A program made the position numbers and the translations under genes. Under the pieces are notes generated by a model. It searched no databases. It was not told where the DNA came from and saw only the letters and a program-made list of their open reading frames with translations. 64,000 nucleotides of DNA from Luteibacter sp. dw_328 (lineage in GTDB: Bacteria; Pseudomonadota; Gammaproteobacteria; Xanthomonadales; Rhodanobacteraceae), in contig NZ_JAAVUW010000002.1 of assembly GCF_018449605.1 (NCBI RefSeq), positions 434,001-498,000 of the forward strand. The letters are read 5' to 3'. Every line of letters begins with the position of its first letter. The first letter of the stretch is position 1. Below, in pieces: positions 1-64,000 of this stretch.

Positions 1-1641
1 GAACCACTCTTCCCGTGGCACGCCGCTTGCCTCGGCATACAGGGCGAGGGCCTTCCGGTCAGCAGCTACGGCGCCCGCGGGGTCGGTCTGAATGCCGTAA
101 GCGCGTCCGAGCGCGTTCCAGGCGCGTGCACGCTCGATGGCACCCAAGCCGCTGGTGGCCTGAAGTTCCAAGACCTGTTTCAACAAGGGAATCGCGCGCG
201 CCCCCTGGTCTAATGCGTTATAGCTTTGCGCGATGGATAGCAGGAGTGCGGCCCTCACTTCCGGAGTCAGGCGTGGGTCGTCGCTGGCCTGCCGCGCGCC
301 CCGGTCGAGCATGTCGCGCACGCGCAGATTTTCACCTTGCGCGTGTCCGGGATCAGCGTGCTCGAAGAGGTCGCTCATGAACCCTGCCACCGCCTGTGTC
401 TTGTCGCGTTCGCGCTGGACGCGTTGCAACTGCATGAGCAACGTCATGACAAATGCCGCCACCAGCACGGTCAACAGCGAAGCGACGCCCATCGCGATAC
501 GGTGGCGACGGGCGAACAGTCGTACTCGGTACCAGCGTCGGCCCTGTCTCGCCAGCACGGGACGTGCTGCCAGGTAGCGACGCAGATCCTGGGCCATCGA
601 GGTGACGCTGGCGTAGCGATGCGCCGGATCGACACGCAGCGCCTTCATGACGATGGCATCGACGTCGGCAGGCACGACGCCGGGTGTATGTCGGCTTGGC
701 GCGGTCAGGCCGCCCTCGACGATCGCCTTCGACAGGTCGATCGGGGATTGCACGGTATCGACATCGAAGGGGCGCCTGCCGCAGGCGAGTTGATAGAGCA
801 CGACGCCGAGAGACCATACGTCCGTACGTACGTCGAGCGGCTGGCCACTGACCTGTTCCGGACTCGCGTAGGCCAGGGTCAGCGCGCGGTGAATCGTACC
901 GGTGCGTGCCTCGGTCATTTCTCCGGTGGCGTCGAGGAGTCGCGAAATACCGAAATCCAGAAGTTTTGGCTCGCCCTGCGCGGTGACCAGGATATTCGCG
1001 GGTTTGATATCCCTGTGGATTACCAGCTTTCCATGGGCGTATTGAACCGCGTCGCACACTTTCAGGAACACTTCGATGCGCTCTCGCAACGACAGGTCAT
1101 GCCTCTGGCACCAGTGGTCGATACGTTCGCCCTCGACGTATTCCATGGCCAGGTAGGGCGTGTTACCTGCCGTGCGGCCTGCATCGAGCAAATGGGCAAT
1201 GTACGGATGATTCAGCGTGGCCAGAATGCGGCGCTCTTCGGCGAAGCGTCGATGGGCCTCGCTTCCTTCGAAGCCGGCGAAGCGCAATAACTTCAAGGCC
1301 ACGCGCTGCCGCCACTCAGCGCTAGATCCCGCGTCGACCGTGCGTTCTGCGAGATACACCATGCCCATGCCGCCTTCGCCCAGTAAATGGTCGATTCGGT
1401 AGCCGCTGGGCAGCGCGGCGGTCAGGTTTGCGCCGTCTTCCGGCATGGCCGTTGGCAGGGCCGGGTAGGGGTGCCCGGTCTCCTCCGCGGCGCCGAGTGT
1501 CCAGCGGACTTCGGAAAGTAGTGTTTCGTCGCCCGCGCACGCCGAGGCGACATACGATTCACGCTCGTCGATGGGCAATTCCAGCGCGACGAGGGCGACG
1601 GATTTCGCGCGCAGGTACAGCTGGCCACGATCCTCCGACAA
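1..1641 (-). CDS. Serine/threonine protein kinase with C-terminal TPR-like region (3' end missing)
   Basis: Hanks-type kinase that would phosphorylate Ser/Thr on unknown cytoplasmic targets. The reverse-strand frame is open from 1641 off the window edge. It shows a glycine loop (GEGGMGMVY), the VALK lysine, HRDIKPAN catalytic loop, DFG, and an SPEQ-type activation segment. Before the kinase domain is a helical stretch with the pattern LPIDERESYVASACAGDETLL, seen in many such kinases of this group. After it comes one membrane segment (near 440-500 on the map), then alpha-helical sequence of TPR character (ARAWNALGRAYG), so the kinase is cytoplasmic and the sensor part periplasmic. I chose a TTG start at 1641 because AGGGGAG lies 6 nt before it; there is no ATG in a suitable place. 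In related genomes such kinases often sit beside an ECF sigma gene, but none is visible here. The C-terminus is outside the window. Confidence 0.88.
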   Translation of the reverse strand, partial: MSEDRGQLYLRAKSVALVALELPIDERESYVASACAGDETLLSEVRWTLGAAEETGHPYPALPTAMPEDGANLTAALPSGYRIDHLLGEGGMGMVYLAERTVDAGSSAEWRQRVALKLLRFAGFEGSEAHRRFAEERRILATLNHPYIAHLLDAGRTAGNTPYLAMEYVEGERIDHWCQRHDLSLRERIEVFLKVCDAVQYAHGKLVIHRDIKPANILVTAQGEPKLLDFGISRLLDATGEMTEARTGTIHRALTLAYASPEQVSGQPLDVRTDVWSLGVVLYQLACGRRPFDVDTVQSPIDLSKAIVEGGLTAPSRHTPGVVPADVDAIVMKALRVDPAHRYASVTSMAQDLRRYLAARPVLARQGRRWYRVRLFARRHRIAMGVASLLTVLVAAFVMTLLMQLQRVQRERDKTQAVAGFMSDLFEHADPGHAQGENLRVRDMLDRGARQASDDPRLTPEVRAALLLSIAQSYNALDQGARAIPLLKQVLELQATSGLGAIERARAWNALGRAYGIQTDPAGAVAADRKALALYAEASGVPREEWF

Positions 1642-1693
1642 CGCTTGCTCCCCTGTGCGGCTCGACCGGCCGTCGGGAGAGTATAAGCTGGCG

Positions 1694-2200
1694 TTACCTT
1701 ATGACGCCGACCCCGAGGCCAAAGCTCACGTTCGGGTGGCCGCCGGACATTTCCTTGGCCGTCCATACGTGGGACTGGTTCACCGTGACGAGCGGGAAGG
1801 TGTAGTTGGCCTGGCCCACGTTGCTGGCGCGCGTACCGTTGATACGCCCCGACACGGTGACGAGGCGGCCGGCCGGATAGTCGAGGCTTTCGACATACCC
1901 AGGCATGGCTGCAATGAAGCGACCGTTACCGGTGTCGTTGGATTGCGGACGCTGCGAGCCGTCGAGCGGATAGGCCAGGATCTCGATTTCGCTGTGATCG
2001 GCGAAGTTACTCACCTTCACGATGCGACCGCCCCAGATCACGTCGGACGTGCCGTAGCGTTCCGGTTCGCGTGCCACCTGGGCGGGTGGCACGGCGACGT
2101 TGTTCGCCGTGGGCTTGTAGATAGGCGCAGGTGCACAGCCGGCGAGGGCCAGCGTGAGCAGGGCGGCAGGGACAGCTAGACGGACGACGGTCGGGCGCAT
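1694..2200 (-). CDS. slp: Slp-family outer membrane lipoprotein
   Basis: A 168-residue lipoprotein. The N-terminus is a lipoprotein signal peptide ending in LALAGC, so the mature protein begins at Cys21 and is lipid-anchored, probably in the outer membrane. The body matches the Slp (starvation-inducible lipoprotein) family: an opening with P-x-x-V/I near PPAQVAREPERY, then VIWGGRIVKVSNFADHSEIE, and a YPLD segment with a terminal VTVSGRINGTR region. Slp proteins are linked to stationary-phase and acid stress in E. coli, but the biochemical role is not known. It stands alone, about 30 bp upstream of the rlmJ stop on the same strand and ahead of the kinase gene, so weak co-transcription with rlmJ is possible. 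Confidence 0.85.
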   Translation of the reverse strand: MRPTVVRLAVPAALLTLALAGCAPAPIYKPTANNVAVPPAQVAREPERYGTSDVIWGGRIVKVSNFADHSEIEILAYPLDGSQRPQSNDTGNGRFIAAMPGYVESLDYPAGRLVTVSGRINGTRASNVGQANYTFPLVTVNQSHVWTAKEMSGGHPNVSFGLGVGVIR

Positions 2201-2228
2201 GAGTCAGCTCCTGGCAGGTAGCTGAACT

Positions 2229-3131
2229 TTAGCGCCGACGGACTGAACGGGGTGAGTGCGGAGCGTGGGGAGGTTCTTCATCCTTCCCTTCCTCGACCAG
2301 CCAGGTCAGCCGGTATTCGGACTCGCCCGGCTTGCCGAGCAGTTTCGGTAGCAGGCGCAGCGAATCGCGGATCGTTTCATCCAGTTTCCACGGCGCATTC
2401 ACGATAGCGATGCCGGTGCCATTGAGCGTCAGCGGCGAGTTGTCCGGTCGCAGCAGTAACTCGGCGACGAGAACGCGCTTTGCACCACACTTGGTCAGCC
2501 AGCGGTGGAACGGCTGGACATGGCTGCGGACCTTGATCGGATACCAGACGGCATACATACCGGTCGGCCACTTTTCGAGCGCAGCCTTGAGGGTTTTCTC
2601 AATGATGCGGAATTCCGCTTCCTGGGCTTCGAAGGGCGGGTCGATCAGCACGAGGCCGCGCTTTTCCTTCGGCGGGACGAAGGCCTTCAGGGCCTCGTAG
2701 CCGTCGCGCTCATGCACGTGGATGCGTTTGTCGTGATGGAACAGCTGGCGCAGGGCGCTGGATTCGTCGTTGCGCGTGTCGACCATCTGGGCGGTGTCGG
2801 TGTCGCGCATGAGGTGCGCAGCGAACCAGGGCGAGCCCGGGTAATAGCGCAGCGAGTCGTCACCCGGATTGCACGCGCGCACGATTTCCAGCCATTTCCA
2901 CAGCAGCGGCGGCAGGCCGCTGGCGGTTTTGAGGATGTTGACGCCTTCGTCGGCTTCACCGGTCTTGCGTGCCTCATTGCCGCGAAGGTCGTAGCGGCCG
3001 CTGCCGGCGTGAGTGTCGATGTAGCAGAACGGCGAGGCCTTCTGCTTCAGCGAGTCGATCAAGGCCACGAGCACCATGTGCTTGAGGACATCGGCAAAGT
3101 TGCCGGCATGGTACGCGTGGCGATAATTCAT
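2229..3131 (-). CDS. rlmJ: 23S rRNA (adenine2030-N6)-methyltransferase RlmJ
   Basis: SAM-dependent methylation of A2030 in 23S rRNA. The N-terminus MNYRHAYHAGNFADVLKH is diagnostic of RlmJ. DTHAGSGRYDL at about residue 40 is the SAM-binding motif I, and LIDPPFE at about residue 163 is the (N/D)PP(Y/F) catalytic motif of adenine-N6 methyltransferases. Length (300 aa) is slightly more than the E. coli enzyme (280 aa), the excess being a Pro/His/Arg-rich C-terminal tail. The gene is monocistronic, reading away from the oxidoreductase gene at 3185. This housekeeping call is secure. Confidence 0.96.
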   Translation of the reverse strand: MNYRHAYHAGNFADVLKHMVLVALIDSLKQKASPFCYIDTHAGSGRYDLRGNEARKTGEADEGVNILKTASGLPPLLWKWLEIVRACNPGDDSLRYYPGSPWFAAHLMRDTDTAQMVDTRNDESSALRQLFHHDKRIHVHERDGYEALKAFVPPKEKRGLVLIDPPFEAQEAEFRIIEKTLKAALEKWPTGMYAVWYPIKVRSHVQPFHRWLTKCGAKRVLVAELLLRPDNSPLTLNGTGIAIVNAPWKLDETIRDSLRLLPKLLGKPGESEYRLTWLVEEGKDEEPPHAPHSPRSVRRR

Positions 3132-3184
3132 CCCGCCAGTATAGCGGGGCCCGCCCTGTGGAGCCTGCTTCTTATGGGAGCCGC

Positions 3185-3820
3185 TCAGTACGCGAAGGTC
3201 ACCCGCTTCTTCGCCGCGTCACCCTTCTCGATCCGGTCCAGCACGCCGATCGCGAAATCCGCGATCGAAATCCGGCTATGGCCTTCCGCATTCACCAGCA
3301 ACTGCTCGCCGCCGAAGCGGAAACTGCCCTTGCGCTCGCCCGGTGCAATCTCGGCGGCGGGGCTTATATAGGTCCAGTCGATAGGGGCTTTGCTGGCGCG
3401 GAAGACGGCCAACGCTTCGATCTGTGCATTGGCCGAGGCCTTCCAGGCTTCCGGAAAGCCTGGATCGTCGATGACGCGCACACCGGGGGCGGTTTCCAGG
3501 CTACCGGCACCACCCACCCAGGCGAAGCGACGTACGCCGGCCCTCGACAGGGCGTCCAGCAGTAGCGCGGCCTGACGGGGCACATTGGCCGGGTCGGCGT
3601 GGTCGTTGAGGCTGGCGATGGCGGCATCGTTGCCGGGCAGGACGCTGGCATACGAGGACGGCTGGGCGACATCGCCCTTCACCACGGTCAGGGCGTCATG
3701 CTTCGTGGCGAGCTTCGCCGGGTCACGAACCACGGCGGTGACCTCGTGGCCCCGGTCGAGGGCCTCGTCGAGGATGACGCTGCCAAGGTTGCCGGTGGCG
3801 CCGAACAGGACGATCTTCAT
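3185..3820 (-). CDS. NAD(P)-binding atypical short-chain dehydrogenase (YwnB/NmrA-like)
   Basis: A 211-residue Rossmann-fold protein. GATGNLGSVIL at the N-terminus is the NAD(P)-binding motif of atypical SDRs; VVKGDVAQPSSY marks the adenine-ribose contact and FAWVGGAGSLE the central strand. Such enzymes act as NAD(P)H-dependent reductases or redox sensors; the substrate cannot be told from sequence. It is divergent from the LysR regulator that starts at 3939, sharing a 118-bp promoter region with a palindrome at 3907-3923, so control by that regulator is likely. The gene ends only about 50 bp before the start of rlmJ on the same strand. Confidence 0.85.
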   Translation of the reverse strand: MKIVLFGATGNLGSVILDEALDRGHEVTAVVRDPAKLATKHDALTVVKGDVAQPSSYASVLPGNDAAIASLNDHADPANVPRQAALLLDALSRAGVRRFAWVGGAGSLETAPGVRVIDDPGFPEAWKASANAQIEALAVFRASKAPIDWTYISPAAEIAPGERKGSFRFGGEQLLVNAEGHSRISIADFAIGVLDRIEKGDAAKKRVTFAY

Positions 3821-3906
3821 GGGCGGTAGGCCTGCTGCAGGGAAAGGATGAGGCAGAGGATGCGCCTAAGATCGTTCCGGAAATACGCCTTCTAGCGCGA
3901 TTCATC

Positions 3907-3923
3907 GTAAAGTATGGCTTTAC
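3907..3923. promoter_or_regulatory. Palindromic operator candidate between LysR gene and oxidoreductase gene
   Basis: GTAAAG-TATGG-CTTTAC is a perfect 6-bp inverted repeat with a 5-bp spacer, in the shared control region and 15 bp before the LysR ATG. LysR-type regulators commonly bind dyads of this sort in the region between themselves and a divergent target. The position suggests autorepression plus control of the oxidoreductase at 3185-3820. Only one site is visible, so this is inference. Confidence 0.45.
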
Positions 3924-3938
3924 TATCGACCCGACCGC

Positions 3939-4832
3939 ATGGCTGCCGACGTTAACCTCAATCGCTTGGGTGTCTTCGTTGCCCTGGTCCGCGCCGGCTC
4001 GTTCACCGCGGCGGCCCGGCAGCTAGGGACGACCAAGGCGATGGTCAGCCAGCACCTGGCCAGGCTCGAGGAGGAGCTCGGCGTGACCTTGCTGGTGCGC
4101 AGCACGAGGAAGATGTCGCTCACGGACGCAGGTGAGCGCTTCCACGAAGACTGCGCTCGCGTGATGGCCGATGCCGAATCCGCCATCGCCCGCCTCGGCG
4201 AGTGCCGGGATACGCCGATGGGGGTGCTACGCGTCGCCGCGGCGGGCGACCACGGTCCGGCCATCGTCGCGCCGGCGTTGGCGGCCTTTGCCGAGCGCTA
4301 TCCCCAGGTGAGTGTGGAGCTCGTGGTCGGCGACGCCATGGTCGACCTCATCGCCGAGCGTTTCGACCTGTCCATCCGGTTGGGCTGGCTGCGCGATTCG
4401 AGCCTGCGTGCCGCGAAACTGGCCAGTTTTCGCCAGTGCCTGGTGGCCTCGCCTGCCTATCTCACGAAACACGGCACGCCTTGCACGCCCGCCGCGCTGG
4501 CGAGTCATCGATGGATCGCCCTGACGATCCTCACCTCGCCCACGCGTTGGACCTTCACCGACGAGGGTGGCGTCGAACATCCCGTGCAGATGCGCAGCGC
4601 CGCGAGCGCCAACACCACGCTGGCGGCGCATGGTTTCGTCGTCGCGGGCATGGGCGTGTCCGTGCTGCCGGATTACGTGGTGAACGAGGACCTGGCGGCA
4701 GGGCGGCTGGTGTCCCTGCTCCCCGATTTCACGCTCCCCGAAGGCGGCGTCCATGCGGTCTATCCGGGGCGCCAGCCTTCGGTAAAGGTGCGGGCGTTCA
4801 TCGACCTTCTCCGCGAACGTCTCAAGGCCTGA
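3939..4832 (+). CDS. LysR-family transcriptional regulator
   Basis: A 297-residue LysR regulator. The winged helix-turn-helix covers residues 1-65 (NRLGVFVALVRAGSFTAAAR, then TTKAMVSQHLARLEEELGV), followed by the usual linker and a periplasmic-binding-protein-like effector domain with a GVLRVAAAGDHG start and a GMGVSVLPDYV segment near the end. It belongs with regulators of quinone reductases and short-chain dehydrogenases. It is divergent from the oxidoreductase at 3185 and upstream of a zinc-binding-dehydrogenase-family gene at 4951, both plausible targets. The ATG at 3939 agrees with the family start. Confidence 0.93.
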   Translation: MAADVNLNRLGVFVALVRAGSFTAAARQLGTTKAMVSQHLARLEEELGVTLLVRSTRKMSLTDAGERFHEDCARVMADAESAIARLGECRDTPMGVLRVAAAGDHGPAIVAPALAAFAERYPQVSVELVVGDAMVDLIAERFDLSIRLGWLRDSSLRAAKLASFRQCLVASPAYLTKHGTPCTPAALASHRWIALTILTSPTRWTFTDEGGVEHPVQMRSAASANTTLAAHGFVVAGMGVSVLPDYVVNEDLAAGRLVSLLPDFTLPEGGVHAVYPGRQPSVKVRAFIDLLRERLKA

Positions 4833-4909
4833 CCGCCACGGCAGGGGCGTACAAGCTCGCGGCCCGCTGGCATGAAACCCTCAGGCCATCAACCAGCGAG
4901 GTAGTCGCC

Positions 4910-4954
4910 ATGCGAGTTGTTGTTATCGGTACCGGCAAGGGATTGACGCTGTGA
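4910..4954 (+). other. 14-codon ORF coupled to the downstream oxidoreductase gene (leader or gene remnant)
   Basis: ATG at 4910, preceded by GAGGTAG, encodes MRVVVIGTGKGLTL and stops at 4954, overlapping the GTG start of the next gene by four bases (GTGA). The peptide looks like the first strand and turn of a Rossmann nucleotide-binding domain, so it may be the stump of a deleted oxidoreductase gene. It could now act as a translated leader that feeds ribosomes to the next start. Confidence 0.35.
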
Positions 4955-5904
4955 AGGCGGCATGGATTTCCGATGCGGCAGGTGGTGACCTCTCCATTCG
5001 CGTGGGCGACACGGAGGCTCCCGCGCACGCCGACGACCGGCTCCTGGTCAACGTGGACGCCGTGGGCCTGACCTTCGGTGAACCCCACTGGGTGACCAAC
5101 GGCACCATGGCGCTACCGGATGGTTCGAAGCGCCCACTACCGGTGATCGTCGGGCACGAGTTCGCCGGTCACATCGCTCACGTCGGTCGTGCGACGAAGG
5201 GTTTCTCGGTCGGCGACCGCGTCGTCGGGCTCATCGACTTCTGGCGTAACGGCGCCGCAGCGGAGCAGGCGAGCGTCCTGCCGGGCGAGATCACGCAGCT
5301 GCCCGATGCGCTCTCCGCCGTCGAGGCCGCGACCTTGCCGATCGGTGCGCTCACGGCCTGGCAGGCACTGTTCGACTTCGCAAAGTTGAAAGCGGGTGAG
5401 ACCGCCCTGATCCATGGCGGTGCCGGCGCGGTCGGCACGTTCGCCATCCAGATTGCCAAGGGCATCGGGACACGTGTGATCGCCACCGCGCGCGGCAGCG
5501 AAGCCACCGGCCTGTGCCGTGAACTGGGTGCGGACGTGACGATCGATACGACGACAGAGCGTTTCGAAAACGTCGCGGGGCCAGTCGATGTCGTCTTTGA
5601 CACCGTGGGTCACGACCTGCTCGAGCGTAGCTGGCAGTACGTCAAGCCAGGTGCGCGTCTGGTCACCATCTCGGGCGAAGCCGAGGATGCGCCGTCGCCG
5701 GAACGGGCGCAAAAGCTCGGCATCGAAGCCTTCTGGTTCATCGTCAAGCCCGATCCCGCGCAGCTCGCGGAGATCGTGCGCTGGGTCGCTGACGGACGCA
5801 TCGTCGTACAGGTGGATCGCGCCTACCGTCTCGACGAAGCACGGCAGGCGTTTCTCGAAGCGGACTCGCGGGCGAAGCGCGGCAAGACGGTGCTCACCGT
5901 GTAA
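4951..5904 (+). CDS. Zinc-type alcohol dehydrogenase-like / quinone oxidoreductase (MDR family)
   Basis: A 317-residue medium-chain dehydrogenase/reductase. It has the GroES-like N-terminal half (VIVGHEFAGHIAHVG, FSVGDRVVGL) and a Rossmann half with ALIHGGAGAVGTFAIQIAK as the NADP(H)-binding motif, then DVVFDTVGHDLLERSW typical of the quinone oxidoreductase branch. The structural-zinc cysteine cluster is absent, so it is probably a zinc-free NADPH:quinone or enone reductase. The start is GTG at 4951, overlapping the stop of a 14-codon ORF; AAGG lies about 10 nt upstream. It lies downstream of the LysR gene on the same strand. Confidence 0.88.
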   Translation: MKAAWISDAAGGDLSIRVGDTEAPAHADDRLLVNVDAVGLTFGEPHWVTNGTMALPDGSKRPLPVIVGHEFAGHIAHVGRATKGFSVGDRVVGLIDFWRNGAAAEQASVLPGEITQLPDALSAVEAATLPIGALTAWQALFDFAKLKAGETALIHGGAGAVGTFAIQIAKGIGTRVIATARGSEATGLCRELGADVTIDTTTERFENVAGPVDVVFDTVGHDLLERSWQYVKPGARLVTISGEAEDAPSPERAQKLGIEAFWFIVKPDPAQLAEIVRWVADGRIVVQVDRAYRLDEARQAFLEADSRAKRGKTVLTV

Positions 5905-5919
5905 TCGCCACGTGGCGGG

Positions 5920-6453
5920 TCAGCTCATCTGGTCGCCGCGACGAAGGTTGATGTGCAGTGCCGTGGCGACGACCAGCATCGACTCGTCGTCGCTGGAGGA
6001 GGTGATCCAGCCGGCGGAAACATCGTCGTCCGCCTCGCGCGACCACAGCGTGTAGCCGTGCGGCTTGAGCTGATCGTAGGCGCGGTTGAAGATTTCAGCG
6101 GCATCGATGTCCTCGTGATACTCGTCGTCGTCCGGGTCGCCGTCCCAGTCCATGCTGACGTCGTGGAAGCGCGACACCAGCTCCTGGAGCGCTTCGACCA
6201 GCGCGCGGGTGTCATCCGCATCCACTTCGAAGCTGGCGCGCCAGTCCGTTACCTGGCCGACCAGGCGAATGGGATCGTCGTCGCCCTGGTCCTCGACTTC
6301 GTTGCGATAGTCGCTGAACTGCTTCTTGGCGGCTTCTTCGTCGCCGGGGTTGATCATCAGAAGCAGCTGCCAGACGTGTTTTTCGACCGTGTCCTCGCTG
6401 TCGTCATCGTCGTAGTCGCGTTCTTCGTAGGATTCGTCGTCGTAGGAATTCAT
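5920..6453 (-). CDS. Acidic DUF6630-like hypothetical protein
   Basis: A 177-residue cytoplasmic protein with no signal peptide or membrane segment. The first 25 residues are extremely acidic (SYDDESYEERDYDDDDSED). The rest resembles DUF6630: a HVWQLLLMINPGDEEAA helix, a stretch giving DWRASFEVDADD, a DMDW-type acidic turn (SMDWDGDPDDDEY), and a C-terminal GYTLWSREADDDVSAGW segment. No function is known for that family. I use the ATG at 6453 rather than an upstream one at 6582, because the extra 43 residues look non-coding. It converges on the MDR gene with a 15-bp gap. Confidence 0.72.
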   Translation of the reverse strand: MNSYDDESYEERDYDDDDSEDTVEKHVWQLLLMINPGDEEAAKKQFSDYRNEVEDQGDDDPIRLVGQVTDWRASFEVDADDTRALVEALQELVSRFHDVSMDWDGDPDDDEYHEDIDAAEIFNRAYDQLKPHGYTLWSREADDDVSAGWITSSSDDESMLVVATALHINLRRGDQMS

Positions 6454-6904
6454 GTGGGTTGGCCTGTGGGTCTGCGGATGAATGATCGCATTAATGGCGA
6501 GCGGAAGCGGCCATGGGGCGAATGGACGGCCATTCAGCACGGTTGACAAACGTGCGACGCAGTGCAACAAATAACCCTCCAAGCCATCTGCCAGGCGATC
6601 TACTCACCAGTGAACGCACTCAACCACAGCGCAAAGACCTCCCCGATGACGCTCGCGGCCATGCCGCACCGTTCGGCGGCTTGCGCGTGTTGTTGTTGTC
6701 GACTGGCCTGAGTTCGGCCCCACGTCCGGCGTTTGACGCCCTGACGTAGCCACCGCGGCCCGCCCGCGGTTCTTCTCCCTCCCTCGTTCTTTCCGGTCAT
6801 GCCCGATCGGCGTCGTGTTGCGCGTCGCCGGGGCGAGGCCGTCTTCCCACACCCGGCGCCCAGAGGCGTCGGCGTTCTGCATCGTCCCCAGGGGAACCAC
6901 GTCC
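6454..6904. other. Intergenic region, divergent promoters
   Basis: About 450 bp between the acidic protein gene and the TonB-dependent receptor gene. No gene is supported here. A TTGACA hexamer at 6543-6548 faces rightward, but no good -10 follows at 17 bp. No clear operator palindrome was seen. The receptor probably has a long 5' untranslated region or a promoter near 6800. Confidence 0.4.
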
Positions 6905-9322
6905 ATGTTCGCTCTCGCTCCACGCCGCCGCACCCCGTTATTCGTCGCCGTCTCGCTGGTCCTCGCCGCCTCCGCGGCACCGGTCCTGGCACAGGACGCC
7001 GGTCCCGCCGATAAGCCCGAGCCTCCGAAGACCAGCCAACTGGATACCGTCATCGTCACCGGCACCCGCAGCACGGAACGCACCGTTTCCAGCTCGCTGC
7101 AGCCGATCGACGTGATCACGCCACAGCAGTTGCAGCAGAGTGGCGCTACGCAGCTCACGGCCGCGCTCGCACGACTGGTGCCCTCGCTGAGCTTTCCGCA
7201 GCCGACGACGATCAGTGGCGCGGAAGTGGCGCGCCCGGTGACCTTGCGTGGCCTCAGCCCGGATCAGGTCCTGGTGCTGATCGACGGAAAACGCCAGCAC
7301 AGCGGCGCCTTCCTCAACCTCGGTGGCGCGATCGGTCGCGGATCGAATCCGGTGGACCTCAACGCCATCCCGATCTCGGCGATCGAGCGGATCGAGGTGC
7401 TGCGCGATGGCCAGTCGGCGCGTTATGGCTCCGACGCGATCGGCGGCGTGATCAACGTGATCCTGAAAAAGGGCGGCGAGGGTGGGCAGGTCACGGCAAA
7501 GTTCGGTGGCTATGACGCTGGCGATGGTCTGCAGCGGCAGCTCAGCGCGGATACCGGATTCAAGATCGGGGACAAGGGTTCGATCCATGTCGCCATCGAC
7601 ACCCAGAACAACGACTACACCAATCGTGCCGGTCCCGACCAGACGCCTGCTGCCAAGGGCACGACGTACAACCAGAAGGTTTACCGCCTCGGCGACCCGG
7701 GCGTGCAGTCGAACAAGGTGTCCCTGACCGGCCAGTACGAATTCAGCAAGGCGGCCGAGGTGTACTTCGAAGCGCTGTATCGCCGTGATCGCGACGAAAC
7801 CGCCAGCTTGTACCGGCATCGCGGCGATTCCACCAATGTGCCGGCGATTTACCCGGAAGGCTACCTGCCGGTAAGCATCCCCATCGTCAGCGACACGACC
7901 CTCACGGCCGGCCTTCGTGGCGAACTCGGCGACGGATGGCATTACGACGTATCGGCGAGCCATGGTTCCAACGAATACGACCAGCGCAGCCATTCGATCA
8001 ACGCCGACTGGTACAAGGCCTTCGGCTATACGCCGTTCTTCATTCAGGGTGCCGATTACAAGACCAATCAGCAGGTCGGCAATGTCGATATCAGCAAGGA
8101 GTTCTCGCCGTCGTGGCTGGCCAACCCGGTCAGTGTGTCGTTCGGTGTGGAATACCTGCGCCAGGCGTACAAAGTGACGCCGGGTGATGCCGTCTCGCAG
8201 TACGGTGCGAACGGTGGCATCACCGGTGATCTGCAGGGCAACTGGCAGCGCCACGACGTATCCGAATACATCGATCTCGAAACCAATATCACCGACCGTT
8301 TCGCGCTGTCGCTGGCCGGCCGCCACGAACAGTACAGCGACTTCGGTGGCACGACCTCCGGCTCGCTTTCCGGTCGCTTCGACTTCACGCCGCGCGTTGC
8401 CTTGCGTGGCAGCATCGGTACCGGTTTCCGCGCGCCGACCCTGGTGCAGCAGCACTATGCCGACATTTCCCAGCAGCTGCAGGACCTCGGCCACGGCCAG
8501 GTGCTGGTGCAGTCGGGCACCTTCCCGGTGGACGCCCCGGCGGCAAGCCTGCTCGGCGCCGAGAAGCTCAAGCCGGAGAAATCGCGTAGCGCGACGCTTG
8601 GGCTGGTACTCGAGCCGCTGACCGGCTGGAACGTGAGCGTCGATGCGTACTGGATCAAGATCACCAATCGCATCAACCTGTCGTCGAACATTCCGGTCAA
8701 TACGCCGGCGGTCAATGCTTACCTCGTTGCCAACGGTGTCGACGCGAACTACCAGTCCATCCGTTACTTCACCAACGCCGTGGACACGCGGACCCGCGGC
8801 CTGGACTTCGTCAGCCAGTATGCCTTCGATTTCTCCAACGGCGATCGCCTGAACACCACCGTGAGTTGGGCGTACAACGAGAACGAGGTAACGAAGGTGA
8901 AGCCGAACCCGGCGATCCTCGACGAACTGGGTGTCGCGGTGCAGCGTGTGGAACGCCGCGAAAGGCTCGGCCTGCTCGGCGACACCAATCCCCGGACCAA
9001 ACTGGATGTGGGCTTCGATTACCTGCATGGGCGTTGGGCAGGTCACGCCAACGTGCAGCGTTACGGCAACTACACCGTGTACAGCAATAGCGGCCCCGCG
9101 CTCGATCAGGACTTCAACCATCGCTGGACGCTGGATCTGTCGGCCGACTACAACCTGGACAACTGGACGTTCAGTGCCGGCGCGGACAACGCGTTCAATG
9201 CGAAGCCGGAGCAGGTCAAATACGCCAACTCGACTAACGGCAATTTCAAGTACAGCCTCTTTTCACCGCTCAGCTGGAACGGACGCTACTACTATGCCAG
9301 CGTGACCTACCGGTGGAAGTGA
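6905..9322 (+). CDS. TonB-dependent outer membrane receptor
   Basis: An 805-residue receptor for TonB-driven import of an unidentified substrate. Residues 1-31 are a Sec signal peptide ending in AAPVLAQ. The TonB box is LDTVIVTGTR at about residue 43, followed by a plug domain (PSLSFPQPTT, VTLRGLSPDQVLVLIDGKR, RIEVLRDGQSARYGSDAIGGVINVI) and a beta barrel that ends with aromatic YYYASVTYRWK, a normal barrel-assembly signal. An upstream ATG at 6815 is rejected because only the ATG at 6905 places the signal peptide at the N-terminus. The stop overlaps the start of the M28 peptidase, so receptor and peptidase are coupled; uptake of peptides or peptide-linked ligands is a reasonable guess. Confidence 0.93.
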   Translation: MFALAPRRRTPLFVAVSLVLAASAAPVLAQDAGPADKPEPPKTSQLDTVIVTGTRSTERTVSSSLQPIDVITPQQLQQSGATQLTAALARLVPSLSFPQPTTISGAEVARPVTLRGLSPDQVLVLIDGKRQHSGAFLNLGGAIGRGSNPVDLNAIPISAIERIEVLRDGQSARYGSDAIGGVINVILKKGGEGGQVTAKFGGYDAGDGLQRQLSADTGFKIGDKGSIHVAIDTQNNDYTNRAGPDQTPAAKGTTYNQKVYRLGDPGVQSNKVSLTGQYEFSKAAEVYFEALYRRDRDETASLYRHRGDSTNVPAIYPEGYLPVSIPIVSDTTLTAGLRGELGDGWHYDVSASHGSNEYDQRSHSINADWYKAFGYTPFFIQGADYKTNQQVGNVDISKEFSPSWLANPVSVSFGVEYLRQAYKVTPGDAVSQYGANGGITGDLQGNWQRHDVSEYIDLETNITDRFALSLAGRHEQYSDFGGTTSGSLSGRFDFTPRVALRGSIGTGFRAPTLVQQHYADISQQLQDLGHGQVLVQSGTFPVDAPAASLLGAEKLKPEKSRSATLGLVLEPLTGWNVSVDAYWIKITNRINLSSNIPVNTPAVNAYLVANGVDANYQSIRYFTNAVDTRTRGLDFVSQYAFDFSNGDRLNTTVSWAYNENEVTKVKPNPAILDELGVAVQRVERRERLGLLGDTNPRTKLDVGFDYLHGRWAGHANVQRYGNYTVYSNSGPALDQDFNHRWTLDLSADYNLDNWTFSAGADNAFNAKPEQVKYANSTNGNFKYSLFSPLSWNGRYYYASVTYRWK

Positions 9323-11520
9323 TGACGATGAGAGTGCTGCTACCCGCCTTGCTGCTGACGATCGCCGCAGCGGTCCCGGCGCAGACGGCCGTGCCTGCCG
9401 CGCAAAGTGAACTCGAGCAGCGCGTGGATGCCTCGATCGCCACCGCGGACCTCGACGGCTGGCTGAGGCGCCTGACGTCGGCACCCAACCAGGTCGGCTC
9501 GCCACACGACAAGGAGAACGCCGACTTCATCGCCGCCAGCCTGCGCAGCTGGGGTTGGCAGGTCGCGGTCGAGCAGACGCGGGTCCTCGTCGCGTATCCG
9601 ACAGTGCAAAAGCTCTCCCTGCTGGGTACCGACAACTACGCCGCCGACTTCTCCGAGCCGCCGATTGAGGGTGACAAGGACACCGCCACGCGGGACGGCG
9701 TACTGCCCGGCATGGAGGCCTACAGTGCGGACGGCTCCGTGGATGCGCCGCTGATCTTCGTCAACGAAGGTCTGTCGAAGGATTACGACGAGCTCGCCAG
9801 GGCGGGACAGTCTGTCGAGGGCAAGGTGGTGCTGGTCAAATCCACCGGCGCCGGCCGCTGGGTAAAGCCACGGCTCGCACAGCAGCACGGGGCTGTCGGC
9901 GTGGTGATCTATTCCGACCCGGACGCGGACGGCTTCACCAAGGGCGATGTCTATCCCGAAGGCGCGTGGCGTACACCGCACACCCTGCAGCGCGGCACGC
10001 TTGGCATCGACAGCGTGCTCGACGCGAAGAGTGCGACCACCTTCCAGGCAAACAGGCATACGGACGACCTGCATCTTCCGGTCGTCACCATTGGCTATGG
10101 CGACGCGGAGCACTTCCTTCGCGCGCTCGGCGGTTCTGCCGTACCGAATCGTTGGCAGGGCGGCCTGCCGCTGACGTACCACGTGGGCGGCGATGCGAAG
10201 GTCCATCTCGAAGTGCGTTCGCCCTGGGAGTGGCGCACGCTTTACAACGTGATCGGCACGTTGCGAGGCAGTGAGTTCCCTGGCGAGTGGGTGATCCGCG
10301 GTGTGCATCACGACGCCTGGGTGTTTGGCGCCTGGGATCCGCTGGCGGGCACCACGGCCTTGCTCGCCGAAGCCCGGGCGATCGGCGAGCTGGCAAAGGC
10401 CGGGCATCGGCCGCGGCGCACGCTGGTCTTCGCCAGTTGGGACGGGGAGGAGCTCGGCATCCTCGGCTCCAGGGCGTGGACGGATCGCCATGCGGCGGAG
10501 CTCGCCCACAAGGCGGTGTTCTATCTCAACAACGACACCACGGGCAGGGGATTTCTCGCCACGGCGGGCGATCCGTCGTTGGCGAGCCTGGTGGACGGTG
10601 TCGCCGGAGACCTTCGCGATCCGGAAACCGGCGCCACGGTGCAGGCGCGTCGTCTGGCCAAACGTGCCGTGGACGCAGCGGAGAAGGGCAAGGATGTGGA
10701 GGGCCCCATCGTGCCGCAGCGCCTCGGTACGGGATCGGACTACCTGCCATTTGCCCATCGGCTTGGCGTGCCGTCGCTGCATGTGCGGTATGGCTACGAC
10801 CGTGACGGCGACGACGAGAACGTGCCCATCTACCACTCGCTGTATGACACGTACACGCATTACCAGCGCTTCGGCGATCCGGGGCTGACTTACGTGAACC
10901 TGCTGGCGCGAACGAATGCGCGGCTGGTGCTGCGGGTCGCCAATGCCGATGTGTTGCCCTGGCGCTATACCGCGTTTGCGCTATCGCTTGGCAAGGACAT
11001 CGATCGTCTTGCCACGGGTGCGGCAGCTGAGCATCGCGAGGCGGTGCGGAGAAACGCACTGCTGGACCACGATGCCTACCGCCTGGCAGCCGTGGCGTAC
11101 CGTCATGAGCAGCCACCCTCGAAGCTCGACGATGCCTGGCAGGACATCGATCTCGGACCGTTGCACGACGCCCAACGGGACTTCCTGACCGCAGCCGAAG
11201 GTTACGATCAGGCGGCCTCGTCGGCAGGCAAGCTCACGGCGAAGCAGGTGACTGCCGTGAACAAGGCTATCCGCGACATCGCGCCGGCTTTCTTGCAGGC
11301 CTCGGGACTGCCCCAGCGTCCGTGGTACCGACACCTTCTCCAGGCCCCCGGGCGTAGGGAGGGCGAGGACACGGCGCCGCTGCCGGGTATCGGTGACGCC
11401 ATCGAAGCGCGGGCTTGGGAGCAGGCGAGGGAGGAGGTGCGCCTGACGACGGCGGCGACACGCCGGGCCACCGCGCTGCTGAAGCAGGCCACGCAGATCC
11501 TGGTCATCCCCCAGCCGTGA
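9322..11520 (+). CDS. M28-family metallopeptidase with PA domain (glutamate carboxypeptidase II/transferrin-receptor-like)
   Basis: About 732 residues, exported (signal peptide with a PALLLTIAAAVPAQ core). A protease-associated domain (VEGKVVLVKSTGAGRW, HGAVGVVIYSDP) lies inside the catalytic M28 fold. Zinc-site motifs typical of the GCPII type are present: HHDAWVFGAWDPLAG near residue 329, DGEELGILGS with the catalytic glutamate, and YHSLYDTYTHYQ carrying the last His ligand. A helical dimerisation-like domain follows to the C-terminus. It would remove C-terminal or N-terminal residues from peptides in the periplasm. TGA of the receptor gene and ATG of this one overlap (TGATG); an ATG at 9328 is an equally possible start. 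Confidence 0.92.
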   Translation: MTMRVLLPALLLTIAAAVPAQTAVPAAQSELEQRVDASIATADLDGWLRRLTSAPNQVGSPHDKENADFIAASLRSWGWQVAVEQTRVLVAYPTVQKLSLLGTDNYAADFSEPPIEGDKDTATRDGVLPGMEAYSADGSVDAPLIFVNEGLSKDYDELARAGQSVEGKVVLVKSTGAGRWVKPRLAQQHGAVGVVIYSDPDADGFTKGDVYPEGAWRTPHTLQRGTLGIDSVLDAKSATTFQANRHTDDLHLPVVTIGYGDAEHFLRALGGSAVPNRWQGGLPLTYHVGGDAKVHLEVRSPWEWRTLYNVIGTLRGSEFPGEWVIRGVHHDAWVFGAWDPLAGTTALLAEARAIGELAKAGHRPRRTLVFASWDGEELGILGSRAWTDRHAAELAHKAVFYLNNDTTGRGFLATAGDPSLASLVDGVAGDLRDPETGATVQARRLAKRAVDAAEKGKDVEGPIVPQRLGTGSDYLPFAHRLGVPSLHVRYGYDRDGDDENVPIYHSLYDTYTHYQRFGDPGLTYVNLLARTNARLVLRVANADVLPWRYTAFALSLGKDIDRLATGAAAEHREAVRRNALLDHDAYRLAAVAYRHEQPPSKLDDAWQDIDLGPLHDAQRDFLTAAEGYDQAASSAGKLTAKQVTAVNKAIRDIAPAFLQASGLPQRPWYRHLLQAPGRREGEDTAPLPGIGDAIEARAWEQAREEVRLTTAATRRATALLKQATQILVIPQP

Positions 11521-11585
11521 CGTACGAACTTACGATCACATCAGCTCCGCTATAGTCGCGCCACCTGAACCGGCGGAGTGGTGGC

Positions 11586-12275
11586 ATGAGCGATGAATCC
11601 CAGCAGCCAGCGGCAGCCCATCGCCGGAAGAAAGGCTGGGGCCCGATCCGCTACGCGCGTTCGCGGCCACGGCTGGTCATCGCTGCCGCGATTGCCGTCG
11701 TTGCCGCCGCGGGACTGGAATTCACCGGGTTGCAGCGCAGTGTCGCGCTGCTGCTCGGGTTCGACATCGGTGCGCTGGCGTACCTGTTGATGATCCTGCG
11801 CATCTTCCTCGGGGCAACCCGAGCCACGATGCACCGGCAGGCGCGCATGCAGGACTCCGGCCGCTGGACCACCCTGCTCAGCGGCGTCGCGCTGTCGGCC
11901 ATCGTGCTCATCGCGGTCACCACCGAACTCAATTCGGGCAGCAAGGGTGGCGCCTTCGCGATCGCCGTGGCGGCGGCGACGATCATCCTGTCGTGGATGT
12001 TCATGAATACCCTGTTCGCCTTGCACTACGCCCATGGTTATTACGGCGACTTCGGGGAGAAGCACAAAGGACTGGATTTTCCGGGCGACGAAGATCCCGA
12101 CTACTGGGACTTCGCGTACTTCTCGTTCACCATCGGCATGACCTTCCAGGTCTCCGACGTGCAGATCACCACGCGCTATCTGCGTCGGATCGGCCTGATG
12201 CATAGCGCGATCGCATTCTTCTTCAACGTCTTCATCATCGCCATCAGCGTGAACATCGCCGCGGGCAAGGCCTGA
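11586..12275 (+). CDS. DUF1345 family membrane protein
   Basis: A 229-residue inner membrane protein with a basic cytoplasmic N-terminus and about five hydrophobic segments (near residues 30-48, 56-75, 98-115, 122-145, 205-225). The segment YFSFTIGMTFQVSDVQIT and the end LMHSAIAFFFNVFIIAISVN are hallmark DUF1345 sequence. No biochemical role is known. A TATAGT hexamer at 11551-11556 is a possible -10 box, which would give a short leader. It converges on the EamA gene with 4 bp between stops. Confidence 0.85.
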   Translation: MSDESQQPAAAHRRKKGWGPIRYARSRPRLVIAAAIAVVAAAGLEFTGLQRSVALLLGFDIGALAYLLMILRIFLGATRATMHRQARMQDSGRWTTLLSGVALSAIVLIAVTTELNSGSKGGAFAIAVAAATIILSWMFMNTLFALHYAHGYYGDFGEKHKGLDFPGDEDPDYWDFAYFSFTIGMTFQVSDVQITTRYLRRIGLMHSAIAFFFNVFIIAISVNIAAGKA

Positions 12276-12279
12276 TTCG

Positions 12280-13236
12280 TCACTCCCCGTGCGGTCGGTG
12301 GACGCGCACGCAAAGCAACACGCTGGTCACCAGGGCGGCCACGGCGAGTAGCTCGACTGGCGTCGGTAGTCGTCGTTCCCAGAGAAACCCGTAGAGCAGC
12401 GCGAACAGGGTCTCGAACAGGATCATCTGCCCGACCAGGGTGAGCGGCAGCAGGCGGCTCATCCGGTTCCACAGTCCATTGCCCAGGATCGACGCGAACA
12501 CGGCGATGCCGGTGCTTATTCCCGCGAAGCGAAGCCATGCCTGGCCGTCGTGCACGGCGGTGTCGGTGAGAAGGGCGGCGGGAACAAGCAACAGGGCCAG
12601 TGCCCCGGTCACCACGCCCGTGAGCAGGTTCCAGTCATGGGCGGAGACGTGGTCCAGCCGCCCAAGCCAGCGTGCGTTGTAGACCGCGTAAGCGGTCCAG
12701 GCGGCGAGGGCACCGATGGCGCACAGCAGTCCCGCCAACCGGTGGGGCTGAACCTGGGTGTGCGATCCCGCCATCGCCTGCCAGGCGATACAGCCGATGG
12801 CCAGGGCGCTGAGCCACAGCGACGGAGCCAGCCGGCGCAAGGGGACGGCCCCTGCCGCGCGGCTCCCGACCAGGGTGACCGCGACAGGCAGGAAGCCGAT
12901 CACCAGCGACGTCATTGCCACGCCTCCCCACTGCACGGCACTGGCCAGGAGTACGTAATAGACGATGTTACCCAGCAGGCTCAGGCCGACCAGTCCGCGC
13001 CAGTGCACTGCCCGCAGCCAGGTCCTCAGGGGCCGCCACCGGGGCACGAGCAGGCCGGCCGAAATCAGGCCATAAACCAGATAGCGTCCCGCCGCCAGCT
13101 GCAGGGCGGTGAAATCCCGGGCCAGCTCGGGCGCCAGGAAAACCAGCCCCCAGAGCGCGCCGGCAGCCACGCCGAAGCCAATGCCCAGTCCCAGGCGGGT
13201 GCGTTCTTCCAAGGGTGACTCCAGCGAAAACGGCAA
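12280..13236 (-). CDS. EamA/DMT-superfamily transporter
   Basis: A 318-residue integral membrane protein with ten predicted hydrophobic helices in two repeats of five, as in EamA (RhaT/YdcZ type) drug/metabolite transporters. Typical pieces are GLVFLAPELARDFTALQLAAGRY in the first repeat and QMILFETLFALLYGFLWERR in the second. The substrate is unknown; such proteins export metabolites or amino acids. It stands alone, with its 5' side facing the secreted protein gene at 13356. Confidence 0.88.
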   Translation of the reverse strand: MPFSLESPLEERTRLGLGIGFGVAAGALWGLVFLAPELARDFTALQLAAGRYLVYGLISAGLLVPRWRPLRTWLRAVHWRGLVGLSLLGNIVYYVLLASAVQWGGVAMTSLVIGFLPVAVTLVGSRAAGAVPLRRLAPSLWLSALAIGCIAWQAMAGSHTQVQPHRLAGLLCAIGALAAWTAYAVYNARWLGRLDHVSAHDWNLLTGVVTGALALLLVPAALLTDTAVHDGQAWLRFAGISTGIAVFASILGNGLWNRMSRLLPLTLVGQMILFETLFALLYGFLWERRLPTPVELLAVAALVTSVLLCVRVHRPHGE

Positions 13237-13355
13237 GGATGGCGAGTTTACTGCCCAAATTTCTTATTGACGCGACGCCGCAAACGCGGTGTCCTTCGTT
13301 TAGCCGTCCATTCGGCGCGGTCCGTCCTGGGGCCGGGTAACAAGGGGGAACACCT

Positions 13356-13763
13356 ATGTGTACGAAATCGATTGGTCGGGCGACGACATTCGCCCTGGTT
13401 ATGGCCCTGGCTGCGGGCCCCGCTGCCGCTCGTTCAGCGGATGAGACCCCGCCGGATACGCTCTGCACCGTTATCGGGACCGCGGCCCGCTATATCGGCA
13501 CCACGGTCACCGTGCGGGGCGTGGCGTCGTCCGCCGGCAAGGTCACGACGCTCTCCGACGCGGAATGCAAGGGTAGCGTGAGCCTCTCCATCGACGACAG
13601 CGACACGCGCAAGCGCGACATCACCTCGTTCAAACGTGCCGTGGCATCGAACGGCGCCCAGGCCACCGCGACGGTCTCGGGTCGCTTCCGCTCGACCGAC
13701 GACGCGAAATCGCCCTACGCGATCGACGTGTACAGCGTTCGCGACGTCGTCAACGTCCAGTAA
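13356..13763 (+). CDS. Secreted hypothetical protein, possible OB-fold
   Basis: A 135-residue protein with a signal peptide (FALVMALAAGPAAARS). The mature part holds two cysteines (LCTVIGT and DAECKGS), which could form a disulfide, and a repeated beta pattern (GTTVTVRGVAS ... ATATVSGRFRS ... AIDVYSVRDV) that suggests a small OB-like barrel. I do not recognise a named family. AAGGGGGAA lies before the ATG. It converges on the ABC-F gene, with a hairpin between them at 13798-13819. Confidence 0.7.
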   Translation: MCTKSIGRATTFALVMALAAGPAAARSADETPPDTLCTVIGTAARYIGTTVTVRGVASSAGKVTTLSDAECKGSVSLSIDDSDTRKRDITSFKRAVASNGAQATATVSGRFRSTDDAKSPYAIDVYSVRDVVNVQ

Positions 13764-13797
13764 CCCGGCAGCGAGCCCGCCGGGATCACGGGTTCCC

Positions 13798-13819
13798 CCG
13801 CCGTCGATAACGACGGCGG
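13798..13819. terminator. Bidirectional hairpin between convergent genes
   Basis: CCGCCGTCG-ATAA-CGACGGCGG is a perfect 9-bp stem with a 4-base loop, lying exactly between the stops of the secreted protein gene and the ABC-F gene. There is no U tract on either side, so it would be a weak intrinsic terminator or an RNA 3'-end stabiliser. Confidence 0.6.
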
Positions 13820-15433
13820 TCAGCACGGTGTACGCGTCCATCCTGTCGCCGTCGCTTCGATCCGTTCGGTCAGGCCGATCCGCTCCAGGAACGCTTCGTC
13901 GTGTGATGCGACGACCAGAGCGCCCTCATACGTGCGTAGCATGTCCTCGAGCGCCCGGAGCGATGGAAGGTCCAGATGATTGCCGGGCTCGTCGAGCAAC
14001 AGCAATCGTGCCGGTGGGTCGGCGTAGATGGCCATCGCCAGTCCCGCCGCCAGGCGCTGACCACCGCTGAGCTTGCCTGAGGGCAGGGTCGACGCGAGAC
14101 CATCGATGCCTAGCTGTGCGAGGCGGGTGCGAATCTCGCTTTCGGGCAACGCGGCGTTCGCGGCACGCAGCAGTTCGACGGCGGATACATCGGCATCGAC
14201 ATCGACCAGTTGCTGGTCGAGATAGGCGACCGGCGCCCACGCCTGTCTGTGTCCCTCGGCAGGGGCCAGTTTTCCCGCCAGGGTCCGCAGCAGCGTGGAC
14301 TTGCCCGACCCGTTCGGGCCGACCAGGCCGATGCGCTGGCCGGCGGTGATCGATACGTTCACCTGCTCCCTGGGTTCCCCAAGATGGGTGAGTCGTACGG
14401 CATCGAGACTGGCGACGCGGAAGGGACCCGGGGCGCCCCGCGCGGCGAGACGGAGAACGGGCGTCGCGCGATCGTCCACGCGCCGTGCGGCGTCCTGCAC
14501 GCGTTCGCTCAGCACCGCACGCTCGTGCTCCTGTCGTTCGCGCAGGCGTCCCGCCGCGACCTCGCTGCGTTCCTTGCGCCTGCCCAGCAGGATGGGTGCC
14601 TGGTTGGCGTCGCGCGCTCCACGGTCGCCACGTGCCTCGCGGCGTTCGGCACGTTCGCGTTGATCGCGCAGGTTGCGCTCCTCGCGGCGGCGTTCGGCCT
14701 TGCGTTGGTCGAGCTCACGTTCGGCATCGGCTCGTTCTTCCTCGCTGCGCGTGGCGTAGAGGTCATAGTTGCCGCCATAGGAGCGTAAGCCTGAGGACGA
14801 CAGCTCGACGATGCGTTCCATGTGTCGTAGCAGGGCCCGATCGTGGCTGACGACGATCAACCCGTTCGTCCAGTGTTCGAGCCGATCGATGAGCAAGCGG
14901 CGCGCGTCACCATCGAGGTGATTGCTTGGTTCGTCGAGGATCAGGAAATCCGCTTCGCTGATCAGAGCGCCGGCGAAGGCGACTCGCGCTGCCTCGCCGC
15001 CACTCAGCCGCTGCATCGGTACATCCGCGTGGAGATAGTCCAGGCCCTGCGCGTGAAGCGCCTGTTCGAGGCTCTGGCGGATCGTCCAGCGTGATCCGAC
15101 GATCTCGTAGTCGCGCGGGTCGATGCTTCCCGCTTCGATGCGGGCGATTGCGTCGAGTACCTCTGCCACCCCAGCCGCGGAAGCAACGGTCGCACCGGTG
15201 TCGCGGGCCGGTTCCTGGGCGAGGTAGTGCGTCGTGCCGTGTGCCAGCAGGCGACCCGAGGACGGCAACCACAAGCCGGCGAGCACGCGGGCAAGGATGC
15301 TCTTGCCCACACCGTTACGGCCCACGAGGCCGGTGCGCCGCACGTCGAAGGTTTCGTCGAGATCGGAGAATAGCCGGCGGCCATCGGGCAGCAGGCAGGT
15401 GACCCCTTGAAGGGTCAGGCTTGGGTTCGTCAT
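13820..15433 (-). CDS. ABC-F family ATPase (ribosome-associated)
   Basis: A 537-residue soluble protein with two ABC ATPase domains and no membrane segment, as in the ABC-F translation-factor/ribosome-protection family. Domain 1 has GRNGVGKS, signature RLSGGEAARVAFA and LILDEPSNHLD; domain 2 has GPNGSGKST, KLSGGQRLAAG and LLLDEPGNHLD. Between them is a very Arg/Glu-rich linker (QRKAERRREERNLRDQRERA) that replaces the canonical interdomain helices and would reach toward the ribosomal peptidyltransferase centre. It may protect ribosomes from an antibiotic or rescue stalled ones; no specific member can be named. Confidence 0.9.
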   Translation of the reverse strand: MTNPSLTLQGVTCLLPDGRRLFSDLDETFDVRRTGLVGRNGVGKSILARVLAGLWLPSSGRLLAHGTTHYLAQEPARDTGATVASAAGVAEVLDAIARIEAGSIDPRDYEIVGSRWTIRQSLEQALHAQGLDYLHADVPMQRLSGGEAARVAFAGALISEADFLILDEPSNHLDGDARRLLIDRLEHWTNGLIVVSHDRALLRHMERIVELSSSGLRSYGGNYDLYATRSEEERADAERELDQRKAERRREERNLRDQRERAERREARGDRGARDANQAPILLGRRKERSEVAAGRLRERQEHERAVLSERVQDAARRVDDRATPVLRLAARGAPGPFRVASLDAVRLTHLGEPREQVNVSITAGQRIGLVGPNGSGKSTLLRTLAGKLAPAEGHRQAWAPVAYLDQQLVDVDADVSAVELLRAANAALPESEIRTRLAQLGIDGLASTLPSGKLSGGQRLAAGLAMAIYADPPARLLLLDEPGNHLDLPSLRALEDMLRTYEGALVVASHDEAFLERIGLTERIEATATGWTRTPC

Positions 15434-15656
15434 GCAAATTCCAGGGATGCCGAAAACTCCCCCTGCGGGCAGGGGCTGGCGAGTCTTGCCGTCACTCGGG
15501 ACGGAGCATCACTGGCGCATCGGACGAACACCTCATGGGCGGGAGCAGGCCACCGATTATAGCAACGGACGCCGGGGTGAAAAATTCCCGTTGACCACCC
15601 GGGACAGACGGACGTACCTTCGGCCGGCCCCAGGACAGGGGAAAGGGGAACCAGGC

Positions 15657-16127
15657 ATGCACAAGTCAACGCGAGTCGGGATCTCGGTGTCGCTCGCCTG
15701 CGTGTTCGCGACCGTTACGGCGTGTTCGAACGACGATCCCCATTTCCAGGCCTGCGCTCATGACGATCGGGAGGTCGCTTCTACCGGGGCCTCCGACTAT
15801 GTCCTTCACACCGAAGAAACCGTCTGTGACGACATCGCCCATTCGGACTCCGTGCTGCTCTATCTGGCCAGGCGCGGCGACAACAAGCGGATCAGGGTGC
15901 TTGAGTACATTCCCGCCATGACGCGCGACGAACCGCGCGCCACCTGGGTGTCGCCGGAGACGCTGAGGATCGACTTCCGGGCGGTAGAAGAGGTTCTGAA
16001 GTCTTACGATGTCGATGCGCCGAGTGTCCGTATTTACTACGTCAATCCGCCCCGGACATCCTCATTCTTCGACTGGTTCGAGATCGCCTACGAGGCTTTC
16101 GTCGGCACCCTGAAGAGCCGCAAATAA
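15657..16127 (+). CDS. Small lipoprotein, first of a tandem paralogous pair
   Basis: A 156-residue predicted lipoprotein with a signal ending VFATVTACS. The mature part has a conserved core shared with the next gene: a SGASDYVL-type motif, HxEETVCDDIAHSDSVLLYL, RVLEYIP, and WVSPETLRIDFRAVEEVLKSY. The start at 15657 follows a clear GAAAGGGGA Shine-Dalgarno; the frame is open upstream but that part looks non-coding. Two cysteines before and after the DYVL motif are shared by both paralogues. No named family recognised. Confidence 0.75.
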   Translation: MHKSTRVGISVSLACVFATVTACSNDDPHFQACAHDDREVASTGASDYVLHTEETVCDDIAHSDSVLLYLARRGDNKRIRVLEYIPAMTRDEPRATWVSPETLRIDFRAVEEVLKSYDVDAPSVRIYYVNPPRTSSFFDWFEIAYEAFVGTLKSRK

Positions 16128-16145
16128 GTCGCCGACAGGACGCGT

Positions 16146-16559
16146 ATGTATTTCAAGAGTTTGTGGACCAGGGTCGCGGTGCGATGTGCCGTCGTGTTCG
16201 GCTGCATAGGTCTGTACGCGTGTTCCTACGATGGTCTCGCGTCTGAGGACTGCGTTCATAACCTTCTCGACATTCCGGCTTCCGGTACCTCGGACTACGT
16301 GCTTCGTTCGGACGAAACCGGCTGCGACGACTTCGCTCATTCGGACGAGGTCCTGCTTTACCTCGTCAAACGTGGCGAGACCCGACGCATTCCCGTGTTC
16401 GAATACATTCCCTCTGCGTTTCGCGACAAACCTCACGCGACGTGGTTGTCGCCGGAAAAGCTGAGGATCGACTTCAAGGAAGTCGATGCGATCCTGAAGA
16501 CCTATAAGGTCGACGAAGCGCAGGTCGATATTCGCCTGGCCAAGCAGCCCAGCGACTAA
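16146..16559 (+). CDS. Small lipoprotein, second of a tandem paralogous pair
   Basis: A 137-residue paralogue of the protein encoded just upstream, 18 bp away, so the two are co-transcribed. The signal ends GCIGLYACS. Shared features are SGTSDYVLRSDETGCDDF, AHSDEVLLYLVKRGETRR, FEYIPS and WLSPEKLRIDFKEVDAILK. It is shorter at the C-terminus than its twin, lacking about 18 residues. Probably a recent duplication of an unknown periplasmic or surface lipoprotein. Immediately after the stop comes a gene fragment. Confidence 0.75.
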   Translation: MYFKSLWTRVAVRCAVVFGCIGLYACSYDGLASEDCVHNLLDIPASGTSDYVLRSDETGCDDFAHSDEVLLYLVKRGETRRIPVFEYIPSAFRDKPHATWLSPEKLRIDFKEVDAILKTYKVDEAQVDIRLAKQPSD

Positions 16560-16748
16560 GGTCCGGTTGAACTGTTCGCCAAGGCGCTGGCCGGTCCGGC
16601 CGATGCCTTGTCGTTAGATCTGGAAGACTCGGTACCTGCCACGGTGAAGGCCGGGGCCCGTGCCGATGTGGCCGCCTTCGTCGCCTCGAACGCTGTCCGC
16701 AACGCCGCCAATGCGACGCTCAACCAGCACGAGTCACTGCTGGAAAAA
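16560..16748 (+). pseudogene. Remnant of a CoA-ester lyase (HpcH/HpaI, citrate lyase beta-type)
   Basis: Directly after the lipoprotein stop, an open frame without a start codon encodes ELFAKALAGPADALSLDLED and then SVPATVKAGARADVAAFV. This is the characteristic first strand and active-site loop of the HpcH/HpaI aldolase/citrate lyase beta family, in which the acidic LDLEDSV segment contributes to metal binding. Only about 60 residues remain of a family usually near 290 residues long; the N-terminal strand and everything after it are gone. The frame then runs into the palindromic repeat, so this is a deletion scar. Confidence 0.6.
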
Positions 16749-16830
16749 TGTAGGAGCCGATTCATCGGCGATCCCGCGGCAGCGGGCCTGGTTGCCGCAA
16801 GCGCCCATCGCCGATGAATCGGCTCCTACA
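16749..16830. repeat. Palindromic intergenic repeat (REP-like) with 24-bp perfect arms
   Basis: TGTAGGAGCCGATTCATCGG begins the left arm (16749-16772) and its exact reverse complement forms the right arm (16807-16830), around a 34-base centre that itself has a small CCCGC/GCGGG stem. The whole element would fold into a very stable hairpin. Its right edge overlaps the last bases of the UvrA2-type gene. Repeats of this form are scattered between genes in several Xanthomonadales and Pseudomonas genomes; here it may also end transcription from both sides. Confidence 0.8.
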
Positions 16831-19468
16831 AGGACAGGAGCGCGGCGAGGTAGGGGGCGGTGCGGCTTTCCTTTGATCGCGCGACATCGCGTGGGGCGCC
16901 GCTGGCGACAATCCGGCCGCCCTGATTGCCGGCGCCGGGGCCGACGTCGATCACCCAGTCGCTGCCTGCCACCACGCGCATCTCGTGCTCGACGACGATA
17001 ACGGTATTGCCCGCCTCGACAAGGCCCTGCAGTTGCGCGACGAGTTTGTCGACATCCGACGGATGCAGGCCGGTCGTGGGTTCATCCAGGACATAGACAC
17101 TGCTGCCGCGCTGGGCACGTTGCAGCTCGGTCGCCAGCTTGATGCGCTGGGCTTCGCCGCCCGAGAGCTCGGTCGCCGGCTGACCCAGACGGAGATACCC
17201 CAGACCGATGTCGCGCAGGATAAGCAGTGACTTCAGCACATTGGCTTCGTCGGCAAAGAACGCGCAGGCCTCATCCACCGTCATGCCGAGCACCTGGGCA
17301 ATGTTCCTGTTGTTCCACCGGATCGCGAGCGTCTGCTCGTTATAGCGAGCGCCGTGGCATGTGGGGCAGGGCGCATAGACGCTGGGCATGAACAGCAGTT
17401 CGACGCTGACGAAGCCTTCCCCTTCGCAGGTCTCGCAGCGACCCTTGGGAACGTTGAAAGAGAATCGTCCGGCATCGTAACGCTTCGTCCGGGCGGCTTT
17501 CGTTGCGGCGAATAGCTTGCGCACGTGGTCGAACAGGCCGGTATACGTCGCGAGATTCGAGCGCGGCGTGCGGCCGATCGGCTTCTGGTCAACCTGGACC
17601 AGGCGCGTGATGGCATCGGCGCCCGAATGGATGTGGCCCGTGGTTTTGGTGATGACGTTCGGCTCCATGTCATCGCTTTCGTCTTCGGCGACACGTGGCT
17701 CGTGGCCCAGGTATTCGCCGAGTAGTTCCACCAGTGCCTGGCTGACCAGGCTGGACTTTCCCGATCCCGAGATACCTGTGACGGAGGTGAACACACCCAG
17801 CGGGAAACGTGCCGTCAGGCGTTGCAGGTTGTTACGCGTGATGTTGCGTAGTTCGAGCCAGCCCGTCGGCTCACGCGCCTCGCGGTGCGGCACGTCGGCA
17901 TGGCCGAACAGGTAACGGGCGGTGTGTGAGTTAGCAATCTTTGCCAGGCCTGCGGGCGGTCCGCTGTACAGGATTTCACCGCCTTTTTCGCCCGCATCCG
18001 GCCCCACGTCCACCAGCCAGTCGGCCCGGCGGATCATGTCCAGGTCGTGTTCGACGACGAAGATGGAATTACCCGACGCCTTCAGTTGATCCAGCGCATT
18101 GAAAAGCGCTTCGCCGTCGGCCGGATGCAGTCCGGCGGACGGTTCGTCGAGCACATACACCACACCAAACAGATTGCTGCGTATCTGCGTCGCAAGGCGC
18201 AGGCGCTGCAACTCGCCAGGCGAAAGGGTAGGGCTGCTGCGGTCCATCGAGAGGTAGCCCAGTCCCAGTGACTGCAGGGTACCGATGCGCGCGACGAGGT
18301 CCTGGGCGATGCGCTGCGCGGCAATGCGTTTCTCTTCCGAAAGATTCGGCGTGCGTCGCACATCCGACGAGCCTTCGTGTCCCAGGCCACCTGCCGCGAT
18401 GCGACGTGCGATGTCGCGCTTTCCCGTGGCGCGGCTCTGCGTGGCCTTGCCTGCCGTGGCGAGTTCATCGAAGCGCCCTTCGGCGGCGGGGCGCAATGTC
18501 TCGGCCAGCGTATCGAACGACATCGCGGACAAGCTGCCGATATCGACACCGGCGAACGTGACCGACAGGGCCTCGCGTTTCAGGCGCTTGCCATCGCACA
18601 CAGGACACAGGCTGCCGATCATGAAGCGGGAGACCCGCTTCTTCATCAAGGGGCTTTGCGTTGTGGCGAAGGTGTGCAGCACATAGCGGCGCGCACCCAT
18701 ATAGGTACCCATGTAACTGGGCTCCGTCTTGCGCTTCAGGGCGGCCCGGGTTTCGGCGGGCGTGAAGCCCGCATACACCGGAGCGACCGGCTGCTCCTCG
18801 GTGAACAGGATCCAGTCGCGCTGTTTTTTTGGCAGGTCGCGCCAGGGGATGTCCACGTCGTAGCCCAGGGTGACGAGGATGTCGCGCAGGTTCTGCCCAT
18901 GCCATGCCGGCGGCCACGATGCGATGGCGCGTTCGCGAATGGTAAGCGAGGGATCAGGCACCATCGTCTGCTCGGTAACCTCGTACACCTTGCCCAGGCC
19001 GTGGCAGTTCGGGCATGCGCCCTGGGGGGTGTTCGGCGAGAAGTCCTCGGCGAAGAGCATCGGTTGCCTGGCCGGATAGCTGCCGGCGCGCGAGTACAGC
19101 ATGCGCACCAGGCTGGAGAGCGTGGTGACGCTGCCGACCGACGAGCGGGTCCCGGGCGTGCCGCGTTGCTGCTGGAGCGCCACCGCCGGCGGCAGGCCTT
19201 CGATCTCGTCCACGTCGGGCACGCCGACCTGGTCGATCAGCCGGCGCGCATACGGCGCCACGGATTCGAAGTAGCGCCGCTGCGCTTCCGCGTAAAGGGT
19301 GCCGAAGGCCAGCGAGGACTTTCCCGATCCGGAAACGCCCGAGAAAACCACCAGCGCATCGCGTGGAACGGCCACGTCGATATTCTTCAGATTGTGTTCG
19401 CGCGCGCCGCGGACACGGACGAAGCCGTTACCGTGGACGGAGTCGGTGGGGGTAGGGCGCTTTTTCAT
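16826..19468 (-). CDS. UvrA2-type excinuclease ABC subunit A-like ATPase
   Basis: An 880-residue protein with two ABC ATPase modules (GVSGSGKSS and GISGSGKSS Walker [13 protein letters not shown] and [12 protein letters not shown] signatures; [13 protein letters not shown] and [13 protein letters not shown]). Zinc-finger cysteines are present (CPNC ... CPVC in the first half, CETCEGEGF ... CPTCHGARY in the second). Compared with UvrA1, the stretch between [20 protein letters not shown] and [13 protein letters not shown] is only a few residues, so the UvrB-binding domain is missing. That defines the UvrA2 class, linked to DNA-damaging drug tolerance rather than canonical excision repair. Not in an operon; its 3' end overlaps a palindromic repeat. 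Confidence 0.9.
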
Positions 19469-19548
19469 GGCGTTGATTATCGTCCGAACCGGTGGAGATG
19501 CCGTGCATCGGGGTATAAGTGGCTGAACCGTCGTCCCGGGAAGATGCC

Positions 19549-20727
19549 GTGTTCCGCATGTGGCTTATGCTTTCGACGATCGCCTTCACACTGATCCCGC
19601 CAGCGGCCGCGGCACAGGACTTCTATTCGTACACCTCCATGCAGGTGCAGGGCCCGCCGGGCACCCTGATCCGGATCGCACCGATGGACGGTCCGGACGG
19701 GCCGCCGCTCGGTGCCGTGGCTTATCGCGTGCTCTACCGGTCCACGGGGCTCAATGGCGAACCTATCGCCGTGTCCGGCATTGTCGTGGTTCCTCCCGGC
19801 GATCCACCGCCGGAAGGGCGTCGCGTCATCGCCTGGGCGCATCCGACCACCGGCGTGGTATCGCGCTGCGCGCCATCGAAGGCCTTCTTTGTCTTCCAGA
19901 ACATGATGGGCCTGCGAACCATGGTCCGCGAAGGCTACGTCGTCGTGGCGACGGACTATCCGGGCCTCGGCACGGTGGGGCCGCATCCTTATCTCGTCGG
20001 CGTAAGCGAGGCGCGTGGCGTCATCGACGCGGTGCGCGCGGCGCGGCTGATACCTGGCGTTGGGGCGGGAAATCGCTTCGCGGTCTGGGGTCATTCGCAA
20101 GGAGGACAGGCGGCACTCTTCACCGGCATGATCGTCGCCGGCTACGCGCCCGAGCTGCAACTGGTCGGCGTCGCGGCCGCGGCACCGGCGACGGACCTGC
20201 TGACCCTGCTGCGCGACGACGCCGCGACCGATGGTGGGCGCAACATCACTGCGATGACGCTGTGGTCCTGGTCGCGTGTCTACAACCTGCCGATCGACAA
20301 GCTCGTCGCGCCACAAGCCATGCCGGCCGTGGATGCGTTATCCCACGAGTGCATCGAATCGGTTCTCGACATGTTCGAGCGGCGCCGATCGCAGAAGCCG
20401 CTCGCAACGGCCTTCCTGCAGGTACCGGACATCACGCGCGTCGAGCCATGGCGCACGCTGCTGGTGCAAAACATTCCGGGGACGCTGCCACCTTCACTTC
20501 CGGTTTTCATTGCGCAGGGCGACGCAGATACGCTGGTGCGTCCCGAGGTCACGCAGGCATACGTGCAGCAGTTGTGCGCCGCTGGTAGCAGGGTGAGTTA
20601 CCTCGACCTGCCGGGCGTGAAGCACGGTTTCGCCGGGTCGGACAGCGCGCTGGCGGCAATTGCATGGATCGACGACCGCATGGACGGGAAGCCGGCTCCG
20701 AATTCGTGCGCGGCTGTGGGTCGCTAG
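19549..20727 (+). CDS. Secreted alpha/beta hydrolase, secretory lipase type
   Basis: A 392-residue exported hydrolase. The signal peptide is MWLMLSTIAFTLIPPAAAA. The nucleophile elbow is GHSQGG (VWGHSQGGQAAL), preceded by TDYPGLGTVGPHPYLVG, which is typical of the LIP/secretory lipase and PGAP-like esterases; the acid and His of the triad fit IAQGDADTLV and GVKHGF near the C-terminus. It probably hydrolyses acyl esters in the periplasm or medium. I prefer GTG at 19549, with GGGAAG 5 nt before it, over a GTG at 19519 lacking a Shine-Dalgarno. Convergent, with stop overlap, on the TetR gene. Confidence 0.85.
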   Translation: MFRMWLMLSTIAFTLIPPAAAAQDFYSYTSMQVQGPPGTLIRIAPMDGPDGPPLGAVAYRVLYRSTGLNGEPIAVSGIVVVPPGDPPPEGRRVIAWAHPTTGVVSRCAPSKAFFVFQNMMGLRTMVREGYVVVATDYPGLGTVGPHPYLVGVSEARGVIDAVRAARLIPGVGAGNRFAVWGHSQGGQAALFTGMIVAGYAPELQLVGVAAAAPATDLLTLLRDDAATDGGRNITAMTLWSWSRVYNLPIDKLVAPQAMPAVDALSHECIESVLDMFERRRSQKPLATAFLQVPDITRVEPWRTLLVQNIPGTLPPSLPVFIAQGDADTLVRPEVTQAYVQQLCAAGSRVSYLDLPGVKHGFAGSDSALAAIAWIDDRMDGKPAPNSCAAVGR

Positions 20728-21398
20728 CGGGCGTGGGCTGCGGCCAGAGCATCTAGGCCGGCGAGAACGAAGGTCGTCATGTCTTCGACCAGTCCCTCCG
20801 ACGTCGGATTCAGTGCCGGCAGCACGGTGGTGCGCAGACTCTCGGGGCCGAGCAACATGGTGATGCACGGCACGATGGTCATCATCATCCCGCGCTGTAC
20901 GGCGGGATGGGTGAGCGGCAGATCCAGATAGCCCGCCATCAGGCCGGCGACGATGCCCGCCTTCGGTGCGATGGCCTCGTTGATCAGCGTGGAAGCCATG
21001 GGTGAGGGCGACATCATTTCACGCAGCACGACGCGGAAGCCCCAGGACTTTTCGCCTTGCCCGGCCTGGGCGACGAAATGGCTGATAAGCCCGCGAAGTT
21101 TGTCCCGTGGGCCCAGGTCTGACTGCACAAACGCAAGCAGCGATTCCTGGCTGACCACCTGTCGATGCGCTTCGACCAGGACGGCGCCATAGAGGCCGTC
21201 GCGGCTGCCGAAGTGATAGTTCACCGCGGCGATGTTCACACCCGCCCGCAGGCAGATCTCCTTGCTGGACGTGCCCAGGTAGCCGTGAACGGCAAAGAGC
21301 CGGCCGGCTACGTCCAGCAGGTGGGAGCGCGTGTTCTCGCCGTCCTGCCGGGGTGCCCGTTTCGCGGCGTGCGATTTCGGAAGATGTTGGTCGGCCAT
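20724..21398 (-). CDS. CecR/YbiH-like TetR-family repressor (DUF1956 C-terminal domain)
   Basis: A 224-residue regulator. A TetR helix-turn-helix (LDVAGRLFAVHGYLGTSSKE, then VNIAAVNYHFGSRDGLYGAV) is followed by a DUF1956-type ligand domain (PKAGIVAGLMAGYLDLPLTH, MMMTIVPCITMLLGPE). In E. coli the homologue CecR represses the ybhGFSR efflux genes; here the same arrangement occurs, with the regulator divergent from an HlyD-ABC-permease-permease operon. The open frame extends upstream to 21437, but that ATG lies inside the operator palindrome at 21434-21449, so a start at 21398 (or 21407) is more sensible. Confidence 0.9.
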   Translation of the reverse strand: MADQHLPKSHAAKRAPRQDGENTRSHLLDVAGRLFAVHGYLGTSSKEICLRAGVNIAAVNYHFGSRDGLYGAVLVEAHRQVVSQESLLAFVQSDLGPRDKLRGLISHFVAQAGQGEKSWGFRVVLREMMSPSPMASTLINEAIAPKAGIVAGLMAGYLDLPLTHPAVQRGMMMTIVPCITMLLGPESLRTTVLPALNPTSEGLVEDMTTFVLAGLDALAAAHAR

Positions 21399-21433
21399 GG
21401 GGCGCATTGTAGAGGAACCGGCAAAGATATAAT

Positions 21434-21449
21434 TCAAATTTGCATTTGA
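21434..21449. promoter_or_regulatory. Operator of the TetR-like repressor
   Basis: TCAAAT-TTGC-ATTTGA is a perfect 6-bp dyad, located between the divergent regulator and efflux operon in an otherwise AT-rich stretch (ATATAATTCAAATTTGC) that also resembles a -10 element. Its place and symmetry fit binding by the CecR-like dimer and repression of both directions. Confidence 0.65.
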
Positions 21450-21505
21450 TTTATGGAAAAAGTCGGCCTAGACTGCCGTCATTCCCCAGGCCGAGCGCCC
21501 ATCCC

Positions 21506-22519
21506 ATGCCCAAACCCAAGCCAGGCATCGTTGTCGCCGCTGTCGTTCTCGTTGTCGTGGTGGGCGCCGGGATCTGGTGGCTCATGCGTCCCAAGGCGCC
21601 CGAGGCCATCGTTCTGCACGGCAACGTGGACATCCGTCAGGTGTCGCTGGCTTTCAACGCCAACGAACGGATTTCCCAGATGCGGGTAAACGAGGGGGAT
21701 CTGGTCGCCGCCGGGCAAGTGCTCGCCACCCTGGACACGACCACGTTGACGCTGCGACTTGCCAAGTCGCAGGCCCAGCTCGCCGTGCAGAACGAGGTGC
21801 TTCGCAGGATGGAGGCCGGCAATCGGCCCCAGGAGATCGCCCAGGCCGACGCGAACGTGCGTGCCGCTGCCGCCGATGCACGCAAGGCGCACCAGACGCT
21901 CGACCGCCTTCGGGCGATTAGCCAGGGAACGGCCGGTCGCGCCGTGAGTCGCGAAGAACTCGACGATGCCGTTGCCGCCGCCGGCTCGGCCGACGCGAGG
22001 CTGGACGCCCAGCGCAAGGCCCAGGATCTCTCCGTGGCCGGCCCGCGTAAGGAAGATATCGATGAAGCGCGCGCCCAGCGCGACGCCGCGCTAGCCGATA
22101 GCGCGGTGACAAAGCAGCAGCTCGACGACGCGGTGCTCAAGGCGCCGTCCGACGCCGTGGTGCGAAGCCGGTTGCTCGAGCCGGGCGACATGGCATCGCC
22201 CCAGCGGCCGGCCTATGCGCTCGCCCTGGTCCATCCGAAATGGGTGCGTGCGTATGTCTCCGAGGCCAACCTCAGCCTGATCAAGCCAGGGCAGGCCGCG
22301 CGCGTGACGACGGACAGTGCACCCGATCATCCGGTCGACGGTCGCATCGGATACATCTCGTCGGTGGCCGAATTCACACCGAAGAACGTGGAGACCAACG
22401 AGCTGCGCACCAGTCTTGTCTACGAGGTGCGCATCAATGTCGACGATCCGGATGACCGCCTGCGCATGGGCATGCCGGCCACCGTGGAGTTACCAGGTAC
22501 GGTCGCGGCGCAGCCATGA
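21506..22519 (+). CDS. HlyD-family periplasmic adaptor (YbhG-like)
   Basis: A 337-residue membrane-fusion protein of an ABC efflux pump. One N-terminal membrane anchor (GIVVAAVVLVVVVGAGIWWL) is followed by a lipoyl/barrel-sandwich half (VRVNEGDLVAAGQVLATLD-type segment), a coiled coil of about 120 residues rich in Ala/Gln/Arg, the second half (KAPSDAVVRSRLLEPGDMAS) and a beta-barrel domain. It would link the inner membrane permeases with the outer membrane factor encoded at 26569. The ATG at 21506 fits the anchor; the reading frame is open to 21440. It ends in ATGA overlap with the ABC gene. Confidence 0.92.
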   Translation: MPKPKPGIVVAAVVLVVVVGAGIWWLMRPKAPEAIVLHGNVDIRQVSLAFNANERISQMRVNEGDLVAAGQVLATLDTTTLTLRLAKSQAQLAVQNEVLRRMEAGNRPQEIAQADANVRAAAADARKAHQTLDRLRAISQGTAGRAVSREELDDAVAAAGSADARLDAQRKAQDLSVAGPRKEDIDEARAQRDAALADSAVTKQQLDDAVLKAPSDAVVRSRLLEPGDMASPQRPAYALALVHPKWVRAYVSEANLSLIKPGQAARVTTDSAPDHPVDGRIGYISSVAEFTPKNVETNELRTSLVYEVRINVDDPDDRLRMGMPATVELPGTVAAQP

Positions 22520-24303
22520 ACACGCAGGCGGCACTCGTTGCTCAGGGGGTCGGCAAACGCTTCGTCATCAAGAAAGCGGGCCGCACCGTCGTCGCGCTGG
22601 ACGATGTCTCCATCGAAGTGAAGACCGCGGCGCTCACCGCGCTGGTCGGGCCCGATGGTGCAGGCAAGACCACCTTGTTGCGGCTGGCCGCCGGATTGAT
22701 GGTCGCCGACACGGGAACGATGACGGTGCTCGGCATCGACGCGGCGATCGACCCGCAGGCGATCCAGAACCGGATCAGCTACATGCCGCAACGCTTCGGG
22801 CTGTATGACGACCTCAGCGTGCAGGAAAACCTCGATCTCTACGCCGACCTTCACGCTGTGCCGCACGACGTAAGGGGCAAGCGTTACAAGCGCCTGATGG
22901 AGATGACCGACCTGGGGCGCTTCACCAGCCGCCCTGCGGGAAAACTCTCCGGCGGCATGAAACAGAAGCTCGGGCTGGCCTGCACCCTGGTGCGGTCGCC
23001 CGAACTGCTGCTGCTCGACGAACCCACGGTGGGCGTCGATCCGCTGTCGCGCCGTGAGTTGTGGGAGATCCTCGAGCAGCTGGTGAGGGAAGAGAACCTC
23101 AGCGTCCTTGTCAGCACGTCGTACATGGATGAGGCCGCGCGTTGCGCGCATGTGGCCATCCTGCATGACGGCAAGGTGTTGGCTCAGGGAACGCCCGAGT
23201 CGATACGGAATACCGCCGAAGGGCTCTGCTTTGCGGTGACACCGCCTGCCGACGAAGCGCCGCGCCACCTGCAGGCGCGCCTCCTCGACGACGATAAGAC
23301 CGTCGATGCGGTGCCGCGTGGCGGCAAGGTGCACTTCGTCCGGACCAGGGCGGCAGTGGAGCAGGACGACCCCGACGTGGCGAACCTTCTGGGGACCTCG
23401 CAGGCCGAGCCGGTGCCGCCCACGCTCGAAGACGGCTTCATGCTGGCGTTGCGGTCCAAGGTGCAGCGCGACCTTTCTTCAGTGGCGTCCGTCGCGATGT
23501 CGACGCCGACGCGGGCGTTGAAGGCCGATGAGACCGTCATCGAGGTCAGGGACCTCGTCCGCACCTTTGGTGATTTCACCGCGGTCGACCGCACGAGTTT
23601 CTCCGTCAGCCGCGGCGAGATCTTCGGGCTGCTCGGACCGAACGGTGCGGGAAAGACCACCACCTTTCGCATGCTATGCGGTCTGCTTCCCGCCAGCAGC
23701 GGCACGTTGCGCGTCGCCGGCCACGACCTGCGCAAGGCACGCGCACATGCGCGCCAGCAGATTGGTTATGTGTCGCAGAAGTTCGCTCTCTACGGCAACC
23801 TGACGGTGGATGAGAACCTGAAGTTCTTCGGGGGTGCCTATGGCCTGTCCGGCACGCACCTGCGCGAACGCATGGCTGCGGTGAAATCGCAGTTCGAACT
23901 GGACGACTCAGGGCATGCCCAGGCGGGTCTGCTGCCCGGCGGGTTCAAGCAACGCCTGGCCATGGCCACGGGCCTGCTGCATGCACCGGACATCCTCTTT
24001 CTCGATGAACCGACCAGCGGCGCCGACCCACTGGCACGCCGCGAGTTCTGGCGACGCATCACGGCCCTGGCCGAGGCTGGCACCACGATCGTCATCACCA
24101 CGCACTTCATGGAAGAAGCCGAATATTGCGATCGCGTGGTGATTCAGGATGCCGGCAAGGTGCTCGCTCTCGGCACGCCGGCGGAGATCCGTCGTCAGGC
24201 CGGTGAAACGGACGCGCAGACCTTCGACATGGAGCAGGCCTTTATCGGTATCGTTGAACAGAACCGCAAGGCTTCACGCGGCGGTTCGCGGGAGGCGGCA
24301 TGA
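22516..24303 (+). CDS. Fused double ABC transporter ATP-binding protein (YbhF-like)
   Basis: A 595-residue protein with two complete ATPase domains. Domain 1: [41 protein letters not shown]. Domain 2 (from about residue 340): GPNGAGKTTTFRMLCG, LPGGFKQRLAMA, LFLDEPTSGADP. The tandem fusion is the hallmark of YbhF and related drug-efflux ABC proteins. It energises the two permeases encoded next. Start overlaps the HlyD stop, and the stop overlaps the next start, both as ATGA. Confidence 0.94.
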   Translation: MNTQAALVAQGVGKRFVIKKAGRTVVALDDVSIEVKTAALTALVGPDGAGKTTLLRLAAGLMVADTGTMTVLGIDAAIDPQAIQNRISYMPQRFGLYDDLSVQENLDLYADLHAVPHDVRGKRYKRLMEMTDLGRFTSRPAGKLSGGMKQKLGLACTLVRSPELLLLDEPTVGVDPLSRRELWEILEQLVREENLSVLVSTSYMDEAARCAHVAILHDGKVLAQGTPESIRNTAEGLCFAVTPPADEAPRHLQARLLDDDKTVDAVPRGGKVHFVRTRAAVEQDDPDVANLLGTSQAEPVPPTLEDGFMLALRSKVQRDLSSVASVAMSTPTRALKADETVIEVRDLVRTFGDFTAVDRTSFSVSRGEIFGLLGPNGAGKTTTFRMLCGLLPASSGTLRVAGHDLRKARAHARQQIGYVSQKFALYGNLTVDENLKFFGGAYGLSGTHLRERMAAVKSQFELDDSGHAQAGLLPGGFKQRLAMATGLLHAPDILFLDEPTSGADPLARREFWRRITALAEAGTTIVITTHFMEEAEYCDRVVIQDAGKVLALGTPAEIRRQAGETDAQTFDMEQAFIGIVEQNRKASRGGSREAA

Positions 24304-25430
24304 GCGGCGGCTTCTGGCGGCGGCTCCTGGCGCTGACGCGCAAGGAAGTGAAGCAGCTGCTGCGCGACCGCAGCAATCTCATGATGGGCATCGCGCTCCC
24401 GGCGATCCTGATCCTGATCTTCGGCTACGGCCTCTCCTTCGACGTGAAGAACGCGCCGGTGGCTGTCGTCATGGAAGACCATTCCGTGACCGCCAACGAC
24501 ATGATCGCCGGCCTGCGCCTGTCCCCTTATCTGGCACCCACGGTGGTCAACAGCATGCATGACGCCGAGCGCCTCATGCTGGATCGGAAGGTCGACGCGA
24601 TCCTGCGTCTGCCGTCCGACTTTTCACGACGCCTGGGCCTGGGCGACGCACACGTGCAGCTTATCCTGCACGGCTCCGACGCCAACACGGCGCGCACGAT
24701 CGAAGGCTACGTGCAGAGCGCGTTGGCGCAATCGACGGTGCTCCAGGGCGACCGGGCCGGCGCCTCGCCGGGAGCCTCCGTGGGTAGCGTGTACCTCGAG
24801 CAACGCCTGTGGTTCAACGAAGCCAACACGAGTACCTGGTTCCTCGTGCCGGGCCTCATCGTGCTCATCACCACCCTGGTCGGCGCCTTCCTTACCGCGC
24901 TGGTGATGGCACGCGAATGGGAACGCGGGACGCTGGAGGCCTTGTTCGTGACACCCGTGAGGCCGCTCGAGATCCTGCTTGCCAAGATCATCCCGTACTT
25001 CGGTGTCGGCATGATCGGGCTGCTCATGTGCTTGTTGGCGGCGCGCTTCCTCTTCGACGTGCCGATCTATGGTTCGCTGTGGCTGATCCTGCTGGTATCG
25101 GTGTTCTACCTGTTCGTGGCGCTCGGCATCGGCCTGTTGATCTCAGCGGTGACGAAGAACCAGTTCACCGCGAGCCAGCTTGCCCTGGTCACCAGCTTCA
25201 TGCCGGCCTTGATGCTTTCGGGCTTCATCTATGACCTGCGCAACATGCCGCTGGCGGTACAGGTGGTAGGCCGGATTCTCCCTGCCACCCACTACATGGA
25301 AGTGCTGAAGAGCCTGTTCCTCGCCGGCAACCTGTGGCCGGTGATCCTGAAGAATTGCGTCATCCTCATCGGTTACGCCGTGGTGGTGCTGGCGGCCGCC
25401 CGCCTGAAGACGCGGAAGCTGATCGGATGA
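24300..25430 (+). CDS. ABC-2 type permease (YbhS-like)
   Basis: A 376-residue ABC-2 permease. One N-terminal helix (GIALPAILILIFGYGLSFDV), a large periplasmic domain of about 140 residues, then five C-terminal helices starting at WFLVPGLIVLITTLVGAFLT; the REWERGTLEALFVTPV motif after helix 2 is the ABC-2 coupling loop. It forms a heterodimeric channel with the permease encoded immediately downstream (ATGA overlap). Confidence 0.93.
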   Translation: MSGGFWRRLLALTRKEVKQLLRDRSNLMMGIALPAILILIFGYGLSFDVKNAPVAVVMEDHSVTANDMIAGLRLSPYLAPTVVNSMHDAERLMLDRKVDAILRLPSDFSRRLGLGDAHVQLILHGSDANTARTIEGYVQSALAQSTVLQGDRAGASPGASVGSVYLEQRLWFNEANTSTWFLVPGLIVLITTLVGAFLTALVMAREWERGTLEALFVTPVRPLEILLAKIIPYFGVGMIGLLMCLLAARFLFDVPIYGSLWLILLVSVFYLFVALGIGLLISAVTKNQFTASQLALVTSFMPALMLSGFIYDLRNMPLAVQVVGRILPATHYMEVLKSLFLAGNLWPVILKNCVILIGYAVVVLAAARLKTRKLIG

Positions 25431-26554
25431 ATGCCATGCTCGCTTTCCTCCGCCGCGTGGCCAATCTCTGTCGCAAGGAGCTGCAGGTCATCCTGAAGGA
25501 CCCGGCCAGTCGTGTGCTTCTCTTCGTGCCGGCCCTGCTGCAGTCGCTCATGTTCGGCTACGCGGCGACGCTGGACCTGCGTCAGGCGCCGTACGCGCTC
25601 CTGGACCAGGATCACGGCCCGGCGGCGGTGCAACTGATCGCGAATGTCGAAGGCTCCGGCGTGTTCCGTCGCGTGGCGACGCTCCACAACGAAAACGACA
25701 TCGCCCCCATCGTCGATGCCGGTGAGGTGCTTTTCGTCCTTCACATCGCTCCTCGTTTCGAGCAACGGCTCAGCGCGGGCGAAACCACACCCGTGCAGCT
25801 GATCCTCGATGCCCGTAACTCGACGACAGCGGGCACGGCCTCCGGTTATCTGGGCACCATCGTCTCTCGCTTCAATGCGGACTGGCGGCAGAGCCACGGC
25901 GGTGGCGCTGCTCCGCTCACCGTGGACGTGCGTGCCTGGTACAACCCGAACCTCGAGACGCGATGGTTCATGATGTCGTCCATGATCGCGGTGCTGAGCA
26001 TGCTGCAGACGCTCATGCTCACCGCGCTTTCGGTGGCGCGTGAGAGGGAGCAGGGCACCTTCGACCAGTTGCTGGTGACGCCATGCACACCGGCGGAAAT
26101 CATGATCGGCAAATCCGTGCCCTCCATCTTCGTTGGCCTGGTCCAGTCGACACTGATTCTTCTCATCGCGACGCTCTGGTTCCACATTCCCATGGCAGGT
26201 TCGCTGGTGACGCTGTACATCGGCCTGCTGGTATTTACCGTGGCGTGCGTCGGCATCGGTCTGGCGATCTCCGCATTGGCCGTAAACATGCAGCAGGCCA
26301 TGCTCTACACCTTCGTCCTGATGATGCCGTTGGTGTTGCTGTCGGGCATGACGACGCCGATTGCCAACATGCCCACCGCCATGCAGTGGCTAACCACCAT
26401 CAACCCGGCGCGATACGCCATCCACCTCGTCCAGCGGGTGTATCTGGAAGGCGTCGGCCTGGGAACCGTCATTGGCGACATCGTGCCGCTGCTCATCATC
26501 GCCGCCGTGACCCTGCCGTTCTCGGCGTGGCTCTTCCGTCATCGTCTCGTCTGA
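25427..26554 (+). CDS. ABC-2 type permease (YbhR-like)
   Basis: A 375-residue ABC-2 permease with the same layout as its neighbour: N-terminal helix (LFVPALLQSLMFGYAATLDL), a periplasmic domain, then helices from WFMMSSMIAVLSMLQTLMLT with the coupling loop REREQGTFDQLLVTPCTP. Start at 25427 (ATGA overlap with the previous stop). The two permeases share only moderate similarity, so this is a heterodimer of older origin. Confidence 0.93.
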   Translation: MNAMLAFLRRVANLCRKELQVILKDPASRVLLFVPALLQSLMFGYAATLDLRQAPYALLDQDHGPAAVQLIANVEGSGVFRRVATLHNENDIAPIVDAGEVLFVLHIAPRFEQRLSAGETTPVQLILDARNSTTAGTASGYLGTIVSRFNADWRQSHGGGAAPLTVDVRAWYNPNLETRWFMMSSMIAVLSMLQTLMLTALSVAREREQGTFDQLLVTPCTPAEIMIGKSVPSIFVGLVQSTLILLIATLWFHIPMAGSLVTLYIGLLVFTVACVGIGLAISALAVNMQQAMLYTFVLMMPLVLLSGMTTPIANMPTAMQWLTTINPARYAIHLVQRVYLEGVGLGTVIGDIVPLLIIAAVTLPFSAWLFRHRLV

Positions 26555-26568
26555 CTCCGGTATTCCCC

Positions 26569-28083
26569 ATGCGCACCCTGTCTTCTCTTTCCCTGTCCTT
26601 GCTGACGATGGCGACCATCACCCTGTTGGGCGGTTGCGCCGTCGGGCCAGACTTCAAGGCGCCGCAGGCGCAGGTGCCGGCCGACTGGTCATCCTTGCGT
26701 GCTGGTGACGCCTCGCTGCACGAGGCCGTCCCGACGGGGAATGCCGCCGTCACTTCGGCCGAGTGGTGGAAGCCTTTCGGTGATCCCGTGCTCGACCGGC
26801 TGGAGGAAGATGCCGCCGCAGCCAACCCCGATCTGCAGACAGCGGCGCTGCGTTTCGCTGAGAGTCGCGCGCAACGCCAGACCACGGCGGCGCAGCGCGG
26901 CCCGCAAGTGGACATGACGGCCAGCGTGCAGCGTCAGCGGCCCAGCGAGAATGGTGCGACCAGCCGCACGATCGACGTACTCGCACCTGCCGATCGCCGC
27001 GATGCACTGGTGAAGTTGCTAAGCCAGCCCTATGACATCTACCAGGGAGGCTTCGACGCGTCGTGGGAGCCCGATTTCTGGGGTCGTGTACGTCGGTCGG
27101 TCGAAGCGGCGGATGCGCAGGTGTCGGCGTCGGGCGCGTTGTTCGATGGCGCGCGCCTGGATGTCGCCGCCGACGTGGCGCGTGGGTACTTCGCTTTGCG
27201 TGGCACGCAGCGGCAGATCGCACTGACGCGTGCTGATCTCGACGCTGCCCAGGACCACTTCACGCTCATGAAGGCGAGGGCAGACGGTGGCATGGCCAGC
27301 GACCTCGACACCACACAGCAGCAGGCGCTGCTCTCCGACCTTCGTGCGCGACTGCCTGCGCTGCTCGCGGAGGAGGCGAATTCGCTCGATCAACTCTCAG
27401 TGCTGATCGGCCAGACACCCGGGACCCTGCAGGCGCGGCTGGCGCCGCCCGCTGATGCGGATACGAAGCCGGTCCTCCCGAGCCTGGCGCTGGGCATCCC
27501 CTCGGATGTCGTGCGGCGCCGACCGGACATCCGACAGGCCGAAGCGCAGCTGCACGAAGCCACGGCGAATACCGGCGTAGCGATCGCTGACCTCTACCCG
27601 CGCATCACCCTGGGCGGCAGTTTTGCCTTTGAATCGCTGCAGACGGGGGACTTTGGTGACTGGGGTAGCCGACACTGGTCGGTCGGACCGAGCCTGGACC
27701 TGCCCATCTTCGACATGGGTCGCCGCCGCAGTGTAGTGACGCTGCGCAAGTTGCAGCAGCAGGAGGCTGCCGTGGCCTGGCAGAAGAGCGTGTTGCAGGC
27801 GTGGTCGGATATCGACACGGCAGTGAACGCTTACTCGGCGGAAGCCCAGCGCAATGCGCAGCTCGCCGAGCGCGAACGCTTGTCTCGCGACGCTTACTCG
27901 CTCGCCGACGTTCGCTACCGGAACGGACGAACCACGTTCATGGAGGCGCTCGATGCCGAGCGGACACTGCTCGCGGCCCAGCGTGACCGCGCCGATAGCG
28001 ATGCGCAGCTCGCTATCAAACGGGTAGCGATCTACAAGGCCATCGGCGGCGGGGACGTGCCGGCCGCCGCAGTCATACGGTAA
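26569..28083 (+). CDS. Outer membrane efflux lipoprotein (NodT/OprM family)
   Basis: A 504-residue TolC-type channel. The signal peptide ends LLGGCAVGPDF, a lipobox that anchors the protein, and the sequence AVGPDFKAP is standard for the NodT subfamily. Two OEP repeats follow, with DVAADVARGYFALRGTQRQI in the first and IADLYPRITLGGSF plus a LPIFDMGRRR turn in the second, and the C-terminal YRNGRTTFMEALDAERTLL helix. It completes the efflux pump encoded from 21506. The start is the ATG at 26569; an upstream frame extension overlaps the permease gene and is not used. Confidence 0.94.
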   Translation: MRTLSSLSLSLLTMATITLLGGCAVGPDFKAPQAQVPADWSSLRAGDASLHEAVPTGNAAVTSAEWWKPFGDPVLDRLEEDAAAANPDLQTAALRFAESRAQRQTTAAQRGPQVDMTASVQRQRPSENGATSRTIDVLAPADRRDALVKLLSQPYDIYQGGFDASWEPDFWGRVRRSVEAADAQVSASGALFDGARLDVAADVARGYFALRGTQRQIALTRADLDAAQDHFTLMKARADGGMASDLDTTQQQALLSDLRARLPALLAEEANSLDQLSVLIGQTPGTLQARLAPPADADTKPVLPSLALGIPSDVVRRRPDIRQAEAQLHEATANTGVAIADLYPRITLGGSFAFESLQTGDFGDWGSRHWSVGPSLDLPIFDMGRRRSVVTLRKLQQQEAAVAWQKSVLQAWSDIDTAVNAYSAEAQRNAQLAERERLSRDAYSLADVRYRNGRTTFMEALDAERTLLAAQRDRADSDAQLAIKRVAIYKAIGGGDVPAAAVIR

Positions 28084-28091
28084 AAAACGAG

Positions 28092-28106
28092 TGTTATTGT
28101 ATAACA
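28092..28106. promoter_or_regulatory. Zur-like box upstream of the phospholipase D-like gene
   Basis: TGTTAT-TGT-ATAACA is a perfect dyad with the half-sites and 3-bp spacing of gammaproteobacterial Zur boxes (E. coli pattern TGTTATANTATAACA). It ends 21 bp before the ATG at 28127 and follows the efflux operon stop by 8 bp. A closely similar element lies in the same position before the ZrgA gene, so zinc-dependent repression by Zur is the most likely reading. Confidence 0.7.
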
Positions 28107-28126
28107 TTCACTCGAGATGGACGCCC

Positions 28127-29419
28127 ATGTCACCCCTCCCGCCCCCCGTCGGTACGCTCGCCCTGCGGCGCTGGATCGCCATTGCTTCGCTGCTTGTCAT
28201 GGGACTGTCCGCCAGCGCGCTGGACGCGCGGGAGAAGATGCTCCCGGCACCGGATTTCGAGATTGTCGAGAGCGTGCCCGATGCTTCGATTTACGGCGAG
28301 CCGGGCGTGCGACGTACACAGACGGTCTGGCTGGAGATGATTCGTGGCGCGACCACCCGCATCGACATCGCTGCCTTCTACATCGCCGACAAACCGGGTG
28401 GCCCACTGGCGCCGGTGCTCGACGCGCTGGTCGAGCGTGCCCGCGCAGGCGTCAAGGTACGCATCCTGGTCGACCAGACGTTCCTCGCGGACAACCATGA
28501 AAGCGTCGACCGTTTCCGTGCCTTGCCCGGCTTCGAGATTCGCGTGCTGCCGGTCAAGACGCTGACGGGCGGCGTGTTGCACGCCAAGTACATGGTGGTC
28601 GACAACGCGGACGTCTTTGTCGGGAGCCAGAACTGGGACTGGCGCGCCTTGAACGAGATCCATGAAATAGGGGCTCGCGTACGCAACCGGCGCTTCGCGC
28701 AGACGTTCGGTGCCACGTTCGATTTCGACTGGCAACTGGCTGGAAGCCCGGCCTCGCCGACTTCGGGGGAACACGCCGCGGCGGCGCTCGCGTTCGCCCC
28801 GGTCACGGCGACCGATCCGGAGATCCTGGGCGCGCCTGGCGAAGGCAACGTGGTTTCCTATCCGGCGTTCAGTCCCACCTCGTTGATGCCGGACTGGGTC
28901 ACGGCCGAGGAGCCTGCACTGGTCGATCTCATCAACAGTTCCCAGCACATCGTTCGCGTGCAGGTCATGACGCTCTCGGCGCTGCGTGGCTATGGCGAGA
29001 AGGGATGGTGGATACCGGTCGACGCGGCATTGCGTGACGCCGCGGCGCGCGGGGTGGAGGTCCGGATCATCGTGGCCGACTGGGCACTTCATGAACCCAT
29101 GCAGGGCTACCTCAAGAGCCTCAGCCTGATGCCGAACATCACGGTCAAGTTCAGTCGCGTTCCGCCGTCGCCGACGGGCTTCATTCCCTATGCGCGTGTC
29201 GAACACGCGAAGTACGCGGTGGTCGACGATCGCGGCGTCTACATCGGGACAGGAAACTGGGAGTCGAGTTACTTCCATACGTCGGTAGACGCATCGGTCT
29301 TCATGCGGGGAGCGGGTCCGGCGGCGACACTGACACGCATCTTCGAGCGTGACTGGTCGGGCCCTTACGTCACGACCGTGGAGGCTGGCAAGACCTACGT
29401 CGAGGCGACAACGCACTGA
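28127..29419 (+). CDS. Exported phospholipase D-like protein, probably zinc-regulated
   Basis: A 430-residue protein with an N-terminal signal peptide (WIAIASLLVMGLSASALDA). Two HKD motifs are intact: HAKYMVVDNADVFVGSQNW at about residue 152 and HAKYAVVDDRGVYIGTGNWE at about residue 360, so it should form the two-His phosphodiesterase site of the PLD superfamily. Being exported, it may cleave phospholipids or nucleic acid outside the cytoplasm. The Zur-like box 21 bp upstream of the start puts it in the predicted zinc-starvation response; it is separated from ZrgA by 72 bp with a second box. How a PLD enzyme serves zinc supply is not evident. Confidence 0.88.
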   Translation: MSPLPPPVGTLALRRWIAIASLLVMGLSASALDAREKMLPAPDFEIVESVPDASIYGEPGVRRTQTVWLEMIRGATTRIDIAAFYIADKPGGPLAPVLDALVERARAGVKVRILVDQTFLADNHESVDRFRALPGFEIRVLPVKTLTGGVLHAKYMVVDNADVFVGSQNWDWRALNEIHEIGARVRNRRFAQTFGATFDFDWQLAGSPASPTSGEHAAAALAFAPVTATDPEILGAPGEGNVVSYPAFSPTSLMPDWVTAEEPALVDLINSSQHIVRVQVMTLSALRGYGEKGWWIPVDAALRDAAARGVEVRIIVADWALHEPMQGYLKSLSLMPNITVKFSRVPPSPTGFIPYARVEHAKYAVVDDRGVYIGTGNWESSYFHTSVDASVFMRGAGPAATLTRIFERDWSGPYVTTVEAGKTYVEATTH

Positions 29420-29457
29420 CGATGGAGGGACTAGCGCGCTGCCGAGGTTCTCGTGTA

Positions 29458-29472
29458 CGTTATGTTATAACA
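29458..29472. promoter_or_regulatory. Zur-like box upstream of the zinc uptake operon
   Basis: CGTTAT-GTT-ATAACA matches the Zur pattern with one mismatch in the first half-site. Outer arms CGTGTA (29452-29457) and TACACG (29473-29478) make it a 27-bp dyad with a single mismatched pair. It ends 20 bp before the ATG of the ZrgA gene, nearly the same spacing as at 28092-28106. Confidence 0.75.
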
Positions 29473-29491
29473 TACACGAGTCGACCCGCAC

Positions 29492-30016
29492 ATGAAATTA
29501 CGAACAGCCCCGTTTCTGGTCGTCCTGGCCCTCGCGGCAGGGCGCTTACCGGCCGAAGAGCGCCACCTGGGTCCTCATGTCCACGGCCAGGCGACGCTCC
29601 AGGTGTCATCGGACGGACCGGCGTTGGTGGTCGCCCTGAGCATTCCTGGTCACGACGCCGTGGGCTTCGAGCATCCACCGGCCACCACTGAACAGGCGCA
29701 AGCGCTCGCCAAGGCCAGGGAAACGCTGCGGGTAGGCAAATGGCTCGTGCCTGCCGGCGGGGCCAACTGCACGGCGCCCCCCGCGAAGGTCGTCGCCGAC
29801 GGCTTCGACGTTAATGCCAAGCCCGGCGGACACGCTGATTTCGACGTGACCTATGAGTTCACGTGTGCGGCTCCCGAAAAACTCGATGCCGTCGAAGTCG
29901 GCCTGTTCGCCGCCTTCCCCGCGTTGCAGCGTGTGGTCGTCGACATCGTGACCGCCAACGGTGCCACGCAGCAGGTGCTCGACAGGCCCATGACGCATGT
30001 GACGTTGTCCCCATGA
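29492..30016 (+). CDS. ZrgA/DUF2796 family periplasmic zinc uptake protein
   Basis: A 174-residue exported protein. After the signal peptide (FLVVLALAAGRLPAEE) comes RHLGPHVHGQATLQV; the HxHG opening near residue 30 is the hallmark of DUF2796/ZrgA proteins, where it probably binds Zn. The remainder fits the family: a VALSIPGHDAVGFEHPP strand, two cysteines (GANCTAP and FTCAAPE), and a C-terminal beta strand. In Vibrio ZrgA and Pseudomonas PA4063 this family is Zur-regulated and takes part in zinc acquisition. It is the first gene of the long operon, 20 bp after the Zur-like box, and its stop overlaps the ABC gene (ATGA). Confidence 0.85.
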   Translation: MKLRTAPFLVVLALAAGRLPAEERHLGPHVHGQATLQVSSDGPALVVALSIPGHDAVGFEHPPATTEQAQALAKARETLRVGKWLVPAGGANCTAPPAKVVADGFDVNAKPGGHADFDVTYEFTCAAPEKLDAVEVGLFAAFPALQRVVVDIVTANGATQQVLDRPMTHVTLSP

Positions 30017-30729
30017 TTCCCTATGGCGACGCTCCGCTGGTGTCGTGCCGTGGGCTGCAGTTCAAGTGGCCCGGCTCGGAGGCCATGTTGTCGATGGATG
30101 ACTTCGCCGTCGCGCCCGGCGAGCGCATGTTTCTGTGCGGACCCAGTGGCAGCGGCAAAAGCACGCTGCTGGGTTTGCTCTCAGGCGTGCTGCGGGCGAC
30201 CCACGGGGAAGTCACCGTGCTTGGCGTTCCGTTCTCCGCGTTATCGGCCTCGCAGCGGGACCATTTTCGGGCTGAACACCTGGGCTATGTGTTTCAACAG
30301 TTCAACCTGTTGCCGTTCCTCAGCCCCGTCGAGAATGTGTTGCTCGGTTGCGCGTGGTCCCCGGCGCGCGCGACACGCGCAGGTACCACGCAACAGGCGC
30401 AACGTGCCGAGGCGGTTCGACTTCTCGACTCGCTAGGCCTGGTGGCGCAGCTCGTCGAGCGCTCGCGCACGGGCAACCTCAGCGTCGGCCAACAACAACG
30501 CGTGGCGGTCGCTCGTGCCCTTATCGGTGGTCCACAGCTTCTCATCGCCGACGAGCCAACGTCGGCGCTCGATGCGGACAACCGCGACGCTTTCCTTCGC
30601 CTCCTGCTTGCCGAGTGCACACGGCACGGAACGGGCGTTGTTTTCGTGAGCCATGACATGAACCTCGCCCGTCACTTCGATCGCGCCGTGAGTCTCGGCG
30701 ACCGCCCGCCTTCGCAGATGGTGGCCTGA
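30013..30729 (+). CDS. MacB/LolD-like ABC transporter ATP-binding protein
   Basis: A 238-residue ATPase. GPSGSGKSTLLGLLSG is Walker A (about residue 44), FQQFNLLPFLSPVENV the Q-loop region typical of the MacB/LolD group, LSVGQQQRVAVARAL the signature (LSVGQ rather than LSGGQ), and LLIADEPTSALD Walker B. It pairs with the FtsX-type permease 2 bp downstream. The order ZrgA, ATPase, permease, DUF3299 equals Pseudomonas PA4063-PA4066, a zinc-responsive set; the ABC pair works by mechanotransmission rather than as a classical importer. Confidence 0.92.
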   Translation: MIPYGDAPLVSCRGLQFKWPGSEAMLSMDDFAVAPGERMFLCGPSGSGKSTLLGLLSGVLRATHGEVTVLGVPFSALSASQRDHFRAEHLGYVFQQFNLLPFLSPVENVLLGCAWSPARATRAGTTQQAQRAEAVRLLDSLGLVAQLVERSRTGNLSVGQQQRVAVARALIGGPQLLIADEPTSALDADNRDAFLRLLLAECTRHGTGVVFVSHDMNLARHFDRAVSLGDRPPSQMVA

Positions 30730-30731
30730 TC

Positions 30732-31988
30732 GTGAACCTCATCTCGCTTGCCCTGAAGAGCCTTCGCCAGCGTCGTACGGGCGTGCTCCTGACGGTCGTC
30801 ACCATCGCACTCAGCGTCTTTCTTCTGCTGGGCGTGGAGCGCGTTCGTGTCGACGCACGACGCGGTTTTTCCAGCACCGTGTCGGGCACCGACCTTGTCG
30901 TCGGTGCCCGGTCGGGACCAGTGAACCTTCTGCTGTACGCGATTTTCCATGTGGGGGAGGCGACCAACAACATCACCTGGAAAACCTACGAAGACATCCG
31001 GGCCATGCCGGAGGTGTCGTGGACCGTACCGTTGTCCCTCGGCGATTCGCACCGCGGCTTTCGCGTCGTCGGCACCACGACGGATTTCTTTGTCCACTAC
31101 CACTATGGGGCGAAGCAGGCCTTGTCGTTCACCCGTGGCGCCCCCTTCGCGGACCTCTACGACGCGGTCATCGGAGCGGAAGTCGCTCGCCAACTGCATT
31201 ACACGGTGGGCGACAGCATCGTGCTCGCGCACGGACTCGGTGGGCCAGCCACGGCGCTGCACGCCGACAAGCCTTTCCGCATCAAGGGCATCCTCGCGCC
31301 CACCGGTACACCGGTGGATGCCACGATCGCGGTGAGCCTCGAAGCTATCGAGGCTATCCATGTCGACTGGCGGGGCGGCATGCGCCTGCCGGGCCTGGAG
31401 GCAAGCGCGGAGAGTACGCGCCACATGGATCTGACGCCGACGGCCATTACCGCGTGCCTGGTCGGGCTCAAGTCTCGCCTGTCCTCGTTTGCCGTGCAGC
31501 GGGCCATCAACGAGTACCCGGACGAAGCCCTGCTTGCGGTGCTGCCCGGTGTCGCTCTCGGTGAACTGTGGCACCTCATCGGCACCGCTGAGAATGCGCT
31601 TCGGGCCGTGAGTGTTATGGTCGTTCTGGTGGGCATGTCCGGCATGCTCACCGCGCTCCTGGCCATGTTGAACGAGCGTCGCCGCGAGATGGCCATCCTC
31701 AGGGCGGTCGGCGCATCCGCCCGTACCGTGTTTGCGCTTCTTGTTATCGAAAGCACGTTGCTGACGACGTTCGGTGCGGTGCTTGGGTGCCTGCTTCTTT
31801 TCGGCGTCGTCGCCATCGGACACGATTATCTGCTGGCCAACGCCGGCCTGGTACTGGAGCTCGCACCGTCCGCCACCGAGTGGTGGCTGCTGGCTGCCGT
31901 CATCGTTCTGGGAGCCTTCGCGGGCGCGATTCCCGGCGCGATTGCCTACCGACGTTCGCTGAACGATGGCCTCCAGGTGCGCCTGTGA
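30732..31988 (+). CDS. FtsX/MacB-like ABC permease
   Basis: A 418-residue permease. An N-terminal helix (TGVLLTVVTIALSVFLLLG) is followed by a periplasmic domain of about 230 residues (with the conserved start SGTDLVVGARSGPVNLLLYA) and three C-terminal helices (SVMVVLVGMSGMLTALLAML, VIESTLLTTFGAVLGCLLLF, WLLAAVIVLGAFAGAIPG): the MacB/FtsX arrangement. NERRREMAILRAVGAS is the coupling segment after helix 2. The start is GTG at 30732. It would act with the ATPase upstream to move or reshape a zinc-linked cargo in the periplasm. Confidence 0.92.
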   Translation: MNLISLALKSLRQRRTGVLLTVVTIALSVFLLLGVERVRVDARRGFSSTVSGTDLVVGARSGPVNLLLYAIFHVGEATNNITWKTYEDIRAMPEVSWTVPLSLGDSHRGFRVVGTTTDFFVHYHYGAKQALSFTRGAPFADLYDAVIGAEVARQLHYTVGDSIVLAHGLGGPATALHADKPFRIKGILAPTGTPVDATIAVSLEAIEAIHVDWRGGMRLPGLEASAESTRHMDLTPTAITACLVGLKSRLSSFAVQRAINEYPDEALLAVLPGVALGELWHLIGTAENALRAVSVMVVLVGMSGMLTALLAMLNERRREMAILRAVGASARTVFALLVIESTLLTTFGAVLGCLLLFGVVAIGHDYLLANAGLVLELAPSATEWWLLAAVIVLGAFAGAIPGAIAYRRSLNDGLQVRL

Positions 31989-32725
31989 AGCGCGTCACGT
32001 TGCTTGCTCGTGTAAGTACGACCGTCGCGCTGGCTGCTTTTCTCGCGGGTTGTTCCGGATCTTCCGGGGACAGCGTTGCAGATGGTCCGGCCTCCGGTGC
32101 CACGAGCGCGCTTGCGCGGGCACAGGCGGACGCCGATGCCGGGCGCGCGCAACGTGCTGCGGCAGGTGCCGCCGGGATCGCGGCCGCCAATGCCTACGCC
32201 GCGGCGCACGGCGTAGCGAAAGCAGCGCCCTCGCCAGGTTCCGACGTGCTCGGCCTTCCGGACGAGAACGGCTTTGCGGATCTGGACTGGACGAAGATGG
32301 TGCCCCCGGAGGACTTCAAGGCCCTTGAGAACGCGCCGCCGGTGCTGCACGTCGGCAACCAGCGCATGAAGCAGATCGGCACGCTGCACACCGTCGAGGC
32401 GCTCAATGGCGCGAAGGTGCGGCTATCGGGTTACGTGGTGCCACTGGAGTCCGATAGCGACGGGAACATGGTCGAGTTCTTTTTCGTGCCGTTCTACGGC
32501 GCGTGCATCCACGTGCCCCCGCCGCCACCAAACATGCTGGTGCACGTGCGGCTATCGCACGGTATCCCAACGCCAAGCCTCTACGACCCTCTGACGCTCA
32601 AGGGCGTGCTTCACACGCAGGTGACCGAGAACGCGCTCGCGGCCTCTGCGTACGCCGTCGATAACGGCACGCTCGAAACCTACAGCAACAGTGACGACGA
32701 CAGACTTCGTCGTGCATTCGAGTAA
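31985..32725 (+). CDS. DUF3299 lipoprotein
   Basis: A 246-residue lipoprotein (lipobox LAAFLAGCSG). A low-complexity Ala-rich linker (about residues 40-80) leads to the DUF3299 domain: VRLSGYVVPLESD, VEFFFVPFYGACIHVPPPPPN and VTENALAASAY. The conserved Cys and His of GACIHVPPPP are candidate metal ligands. Family members occur next to MacB-like pairs and are Zur-regulated in Pseudomonas (PA4066). GTG start at 31985 overlaps the permease stop. Confidence 0.88.
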   Translation: MKRVTLLARVSTTVALAAFLAGCSGSSGDSVADGPASGATSALARAQADADAGRAQRAAAGAAGIAAANAYAAAHGVAKAAPSPGSDVLGLPDENGFADLDWTKMVPPEDFKALENAPPVLHVGNQRMKQIGTLHTVEALNGAKVRLSGYVVPLESDSDGNMVEFFFVPFYGACIHVPPPPPNMLVHVRLSHGIPTPSLYDPLTLKGVLHTQVTENALAASAYAVDNGTLETYSNSDDDRLRRAFE

Positions 32726-32749
32726 CACCAAAGACTCGCAGGATACCCC

Positions 32750-34033
32750 ATGAAAAACCTTGCATCCGCCAGCGTCCCCACGTTGCCGGTCACCGTGCTT
32801 TCCGGCTTTCTTGGTGCCGGAAAGACCACGTTGCTCAACCATGTCCTTCGTAACCGCCAGGGCTTGCGTGTCGCCGTCATCGTCAACGACATGAGCGAGG
32901 TCAATATCGACGCTGGCCTGGTGCGGAACGGTGGGGCGGCGCTCAGCCGGACGGACGAGAAGCTGGTCGAATTCTCCAATGGCTGCATTTGCTGCACGCT
33001 TCGCGACGATCTCATGCAGGAGGTGAAACGTCTCGCGGCCGAGGGCCGGTTCGACTACCTGCTTATCGAATCGACCGGCGTATCCGAGCCCTTGCCGGTG
33101 GCGGCTACGTTTCATGTCCGCGATGAAACCGGGTTCTCCCTGTCGGATGTCGCTCGGCTGGACACTATGGTTACCGTGGTCGACGGCAGGAGTTTCCTAC
33201 GGGACTTCTGTTCGAGCGACAGCCTGGAACAACGCGGCGAGGCTGCCGGCGAGGACGACGAGCGGTCGCTGGTGACCTTGCTGACCGAGCAGGTCGAGTT
33301 TGCGGATGTCATCGTCGTCAATAAATGCGACCAGCTCGACGGCGTCGCAAGGCGGGAAGTGCGGCGCGTGCTTCGCGCCCTCAACCGCGACGCGCGGCTC
33401 GTCGACGTCGCCCACGGCGAAGTCGATCTCATGGACATTCTCAACACGGGACGCTTCGATTACGAACGTGCCCAGAGAGCGCCAGGCTGGGTGAAGGAAC
33501 TGATGGGCGAGCACACGCCCGAGACGGAGGCTTACGGCATCACGAGCTTCGTTTACCGCAACGCGCGGCCGTTTCATCCCGCACGGTTTATGGACATGCT
33601 TAATGCGGGAATCCCCGGTGTATTGCGTGCCAAGGGCTATTTCTGGCTGGCCAGCCGCATGGACTGGGTGGGAAGCCTTGCCGTCGCTGGCGGCTCGACG
33701 GAGTCGTTGGCGGGTGGTCATTGGTGGGCCAGCCGCAAGCGTGTGGATGCGGGGCTGCGGGAGCCGTTTGCCCTGAAAGACCTCGGCGTGTCCGCGCCGG
33801 ACGAGAACGAGTTGCCGCATGAGGCCGAGCGTCGTGCGCTGCTCGACATCTGGCATCCGAGGTTCGGCGACCGGCGTCAGGAGTTGGTTCTCATCGGCGT
33901 GGACATGCCGGAGGCCGATATCCGGCATGCGCTCGACGCCTGCCTGTTGCAGGACGATGAGTTCGCGCGCGGGCCGGAAGCCTGGCTTCGGATGTTCGAT
34001 CCGTTCCCCTCGTGGTCGCTGACGGAGCATTGA
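32750..34033 (+). CDS. CobW/COG0523 G3E GTPase, probable zinc metallochaperone
   Basis: A 427-residue GTPase. [13 protein letters not shown] (residues 18-30) is Walker [14 protein letters not shown] carries the CXCC metal-binding motif (Cys79, Cys81, Cys82) that defines COG0523 metallochaperones; [13 protein letters not shown] is the Walker B/Mg region; VVNKCDQLD gives guanine specificity. The C-terminal CobW_C domain follows after about residue 245. Homologues under Zur (ZigA, ZagA, YciC) deliver zinc to client enzymes during starvation. It lies 24 bp after the DUF3299 gene, with AGGATACCCC upstream of the ATG, and is the strongest functional marker of this operon. Confidence 0.93.
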
Positions 34034-34039
34034 GCACCC

Positions 34040-34810
34040 GTGCGAGTTCTCCTGACCCGTCCGCGCCTCCTGCTTATCGTCGCGGGCCTCTTTACCGCGT
34101 TGCTTTCCGTGCTTGTCGCAAAGCGGACCGCGAACAACGGGGACCATGCGAGCAGCGTGGCCGGGACGCCGTCTTCGACGTCGCCGCACGACCATGACCA
34201 TGACCATGCATCGGCGCATGAGGTCGAAGCCAATCAGGCGTTGTCTCTCATCGGACCATCGCTCGTCTCCACGCCTGAAGCCGCAAATGATGTGGTGTTC
34301 CTCGCCGTGGCGGCAGCCTACGGCCGGTGTGCGCCGGCGCACGCCCATGAACTCGGCGCCATGGCGGCGCGCGCGCGTCTACCGGTGCTCGCCGGACTGA
34401 CAAGCATACTGGGGCCACATACGGGCAGCCGCTCGGCGCTGCTTGCGGGAATCCGCGAGCTGGCCTCCCGCTTGCCCTGCGACGGACCTGTCGATGTCTC
34501 GATCGGGTCCTTTCGGCAGCACGTGACCGTTGGGGCCTATGCCGCGGCGTTTCCCGATAGCTACTTCGATCCCTCCCTGTCATCGGCTTCGGCCGAATTC
34601 GGGGGCCGCTCGCTGGCCGAGCGCGCGACCGACACGTGTAACGGCGTGGCTTATGCCGTCCTGCCGCTCGATGCGCCGCGCGCATGGCAATGCACGGCCC
34701 TGCGTGCGGAAGCGCGCAGGCGCGTGGCGGGGCTCTGTAGCGGTACGGCCGACGCGGCTGCCCAGCAGATTCGCGATGCCGTGATGCGCCTACCTTCGAC
34801 GTGCCAATGA
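34040..34810 (+). CDS. His-rich membrane-anchored hypothetical protein in the zinc operon
   Basis: A 256-residue protein I do not recognise. One N-terminal hydrophobic segment (LLLIVAGLFTALLSVLVAK) is a signal or anchor; directly after it is a linker containing HDHDHDHASAHE, with seven His/Asp-alternating residues of the kind that bind Zn or other divalent metals. The rest is mixed, with five Cys (GRCAPAH, LPCDGP, DTCNG, WQCTA, GLCSG) plus one near the end (STCQ), so disulfides or extra metal sites are likely. GTG start at 34040, only 6 bp after the CobW stop. Position and His linker suggest a periplasmic zinc-binding partner. Confidence 0.7.
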   Translation: MRVLLTRPRLLLIVAGLFTALLSVLVAKRTANNGDHASSVAGTPSSTSPHDHDHDHASAHEVEANQALSLIGPSLVSTPEAANDVVFLAVAAAYGRCAPAHAHELGAMAARARLPVLAGLTSILGPHTGSRSALLAGIRELASRLPCDGPVDVSIGSFRQHVTVGAYAAAFPDSYFDPSLSSASAEFGGRSLAERATDTCNGVAYAVLPLDAPRAWQCTALRAEARRRVAGLCSGTADAAAQQIRDAVMRLPSTCQ

Positions 34811-34849
34811 GTTCGTCAGCACACCCGTTAAATACCAGGACACCTCGCC

Positions 34850-36778
34850 TTGAACCTGACCTTGAAGTTCTCCCGTTCCTTGCTTGCCGCGGCACTCACC
34901 GTGGCCCTGTCGTCCGTGGCAAGCGCGGAACCTCCCGCGAAAGGCGTGTACGCGTCGTTGCCGAGCGAAACGCCCGAGCATTTCAAGCCTGCGCACGACG
35001 CCTTCGATTACGAGGCACGCGACGTCATGATTCCCATGCGCGATGGCGCGAAGCTCCACACCGTCATTCTCGTGCCCAGGCATGCGAAGAATGCCGGCAT
35101 CCTGCTGACGCGCACGCCTTACAACGCAACGGAAATGACGAGTGCGGTCGAGAGCGGTCACCTCGGTGTGGCGGTAAGCCACGACGATGATGCAAGCGAC
35201 GTCCTGATCCAGGACGGGTATATCCGGGTGGCTCAGGACGTCCGCGGCAAGTACGGTTCCGAAGGCGACTACGTCATGAATCGGCCGCTCCATGGCCCGC
35301 TCAATCCGACACCCGTCGATGACTCCACCGACGCCTACGACACCATCGACTGGTTGGTGAAACACGTGCCGGAGAGCAATGGGCGCGTGGCCATTCTCGG
35401 CATTTCCTACGACGGCTTCGAACCGTTGATGGCAATCATTCATCCGCACCCGGCACTGAAGGCGGCCGTGCCGATGAACCCGATGGTCGACGGATGGATG
35501 GGCGACGACTGGTTCCACCATGGCGCGTTCCGCCAGCAGAACCTTGAGTACATCTACGAGCAGACGGCATCGAGGAAGAACACGCTCAAATGGTGGTCGA
35601 ACTATGCCGACGACTATCAGTTCTTCCTCGAAGGCGTATCCGCAGGCGCGGTGGCCAAGGCCTATGGCATGGAACAACTCGGGTTCTGGAACAAGGTCGC
35701 GCAGCACCCTGCGTACGACGCGTTCTGGCGCGACCAGGCCGTCGACAAGGTGCTCGGCAACGAGCCCGTCTCGGTACCGACCATGCTGGTTGCCAGCCTC
35801 TGGGACCAGGAAGACATCTACGGTGCCATGGCGGTCTACCACGCGATGAAACCCCACGACACCGACCAGCGGTTGTTTCTCGCTGTCGGTCCGTGGTTCC
35901 ACGGCCAGGAGGTCGGTGATGGCAGTAGCCTGGGCGCCGTGCGCTTTGGCAGTGATACCAGCCTCTACTTCCGGCAGCACATCCTCAGGCCCTTCCTCGC
36001 GCACTATCTCAAGGACGCGCCGGACGTGCCTGCGCCGGTCAACGCTTTTGTCACCGGCCAGAATGTCTGGACGACGTCGAAGGCGTGGCCCGAGACGAAC
36101 GACGCATCCTCGACGCTCGCGATTCGCCCGGATGCCGGTGGCAAGCTGCAGTTGGGCGCCGTCGCGGAGAGCGGCTCCGATAGCTTCGTCTCCGACCCGA
36201 GCCATCCCGTGCCGTACCGTCCGCGTCCTGTCGGACCGATGGCAGGCAAGGGATGGCAGCACTGGCTGACCGACGACCAGCGTGCCGCCGCCACGCGCCC
36301 GGACGTGCTGACCTATACCAGCGCCGTGCTCACCGAGCCGCTACGCATCAGCGGTCCGCCGCAGGTTCACCTGGTGGCCAGTACCTCGGGGACGGATAGC
36401 GACTGGGTCGTCAAGCTGATCGACGTATATCCCGATCAGGTTGCCGAGCAGCCCGAAATGGGTGGCTACGAACTGGGCATCGCCATGGACATCTTCCGGG
36501 GCCGTTACCGCACGGGATTCGACAAGCCCGCGGCCCTCACCGCCGGCGCCGCGCTGCCGTACGATTTCAGCCTGCCAAACGCCAACCACGTGTTCCTGCC
36601 CGGGCATCGGGTCATGGTGCAGATCCAGTCGAGCTGGTTCCCTCTCTACGATCGTAATCCGCAGAGGTTCGTGCCGAACATCTTCTTTGCGACGCCCGCT
36701 GATTTCCAGCCAGCGACGCAACAGGTATTTCGTGGCGGTGACGCGACCGTCATCACGTTGCCGGTCGTGAAGGGATGA
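34850..36778 (+). CDS. CocE/NonD (S15-type) alpha/beta hydrolase, exported
   Basis: A 642-residue hydrolase with a signal peptide (FSRSLLAAALTVALSSVASA). The fold begins VMIPMRDGAKLHTVILVP; the nucleophile is in GISYDG (Ser186), preceded by QDVRGKYGSEGD; a His of the triad fits GPWFHGQE. The C-terminal half is the jelly-roll X-Pro dipeptidyl-peptidase C domain (from about residue 440). Family members cleave acyl esters, cocaine-like esters or N-acyl/dipeptide bonds. Its role in a zinc operon is open; release of a metallophore or peptide-bound metal is speculation. TTG start at 34850, with AGGA 9 nt upstream. Its stop overlaps the ZIP start. Confidence 0.88.
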   Translation: MNLTLKFSRSLLAAALTVALSSVASAEPPAKGVYASLPSETPEHFKPAHDAFDYEARDVMIPMRDGAKLHTVILVPRHAKNAGILLTRTPYNATEMTSAVESGHLGVAVSHDDDASDVLIQDGYIRVAQDVRGKYGSEGDYVMNRPLHGPLNPTPVDDSTDAYDTIDWLVKHVPESNGRVAILGISYDGFEPLMAIIHPHPALKAAVPMNPMVDGWMGDDWFHHGAFRQQNLEYIYEQTASRKNTLKWWSNYADDYQFFLEGVSAGAVAKAYGMEQLGFWNKVAQHPAYDAFWRDQAVDKVLGNEPVSVPTMLVASLWDQEDIYGAMAVYHAMKPHDTDQRLFLAVGPWFHGQEVGDGSSLGAVRFGSDTSLYFRQHILRPFLAHYLKDAPDVPAPVNAFVTGQNVWTTSKAWPETNDASSTLAIRPDAGGKLQLGAVAESGSDSFVSDPSHPVPYRPRPVGPMAGKGWQHWLTDDQRAAATRPDVLTYTSAVLTEPLRISGPPQVHLVASTSGTDSDWVVKLIDVYPDQVAEQPEMGGYELGIAMDIFRGRYRTGFDKPAALTAGAALPYDFSLPNANHVFLPGHRVMVQIQSSWFPLYDRNPQRFVPNIFFATPADFQPATQQVFRGGDATVITLPVVKG

Positions 36779-37524
36779 TTCCTCTGCATGAAGTACTGCT
36801 GGCAGCCTGTGTTCTGGGCGCCACGTCACTGGTTTCGCGCCTCGTCGTCTGGTTGCCGGGCGGCGCCTTGTCGCCGTGGCTGGTGTGGTTGCAGTCGCTG
36901 GCTGTCGGTCTTCTCGTCGGCGACGCCTTGCTCCATGTCCTGCCCGAGGCATTGGAGACCGGGCAGCCCTTCGACCACGTCATGCTGGCGCTCGCCGCGG
37001 GTGCGCTGGCGCTTGTCGTGGTGGAGAGCTGGGTTCGACGCGCACCGCTCGTGCCGTCGTTGGAGAGCACGCAACGTACGCCATTTGCGCGCATGAATCT
37101 TGCCGGGGACTTCGTGCATCACCTGGTGGATGGCGTCATCGTGGCTGCAGCCTTCCTCGCCGGCGAGTCCGCAGGTATCGCCGTGATGCTGGCGATAGCC
37201 CTTCACGAGGTGCCGCGCGAACTCAGCAGTGCGAGCGTGCTGGTGGCGGGTGGGTATCCGCCGCGCCATGCGTTCGCGCTGTCGGTGTTGATGGCCCTGG
37301 GTGTGCCGGCCGGGGCCCTGATGATGAACCTTGTTCCGTTGTCGCCCAGTGGCCTGGGGCTGGCGTTGGCGGCGGCGTCGGGCACCGTCCTGTATGTCGC
37401 GCTCGCGGACATTCTTCCGGGCATATGGGCCAGGCTTGCGCCTAACCAGCGAGCGGCTCCCGTGATTGGGGCGTCCGCGGGACTCTTGGTGATGTGGCTG
37501 GCAGCGCGCATGGAGCAGGGATGA
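36775..37524 (+). CDS. ZIP-family metal transporter
   Basis: A 249-residue inner membrane protein with about eight helices. The metal-site motifs of ZIP proteins are visible: HHLVDG in helix 4 (His115, His116, Asp119; the usual HNxxDG with N replaced by H) and HEVPRE in helix 5 (His144, Glu145, Glu149). It should import Zn(II) or another divalent ion into the cytoplasm. ATGA overlaps on both sides make it translationally coupled to the hydrolase and the first SPFH gene. The long His-rich cytoplasmic loop found in many ZIPs is short here. Confidence 0.92.
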   Translation: MIPLHEVLLAACVLGATSLVSRLVVWLPGGALSPWLVWLQSLAVGLLVGDALLHVLPEALETGQPFDHVMLALAAGALALVVVESWVRRAPLVPSLESTQRTPFARMNLAGDFVHHLVDGVIVAAAFLAGESAGIAVMLAIALHEVPRELSSASVLVAGGYPPRHAFALSVLMALGVPAGALMMNLVPLSPSGLGLALAAASGTVLYVALADILPGIWARLAPNQRAAPVIGASAGLLVMWLAARMEQG

Positions 37525-39398
37525 TCATCGAGCGCTCACTGCCGGCCTATGCGCACCATGCCTTGGGCGCGGTGCTTTTCGTTGGCGCTATCACCTGTCT
37601 TGCTTCGGCAAGCGTGCCGGTGCGCGTCCTGGGGCTTACGTTACTGTTCGCCGCCACCGGCTTGTTCAGCGAAGGCGTGACGGTGCAGGTGCGAGGGCGG
37701 CCAGAGGCATGGGTCGGACCGTTCCGCGCCATGGTTTACCGCCGACTTCCCGCCAACACCGCGTTTGCGCGAGGCGTGCTGTCCGCCCGTGAGGCACGCC
37801 GCCGTCTTGATGGTATCGACTGGATCGGCGACTGGCTTCCGGGTTCCATCGCCTTCGGCGGCGGTGGGGTGTGCCTGATCGTCGCTGCGAGCCTCTTCAA
37901 GGCCGTTGCCCAGGCCATGGGCGCACCGGCCCCGTATTCGGCGGCGATCCTCCTCGTTGCCGGCATGCCGCTACTCGTGCTGCAGCGCTTTCTCGCCGTA
38001 CGTTCAACCGCGTCCGGTCCGGCGGTGGAGTCGGTGGTGCGCATTCCGCTCGTATCCACCCTCGTCCTCGGCGCGGCGACACTCTTTGCTTCGCTTGGTT
38101 ACATCTGGGCGGAGTGGTTGGCCTTCGTGCCACTCGCGCTGGTTTCTCTTGCGGCGGCCGAAGCGATGATCCGCGCGACCGCGCTCCTGTTCGCTCCGGC
38201 GCGCCCCTTCGCCGAACGGAGCTCGGCGGCCCTGACATGGACGGCCAGCCTGCTACGTTTGCAATGGCCGAGCGTGTCGCGTGGGAGCGACTGGCTCAGG
38301 CAATCCTATGGCATCGACCTGTCACAGAGTTGGGTGCTCGCGTATGCGTTGCGCGCGACGCTGCCCGTCGCCGCCGCTCTCGCCGTGTTCGCCTGGCTCG
38401 CTACGGGCGTGACGGTGCTGGGCGTCGACGAGCGTGCGGTCGTCGAACGCATGGGACGTCCGGTCGCGCTCATCGGTCCGGGTCTGCACATTCACCCGCC
38501 GTGGCCGCTGGCGCGCACGCGGACCATCGAGCTGGGGGTCGTCCATCAGATGCCGATCGTCTTCTCGGCGCGGCCCGGGGGCAGGTTGCTTGCCGAGCTT
38601 GCCAGTGCAGGCCGCGCGGATGTCGATGCCGGCATGGATGCCGAAGCCATTCCCGAACCGCCTGCTGACCGGCTATGGGACGCGAGTCATCCCGGCGAGG
38701 CGAGTTATCTCATCGCAAGCAGCGCGGGAGGGCGGGAGGGCTTCCAGATCGTCAACGTCGACCTTCGCGTGATCTTTCGCGTGCCCGACACCCACGACGA
38801 GGTACTCGACTCCGTGTATGGAACATCCGACGCGACGGGATTGATACGCGTCTCGGCGGGCCGCCTTCTCGTCTCGCACTTTGCAACGTCCACCCTAGAT
38901 CAGCTTCTGGGGGAGAACCGTAGCGCGTTCGTCGAACGGTTCAGGCGTGACCTGCAGGCCGAGGTCAGTGCCTTTCACGCCGGTATTGCGATCGTCGGCG
39001 TCGTGGTGGAAGCCATTCATCCACCTCCCGCGGCGGCGGTCGCGTACCACAATGTCCAGGCATCGGCGATCCGCGCGGACGCCATGCGTTTCGACAGCCG
39101 TGCGCGTGCTTTCGCGCTACGCGGTTCGGCCAGTCAGGACGCCTTGCGCACGGTGAACCTTGCAAAAGCCGGGGCAGCGGAGCAACTGGCGTCGGCGACC
39201 GCGACCAGGACGACCTTCGAAGCCGACACGCGAAGCCTCGCTGCCGGACGCGATGTCTTTGTTTTCGAGAGCTGGCTGACCCACCTTCGCAATGACCTGA
39301 GTAAGGCGCATCTCACCGTCGTCGACCATCGCATCGACGGCACCCAAACCACGCTGGACTTGCGGCCGTTCGCCGGGTCCACAGGGGGAACCCTTTGA
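37521..39398 (+). CDS. SPFH-domain (HflK-like) protein with a multi-helix N-terminal membrane region
   Basis: A 625-residue protein, far longer than ordinary HflK (about 400). The first 300 residues hold several hydrophobic segments (for example ALGAVLFVGAITCLASASVP, SIAFGGGGVCLIVAASLF, LVSTLVLGAATLFASLGYIW and AALAVFAWLATGV). The SPFH/band-7 part starts near GVDERAVVERMGRPVALIGPGLHIHPPWP, followed by VDLRVIFRVPD. Band-7 proteins build large membrane rings that act with proteases or transporters. Coupled by ATGA to the ZIP gene and by TTGA to the next SPFH gene. What the extra membrane region does is unknown. Confidence 0.82.
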   Translation: MIIERSLPAYAHHALGAVLFVGAITCLASASVPVRVLGLTLLFAATGLFSEGVTVQVRGRPEAWVGPFRAMVYRRLPANTAFARGVLSAREARRRLDGIDWIGDWLPGSIAFGGGGVCLIVAASLFKAVAQAMGAPAPYSAAILLVAGMPLLVLQRFLAVRSTASGPAVESVVRIPLVSTLVLGAATLFASLGYIWAEWLAFVPLALVSLAAAEAMIRATALLFAPARPFAERSSAALTWTASLLRLQWPSVSRGSDWLRQSYGIDLSQSWVLAYALRATLPVAAALAVFAWLATGVTVLGVDERAVVERMGRPVALIGPGLHIHPPWPLARTRTIELGVVHQMPIVFSARPGGRLLAELASAGRADVDAGMDAEAIPEPPADRLWDASHPGEASYLIASSAGGREGFQIVNVDLRVIFRVPDTHDEVLDSVYGTSDATGLIRVSAGRLLVSHFATSTLDQLLGENRSAFVERFRRDLQAEVSAFHAGIAIVGVVVEAIHPPPAAAVAYHNVQASAIRADAMRFDSRARAFALRGSASQDALRTVNLAKAGAAEQLASATATRTTFEADTRSLAAGRDVFVFESWLTHLRNDLSKAHLTVVDHRIDGTQTTLDLRPFAGSTGGTL

Positions 39399-40339
39399 AC
39401 GCTTCCAACATGCGCCACGGCGCACGGTGGCTCGTCGCCGCAGTCATCGTCGGCCTCGCCGTGGCTGCGGCGTCCTTCGTCGTCGTAAGCCCGGGGCAGG
39501 GCGTCGTCATCACGCGCCTTGGCAAGCCGGTACGCGTACTCGTCACCGCTGGCGGTGCGCTGAAGTGGCCAGCGCCGATCGAGGCGACCACGGATATCGA
39601 CCTGCGTCTTCGAACCACGTCCAGTGGCTTGCAGGACGTGGGCACCCGCGACGGCCTTCGCGTCCTCGTCCAGGCGTACGTGGTCTGGCGTGTTCCCCAG
39701 GACGCGGATGCGGTTGAGCGCTACCTGCGCGCCGTGCAGAACCAGCCGGATATTGCCGCGTCGCAGCTCAGGAGCCTCATGGCGTCGTCACTCGAAATCA
39801 CCGCCAGCAGTTTCGATCTCGCACAACTGGTGAACACCGACCCGGACAAGGTTCGGCTGGCAGCCTTCGAAGAGCGCCTGAGAACCCTGGTGGGCCAGCA
39901 GGCGCGGGCGGTTTACGGCGTCGATGTCGAGCAGGCGGGAATCGAGCGCCTGACCCTGTCGACCGAAGCGCTGCAGGCAACCATCGAACGAATGAAGGCG
40001 GAGCGCGACACGGCATCCGCGCAGCGGTCGGCGGAAGGCCAGCGCGAGGCGGCCCAGGTCGTCTCCGAAGCGGAGCGTGACGCGCGCATCGCGATCGCCG
40101 GCGCCAAGGCCGAGGCGTCGTCCATCGAGGCCGATGCGCAGGTCAAGTCCGCTACGGTTTACCAACAGGCGTATACGTCCGACCCCGCGCTGTACACCTT
40201 GTTGCGCTCGTTCGACACGCTCGATGCCACGATAACGCCCAGCACGCGCCTGGTCCTGCGCACGGACGCGGCCCCCTTCCGTTTGCTGGTTGACGGACCG
40301 GTGCCGCACCTCGCTGCGCCCGTGAAAGCCCGGCCATGA
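39395..40339 (+). CDS. SPFH/HflC-like membrane protein
   Basis: A 314-residue band-7 protein of HflC type: one N-terminal anchor (WLVAAVIVGLAVAAASFVVV), then SPGQGVVITRLGKPVRVL, the band-7 core (VLVQAYVVWRVPQDADAVERYL), and a C-terminal Ala/Glu/Arg coiled coil (AERDTASAQRSAEGQREAAQV). TTG start at 39395 with a very good AGGGGGA 6 nt before; the TGA of the previous gene overlaps. Likely forms a ring with the two other SPFH proteins of this operon rather than with FtsH alone, since the canonical hflKC locus (near hfq/hflX) is not here. Confidence 0.88.
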   Translation: MNASNMRHGARWLVAAVIVGLAVAAASFVVVSPGQGVVITRLGKPVRVLVTAGGALKWPAPIEATTDIDLRLRTTSSGLQDVGTRDGLRVLVQAYVVWRVPQDADAVERYLRAVQNQPDIAASQLRSLMASSLEITASSFDLAQLVNTDPDKVRLAAFEERLRTLVGQQARAVYGVDVEQAGIERLTLSTEALQATIERMKAERDTASAQRSAEGQREAAQVVSEAERDARIAIAGAKAEASSIEADAQVKSATVYQQAYTSDPALYTLLRSFDTLDATITPSTRLVLRTDAAPFRLLVDGPVPHLAAPVKARP

Positions 40340-41376
40340 GTGAGATCCCATCGACGTCGCTGCTTGGCGACGCGCTCAAGTGGTCGTTTCGCCTGCTCTT
40401 CGGTCTGGTCGGGCTACTCGGCGCGGCATGGGCCGTGACGGGAATTTCCCGCATCACACCGGACAGCCAGGCTGTCGTCACTCGCTTCGGTCAGGTCATT
40501 CGTGAAAGCGGGCCGGGACTTCTGGTGACATGGCCGGCCCCGATCGATCGCATCACCGTGTTGCCGTCGCCCGGGCGACAAGTGCAGTTTTCTCCCGAGA
40601 CACTGGAGATCGGCGGTTCATTGCCGCCACCGGGGGACGAGTTGTCGACGGGTTATATCGTCAACGACGAGGCGCGCGAGAACACCTGGTTCTTCCTGAC
40701 CGGCGACGGCGGCATCGTGCACCTGAGGGTGACGGTGTTCTATCAGATCACGGACCCGACGGCGTACGTCATTTCTGCCGAGCACGTCGAGCCGGCGCTG
40801 CGCCGGGCCGTCGTGGCGGCCGCTGTTCGAATCTGTGCCAGTCGGGATCTGGATTCGATCCTCGTCGCTCGTCCGGAACGCTCTGACGACCCTTCCTATG
40901 CCGCGCGCCGGGAACGCTTTCGCACCGACGTCGTTGCCCTTATCAACCAGCGACTGGACGCCATGGGGCGCACCCGGAACGGCCTCGGCATCCACGTTGC
41001 GCGCACCGATGTCGTCGCCAGCATTCCCGCCGGCGCCAAAGCCTCGTTCGACAACGTGCTCCAGGTGTCGCAACAGGTCGAGCGTGCCCTTGCGCAGGCG
41101 CGTACCACAGCGGAAATCCGACGGCAGACAGCGGAGCAAACCCGTGCGCAAACCCTCGACGAAGCGCGCGCCAGGGCGCAGGAGACCGTGAGTGCGGCCG
41201 AGGCGAATTCGGCCCTGGTGCTCGCCCTTGGCAAGAGCACGACCATGAGTCATGCCACGGTGCTCGACCAGGTATACCGGGAGCGGATCAAATCACTGTT
41301 CGACGTGGCTGAGCGCGTCGACACCGTTCCGGCAGGCACCAACGGTCACGTTATCGTGCCGGGGGTGGGCCAGTGA
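40336..41376 (+). CDS. SPFH/HflK-like membrane protein
   Basis: A 346-residue band-7 protein of HflK type: short cytoplasmic N-terminus, one anchor (LLFGLVGLLGAAWAVTGI), then PDSQAVVTRFGQVIRESGPG, LRVTVFYQITDPTAYV and a C-terminal coiled coil of ALAQARTTAEIRRQTAEQTR character. With the two preceding genes it gives three different SPFH proteins in one operon. Start overlaps the HflC-like stop (ATGA); its stop overlaps the P-type ATPase start (GTGA), so the ATPase is tightly coupled to the scaffold proteins. Confidence 0.88.
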   Translation: MSEIPSTSLLGDALKWSFRLLFGLVGLLGAAWAVTGISRITPDSQAVVTRFGQVIRESGPGLLVTWPAPIDRITVLPSPGRQVQFSPETLEIGGSLPPPGDELSTGYIVNDEARENTWFFLTGDGGIVHLRVTVFYQITDPTAYVISAEHVEPALRRAVVAAAVRICASRDLDSILVARPERSDDPSYAARRERFRTDVVALINQRLDAMGRTRNGLGIHVARTDVVASIPAGAKASFDNVLQVSQQVERALAQARTTAEIRRQTAEQTRAQTLDEARARAQETVSAAEANSALVLALGKSTTMSHATVLDQVYRERIKSLFDVAERVDTVPAGTNGHVIVPGVGQ

Positions 41377-43250
41377 ACGGAGCCGCACTCCTCACGAGCC
41401 GCGAGCGCCGCGGCTGGCGCCTGCGCATCGTTCTTGTCCTCTGGTCGCTGGGCTTGCTTGGGCTAGCGTGGCTGATCGGCGTGGCATCCGACACCCTGAC
41501 CGTCGAGCGGCAACTCCTCACCGCGCTTGCGGCGCTCCTGATGGGTGGCCCGGTCATGGCGGCCGCCTTTCGCAGCCTTCGGCATCCTGACCTGCACGGT
41601 GTCGTCGACCAGCTCGTGGCCCTTGCGGTGATTGCTTGCTGGGTCTCGGCCGATTTCGTGACGGCCACCCTGTTGCCGGTGGTGATGATGGTCGGACGCG
41701 TGCTGGAGGATCGTTCCTTGCTCGGCTCACGCGAAGCAGTCGAAGCCTTGTCGAACCTCACCACGGCCGTGGCTCGCCGCGTCGCCACCGGTGGTCGGGT
41801 CGAATCGATCGATGTGGCGCGGCTTCGGCCCGATGACATCGTGGAAGTGCGAGCCGGTGACAAAGTGCCGGCCGACGGGGTCGTGGTCGACGGCATGGCG
41901 AGTCTGGACACCGCATCGCTGACGGGCGAGTCCTTGCCGGTGGAAGCGACGGTCGGGCAAACGGTGCTGGGTGGTTCAGTGAGCCTGAACGGCGTGCTTC
42001 TCGTGCGCGTGACGCGCATCGGCGAGGACAGTGCGCTGGGCAGGGTGGTGGCCCTGATGCAGGAAGCCGAACGTAGCAAGCCGGCCGTCACTCGCCTTCT
42101 TGAACGTTACGCGGGCAAATACCTGCTCTTGGTCATCCTGCTCGCCGCGATGGTCTGGTTTACGACGCTCAACTCCGCCGCCGTCCTCGCACTCCTGGTC
42201 GCCGCATGCCCCTCCGCCATGGTGCTTGCCGCGCCGTCCACGGCACTTGCCGCGGTCAGTGTCGCCGCGCGCCACGGCATCCTCCTCAAGAGCAGCATCT
42301 TTCTCGAGCGTCTCGCCGATGCGGATGCACTCGTGGTCGACAAGACGGGCACCGTGACAACGGGTCAACTTCGCGTCGTGGGGGTTCGGTGTGAGGCAGG
42401 CGTCGAATCCAGGCATCTCAGCGCGGTCGCCCGCGCACTCGGGCGCGTCAGCAGTCATCCGGTCGGTCGTGCACTGGCGCATCTTGCCGGTGACGACGAG
42501 GTCGTCCTTGCGGACGTGCATGAGCAGGCCGGCTTCGGCATGGCTGCCGTGACCACGCAGGGTCCGGTGCTGCTTGGCCGTGAAGAGTTGTTTACCGCCC
42601 ACGGCGTGACGTTTAATCCGGCCCCTGCGCACGCCGGTCCCGTGGCGGGTGTTTCCGAAGGCGCTCGGTTTCTTGGCTGGGTCCTGCTGGCGGATGAAGT
42701 CCGACCCGGCGTGGCGGAGACGCTCGAGGCCATGCGGGGTCTAGGCATCGACCGGCAAGCGCTGCTCACCGGCGACCGCGCCGGCGAAGCCCGCCGTGTC
42801 GCGGCGCTCGTCGGCCTCGACGAGGTGGTGTCGGGCGCACTGCCGCACGACAAGATGGCTTTCGTCAGGAAAATGGTCGACGCGGGACAACGACCGATCG
42901 TGGTCGGCGACGGCATCAATGACGCACTGGCGCTGAGGGCCGGCGCCGTGGGCATCGCCATGGGCGGGCAGGGCAGCGACATCGCCATCGCATCGGCGGA
43001 TGTCGTGCTCACCGGACACGACTTTTCCCGTGTCGCCACCTGTGTTCGTCTCGGCCGCCGGGCGCGCCGCACGCTTCAGCTCAATCTTGCATTAAGTGCC
43101 GTCTGGACCGTCGTGCTCATCGCACTCGCGTTGGCCAGCGGCGGTCGGAGTGGTGGAGCGCTGACGGCAGCGGTTCTACAGAACTGCGCTGCCTTCGTCG
43201 TGCTGGCGAGTGCGGGGCGTCTGTTGAAGTTTGATGAGAGGGGAAGATAG
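41373..43250 (+). CDS. P1B-type (heavy-metal) cation ATPase with CPS in place of CPC
   Basis: A 625-residue P-type ATPase. LTGESLPVE is the actuator motif, DKTGTVTTG holds the phosphorylated Asp323, SSHPVGRAL is the HP motif that places it in the P1B class, and VVGDGINDALAL the hinge. The transmembrane metal motif is ACPSAM (Cys279-Pro280-Ser281), where ZntA and CopA have CPC. No N-terminal metal-binding domain is present, and only about four helices precede the actuator. It could move zinc or another divalent ion across the inner membrane, with altered selectivity. GTG start overlaps the SPFH stop. This is the last gene of the operon. Confidence 0.9.
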   Translation: MNGAALLTSRERRGWRLRIVLVLWSLGLLGLAWLIGVASDTLTVERQLLTALAALLMGGPVMAAAFRSLRHPDLHGVVDQLVALAVIACWVSADFVTATLLPVVMMVGRVLEDRSLLGSREAVEALSNLTTAVARRVATGGRVESIDVARLRPDDIVEVRAGDKVPADGVVVDGMASLDTASLTGESLPVEATVGQTVLGGSVSLNGVLLVRVTRIGEDSALGRVVALMQEAERSKPAVTRLLERYAGKYLLLVILLAAMVWFTTLNSAAVLALLVAACPSAMVLAAPSTALAAVSVAARHGILLKSSIFLERLADADALVVDKTGTVTTGQLRVVGVRCEAGVESRHLSAVARALGRVSSHPVGRALAHLAGDDEVVLADVHEQAGFGMAAVTTQGPVLLGREELFTAHGVTFNPAPAHAGPVAGVSEGARFLGWVLLADEVRPGVAETLEAMRGLGIDRQALLTGDRAGEARRVAALVGLDEVVSGALPHDKMAFVRKMVDAGQRPIVVGDGINDALALRAGAVGIAMGGQGSDIAIASADVVLTGHDFSRVATCVRLGRRARRTLQLNLALSAVWTVVLIALALASGGRSGGALTAAVLQNCAAFVVLASAGRLLKFDERGR

Positions 43251-43280
43251 GGGTGACGTTGCGGGATCCCCAGACGCGCC

Positions 43281-43808
43281 TCACGCTTCCGGCGGGACGA
43301 TCGTCTCGATCAAGCCCGTGGTGACATCGTAGACCAGGCCCGAAATCGTGAAGTTCTGACCAAGAACAGGGTGGGCCCGCAGTGCAGCCACGTCGATGAC
43401 GACCGCCTTGTACGGGTCCGTGATGGCCAGTGAATCGAGTTGTTCCAGCGGCACACCCATATACGGTGCGAGCAACTCCGGCGCGTTGTGGTAGCAACCG
43501 TTGATGCCGCACTGGGTGTGCTGGAGAACCACCAGGTTCCAGTCCTTACCGACTTCCACACCGCCAGCCTTGGACACGGTGCTGAGAATCTTCATGGTCT
43601 CGAACAGCGAGGGGTTCACGCGCCCACCCACGTTGCGGATGATCGCCGCCTCGCCTGGTTCCAGCTTCAGGATATCCATGGGATCGACGCGCGGGTCGAC
43701 ACAGCCGAGGATCAGCGTTTTCAACGTGGGAATGATCTTGAGTTCTTCGTGAAAGCCATGCCGTGCAAACTCGGCGTTGCGTTGTACGAACTGGGTGATG
43801 ACGTCCAT
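43281..43808 (-). CDS. Beta-class carbonic anhydrase
   Basis: A 175-residue carbonic anhydrase (CO2 + H2O to bicarbonate). Zinc ligands of the beta class are visible: Cys36 in LGCVDPRVDP (with Asp38), and His97 and Cys100 in LQHTQCGI. The RNVGGRVNPS segment is also conserved. The start is taken at 43808; the longer open frame to 44285 runs into the next gene antisense to nothing else and is rejected. It lies 30 bp from the zinc operon in convergent orientation and 29 bp downstream of an NmrA-family gene on the same strand, with which it is probably co-transcribed. Confidence 0.92.
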   Translation of the reverse strand: MDVITQFVQRNAEFARHGFHEELKIIPTLKTLILGCVDPRVDPMDILKLEPGEAAIIRNVGGRVNPSLFETMKILSTVSKAGGVEVGKDWNLVVLQHTQCGINGCYHNAPELLAPYMGVPLEQLDSLAITDPYKAVVIDVAALRAHPVLGQNFTISGLVYDVTTGLIETIVPPEA

Positions 43809-43837
43809 AACGACCTCAAAGAAGTGGATGAAGGGAA

Positions 43838-44716
43838 TCAGTTGCCGTTGATCTGGTCGGCATGCAGGCGGGCGAACTCGCCCACGGTCATCGAGCGGCG
43901 ACCGGTGATCGTCTCGACGTTGTTGTCGGCACCGGCCATGTGGCCGTGCTGGTAGTCGACCATCGCGCCACTGAGGTGCTGGACGATGTAAGCGGGAACG
44001 CCCATCGCCGTGATGGACTGGGCGTATTCGTCGACAGGAAGGTCCTGGAAGACGATCTTGCGGCCGAGCGCCTCGGTGAGCTCCGCAGCCATCTGTTCGT
44101 GGTCCATTTCGACCGGACCCGACAGCGGGACGATCTTGCCCACGTAGCCATCCGCATTCTTCAGCAGGGCGGCAATGGCGCGGCCCTGGTCGTCGGCAGC
44201 GATCGGCGAGTGGCGACCCTTGCCGACGGGCATGCGCAGGATGCCCTTCTGCAGGTACGGCAGCTGCCAGGGGTAGAGCAGCCATTCCAGGAAGTAGGTC
44301 GGACGCAGGTGGACGACCGGGACACCGGACCAGTTGAACACTTCCTCTGAAATGTACGTATCGCGGCAGGAGTTGCTCGTGGACTCACGGTCGGCCGAGC
44401 GCTGCGAAAGGTTGATGATCGTTTTCACTCCCGTTTCCCTGGCGGCCTGGGCGAAGTTCACCGTGGCGGCGAGCAAACCCGGGGCGACCGGATAGACGAA
44501 GTAGGCCGACTCGATACCCTGCATGGCGTCACGCAGCGTGTTCACCTCCTGCAGGTCGCCAAGGACCACGTCGGCACCGAGGGCGGCAAGCGCGGCGGAG
44601 CGGTCGTCGTGGCGGCGGACCATGGCGCGGACATCGAGGCCGAGGGCCAGGGCTTCGCGGACGGCGGCGCGGCCGGTGTCACCGGTGGCGCCCGTGATCA
44701 GTACTTTCTTGGACAT
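43838..44716 (-). CDS. NmrA-family NAD(P)-binding protein
   Basis: A 292-residue atypical SDR. GATGDTGRAAVREALALG is the nucleotide-binding motif, and DVVLGDLQEVNTLRDAM and YFVYPVAPGL are standard for the NmrA/HSCARG and quinone oxidoreductase 2 group. The catalytic Tyr-x3-Lys of classical SDRs is not in place, so it may sense the NADP state or reduce quinones. Upstream of the carbonic anhydrase gene, with 29 bp between them. Facing it across 237 bp is the RDD operon. Confidence 0.88.
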   Translation of the reverse strand: MSKKVLITGATGDTGRAAVREALALGLDVRAMVRRHDDRSAALAALGADVVLGDLQEVNTLRDAMQGIESAYFVYPVAPGLLAATVNFAQAARETGVKTIINLSQRSADRESTSNSCRDTYISEEVFNWSGVPVVHLRPTYFLEWLLYPWQLPYLQKGILRMPVGKGRHSPIAADDQGRAIAALLKNADGYVGKIVPLSGPVEMDHEQMAAELTEALGRKIVFQDLPVDEYAQSITAMGVPAYIVQHLSGAMVDYQHGHMAGADNNVETITGRRSMTVGEFARLHADQINGN

Positions 44717-44952
44717 GACGGGTATTCCTGGAAGAGAAGCGGGAGGTGGAAATCTCTTCGGTCGGGCGCCTTTGAAAGGGCGCTCCGTTCCGATGGGATG
44801 ACTATCCTCCCGGCCCCCCAGGCCCGGTAGCCGTTGGTTTTGGCTAAGACCTATCCGGTTTCAGCATGGGCGTTCCGGACCCTCTTTGCGGCCGGACCGC
44901 ACCCTGCCTATACTCGCTTCGGCGCCGGGGGGCGCCCAGGGGGTTTCAGGGA

Positions 44953-45456
44953 ATGGATGACAATTTCTACGCCGCGCCGCGGGCAGAGCTCGAGCCACCG
45001 CGGTCGCTGGCGGACCGGCGGGCGAACAAGGCCACGCGGGGGGCGCGTCTCGCCGCCGTCCTTATCGATGGCGTCGTCCTGTTCGTGCTGGTGGCGATCA
45101 CCGCACTGGCGGGGGGAGTGGGCCGTGGCGTCAACGAGGGGCGGGTCTCCGCGCTCCCAGGCATCATCGTCTTCGGCGTGTTCGGCCTCGCCTTGCTCAT
45201 CGGCAATATCGTCCTGCTTTCACGCTTCGGCCAGACCCTGGGCAAGCGTGCCATGAGCATCGCGATCGTTCGCACAGACGGTAGCCGATGCGACCTGTGG
45301 CGCATCCTGGTCCTGCGGATCTTCGTGGTGCGTGCGGTCGCCTTCGTCCCTGTGGTCGGGCCCATGCTTAATCTCGTGGACATGCTGATGATTTTCGGCG
45401 ACGAACGGCGCTGCGCGCACGATTACATGGCCGACACCATCGTCGTCCACCTCTGA
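44953..45456 (+). CDS. RDD family membrane protein (1 of 3)
   Basis: A 167-residue inner membrane protein. The opening MDDNFYAAPRAELEPP is a short proline-rich tail shared with the next gene; then the RDD domain follows: ARLAAVLIDGVVLFVLVAI, IVFGVFGLALLIGNIVLL, GQTLGKRAMSIAIVRTDG and a C-terminal RRCAHDYMADTIVV. RDD proteins are of unclear function; some exchange Na+/H+. First gene of an eight-gene operon; the ATG at 44953 is preceded by CAGGGA. Confidence 0.85.
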   Translation: MDDNFYAAPRAELEPPRSLADRRANKATRGARLAAVLIDGVVLFVLVAITALAGGVGRGVNEGRVSALPGIIVFGVFGLALLIGNIVLLSRFGQTLGKRAMSIAIVRTDGSRCDLWRILVLRIFVVRAVAFVPVVGPMLNLVDMLMIFGDERRCAHDYMADTIVVHL

Positions 45457-45475
45457 CTTTCACCCGGCAGGACTC

Positions 45476-45967
45476 ATGCAAATGGACAGCAATCCGTACG
45501 CCGCTCCTCAATCCGAGCTTGAAACCCACGCCGCCACGCCAGCCAGTCTCGAACGCGCCAAGGCCAGTCGTGGCCAACGTTTCGGCGCTGCCTTCCTCGA
45601 TGGCATCTTCAGCACCATCTGCCTCGCCCCATGGACCTATTCCATGAAGAGCGGAGGCATGACGCGTAGCGCGGCCCTGCTTGGCTTCGGTCTCCTGGTC
45701 GTGCTCTGCATCATCAACCTTGTGCTGTTGAGCAAAAACGGCCAGACACTCGGCAAGAAGATCGTGGGCACCAAGGTGGTCATGGCCGACGGCTCGCCGG
45801 CTCCGCTGTGGCGCATCGTGGTTCTGCGCTGGCTGCCACTGACGGCGGTGTCGATGATTCCCAAGGTGGGCATCGCCGTGGCACTGGTCGATGCCTGCGT
45901 GATCTTCGCCAGTGAGCGCCGCTGCGGCCACGACTACGTCGCCGGCACCATCGTCGTCGACGCCTGA
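45476..45967 (+). CDS. RDD family membrane protein (2 of 3)
   Basis: A 163-residue RDD protein, paralogous to the one 19 bp upstream: SNPYAAPQSELE tail, RFGAAFLDGIFSTICLAP, GQTLGKKIVGTKVVMADG, and RRCGHDYVAGTIVV at the end. A second ATG six bases in (45482) is an equally good start. The TGA overlaps the ATG of the third RDD gene (TGATG). Confidence 0.85.
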   Translation: MQMDSNPYAAPQSELETHAATPASLERAKASRGQRFGAAFLDGIFSTICLAPWTYSMKSGGMTRSAALLGFGLLVVLCIINLVLLSKNGQTLGKKIVGTKVVMADGSPAPLWRIVVLRWLPLTAVSMIPKVGIAVALVDACVIFASERRCGHDYVAGTIVVDA

Positions 45968-46647
45968 TGCTCGATACGGTTCGCCAGATCGAGACGCCGG
46001 AAGGCGTCTCGCTCCGCTTGCACGCGGCCGGGGCGACGGCGCGTGCGCATGCGTGGCTTATCGACTTCGCCCTGCGTGCGCTCGCTGCCTTCTTCCTGCT
46101 GGCCGTGCTCGGCATGTTGGGCTCTGCGGGCGCCGGCCTGGGCATGCTGGTGCTGTTCGCGGCGTTCTGGATTTACGGCGTTGCCTGCGAGGTCTGGATG
46201 GATGGGCAGACGGTGGGCAAGCGCATGATGAACCTGCGCGTGGTGAATGCGGACGGCACGCCCGTGACGCTGCTGCCCTCGGTCATTCGCAACCTGCTGC
46301 GTACGGTCGATGCCCTCCCGGGCATCTATGGCATCGGTCTCGTCTGTTGCCTGATCGATCCCTACAGTCGCCGCATTGGAGACATCGTGGCAGGCACGAT
46401 GGTGATCCACGTGCTACAGCGTGGCGCCCTGGGCCAGATACCGAACGAGCCGGCTGAACCACCGTCGACGCCCTTGCGCCTGGAAGAACAGGAAGCCCTC
46501 GTGGCCTTTGCCGAGCGTGGCCGTAACCTGCATGAAGCGCGGCAACGCGAACTGGGCGACCTGCTGGAGCCGCTCACCGGGCGCATGGGCAATGCCGGGC
46601 TGCGCAAGCTGCTGGCGCATGCCAACTGGCTGCTGGGGCGCCCATGA
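45967..46647 (+). CDS. RDD family membrane protein (3 of 3)
   Basis: A 226-residue RDD protein with a different layout: it opens QIETPEGVSLRLHAAGATAR (no proline-rich tail), has LIDFALRALAAFFLLAVLG and GQTVGKRMMNLRVVNADG, and continues into a 70-residue cytoplasmic C-terminal helix region (LEEQEALVAFAERGRNLHEA). This form is the one normally found next to SpoIIM and MoxR genes. ATGA overlap with the next gene. Confidence 0.87.
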   Translation: MLDTVRQIETPEGVSLRLHAAGATARAHAWLIDFALRALAAFFLLAVLGMLGSAGAGLGMLVLFAAFWIYGVACEVWMDGQTVGKRMMNLRVVNADGTPVTLLPSVIRNLLRTVDALPGIYGIGLVCCLIDPYSRRIGDIVAGTMVIHVLQRGALGQIPNEPAEPPSTPLRLEEQEALVAFAERGRNLHEARQRELGDLLEPLTGRMGNAGLRKLLAHANWLLGRP

Positions 46648-47621
46648 AACAAGAGCGGTTCGTGGCTTTGCACGATGCGGGCTGGTCGGAAGTGGAGAGC
46701 TGGATGCGCGGTAGTGGTCGCCAGGCGTGGTCGTCGGCGCTGGCGGAGCAGGGACTGGATTTCCCGAGCCAGTACCGTCGCATCTGCCAGCACCTGGCCA
46801 TGGCTCGTGCCCGTGGCTACAGCCACGACGTGACGGACCGCTTGCAGCGCATCGTGGATCGGGGCCATCGTTTGCTCTATCGCCCGCCGGCGCCGCGCTG
46901 GCACCGTATCGGCGAGTTCATCGTCGCGGGATTCCCACGCCTTGTCCGTCGCGAGTGGAAGGCGATGGTCATTGCCGCTGCGCTGCTGTACCTGCCGACC
47001 CTCATCTGCCTGCTGTTGATTCACTTCCGGCCTGACGTGGCCGGCATGATTTTCAGCGGGCAGGCGCTGGACCGGTTCGAGCAGATGTACAACCCGACGC
47101 GCGACAGGATGGGTCGTACCAGCGGCACGGACGTGGCGATGTTCGGCTTCTACGTGCTCAACAACGTCGGCATCGCTTTTCGCACCTTCGCGGCAGGTCT
47201 GTTCTTCGGCGTCGGAGCGATCTACGTGCTGGTGACCAACGGGATCATGTTCGGAGGCATCGCGGGTCACCTGGATGCGATCGGCTACGGTGGCCCGTTC
47301 TGGCGCTTCGTCGCCGCGCATTCGTCGTTTGAACTCACCGCTATCGTCATCGCCGGCGGCGCCGGCTTGCGCCTGGGCTACACGCTGCTGGCGCCCGGTC
47401 GCATGCGCCGTGGCGATGCGTTGCGCGAGGCCGGTGGCGTGGGTGCACAACTGGTACTCGGTGCCTTCCTCATGCTGGTGGTCGCCGCCTTCATCGAGGC
47501 GTTCTGGTCGTCCGTGGCGGCGTTTCCGGACGTCGTTAAGTTTGGCAGTGCCGCGCTGCTCTGGTTACTCGTCATCGCGTGGCTGGCTTTCGGTGGCCGC
47601 AGGAGGCGCAGTGGAGATTGA
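46644..47621 (+). CDS. SpoIIM-family (stage II sporulation protein M-like) membrane protein
   Basis: A 325-residue inner membrane protein. A 100-residue cytoplasmic helical region is followed by five to six hydrophobic segments; FGFYVLNNVGIAFRTFAAGL and IFGVGAIYVLVTNGIMFGG-type sequence with HSSFELTAIVIAGGAGLRLG are diagnostic of SpoIIM (DUF95). The species does not sporulate; in Gram-negatives this family travels with MoxR/DUF58 operons of unknown cell-envelope function. Coupled to both neighbours; its 3' end overlaps the next gene by 11 bp. Confidence 0.88.
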   Translation: MKQERFVALHDAGWSEVESWMRGSGRQAWSSALAEQGLDFPSQYRRICQHLAMARARGYSHDVTDRLQRIVDRGHRLLYRPPAPRWHRIGEFIVAGFPRLVRREWKAMVIAAALLYLPTLICLLLIHFRPDVAGMIFSGQALDRFEQMYNPTRDRMGRTSGTDVAMFGFYVLNNVGIAFRTFAAGLFFGVGAIYVLVTNGIMFGGIAGHLDAIGYGGPFWRFVAAHSSFELTAIVIAGGAGLRLGYTLLAPGRMRRGDALREAGGVGAQLVLGAFLMLVVAAFIEAFWSSVAAFPDVVKFGSAALLWLLVIAWLAFGGRRRRSGD

Positions 47622-49125
47622 GCGTATCTCCGTCGTGCTGCGCCCGCGCAGTACCCGTGAATCCGCCGACCTCGGCGCAGCGATGCTCCGTCGTCACGCG
47701 CAGCCGATCTTCACGGCATGGTTCATCGCGTCGCTTCCGTTCCTCGCGATAGCCATCGGCCTGGCACTGTGGCTGGGACAGCCTTGGGTGTCATTGCTGT
47801 TTCTCTGGTGGCTGAAGCCCTTGTTCGCGCGCATTCCGCTCTACGTCGTTTCACGGGCGGTGTTCGCGGAGGCACCCGGCTGGCGCGATGCCTTGCGCAG
47901 CATGCGTACGTGGGGCCTGCAAGGCTTGCTGGCCTGGATGACGATTCGTCGCCTCGATCCGCGGCGCTGCGTCTTGCAACCCATCGTTTACCTCGAAGGT
48001 CTGGACCGCCGCGCACGCGCCGAGCGCTGGCGTGTGTTCGGCCGTGGCGTCGAGGGTCCCGGTACGGGGCTCGCGTTGACCTGCATGATGTTCGAGTGGG
48101 TGTTGGCACTTAGCCCGTTGCTGTTCCTGCCGATGTTCGTGCCCGCCGAGCTGTGGGAGTCGTACTGGTTCAACGCGGGTTTTTTGCGAACGATGCCCCA
48201 TTGGCTTTCCCTTCCGCTTGTCGTGGCGTACTACCTCGGCATGTCGGTCGCCGAGCCGCTGTGTACGACCGGCGGCTTCGCGCTCTATCTCGGCCGCCGC
48301 ACCGAGCTCGAAGCGTGGGACCTGGACCTCGCGTTCCGCCGGTTGCGTAACCGCCTGTTGGCCACCGCGACGACCGCGCTCGTTCTGATGGCCGCGTGTT
48401 TCGTCGCGCCCACGGCGCATGCCGCCGACACGCCGCGAGACGTCAAAACCGATGCGGTCCGCGTGTCGCTGGATTCGGCGTTTCCCGCGCCGCAGCAGGG
48501 CGCCGACCAGCGGATGAACGACGTGTCGGGCAAGGTGCTGGCCGATCCCTTGCTTGGTGGCAAGACGCAGGCCTGGCGCTGGGTACCGAAGCATCCGGCT
48601 GCCCGTAAACCTGCAGAAATCGTCCCGGAGAAACCGATCGTGCCGGGCGACGTCGCCGGGGCCGGTGTGGCCTCGAAGGGACTTCTCATCGCATTACTGA
48701 TCGCCGCCCTCGCATGGTTGGGGTGGTTCGCCCGGCAACGCTGGCCCTCGCGCCGGGGTGAGCCGGCGGCGGCTCGCGCGCCGGTGCAGAGTGCCGTGCA
48801 GGAAACGGACATGGTGGTGGCCGTGCCAAAGGGCTTCGGCGAGCAGGTGCACCAGCTTTGGCGGTCGGGTTCGCGTCGGGAAGCGCTGGCGCTGCTTTAT
48901 CGCGGCACCGTGGAGCGCGTGGCGACGCGGCTCGACGAGCCAGTGTCGCCGGATGCCACCGAAGCGGACGCCATCGCCGGTGCGCGCCGCCTCGATGACG
49001 ACGACGCGGGCCGCCGGGCCATTCGTATCGTGCGGACCTGGCAATTCGCGGCCTACGCGGATCGTTATCCTTCTGATGAGGAAATGGCCGTCATGCTCGG
49101 CGGTTGGCCGGTGGAGCACGTATGA
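47611..49125 (+). CDS. Multi-helix membrane protein with C-terminal DUF4129 domain
   Basis: A 504-residue inner membrane protein. Four to five helices in the first 260 residues (e.g. FLAIAIGLALWLGQPWVSLL, LSLPLVVAYYLGMSVAEPL), a processing-like hydrophobic stretch, a periplasmic middle (about residues 280-360), another helix (LLIALLIAALAWLGWFA), and a cytoplasmic DUF4129 domain with LWRSGSRREALALLYRGTVE. GTG start at 47611 with a perfect AGGAGG 4 nt before it, inside the end of the SpoIIM gene. DUF4129 proteins occur with MoxR/DUF58 and transglutaminase genes. Confidence 0.83.
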   Translation: MEIERISVVLRPRSTRESADLGAAMLRRHAQPIFTAWFIASLPFLAIAIGLALWLGQPWVSLLFLWWLKPLFARIPLYVVSRAVFAEAPGWRDALRSMRTWGLQGLLAWMTIRRLDPRRCVLQPIVYLEGLDRRARAERWRVFGRGVEGPGTGLALTCMMFEWVLALSPLLFLPMFVPAELWESYWFNAGFLRTMPHWLSLPLVVAYYLGMSVAEPLCTTGGFALYLGRRTELEAWDLDLAFRRLRNRLLATATTALVLMAACFVAPTAHAADTPRDVKTDAVRVSLDSAFPAPQQGADQRMNDVSGKVLADPLLGGKTQAWRWVPKHPAARKPAEIVPEKPIVPGDVAGAGVASKGLLIALLIAALAWLGWFARQRWPSRRGEPAAARAPVQSAVQETDMVVAVPKGFGEQVHQLWRSGSRREALALLYRGTVERVATRLDEPVSPDATEADAIAGARRLDDDDAGRRAIRIVRTWQFAAYADRYPSDEEMAVMLGGWPVEHV

Positions 49126-50207
49126 GCAGGGGTAATGCATGGGCACTGGCCATTGCGGCGCTCGTACTGCTATGCGTTGGAACATTCCTCAGCACGTTCG
49201 AGCACAAGGAAGTCGACGTGGACGTGCCACCCTCCGGCAAGGCGGCAACCAATCGCTTTTACGCCCTGGAGCGCACGATGCGCGGCATGGGTATTCCGGC
49301 GCATTCAGTCAGTGGCATGCCATCAGGCGATGACTCGCTGGTGGTGATGGGGGTGAATCCGGCCAACCTGGATCGCGACGACGCCGAAGATCTGCTTTCG
49401 CTTGCGGATGACGGAGCAACGGTCGTGTTGCGCACCGGCTCGGACGCGGAGATGGCCCGCGCCTTTTTCTGGAAAAGCCTGAGCAAGGCCGTCGGTCTCG
49501 CGCCGGCAGGTACCGGCTGCCTGGACGTTCAGGGGCTCGCCGGTGAGAAGTCCTACTCGTGGTGCGGTATGCGCGTGAAGCTGCGTGCCGCTGCCCGCGT
49601 CGATGGACTCGGCGATGCGAAGGGTGACCTGATGGTGACGTTCCGTTACGGCGACGGTACGATCACCCTCGTGCCGTCGCTGGATCCTTTCAGCGGTCGT
49701 GGCTTCGAAGACCCTGTGGCACGTCGCCTGCTGGTGCGCGTGCTGCATCTGGACGACCACGAACAATCCGCCGCGCTGGTGTACCGCGTGGACGGCGATC
49801 GCATCTGGAGCCTGCTGTTCACTCGCGGCTGGCCGGCCATGCTTGCGTTCGCCCTGTTGCTGGCAGCGTGGGCGGTATCGCGCGCCGTGCGTCTCGGCCC
49901 GCTGCTGGACACCCCGCGTGCGGATCGCCGTGCCCTTGTGGAGCACGTGCAGGCCGCTGGCGAATTCCTTTACCGACGTGACCGCGGCCGTGGTTTGCAT
50001 GCGCGTGTCTGCGCCGGTGTGCTTTCCCGTGCACGGCGGCTGGGTCCCGGTGCCGACGACCTCGAGGGCGAGTCGCTCCACGTTCGCCTGGCCGAGCGCT
50101 TCGATGAGGCTCCCGCGGACGTTGCGCGGGCATTCCGGCCTCCCGTCGACGCCAATGCGTTTCGCGACAGCATCGCCATTCTTTCCCGATTGCGGAGACA
50201 TCCATGA
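49122..50207 (+). CDS. DUF4350 domain membrane protein
   Basis: A 361-residue protein: N-terminal helix (WALAIAALVLLCVGTFLSTF), a periplasmic DUF4350 domain (FYALERTMRGMGIPAHSV, LLSLADDGATVVLRTG) with two cysteines, a second helix (WPAMLAFALLLAAWAVSRAV) and a cytoplasmic helical tail. The DUF4350 fold resembles a GATase/Rossmann domain without catalytic residues. ATGA overlaps join it to DUF4129 and to MoxR. Confidence 0.85.
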   Translation: MSRGNAWALAIAALVLLCVGTFLSTFEHKEVDVDVPPSGKAATNRFYALERTMRGMGIPAHSVSGMPSGDDSLVVMGVNPANLDRDDAEDLLSLADDGATVVLRTGSDAEMARAFFWKSLSKAVGLAPAGTGCLDVQGLAGEKSYSWCGMRVKLRAAARVDGLGDAKGDLMVTFRYGDGTITLVPSLDPFSGRGFEDPVARRLLVRVLHLDDHEQSAALVYRVDGDRIWSLLFTRGWPAMLAFALLLAAWAVSRAVRLGPLLDTPRADRRALVEHVQAAGEFLYRRDRGRGLHARVCAGVLSRARRLGPGADDLEGESLHVRLAERFDEAPADVARAFRPPVDANAFRDSIAILSRLRRHP

Positions 50208-51211
50208 ACACGTCCGTCGACACCCCGCGCGAAGCCGCGCCCCCGATCACCTTCACACCGACGGAGGTCGCCGCACGCATCGCCGCGCTGCGCAGCCAGG
50301 TGGGTCGTGCGTTCATCGGCCAGCAGCCGGTCTTCGAACAGGTACTGTTGGCCTTGCTCGCCGCCGGTCATGTGCTGATCGAGGGCGTGCCTGGCCTGGG
50401 CAAGACCTTACTGGTGCGCGCCCTTGCCGGTGCCGTGGGGTGCAGCTTCGGCCGCGTGCAGTTCACTCCCGACCTGATGCCTACCGATGTCACCGGCCAC
50501 GCCGTGTACGACATGAAGGCCGAGCGCTTCCAGATTCGTCGCGGCCCGGTGTTCGCGAACCTGCTCCTGGCCGACGAAATCAATCGTGCGCCGGCCAAGA
50601 CACAGGCGGCGTTACTCGAAGCGATGCAGGAAAACCAGGTCACGATCGAAGGTCGGCGTTTCCCGTTGCCGCAGCCCTTCATGGTGGTCGCTACGCAGAA
50701 TCCGATCGAACAGGAAGGTACCTACGCGCTACCCGAAGCGCAGCTGGACCGCTTCCTGGTGAAGGTGCAGATCGAATACCCGACGCTGGCCGACGAAACA
50801 CGCATGGTGACCGAGGTGCTGGACGGGCAGGTCGCCGCGGACCTGGACGTGTCGCGCGTATCGCCTGTGATGAATGAGGCGGAGCTGATGGCCATCCAGC
50901 GGATGGTGGCCGCCCTGCGCGTGGATCATGAAGTGGTGGATTACGCCGTGCGGATCGCACGTGCCACGCGTGAGTGGTCGGGCGTGCTTGCCGGTGCCGG
51001 TCCACGCGGTGGCCTGGCACTCGTGCGTCTGGCCCGCGCCGCCGCGCTGGTGGACGGCCGCGACTTCGTCACGCCGGACGACGTGCGCAGCGTGGCGATT
51101 CCCGCGTTGCGCCACCGCCTTCTGCTGGCCCCCGAGGCGTTGATCGATGGCCAGCATGCCGAAGACATCCTGAAGGGCCTGCTGCACAAAGTCGCCGCGC
51201 CGCGCCGATGA
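50204..51211 (+). CDS. MoxR-family AAA+ ATPase
   Basis: A 335-residue AAA+ chaperone-like ATPase. GVPGLGKTLLVRALAG is Walker A (about residue 65), LLADEINRAPAKTQAALLEAM is Walker B with the pore region, and FMVVATQNPIEQEGTY the sensor 1 motif, all standard for MoxR. MoxR proteins help load metals or activate von Willebrand factor A-type partners such as DUF58 proteins, the next gene product. ATGA overlap on both sides. Confidence 0.95.
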   Translation: MNTSVDTPREAAPPITFTPTEVAARIAALRSQVGRAFIGQQPVFEQVLLALLAAGHVLIEGVPGLGKTLLVRALAGAVGCSFGRVQFTPDLMPTDVTGHAVYDMKAERFQIRRGPVFANLLLADEINRAPAKTQAALLEAMQENQVTIEGRRFPLPQPFMVVATQNPIEQEGTYALPEAQLDRFLVKVQIEYPTLADETRMVTEVLDGQVAADLDVSRVSPVMNEAELMAIQRMVAALRVDHEVVDYAVRIARATREWSGVLAGAGPRGGLALVRLARAAALVDGRDFVTPDDVRSVAIPALRHRLLLAPEALIDGQHAEDILKGLLHKVAAPRR

Positions 51212-52518
51212 TTCGTCCCGCTGCCGCCATGCTGTCATTGATCGGCGTCTGGTTCGCCGCGGGCGTGCTGGTGTCGATCGAGCTGTTGCCGCTGTCGTGG
51301 TGGGCCATGCTTGGCGCACTGTGCGCCATCGTGATGCTAGGCGACGTGTTTCGCCTGGGCCGCCAGGCCTCGCCCGAACTGACTCGCGAACTCGATGCCG
51401 TGTTGCCGTTGGGTGAGCGTCTCGACGTGACGCTACGCCTGCGCCACGCGGGCAAGCGCAAGCGTCGCGTACGCATCCACGACATGCATCCCGGTGGCTG
51501 GCGCGTCGAGGGTCTGCCGCGCACGGTCGACCTCGCGCCGTCGCGCGAACTGAATTTCTCGTATGCGCTATGGCCGGCTTCCCGAGGCAAGTTCGCCTTC
51601 GACGGCTGCCAGGTGGAACTGACCTCACCCTGGCGCTTGTGGCACCAACGCCGCACGCTGGATGTCACGGCGGATGTACGCGTGTTTCCGAATTTCGCGC
51701 CGCTCGCGCGTATGGCTGGCCTTAGCGTGGAACTGGCGTCGCGCTCGGTAGGCGCGCGGCTGCAACGCCGGCGCGGCGAAGGTACGGAATTCCAGGAACT
51801 GCGCGATTACCGCGTGGGCGACAGCCTGCGCAAGGTGGACTGGAAAGCCACCGCGCGGGCGGGCCGCCTGATGTCGCGCCAGTACCGCGACGAGAGCCAC
51901 CAGCAGGTCGTGCTGATGCTGGACTGCGGTCGTCGCATGCTGGCCGAAGACGACGGCGTGGGCCACTTCGACCAGGTACTCAACGCATCGCTCGCCCTGG
52001 CCTACATCGCGCTTCGCCAGGGCGACAGCGTAGGGTTGCTCGCCTGCGCGGGTGAGAACACACGCTGGTTGGCGCCGCAACAGGGTGCCGGCGGCATGGA
52101 CATGCTGTTGGGCGCCGGTTACGACCTGCGCGCCGAATCCACGCCCACCGACTACCTCCACGCGGCCAGCGAGCTGCAGACACGCCAGCGAAGGCGCGCA
52201 CTGGTCGTTCTGGTGACCAATGTGCGCGACGAAGACGACGAGGAGCTACGCGCGGCGGTGAAAATGATGTCGCGCCGGCACCTGGTCATGGTGGTGAGCC
52301 TGCGAGAAATGGCACTGGATCGCGCGGCGACCGGCGATACAGACAGCCTGGAAGCCGCCATCCGGACAGCCGGTGCGCTGCGCTACCTTGACCAACGGGA
52401 CGCGGTACATGCGCGTTTGCGACGGGAAGGTATTGCCACGCTGGATGTACTCGCCAGCGAGTTGTCCGGCAGGCTGGTGGAGCGGTATCTGGCGATCAAG
52501 CGGGCAGGGCGACTCTGA
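51208..52518 (+). CDS. DUF58 domain protein
   Basis: A 436-residue protein with two N-terminal helices (AAAMLSLIGVWFAAGVLVSI, LLPLSWWAMLGALCAIVML) and a DUF58 domain: GEGTEFQELRDYRVGDSLRK and VDWKATARAGRLMSRQY are signature sequence, leading into a von Willebrand A-like fold (QVVLMLDCGRRM with the DxxxR variation). Working partner of the MoxR ATPase. Last gene of the operon; 122 bp separate it from the borosin locus. Confidence 0.93.
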   Translation: MIRPAAAMLSLIGVWFAAGVLVSIELLPLSWWAMLGALCAIVMLGDVFRLGRQASPELTRELDAVLPLGERLDVTLRLRHAGKRKRRVRIHDMHPGGWRVEGLPRTVDLAPSRELNFSYALWPASRGKFAFDGCQVELTSPWRLWHQRRTLDVTADVRVFPNFAPLARMAGLSVELASRSVGARLQRRRGEGTEFQELRDYRVGDSLRKVDWKATARAGRLMSRQYRDESHQQVVLMLDCGRRMLAEDDGVGHFDQVLNASLALAYIALRQGDSVGLLACAGENTRWLAPQQGAGGMDMLLGAGYDLRAESTPTDYLHAASELQTRQRRRALVVLVTNVRDEDDEELRAAVKMMSRRHLVMVVSLREMALDRAATGDTDSLEAAIRTAGALRYLDQRDAVHARLRREGIATLDVLASELSGRLVERYLAIKRAGRL

Positions 52519-52640
52519 AGCTTCCCGACGCTTCTTTCATCCCGAGGACATTCCTGAGAAGCTAGTGAGTAGGACGGCCTTCCGCTATCACATCGGGCAG
52601 GGGCGTCCGTATGACGAAAACACCAACCAGGGGAAAGGAT

Positions 52641-52871
52641 ATGCGCGATACCGTCGAACTGCTCGAGGCCATTGGCCGCGATGCCACCTTGCGCCGCGCC
52701 TCGCCCGAGGTCCTTTCGCGCTTACTCGAAACCACCCATGCCTCGCCTGGCCTGCGGGAGCTGGTCGCCCATGGCGACAGCACCATGCTCGCGAATGAAC
52801 TGGGTCTCGTGGAGAGATATGTCGAGCACATGGTCCAGACAGGCGCGCATGAGGATTCGCTTCTCAACTGA
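52641..52871 (+). CDS. Borosin-type RiPP precursor, copy 1
   Basis: A 76-residue protein with no signal peptide. Residues 1-25 (MRDTVELLEAIGRDA...) are identical to the two copies at 53849 and 54147. Residues about 1-55 are a helical domain with an IGRDATLR segment and a GDSTMLANELG turn, the pattern of the borosin binding domain of SonA (xLGxDAxL ... GDxxxL). The C-terminal tail YVEHMVQTGAHEDSLLN would be the core that is modified. ATG at 52641 follows GGGGAAAGG; an ATG at 52611 lacks a Shine-Dalgarno. The methyltransferase gene starts 95 bp downstream. The family assignment is inference from pattern and position. Confidence 0.72.
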   Translation: MRDTVELLEAIGRDATLRRASPEVLSRLLETTHASPGLRELVAHGDSTMLANELGLVERYVEHMVQTGAHEDSLLN

Positions 52872-52966
52872 GCGACCGGTACCTGCCTGATTTTTCCCCC
52901 GAGTCGTCGGATTGCCGCCCTGGCAAGTCGTCGCTTGTCATATTCGACTTTGCATACTATGGCCCT

Positions 52967-53812
52967 ATGAACACACCCACGACTGTTTCGACCGACGCCC
53001 CGCGCGGCAGCATCACCTCCGTAGGCATGGGCATCACCCTGGGTTCGCACCTGACGCCGATCGCGCGCAACTATATCGAGACCGCTGACGTCGTCTTCGC
53101 CGCGCTCTCGGACCACGTGGTGGAACTCTGGCTGCAACGCCTGAATCCCGAAGTCCGTAGCCTCCAGCCTTACTACAAGCCCGGCAAGTCGCGCATGAAG
53201 ACCTATCGTGAATGGGTCGAGGTGATGATGACCGAGGTGCGGGCAGGCAAGCGCGTATGCGCCGTCTTCTACGGCCACCCCGGCATCTTTGCCTGGTCGC
53301 CGCATAAGGTCATCGAGGTTGCTCGCGCCGAAGGCTACGAGGCTTACATGGAGCCCGGTATTTCCGCCGAAGACTGCCTGTACGCCGATCTCGGTATCGA
53401 TCCGGCGCGCTTCGGCTGCCAGCATCTCGAGGCGAGCCAGCTGCTCTTCTTCGAGCGCAGCCTGGATACGACCGGTCATGTGATCCTCTGGCAGCTCGGC
53501 GTCGTCGGTGACCGCTCGCTCGGCCGCTTCCGCACGCCCGACGCATACCGGGAACTGCTGACGGAGCGCCTGTGCCTGGACTATCCGGCCGATCACGAGG
53601 TGATCGTCTATCGCGCGCCGACACTGCCGATCGAAGGGCCGCACATCCAGCACGTGAAACTGCGTGACTTCGTTTCCGCCGAGTACACGGGCCACGAGAC
53701 GCTCGTCATCCCGCCTGCGCAGGCGCTGAAGCCAAATGCCGTCTGGCGTGCGCGCCTCGATGCGCTCGATGCCATCCATGGCTCGGGTGTCGAGCCGGCC
53801 GTTACAGCGTAA
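52967..53812 (+). CDS. Borosin-type peptide backbone N-methyltransferase (SonM/OphMA-like)
   Basis: A 281-residue SAM-dependent enzyme of the tetrapyrrole methylase fold: SVGMGITLGSHLT at the N-terminus, FYGHPGIFAWSPHK and EPGISAEDCLYADLGID are SAM-site motifs. It is not a cobalamin or siroheme enzyme: the spacing Arg76-x3-Tyr80 then Tyr102 (22 residues later) equals the catalytic Arg72/Tyr76/Tyr98 of OphMA, and sequence such as YIETADVVFAAL, LWLQRLNPEV and HLEASQLLFFE closely follows SonM of Shewanella. OphMA carries its own substrate at the C-terminus; this one ends at Ala281 without a core, so it must act in trans, on the three small proteins flanking it. It would methylate backbone amides. 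Confidence 0.85.
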   Translation: MNTPTTVSTDAPRGSITSVGMGITLGSHLTPIARNYIETADVVFAALSDHVVELWLQRLNPEVRSLQPYYKPGKSRMKTYREWVEVMMTEVRAGKRVCAVFYGHPGIFAWSPHKVIEVARAEGYEAYMEPGISAEDCLYADLGIDPARFGCQHLEASQLLFFERSLDTTGHVILWQLGVVGDRSLGRFRTPDAYRELLTERLCLDYPADHEVIVYRAPTLPIEGPHIQHVKLRDFVSAEYTGHETLVIPPAQALKPNAVWRARLDALDAIHGSGVEPAVTA

Positions 53813-53848
53813 GTGCCAACCAACCTAACCAACCATCAGGGGAAGAAC

Positions 53849-54082
53849 ATGCGCGATACCGTCGAATTGCTGGAAGCCATTGGGCGTGACGCCACCTTGC
53901 GTCGTGCATCACCCGAAGTGCTGGCACGCACACTCGAGGCTATTCATGCCTCGCCAGCACTGCTTGAACTGGTCGCTCACGGCGACGTCACCGCCCTGAC
54001 AGGGGAACTGGGTCTGACGGACAAATACGTCGAGCACCGGAGCCAGACGGCGCATGAGGATGAAGATTCTCTCTTCAACTGA
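53849..54082 (+). CDS. Borosin-type RiPP precursor, copy 2
   Basis: A 77-residue paralogue of copies 1 and 3, 36 bp after the methyltransferase stop. The first 25 residues are identical to the others; residues 26-55 vary (LARTLEAIHASPALLELV); the tail is YVEHRSQTAHEDEDSLFN, with an extra acidic pair and SLFN in place of SLLN. ATG at 53849 with AGGGGAAG upstream; the longer frame to 53813 is rejected. It is probably co-transcribed with the methyltransferase and copy 3. Confidence 0.72.
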   Translation: MRDTVELLEAIGRDATLRRASPEVLARTLEAIHASPALLELVAHGDVTALTGELGLTDKYVEHRSQTAHEDEDSLFN

Positions 54083-54146
54083 GAGAACGTCGGTCTGGTC
54101 CTCGACCGAGGCCAGCCAAGATAAACAAACCAACGAAGGGAATAAC

Positions 54147-54377
54147 ATGCGCGATACCGTCGAACTGCTTGAGGCCATTGGCCGCGATGCCACGTTGCGT
54201 CGTGCCTCGCCCGAGGTACTGGTGCGTGCGCTCGAGGCTACGCATGCTTCGCGTGGACTGCTCGAACTGGTCGCCAACGGCGACAATGCGACGCTCGCGA
54301 GCGAGCTGGGTCTGACCGACAGATATGTCGAGCACCAGAGCCAGACAGGCGCGCATGAAGATTCGCTCCTGAACTAG
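54147..54377 (+). CDS. Borosin-type RiPP precursor, copy 3
   Basis: A 76-residue paralogue, 64 bp after copy 2. Shares the 25-residue N-terminus and the NGDNATLASELGLTD turn; tail YVEHQSQTGAHEDSLLN, closer to copy 1. ATG at 54147, GAAGGG upstream; the frame is open to 54054 but the added residues come from the copy 2 region and are not coding. A hairpin at 54408-54428 follows. Confidence 0.72.
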   Translation: MRDTVELLEAIGRDATLRRASPEVLVRALEATHASRGLLELVANGDNATLASELGLTDRYVEHQSQTGAHEDSLLN

Positions 54378-54407
54378 ATTCGGTCCGAACTAAAAGAAAG
54401 CCAGGAT

Positions 54408-54428
54408 CGGCCGCCGCAATGGCGGCCG
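54408..54428 (+). terminator. Hairpin after the last precursor gene
   Basis: CGGCCGCC-GCAAT-GGCGGCCG is an 8-bp perfect stem with a 5-base loop, 31 bp after the stop of copy 3. It is not followed by a T tract, so it may stabilise the RNA end or stop transcription with Rho. Confidence 0.5.
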
Positions 54429-54569
54429 AGTCCTCTTGCATCCCTGCAAGATAGTCGACGCCCGTTGTGAATACGACCAACCGGCTTAAGATTTTTGCAG
54501 CGCAGCGTGACACCTCTCCGCTTTAGCGTCTTAATCTGTCCCCAGGGGATTTAGATCGATCCAAGCTAG

Positions 54570-54585
54570 TGTGATTTGCATCACG
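54570..54585. promoter_or_regulatory. CRP/Clp-like binding site
   Basis: TGTGATTTGCATCACG fits TGTGA-N6-TCACA with one mismatch. It lies about 550 bp upstream of the TonB-dependent receptor gene of the glycan locus and 193 bp after precursor copy 3. Global carbon regulation of the receptor and the downstream GH92/GH2 genes is a reasonable inference; the distance to the receptor is long. Confidence 0.5.
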
Positions 54586-55133
54586 TCGCAGCCGCGAAGG
54601 TGTGCATTGGCTTGGACTGGGGTGGGGAGGGCAGAGGGCTGTGCGCATCGTGCGCCACCCGGAACGTTGCCGCTTCCTGCCGGGCCTGTCTTGGGGAAGG
54701 GGAAGCCGCCACATGAAAGCAAGCACCACCTGTACGTCCATGAGCACCAGCCCGCGCGAAGCGCGCGTGACCGTGTTCATGAGGTCTTTTGACCGCGGCG
54801 CGGATCGTTGCCGCCGACTTCCGCCTAGCAGTCAGTAGGCGGACATAGAGATTCTGCCGCTGCGTTGCCTCTCGTCCACTGACGACGGCAACAACGGGAA
54901 ACGTTGCCCTGCGTTCGGTGCAGTGGGTCTTTCCGCGGCGCACCCAGGGCTATGAACCACGCATCGTTGACGACCGCAGGTGCCGCCTGCCGCCGTAAAT
55001 TTGGATCGATTGAAATGCGGGAAATAAGGAGGACGCATGCCGACATAGGTCGCGCATCTGCAGCAGTGATGTAACGGGGGATCATCGCGCCGACTTCAAG
55101 AACGGCGCACACCACTGAGGGAAATAAAAAGAA
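54586..55133. other. Long upstream region of the glycan-use locus
   Basis: No gene is supported in about 550 bp; open frames on both strands here have no Shine-Dalgarno and poor codon use. An imperfect dyad ATTTGGATCGATTGAAAT at 54999-55016, centred on ATCGAT, might be an operator of a LacI-type regulator of the locus, but no such regulator gene is nearby. The AT-rich end (GAGGGAAATAAAAAGAA, about 55118-55134) leads into the receptor start. Confidence 0.3.
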
Positions 55134-58100
55134 ATGACTTATCTGCCACACATGCTCAAGCGCAAGCCGCTTTGCGCCGCGCTCGCCTCGGCCACCTTGT
55201 CGTTCGTCGGTTTCATGGGGGTCCCGACGGCGGCTTTCGCGCAGGCATCCGCGCCCGTCACGACGACAGCGCCCGCGCCGGCACAAACGACTGATAGCTC
55301 GACGGCAACGAAAAACGATAAGGACAAGAAGGCAGATAAGCAGAGCAACGACACCGCGGCCGGTCCAACGAATCTGGACACCGTCGTCGTCACGAGTTAT
55401 CGCCAGTCGATCGACCAGAACGTGCTGGACAAGCGCGATGCGAACTCCATCGTCGAGGTCATCAACGCGCAGAACATCTCGCAGTTCCCCGCGAAGAACA
55501 TCGCCGATGCGCTTGCGCACGTGCCTGGCGTGGTCATCAGCCGTGAGTCGGGTGAAGGCAAAACCGTCAGCATTCGTGGCCTTGCGCCCGAGCTGACACT
55601 GACCGAACTGAACGGTAACTACGTGGCCTCGGCAGATACCTCCGCCGGTCTGACGCGCTCGTTCAACTACACCCTGATGCCGGCGAACATGTTCTCCGAG
55701 ATCAAGCTCTACAAGAGCCTCGAAGCCCGCCTGGACGAAGGCGGCATCGGCGGCAACGTCGACCTGCACACGCGCCGTCCGCTGGAAATGAAGGCCAATG
55801 ACGGCTTTGTGTCCATCAACGCGGCTGGCTCGGACAACAGCAGCAAGAAGACCCCGCAGACCTCGGCCCTGTGGTCGTGGAAGAACAAGGACGAGACGTT
55901 CGGCTTCCTCGTCGCGGGTTCGTACCAGAAGCGTCGCGACATCGATTACACGGCCAAGGCCGATAGCTGGCACTGGTGGAGCAATGACTGTACGAGCCAG
56001 GCCACGTGTACCGCACCGCCGACGGACGTGCATGGCAAGCCGTACGGTCCCGACGTGGCGCCCAATCTCGACCTGTGGTCCGGCGGCGGTGTCGTCGACC
56101 AGGGTGGCAAGGTCGATTCGGGCTACTGGATGCCGCAGCAGTTCTCCACGAGTCGTAACGAGCTGGACCTGAAGACCAAGGGCGCCCAGGCGACCATGCA
56201 ATTCAAGCCCATCGACCATTTGCTGCTGACGGGTAACTACTTTCGCTTCGAGCGGCAGCAGACCCAGATCACCAACACGCTGGAAGTGCCCGAGTGGGGC
56301 CTGCCGAGCAACAGCAATTACGCGGACCAGCAGGGCAGGTTGCTCGCACCCAATGGCCTGACGTTCGATCCGTCGCACACCATCGTCACCGGCGCGAACT
56401 ACGTCCTGCCGCCGAAGGGCGTGGGTTGTAATTCGCTGACCAACCCGTCTACCGGCGCAGCGCGTCAAGCCGTGGATACCTGCTCCACCGAGATTCCCTG
56501 GCTCAATGGCAGCTACAACGTCGAGAAGGCCACCTCTCAGACCCTCAACCTCGAAGGTGAGTGGGACAACGGCGGCAGCCTCAGCGGCTCGTTTAACTTC
56601 GGGCGTACCTGGGCCACGGGCGGTCCGTCGGTGCAGTTGAGCATGGCCGCGAAGCCGCGCAACTTCGTCAATGGCCAGTGGGTGGACGGCAGCAACGGCG
56701 CGGCGTGGACCCTCAATGGCAAGCCGACCCTCTCCGCCTCGCCGGACGTGCTCCAGAACATGCTGGCCGGTGCGGGGCAGGTGGATCTGGGCTCGACCGG
56801 TTCCAACATGGTCAATACCAGCAACTCCCAGAACTTCGCCCAGGCCGATCTCACCTGGGCCTTCGATTCGACCTGGTTCCAGTCGCTGCAGTTCGGTTTC
56901 AAGTACCGCGACAACCACGCTGAGCAGACGAACAACGAGCAGCGCTGGTACTGCAAGGGCACGACGCTGCAGTTCCAGACCTGCGATCCCAACGCCGGCC
57001 AGTTGCCCGCGGGCTTCCTCCAGGCGAATTCGCTCGACGGGACCAACGAGGCCTATAGCGATAGCACGTTCCCGGCGATCAACTACCCGGCGTACTACAA
57101 CTATCTCAACCAGACCTACGACCGGGTGCTCTACAACCACCCCGATGACAAGTCGTCGATCCAGGAGAAGATCGCCGCGGCATATGTGCAGGCTAACTTC
57201 GACACCGGTACGATCCGCGGCAACGTGGGCCTGCGTTTCGTCAGCACGGGGCAGGACCTCACGGTTGCGGATGAAATCACCACCAACAACGCGGACTACT
57301 ACCACGACGCGGGCGGCAACATCCTGATCTGCCCGACCACCGGCAAGAATATTGCCGGCGGCGCCTGCGCGCCGGGTGACTTCCAGTACCAGCCACGCGA
57401 GGTGGCGGTCGTGCAGACGTTCGACAACAGCACCACGCGCAAGCGCTACAACAAGGCATTGCCTAGCTTCAATATCGCGTGGAACGTCCTGGACGACGTC
57501 GTCGTTCGCGCGGCGGGTTCGCAGGCGCTGGCTCGCGCCAATTACACCGACCTTGCCCAGTTGGGCAGCCTGACCAACTACACCCAGGCGTACTACGACG
57601 ATCGCAAACAGTTCGGCTCACCCCTGCCGGGCTGGTACGGCAGTGGTGCCAATGCGGACCTGAAGCCGTTCACAGCGACCCAGTTCGATCTGGCGACAGA
57701 GTGGTACTACGCACCGCATTCGGTGGTGGGTATCGATCTGTTCCAGAAGAAGGTGAAGAACTTCGTCGTACCGGTCACCGTCAACAACATCAATGTGGAC
57801 GTTAACGGCACGCCGACGAACTTCATGCAGTACAGCACCAATGCCAACGGACGCTCCGGTACCTCCAAGGGCATCGAGTTTTACACACAGCACACGTGGG
57901 ACTCGGGTTTTGGCTACATCGCCAACTACACGCTCAACCACACCACGGAAACCCCGGTTTCCCTGGGCGACACACAGGTCGGCAAATCCGAACTGATCGG
58001 CAGCGCCAAGTACGCGGCCAACGTGTCGGTGTTCTACGAAAAGAACGGTCTGCTGCTCCGCGCCAGTGACAACTTCACCGGCCGGACCATGCAGGGCCTG

Positions 58101-58325
58101 ACGGCGGGGCTGCCGATTTATTCGGCGCCGTATCACCAGATCGACCTGAACGGTGATTACGAGTTCAACAAGCACTTCGTGGTGACCGCGTCGGTGATCA
58201 ACCTGTCGAAGTCGACGCCGCACGAGTACCTGGGCAACGACACGACGGCACGACTGGTCAGCCTCGAATACGCGGGACGCCAGTACTACGTCGGCATCAC
58301 GTACAAGTTCGGTGATGGTGGTTAA
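55134..58325 (+). CDS. TonB-dependent receptor, probable glycan importer
   Basis: A 1063-residue receptor. Signal peptide (ATLSFVGFMGVPTAAFAQA), a long Ala/Thr/Lys-rich linker (residues 40-75), TonB box LDTVVVTSYRQSI, plug domain (NISQFPAKNIADALAHVPGV, VSIRGLAPELTLTELNGNYV, EGGIGGNVDLHTRRPLE) and an extended barrel ending YAGRQYYVGITYKF. The GVVISRE/ISQFPAKNIADAL form of plug is the kind found with carbohydrate-use loci in Xanthomonadales. Its position before GH92 and GH2 genes supports uptake of mannose-containing oligosaccharides. ATG at 55134 has AGGGAAAT upstream. Confidence 0.92.
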   Translation: MTYLPHMLKRKPLCAALASATLSFVGFMGVPTAAFAQASAPVTTTAPAPAQTTDSSTATKNDKDKKADKQSNDTAAGPTNLDTVVVTSYRQSIDQNVLDKRDANSIVEVINAQNISQFPAKNIADALAHVPGVVISRESGEGKTVSIRGLAPELTLTELNGNYVASADTSAGLTRSFNYTLMPANMFSEIKLYKSLEARLDEGGIGGNVDLHTRRPLEMKANDGFVSINAAGSDNSSKKTPQTSALWSWKNKDETFGFLVAGSYQKRRDIDYTAKADSWHWWSNDCTSQATCTAPPTDVHGKPYGPDVAPNLDLWSGGGVVDQGGKVDSGYWMPQQFSTSRNELDLKTKGAQATMQFKPIDHLLLTGNYFRFERQQTQITNTLEVPEWGLPSNSNYADQQGRLLAPNGLTFDPSHTIVTGANYVLPPKGVGCNSLTNPSTGAARQAVDTCSTEIPWLNGSYNVEKATSQTLNLEGEWDNGGSLSGSFNFGRTWATGGPSVQLSMAAKPRNFVNGQWVDGSNGAAWTLNGKPTLSASPDVLQNMLAGAGQVDLGSTGSNMVNTSNSQNFAQADLTWAFDSTWFQSLQFGFKYRDNHAEQTNNEQRWYCKGTTLQFQTCDPNAGQLPAGFLQANSLDGTNEAYSDSTFPAINYPAYYNYLNQTYDRVLYNHPDDKSSIQEKIAAAYVQANFDTGTIRGNVGLRFVSTGQDLTVADEITTNNADYYHDAGGNILICPTTGKNIAGGACAPGDFQYQPREVAVVQTFDNSTTRKRYNKALPSFNIAWNVLDDVVVRAAGSQALARANYTDLAQLGSLTNYTQAYYDDRKQFGSPLPGWYGSGANADLKPFTATQFDLATEWYYAPHSVVGIDLFQKKVKNFVVPVTVNNINVDVNGTPTNFMQYSTNANGRSGTSKGIEFYTQHTWDSGFGYIANYTLNHTTETPVSLGDTQVGKSELIGSAKYAANVSVFYEKNGLLLRASDNFTGRTMQGLTAGLPIYSAPYHQIDLNGDYEFNKHFVVTASVINLSKSTPHEYLGNDTTARLVSLEYAGRQYYVGITYKFGDGG

Positions 58326-58334
58326 AGAAAGCCC

Positions 58335-58367
58335 AGCGGGGTCAGGTGCACAGCCTGGCCCCGCTTT
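58335..58367 (+). terminator. Strong hairpin between the receptor and GH92 genes
   Basis: AGCGGGGTCAGG and CCTGGCCCCGCT form a 12-bp stem with one G-T wobble, a 7-base loop, and are followed by TTTCGTTT. It lies 10 bp after the receptor stop. This would end or attenuate transcription, so GH92/GH2 expression would be lower than receptor expression, or would rely on read-through. Confidence 0.75.
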
Positions 58368-58391
58368 CGTTTCCGTCCCCAGGAAAACAGC

Positions 58392-60764
58392 ATGAATCTC
58401 CCGCGCCCACGTCTTCCTAGTCGCCACGCTCTCGCGGTGGCACTTTCGGTCTTCGCGCTCGGAGCGATCAGCGCGGTCCACGCCGGTAACGGCAAACACA
58501 CGGCTCCGGCCACCTCATCCGTCGACGAAGCCAATCCGCTGGTCGGCACCGCGCCACTGGATAAGAAAGAGTTCATCGGCAATGCGCCGCCCCCCGGTGA
58601 ACCGCTGTATTCGGGCATGACCTCGCCCGGTGCGAGCTTGCCGCAAAGCTCGACCGACGCCGCACCCGTCAATATCAATGCCGACCTGAGCTTTGCCACT
58701 GGCGTTCCAGTGGCCTATGTCTATGGGCGCCCGGCCATGATCGGTTTCACCGGCGGTGGTTCGACGTACGGTGCGCGCGCCGCGCCGATGATCATGCCCG
58801 TGGTGGGCGACTGGACCGTGCCGCCGGACTACGCCGCGTCCTATTACGACAAGTCGACCGAGAAGGCCTCCCCGGGCTACTACGCCGTCGATCTCGCCAC
58901 GTTCCACACCCGCGCCGAACTGACGGTGACGCAGTGGACCAGCCTGATGCGCTTCACCTTTCCGGCGAGCCATCGCTCGAACGTGGTGGTCAATCTTCGT
59001 CGCGCGGGCGGCGATGTGGAAGTCGTCGGTGACCGCACGATCCGAGGTGTCGATACCGGCAACCACGGGAACCACGATGCGGACGGTCCGTACTTCGTGG
59101 CGGAGTTCTCGCGTCCTTTCGCTGCGTTCGGTACGTTCCACGCCGACGTCAACGACAAGGGCGAGGGCCTCGGTCATGAAGACGTGCAGACGGGCCAGCG
59201 CAAGGTGACCGGCAACTATGCCGGCGCCTATGTCACCTTCGATACCAAGGACGGCGATCAGGTACTGGTGAGGATCGCCCACGGCCACAGTGCGGACGAA
59301 GCCGACCAGCGGCTGCATGCAGCGGAGGGGGATTTCGACAGCGTGCACGCCAAGGCGCGCGCGGCATGGGCTCAGCTGTTCGATCGTGTCGAAGTCACTG
59401 GCGGTACGCCGAAGCAGCGTGCGCTGTTCTATTCGACGCTGTATCACTCCTTTGCAAGTCCGCGCGTGGTTGCGCGCAAGGGCGAGCAGTACACCGACGC
59501 CAACGGCCAACTCAAGGTTGCCGCGTACGATCTCTACAGCCCTGTGCCGTACTGGGACACCGGCCGCAACCAGATCGCGCTACTCATGCTGCTCCAGCCG
59601 AAGGTCGTGCAGGACATCATGCGCTCCGAGCTGGAACGGGCACGCGAACACGGTTACATGAACACCTCGTTCCACGGCGACCATGCCGTCTTCCTCTACG
59701 ACGGTGCCATGCAGCGCGGTATTCCGTTCGACTATGCAGGTGCTTATGAGGTGCTGCGCAAGAACGCCACCGACCCGAAGGGCCCGCGCGGTTACCTCGC
59801 CGAATACGACAAGAATGGCTGGATATCCGACATCGTTCCGCCGGGCAATCCCAGCCCGCCGTATGCCGGCGGTAAGGCCGGTGTCGCCACGACGCTCGAA
59901 TACGCGTGGGACGATCATGCGCTCGCCGATCTCGCCAGGCGCGTCGGCAAGAAAGACGATGCCGAGATATTCCAGCGCCGCGCGGCGAACTACCGCAACG
60001 TGTTCGATCCCTCGGTGGGCTTCTTCCGCGGCCGCACCGAGGACGGCAAGTGGATATCGCCATTCGATCCGGCGGAGCCGTACTACAACTTCATGATGAA
60101 GGAAGGCTCGGGCTGGTCCACCCTGTGGCTCGTGCCGCATGACGTACAAGGCCTGATGAACCTGCTCGGCGGGCGCGACGCGTTCAATGCAAAGCTCGAC
60201 ACCTTCTTCAACACGCCCTACGCGCCCAAGGGCATCTGCCGCGATTGCACCGGGGTGATCGGCCAGTACGTGCAGGGCAACCAGCCGGACCAGCAGGCCG
60301 CGTATCTCTACGCATGGAGCGGGCAGCCCTGGAAGACGCAGGCGCTCACACGCCGCATTCTCACCGACCTGTACGGCAGCGACGCCACCGGCTACGGCTA
60401 TCCCGGCATGGACGACCAGGGCTCGACGTCATCGTGGTACGTGCTCAGTGCCATGGGCTTCTACCCGGTCGATCCCTCCACGCCCGACTACATCATTGGC
60501 AGCCCTCTCTTCGACAGCGTTCGCTTGCACCTAGGTAACGGCAAGGTCTTCGAGATCGTTGCGCGCAACAACTCCGAGCGGAACATGTATATCCAGTCCG
60601 CTACGCTCAACGGCAAGCCGTGGACCAAGGCCTGGTTCAGCGATGCAGACATCGCGAACGGCGCCACGCTGGTACTCACGATGGGCCCCGAGCCAAGCAA
60701 GACCTGGGGCGCCGACCCGAAGGACGCACCGCCTTCCATGTCAGCCCCAAGCCCCGCCCCTTAA
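58392..60764 (+). CDS. GH92 family glycoside hydrolase (alpha-mannosidase type)
   Basis: A 790-residue exported enzyme. Signal peptide ALAVALSVFALGAISAVHA. The GH92 N-terminal domain starts with VNPLVGT-like EANPLVGTAPLDKK and the SPG-type turn (YSGMTSPGASLPQ); the (alpha/alpha)6 barrel has FYSTLYHSFASPRVV, YSPVPYWDTGRNQ and the C-terminal GYGYPGMDDQGSTSSWYVLS plus MGFYPVDP signature. GH92 enzymes are exo-alpha-mannosidases acting on N-glycan or yeast mannan linkages with calcium. Followed after 10 bp by a GH2 gene. Mannose-containing glycans are the likely substrate. Confidence 0.94.
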   Translation: MNLPRPRLPSRHALAVALSVFALGAISAVHAGNGKHTAPATSSVDEANPLVGTAPLDKKEFIGNAPPPGEPLYSGMTSPGASLPQSSTDAAPVNINADLSFATGVPVAYVYGRPAMIGFTGGGSTYGARAAPMIMPVVGDWTVPPDYAASYYDKSTEKASPGYYAVDLATFHTRAELTVTQWTSLMRFTFPASHRSNVVVNLRRAGGDVEVVGDRTIRGVDTGNHGNHDADGPYFVAEFSRPFAAFGTFHADVNDKGEGLGHEDVQTGQRKVTGNYAGAYVTFDTKDGDQVLVRIAHGHSADEADQRLHAAEGDFDSVHAKARAAWAQLFDRVEVTGGTPKQRALFYSTLYHSFASPRVVARKGEQYTDANGQLKVAAYDLYSPVPYWDTGRNQIALLMLLQPKVVQDIMRSELERAREHGYMNTSFHGDHAVFLYDGAMQRGIPFDYAGAYEVLRKNATDPKGPRGYLAEYDKNGWISDIVPPGNPSPPYAGGKAGVATTLEYAWDDHALADLARRVGKKDDAEIFQRRAANYRNVFDPSVGFFRGRTEDGKWISPFDPAEPYYNFMMKEGSGWSTLWLVPHDVQGLMNLLGGRDAFNAKLDTFFNTPYAPKGICRDCTGVIGQYVQGNQPDQQAAYLYAWSGQPWKTQALTRRILTDLYGSDATGYGYPGMDDQGSTSSWYVLSAMGFYPVDPSTPDYIIGSPLFDSVRLHLGNGKVFEIVARNNSERNMYIQSATLNGKPWTKAWFSDADIANGATLVLTMGPEPSKTWGADPKDAPPSMSAPSPAP

Positions 60765-60774
60765 GGAACAACGC

Positions 60775-62658
60775 ATGAAGTCCAACGCAACGAAGACCCT
60801 GTGGGAGCCGCTTCAGCGGCGATGCCTTTTGCTCCTCGCCATAGCCGCAATCATCACCCCGATGGCTGTCGCCGCATCAGACAACAGCTCCGTCTGGAAC
60901 GGAAAAGCAGCCCCTCTGGCAACCCCATGGACCTCCCAGGTATCGCCCACGAACGCGCTACCCGAGTACCCGCGCCCGCAACTGGCGCGCCCCTCGCTCG
61001 AGCATCCCCAGTGGATGAACCTCAACGGCTTGTGGCAGTACGCGGCGACCGACGGGAAGGGTGCACCGTCGTTCGGTAAGGCGCTGAAGGACAAGGTGCT
61101 GGTTCCGTACCCGATCGAATCTGTGCTCTCGGGTGTGCAGAAGCATTCGGATTTCATGGTCTATCGCCGCCTGGTGGACGTCCCGGCGTCGTTCACCGCT
61201 CATGGCCAGCACGTACAGCTGAACTTCGGCGCCGTGGCCCAGGATGCCACCGTGTACGTCAACGGCAAGGAAGTGGCACGCCATACGGGCGGCTACACCT
61301 CCTTCAGTGCGGACATAACGCAGGCGCTGCAGCCGGGCGGCCCGCAGGAGATCGTCGTCGCCGTGCATGCGCCGGTCGACGGCGTGAACGTCATGGTCGG
61401 TAAGCAGCGGCTGAAACCCGACGGCATCTTCTATACCGCAGCGTCGGGCATCTGGCAGTCGGTCTGGCTGGAACCGGTGCCGGCAACCCGCCTGGCGCAG
61501 CTGGACTTCACGCCGGCGTCTAGCCTGGATGCCTTTACCGTGACGTCGAAGTTGCAGGGCAGCGCCGCGAACGCCATCCTCCATGTGATCGCTTATGCGG
61601 ACGGCAAGTCGGTGGGCGAGGTAAGCGGACCAGCCGGCAAGCCCTTGCATCTGGCCATCGCCCATCCGCACCTGTGGAGCCCGCAGGATCCCTTCCTCTA
61701 CAGCTTCAAGGGCACCCTTACGCAGGGTGACCAGCGCGACGACGTGACCAGCTATGCCGGCATGCGCAGCATCGGCATCAAGAAGGTGGGTGGACTCAAC
61801 CGCATCGTGCTCAACGGTAAGCCGACCTTCCTGCTGGGCACGCTGGATCAGGGTTACTGGCCCGACGGCATCTACACCGCGCCGACGGACGAAGCGCTCA
61901 AGTTCGACATCCAGAAAACTAAGGATCTGGGTTTCAACGCCATCCGCAAGCACATCAAGGTGGAACCGGCGCGTTGGTACTACTGGGCCGACCGCATCGG
62001 CCTGATGGTGTGGCAGGACATGCCGGCGCTACCGAACGGGCACAACGACAAGCTCAGCGAGGCCGACAAAGCCGGCTTCCGCACCGATGTCACGGCCATC
62101 GTCGAGCAGCTCAAGGGCGAGACGTCGATCATCGGCTGGATTCCGTTCAACGAAGGCTGGGGGCAATGGAGTATTCGGGCTGCTGCCGAGTTGGCTATGC
62201 AGATCAAGAAGCTCGATCCGTCGCGCCTGGTCAATGCCCGTAGCGGTGCGAACTGCTGCGACACCAAGGGTGATCCGAAAGCCGGTGACCTCATCGACAT
62301 CCATGACTACCAGGGTCCGGGTCTTCCCGCACCGGATGCGACGCGAGCCTCGATGGATGGTGAGCACGGCGGTCTGACGCTGGGTGTCCCCGGTCATGTG
62401 TGGCCGAACACGCCGATCAACCCGTATGGCGAAGTGAAAGACAACGCCGCGTTGAACGATGGCTATGTCGCCAACACGGCCGTGCTGCGCGACAAGGGTC
62501 CGGGCATTGGCGTATCCGGCAGCGTCTATACGCAAATCACCGATGTCGAGGGTGAGCACAATGGTCTGTACACCTACGATCGGAAGATCGAAAAGGTGGA
62601 TGGGGCGAAGGTGCGGGCGATCAATGATGCGACGATACGTGCGGGCGGGCAGCCCTGA
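60775..62658 (+). CDS. GH2 family glycoside hydrolase
   Basis: A 627-residue exported enzyme with a weak signal peptide (CLLLLAIAAIITPMAVAA). Jelly-roll sugar-binding domain (about residues 100-210), Ig-like domain, then the TIM barrel. The acid/base is Glu460 in PFNEGWGQW, and Glu530 in DGEHGG fits the nucleophile. Could be a beta-mannosidase, beta-galactosidase or beta-glucuronidase; the neighbouring GH92 enzyme favours mannoside substrates. The ATG at 60775 has TAAGGAACAA upstream; a longer frame to 60559 overlaps the GH92 gene and is rejected. Confidence 0.92.
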   Translation: MKSNATKTLWEPLQRRCLLLLAIAAIITPMAVAASDNSSVWNGKAAPLATPWTSQVSPTNALPEYPRPQLARPSLEHPQWMNLNGLWQYAATDGKGAPSFGKALKDKVLVPYPIESVLSGVQKHSDFMVYRRLVDVPASFTAHGQHVQLNFGAVAQDATVYVNGKEVARHTGGYTSFSADITQALQPGGPQEIVVAVHAPVDGVNVMVGKQRLKPDGIFYTAASGIWQSVWLEPVPATRLAQLDFTPASSLDAFTVTSKLQGSAANAILHVIAYADGKSVGEVSGPAGKPLHLAIAHPHLWSPQDPFLYSFKGTLTQGDQRDDVTSYAGMRSIGIKKVGGLNRIVLNGKPTFLLGTLDQGYWPDGIYTAPTDEALKFDIQKTKDLGFNAIRKHIKVEPARWYYWADRIGLMVWQDMPALPNGHNDKLSEADKAGFRTDVTAIVEQLKGETSIIGWIPFNEGWGQWSIRAAAELAMQIKKLDPSRLVNARSGANCCDTKGDPKAGDLIDIHDYQGPGLPAPDATRASMDGEHGGLTLGVPGHVWPNTPINPYGEVKDNAALNDGYVANTAVLRDKGPGIGVSGSVYTQITDVEGEHNGLYTYDRKIEKVDGAKVRAINDATIRAGGQP

Positions 62659-62708
62659 CGAGGGCATCCCGTTGCCTCTGCCGAGCACGTCGGTCGAGGC
62701 GCCTACAG

Positions 62709-62726
62709 ACAACTTCAAGTTGTTTT
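62709..62726 (+). terminator. Short hairpin with T run after the GH2 gene
   Basis: ACAAC-TTCAA-GTTGT is a 5-bp stem followed directly by TTT. It is 51 bp after the GH2 stop. A weak rho-independent terminator is likely. Confidence 0.45.
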
Positions 62727-62865
62727 GATACGGTAATTCCGTTGCCTGCGTCGTCGCTGTGAATGCTGCGCAGGCAACCATCGCTTTATGCGGTGAGAAG
62801 CGCGGCCCAGAGGTGTTAGCGCACCCCTGGACCGCTAACCCTAACTAACTAGTCTGGAGTCAGTC

Positions 62866-62967
62866 ATGGCTGTTACCGATGATACGGTACCCGCTCGCCC
62901 GCCGAACCCCCTCGGCGACATTCCCATCGGTCACCGGGCGCTCTGCAGTCCACGCAGACACGGTTGA
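62866..62967 (+). CDS. Possible 33-residue small protein
   Basis: ATG at 62866 with a good GGAG 6 nt upstream opens MAVTDDTVPARPPNPLGDIP and stops at 62967. Upstream (62815-62839) GTTAGCG and CGCTAAC form a 7-bp dyad, possibly an operator or leader hairpin. No homologue is recognised and the frame after the stop is not coding, so this may be a chance ORF. Confidence 0.3.
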   Translation: MAVTDDTVPARPPNPLGDIPIGHRALCSPRRHG

Positions 62968-63207
62968 AGAACCGCGGCGGCAGCCGTAAATCTGAGTTTT
63001 TTCTCGGCCGAGCAGCACGGCGCGTCGCCGTGTGGACCCGAGAACGGGCGCGGCTGCCTCTGCAACACACTTCGTCAACTCAAGCCGCACGGCGTCCGGA
63101 CACGGGCAGCCGATGAACCCGCGCATCCGTTTGATCCGCGGCACGTTGCGCGATGCGTAGCGTGCCGCACCTGGATGAGGGGGAGGGCGGTAGGCAAGGA
63201 GAGCGTC

Positions 63208-63486
63208 ATGGCTAAAACGAAAGCCCACACCACCCATCCGGGGTTCCACTATCACATCGATCCGGAAGCCACGTCCCACGACCTGATGAATGAGGCGACC
63301 GAGTGGCTTCAGTACGCTCGTAGCCTCACGCGGCTACTTGCCGACTTCATCCATGAAGCCGACACCGTCGATTGCCAACGGGTGGCGCATGCCATGGAGG
63401 CGATCGGTGCCTTGACGCATATGGGGGTGCAGTGCACGGCGCAGGCGCATGCGCGGATGTGTTGGGAGACGGGGGTGAACAGATGA
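63208..63486 (+). CDS. Small hypothetical protein
   Basis: A 92-residue, probably cytoplasmic protein: SHDLMNEATEWLQYARSLTR then LADFIHEADTVDCQ and AHAMEAIGALTHMGVQC, an all-helical pattern with a His-rich N-terminus (THPGFHYHIDPE). It resembles in style the small DUF3077-like helical proteins of Pseudomonas, but I cannot assign it. ATG at 63208 follows AAGGAGA. G+C drops after this gene. Confidence 0.65.
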   Translation: MAKTKAHTTHPGFHYHIDPEATSHDLMNEATEWLQYARSLTRLLADFIHEADTVDCQRVAHAMEAIGALTHMGVQCTAQAHARMCWETGVNR

Positions 63487-63541
63487 CTTTGGCGGCGAAG
63501 AGTGGTGCGGCTGCGTGGACGCGGCTGTTGGGCTAGCCGGT

Positions 63542-64000
63542 ATGGCCACGGCTCGAAGAACTTCCGTCGCTGGCAATGTTGGCATCGGAGCAACATCCCG
63601 GGTTACCGAATTCGAGCGCCCGATCCTTCAATGCTCGTCGCGTCCAGCTATAACCGCTGTTGGTGCGGCAGTAAATAAAGGAGAGAGCTCGGATGAACGC
63701 GCCTATGTGTATCTGGAAGAATCTGCATCACACAAGATACGCTGGATTACACCGATTCCTGTGCGTCCAGGTTGGTACCAGAATCGTGCGTCGCACTGCG
63801 TAGCAGCCGGGGACTCTATCTATGCCCTCGTCCAGTCCGACACGAATGCCGTACCGGTACTGTCGCAAACATTGATCAGCATAGCGACGCTAAACCAAGC
63901 TAGCGGTCATATGCAGACGAATGACATAGTGAAAGTGTCGGACCTGAAGGGTGCCCACACCGTCTTCGTCTATGACGGCGCTGAAAATTTTCTCTTTCAA
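63542..64000 (+). CDS. Unrecognised gene, 3' end beyond the window
   Basis: A frame open from 63479 to the window end; the first ATG is at 63542, giving 153 residues in view. Sequence such as AYVYLEESASHKIRWITPIP, WYQNRASHCVAAGDSIYALV and VPVLSQTLISIATLNQASG reads like a secreted or surface beta-rich protein. G+C here is near 50%, well below the rest of the window, so acquisition by transfer is possible. No Shine-Dalgarno precedes 63542, so the true start might be the GTG at 63515. I do not recognise a family. Confidence 0.5.
   Translation, partial: MATARRTSVAGNVGIGATSRVTEFERPILQCSSRPAITAVGAAVNKGESSDERAYVYLEESASHKIRWITPIPVRPGWYQNRASHCVAAGDSIYALVQSDTNAVPVLSQTLISIATLNQASGHMQTNDIVKVSDLKGAHTVFVYDGAENFLFQ

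What the first reader, a model, noticed from the sequence alone, without database searches (positions are those of the whole stretch)
52641..54377. Candidate split borosin RiPP locus: one trans-acting backbone N-methyltransferase, three precursors
The enzyme (52967-53812) has the tetrapyrrole-methylase fold with the Arg76/Tyr80/Tyr102 spacing of OphMA's catalytic Arg72/Tyr76/Tyr98, and reads closely like SonM. It has no core peptide at its C-terminus. Three 76-77 residue paralogues around it share a 25-residue N-terminus and a DAxL ... GDxxxL ... LG pattern like the borosin binding domain of SonA, and end in different tails. A borosin with three separate substrates in one locus, in this kind of bacterium, would be new to me. 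The methylated residues, protease and exporter are not visible.
Basis: partly seen in the sequence, partly recalled or inferred. Interest (0 to 1): 0.9.

Follow-up and report, generated by a model that had tools for sequence, protein, structure and literature searches.

The report
Three-substrate peptide-methylating gene locus
A Luteibacter bacterium carries an enzyme gene of the borosin family, whose members methylate peptide backbones, beside three near-copies of its likely peptide substrate; in related bacteria a single substrate gene usually sits next to a signalling-enzyme gene that this locus lacks, which hints at what bacterial borosins may be for.

Summary
Gene 52967-53812 encodes a split-borosin backbone N-methyltransferase (best solved-structure match SonM; all four probed active-site residues present). 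Three paralogous 76-77-residue proteins beside it are its likely substrates; only family profiles, not single sequences, link them to SonA.

The surroundings matter more. In 58 of 63 enzyme loci compared, a GGDEF (diguanylate cyclase) gene with weak TPR similarity accompanies enzyme and precursor. The precursor next to it has a long acidic tail in 65 of 71 cases; precursors not next to it do in 1 of 33. The window locus and its counterpart in one relative lack both cyclase and tail and have three precursors; this genome has 13 precursors in all.

Verdict: a new variant of split borosin, apparently a derivative of a borosin-cyclase module. Methylation and any link to c-di-GMP are inferred.

The parts
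52641..52871 (+). P1: precursor 1, 76 aa, short (tail-less) form
   Evidence: ORF; family HMM; identical residues 1-25 with P2 and P3
52806..52868 (+). P1 residues 56-76: predicted linker and core, ...VEHMVQTGAHEDSLLN
   Evidence: Gapless alignment of the family profile to SonA 1-64; conserved EH..QT; methylation inferred
52872..52966 (.). Gap between P1 and enzyme; at this place L065 (flanks 88-89% identical) has the GGDEF cyclase gene
   Evidence: blastn collinearity, HMM table
52967..53812 (+). Backbone N-methyltransferase of the SonM/OphMA branch, 281 aa
   Evidence: PDB search, Pfam, four active-site residues in 85 of 85
53849..54082 (+). P2: precursor 2, 77 aa, short form
   Evidence: As P1; pairs with P2 of L064 in the tree, support 0.975
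54014..54079 (+). P2 residues 56-77: predicted linker and core, ...VEHRSQTAHEDEDSLFN
   Evidence: As for P1
54147..54377 (+). P3: precursor 3, 76 aa, short form
   Evidence: As P1
54312..54374 (+). P3 residues 56-76: predicted linker and core, ...VEHQSQTGAHEDSLLN
   Evidence: As for P1

Best explanation
The locus is a split (enzyme and precursor apart) borosin system. The enzyme, as a SAM-dependent homodimer, binds the N-terminal helical domain of each of three paralogous precursors and methylates backbone nitrogens in the C-terminal stretch E62-H63-x-S/V65-Q66-T67; in the gapless register with SonA (methylated at L63 and I65) the first sites would be H63 and S/V65. It derives from the common Luteibacter arrangement of enzyme, one acidic-tailed precursor and a membrane GGDEF cyclase: cyclase and tail are gone, the precursor is triplicated, and the short form has a conserved ...L(L/F)N end. 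In the ancestral form the methylated peptide or protein most likely acts on the sensor part of its neighbour cyclase (inferred from gene neighbourhood only); here the products are uncoupled from it. Shown by sequence: gene content, homology, conserved residues, selection, absence of the cyclase relative to relatives. Inferred: methylation and its sites, binding mode, dimerisation, release of a product, function.
For: SonM top PDB hit E 9e-67, OphMA 2e-47. The four SonM residues tested by mutation in PMC8429565 are identical in 85 of 85 aligned enzymes. A profile of 60 precursors, five SonA-like and 17 other rows of the 82 left out, has SonA as first PDB hit, E 0.0015, gapless 1-64; with all 82 rows E 8e-11. 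A precursor-family gene lies in 60 of 63 enzyme loci of the own and unnamed-relative set. Codons 2-70 of the three paralogues: omega 0.17-0.25. 24 of 24 fetched short homologues keep the core motif and end. Cyclase absent in window and L064 but present at the same site in L065, flanks 88-89% identical; the own genome's only two matches to that cyclase (E 1e-30) lie at its other two borosin loci.
Against: A single window precursor does not find SonA in the PDB (P1) and P1-P3 hit no Pfam family above cut-off; a profile of the 19 window-clade precursors alone does not find SonA. Only 3 of 82 precursors match Pfam LigA. The core is polar, whereas the review passage read speaks of primarily hydrophobic cores in the 11 pairs tested. 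Codons 56-70 of P1 versus P3 show 7 nonsynonymous against 2 synonymous changes. No structure of enzyme or complex could be predicted.
Confidence: 0.78

Rival explanations
1. The small proteins are binding or regulatory partners, and the true methylation substrate is something else (another protein or a small molecule); the helical domain only caps or targets the enzyme.
For: The domain of SonA has structural relatives that cap dioxygenases (PMC8429565); no methylation can be shown here; the polar core is unusual for what I read; 14 loci pair precursor and cyclase with no enzyme nearby.
Against: The C-terminal EHx[STV]QT stretch behind the domain is conserved in 24 of 24 short homologues and in register with the methylated SonA core; SonM and SonA relatives are proven enzyme and substrate (PMC8429565).
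Confidence: 0.1
2. The three precursors are redundant copies giving more of one product (gene dosage) rather than three different products.
For: Cores differ at few positions; the C-terminal motif is kept in all; P1 and P3 are not separated from their G010 counterparts in the tree.
Against: P2 is a separate lineage shared with G010 (support 0.975) with its own end QTAH(E/D)DEDSLFN; long divergence with silent sites near saturation.
Confidence: 0.35
3. The cyclase is only a frequent passenger: its neighbourhood reflects co-inheritance in this order, and the acidic tail has to do with expression or stability, not with the cyclase.
For: SonA-like precursors next to a cyclase lack the tail, and L098/L063 have proline-rich ends; loci share ancestry, so counts are not independent; 12 of 66 related cyclases in Luteibacter lie away from any detected precursor, one of them beside a methylase.
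Against: Gene pairing recurs in other families of the phylum (10 of 14 loci) and a different nucleotide cyclase takes the place in L060; within 8 of 8 multi-precursor loci with one cyclase the adjacent copy has the most acidic tail.
Confidence: 0.4
4. An ordinary tetrapyrrole methylase with unrelated small neighbours.
For: Same fold and Pfam family; database names such as precorrin-6B methylase.
Against: NCBIfam cobalamin and siroheme models score far below their cut-offs; SonM and OphMA are closer by 40 orders of magnitude and more; conserved precursor neighbour.
Confidence: 0.02

Closest known systems
SonM/SonA, type IV split borosin of Shewanella oneidensis (PMC8429565; outline, part 1 of 4 of the Results, the kinetics section and searched passages read)
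   Same: Separate methylase and roughly 70-residue precursor; all four probed active-site residues; precursor family aligns gapless to SonA 1-64. Enzymes of L145 and L146 are 67-69% identical to SonM and have precursor and cyclase beside them.
   Different: Three precursors; core EHxSQT in place of YLVIS; stretch between Y70 and R76 three residues shorter; 281 against 263 aa.
OphMA, fused fungal borosin
   Same: Methylase domain and catalytic residues.
   Different: Core fused to the enzyme there, separate and triplicated here.
'Class 3' borosins of PMC11395268 (domain and core in one protein, methyltransferase apart; sections 3, 5, 9 and the legends read)
   Same: Same split of genes; the legend of its Figure 1 explains a GGDEF domain among the architectures drawn.
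   Different: Figures are not held, so I cannot say which type bears GGDEF; the window locus has none.
RcbAB of Vibrio vulnificus (PMC12282931; outline and abstract read)
   Same: A TPR-GGDEF protein whose activity is controlled by the partner gene of its operon: a model for the relatives' module.
   Different: RcbA is itself a TPR protein; the abstract mentions no methylase or borosin precursor.

Membership tests
Split borosin (type IV as defined in PMC8429565) | Methyltransferase and precursor encoded separately | tested here: met
   Genes 52641, 53849, 54147 apart from 52967; definition read
Split borosin (type IV as defined in PMC8429565) | Methylase of the OphMA/SonM branch | tested here: met
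   SonM E 9e-67, OphMA 2e-47
Split borosin (type IV as defined in PMC8429565) | Equivalents of SonM Y58/R67/Y71/Y93 | tested here: met
   Y70/R76/Y80/Y102; 85 of 85 aligned enzymes
Split borosin (type IV as defined in PMC8429565) | Precursor with borosin-binding domain (five-helix bundle) | tested here: inconclusive
   Family profiles find SonA first (E 8e-11; E 0.0015); window-clade profile and single sequence do not; fold not predicted
Split borosin (type IV as defined in PMC8429565) | Backbone alpha-N-methylation of the core | not testable with these tools
   Needs co-expression and mass spectrometry
Borosin types V to X | Type-specific architecture and core composition | not tested
   The three DOIs that I recalled for the split-borosin papers are not held; no type number beyond the split definition is claimed
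Borosin-cyclase module of Lysobacterales (described here) | GGDEF cyclase gene in the locus | tested here: not met
   Absent in the window; present in 58 of 63 enzyme loci
Cobalamin and siroheme methylases | NCBIfam cut-off scores | tested here: not met
   YabN 38.6 bits against 525; precorrin and siroheme models 11-20 bits against 93-400

The most novel reading that the evidence does not exclude
Backbone N-methylation is a signalling modification: the methylated precursor, or a peptide cut from it, is the ligand of the neighbouring membrane GGDEF cyclase, and its acidic tail addresses that cyclase. Strains such as this one have escaped the link in the window locus and expanded tail-less precursors (13 precursors in this genome, 18 in a relative) into a set of free signals or competitors.
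Probability: 0.28. Interest if true: 0.87.

Novelty: new variant of a known kind. Interest (0 to 1): 0.62.

Why it matters
In the passages I read, no biological role is given for bacterial split borosins. The pattern seen here, an acidic-tailed precursor beside a GGDEF cyclase and tail-less extra copies away from it, makes a role in c-di-GMP signalling directly testable. The window locus is a natural experiment: cyclase and tail are missing while enzyme and three precursors are kept under selection. For chemistry, one enzyme beside three natural substrates (7 and 11 at related loci) is a ready set for learning what split borosin enzymes accept.

Tried and rejected
Searches with the single precursors in Pfam, NCBIfam, PHROGs and (P1 only) the PDB gave nothing useful. 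Pfam LigA was hit by 3 of 82 precursors. A profile of the 19 window-clade precursors did not reach SonA, so the binding-domain claim rests on the wider family. Promoter and terminator scans found about what shuffled sequence gives (0 against 0.8; 2 against 1.3), and Rfam nothing. The enzyme tree does not resolve G000, G006 and G010 (support 0.48); a flank gene groups G000 with G006 (0.84) while precursors (0.99) and gene order group G000 with G010. Whether the cyclase was lost once or twice, or the cassette was exchanged, is open. The first neighbour clustering picked some wrong-strand ORFs and was replaced by HMM searches. The first tail count (63 of 72 against 0 of 32) treated one L090 gene as adjacent and mis-scored L112, L113 and L116; the recount, with a different threshold, is the one used. 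Rejected: ordinary tetrapyrrole methylase.

Full report
What is there. Four genes on the + strand: P1 52641-52871, enzyme 52967-53812, P2 53849-54082, P3 54147-54377, with gaps of 95, 36 and 64 bp. By my own reading of the ORFs (no family search) MoxR- and DUF58-like genes lie upstream and a TonB-dependent receptor and a glycosidase downstream. The host is a Luteibacter: the four closest named loci, 80-92% identical in the enzyme, are Luteibacter records, the next are Dyella. The genome has 5.05 Mb in 21 contigs.

The enzyme. Pfam TP_methylase, E 2e-20. PDB by sequence: SonM E 9e-67, dbOphM and OphMA 2e-48 to 2e-47, precorrin-2 methylase 2e-5. SonM Y58, R67, Y71 and Y93, whose mutation lowered catalytic efficiency from 1.6-fold (Y93F) to 98-fold (Y71F) in PMC8429565 (kinetics section), correspond to Y70, R76, Y80 and Y102 and are identical in 85 of 85 aligned enzymes. 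The stretch between Y70 and R76 is three residues shorter than in SonM. A protein search gave 6367 relatives at E 1e-3; among the 120 listed, the source names shown are of the kind 'SAM-dependent methyltransferase' or 'precorrin-6B methylase 1', none 'borosin'.

The precursors. P1-P3 are identical over residues 1-25 although codons 2-25 carry about 6-13 synonymous changes. Over codons 2-70 omega is 0.17-0.25; in codons 56-70 it is higher, and P1 versus P3 has 7 nonsynonymous against 2 synonymous changes. Across eight single-copy orthologues the core codons 62-67 are about as constrained (pN/pS 0.16) as the leader (0.22). In 19 window-clade precursors E62, H63 and T67 are invariant. The link to SonA is made by family profiles: 82 rows, E 8e-11; 60 of those rows, with five SonA-like and 17 other rows left out, E 0.0015, gapless 1-64. 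The 19-row window clade alone fails, as does P1 alone. In that register SonA L63 and I65 fall on H63 and S/V65.

Two forms of precursor. A search with P3 gave 105 proteins. I fetched 26: 24 of 76-81 aa (the window's own three among them; one listed 51-aa protein was left out) and two longer ones. All 24 contain EHx[STV]QT and end in [LF][LF][NS]; 23 end in N. The two longer ones have the same core followed by an acidic tail. Window and L064 genes are of the short form.

The missing third gene. Neighbour clustering and then HMM searches showed a gene of about 600 aa with a GGDEF domain: Pfam GGDEF E 5e-41 to 6e-36 in 8 of 8 scanned, but TPR models at cut-off in only 2 of the 8, below cut-off in 3, none in 3. 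GGEEF is present in 87 of 88; a crude hydropathy scan finds one to three hydrophobic stretches, usually one shortly before the GGDEF domain, so a membrane sensor with an outer N-terminal part is inferred. In 77 loci (3 own, 60 fetched around all other enzyme hits, 14 fetched because they hold a precursor), 63 hold an enzyme and 58 of these the cyclase too; the 14 precursor-only loci all hold it, but no enzyme within the fetched stretch. The five enzyme loci without it are the window, L064, L106, L123 and L088. The enzyme itself is uncommon outside the order: 4 of 274 class genomes and 13 of 349 phylum genomes at E 1e-40, own genome included in both. Of the 14 new places from those surveys, 10 have a cyclase next to the enzyme, one on the other strand and two with weak scores; 4 have none. 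In a Hyphomonadaceae record the place is taken by a protein with class III cyclase, AAA and TPR matches. From the cyclase side: 66 matches in 23 Luteibacter genomes, 49 within 600 bp of a precursor, 5 behind another cyclase of such a locus, 12 elsewhere, one of these beside a methylase (L091). The own genome has two at E 1e-30, both at its other borosin loci.

Loss at this locus. Window and L065 are collinear on both sides (88-89% DNA identity). L065 has precursor, cyclase, enzyme; the window has P1, enzyme, P2, P3 and no cyclase. Window and L064 share the arrangement and their six precursors form one group (0.99). A flank gene groups the window with L065 instead (0.84), and identities of the receptor gene do not decide (91.9, 90.4, 91.8%). 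The history is not settled.

Tail and cyclase. Counting an acidic tail as at least 6 D/E in a 15-residue stretch after the core, 65 of 71 cyclase-adjacent precursors have one, and 1 of 33 others (L076, just at the threshold) in the own and unnamed set; in the named set, which overlaps it, 14 of 18 and 0 of 3. Genes are not independent, so I looked within loci: in 8 of 8 loci with two or more precursors and one cyclase the adjacent copy has the most acidic tail (L012, L013, L054, L076, L078, L084, L090, L102). Against a general rule: SonA-like and other precursors beside a cyclase have no such tail (L120-L122, L145-L149, L061, L062), L098 and L063 have proline-rich ends, L129 just misses the threshold, and in L140-L153 only 3 of 8 adjacent precursors are acidic.

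Copy number. 129 of 197 family genomes have a precursor at E 1e-6 (at most 26 candidates scored per genome). This genome has 13, G010 18, no other more than 5. The array at C21 has 7, that of G010 11 plus a fragment.

How it most likely works. Shown: gene content, homology, active-site residues, selection on the precursors, absence of the cyclase. From PMC8429565: SonM dimers bind the helical leader of SonA and methylate its core from N to C. Inferred: P1-P3 are bound and methylated in the same way, first at H63 and S/V65. A role of the ancestral form in c-di-GMP signalling is inferred from gene neighbourhood; TPR domains often bind peptides (general knowledge), and RcbAB shows a TPR-GGDEF protein controlled by an operon partner (abstract).

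What is known. Split borosins are described as widespread in bacteria, types IV to X (PMC11285071, passages). The legend of Figure 1 of PMC11395268 explains a GGDEF domain among borosin architectures, so some link to GGDEF is in print; which type, I could not see. In the held library, borosin with Luteibacter, with diguanylate cyclase and with c-di-GMP gave no paper, and with GGDEF only PMC11395268. Key split-borosin papers are not held, so this says little about the full literature.

Verdict. The finding is real and correctly assigned to split borosins. It is not a first in this kind of bacterium, and the three predicted cores are near-variants. Its interest lies in the comparison with relatives: a tail-less, cyclase-less, multi-precursor derivative of a conserved borosin-cyclase module.

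Noticed in passing
L012:10823-13079 (own genome, C21): Seven tandem precursor genes behind one borosin methylase; six lack an acidic tail and the seventh, next to the cyclase, has it. L084 (G010) has 11 plus a fragment in the same arrangement.
   Followed up: partly
L013:7359-7649 and L102:5593-5901: Precursors whose core region repeats (FVALMPP/FSAALMPA/FSVALMAP; FRAVQMVTA/FHGALMISD/FQASQILTD), with 24-bp and 27-bp tandem DNA repeats in the region: possible multi-core precursors.
   Followed up: partly
L124-L137: Fourteen loci in 13 genomes with precursor and cyclase but no methylase in the fetched stretch; each of the 13 genomes has a methylase elsewhere.
   Followed up: partly
L060:3223-5994: Between precursor and methylase a class III cyclase-AAA-TPR protein instead of a GGDEF protein.
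   Followed up: partly
L106:6758-7027: Another Luteibacter locus without adjacent cyclase; its precursor has a non-acidic end.
   Followed up: partly
L076:5652-8223: Two methylase-precursor cassettes in tandem ahead of one cyclase.
   Followed up: no
window 44867-52622: About 7.8 kb upstream of P1 has no blastn match in L064, where the sequence to its left continues almost directly into P1; L065 matches its second half from 49296 on, where the L065 stretch begins.
   Followed up: no
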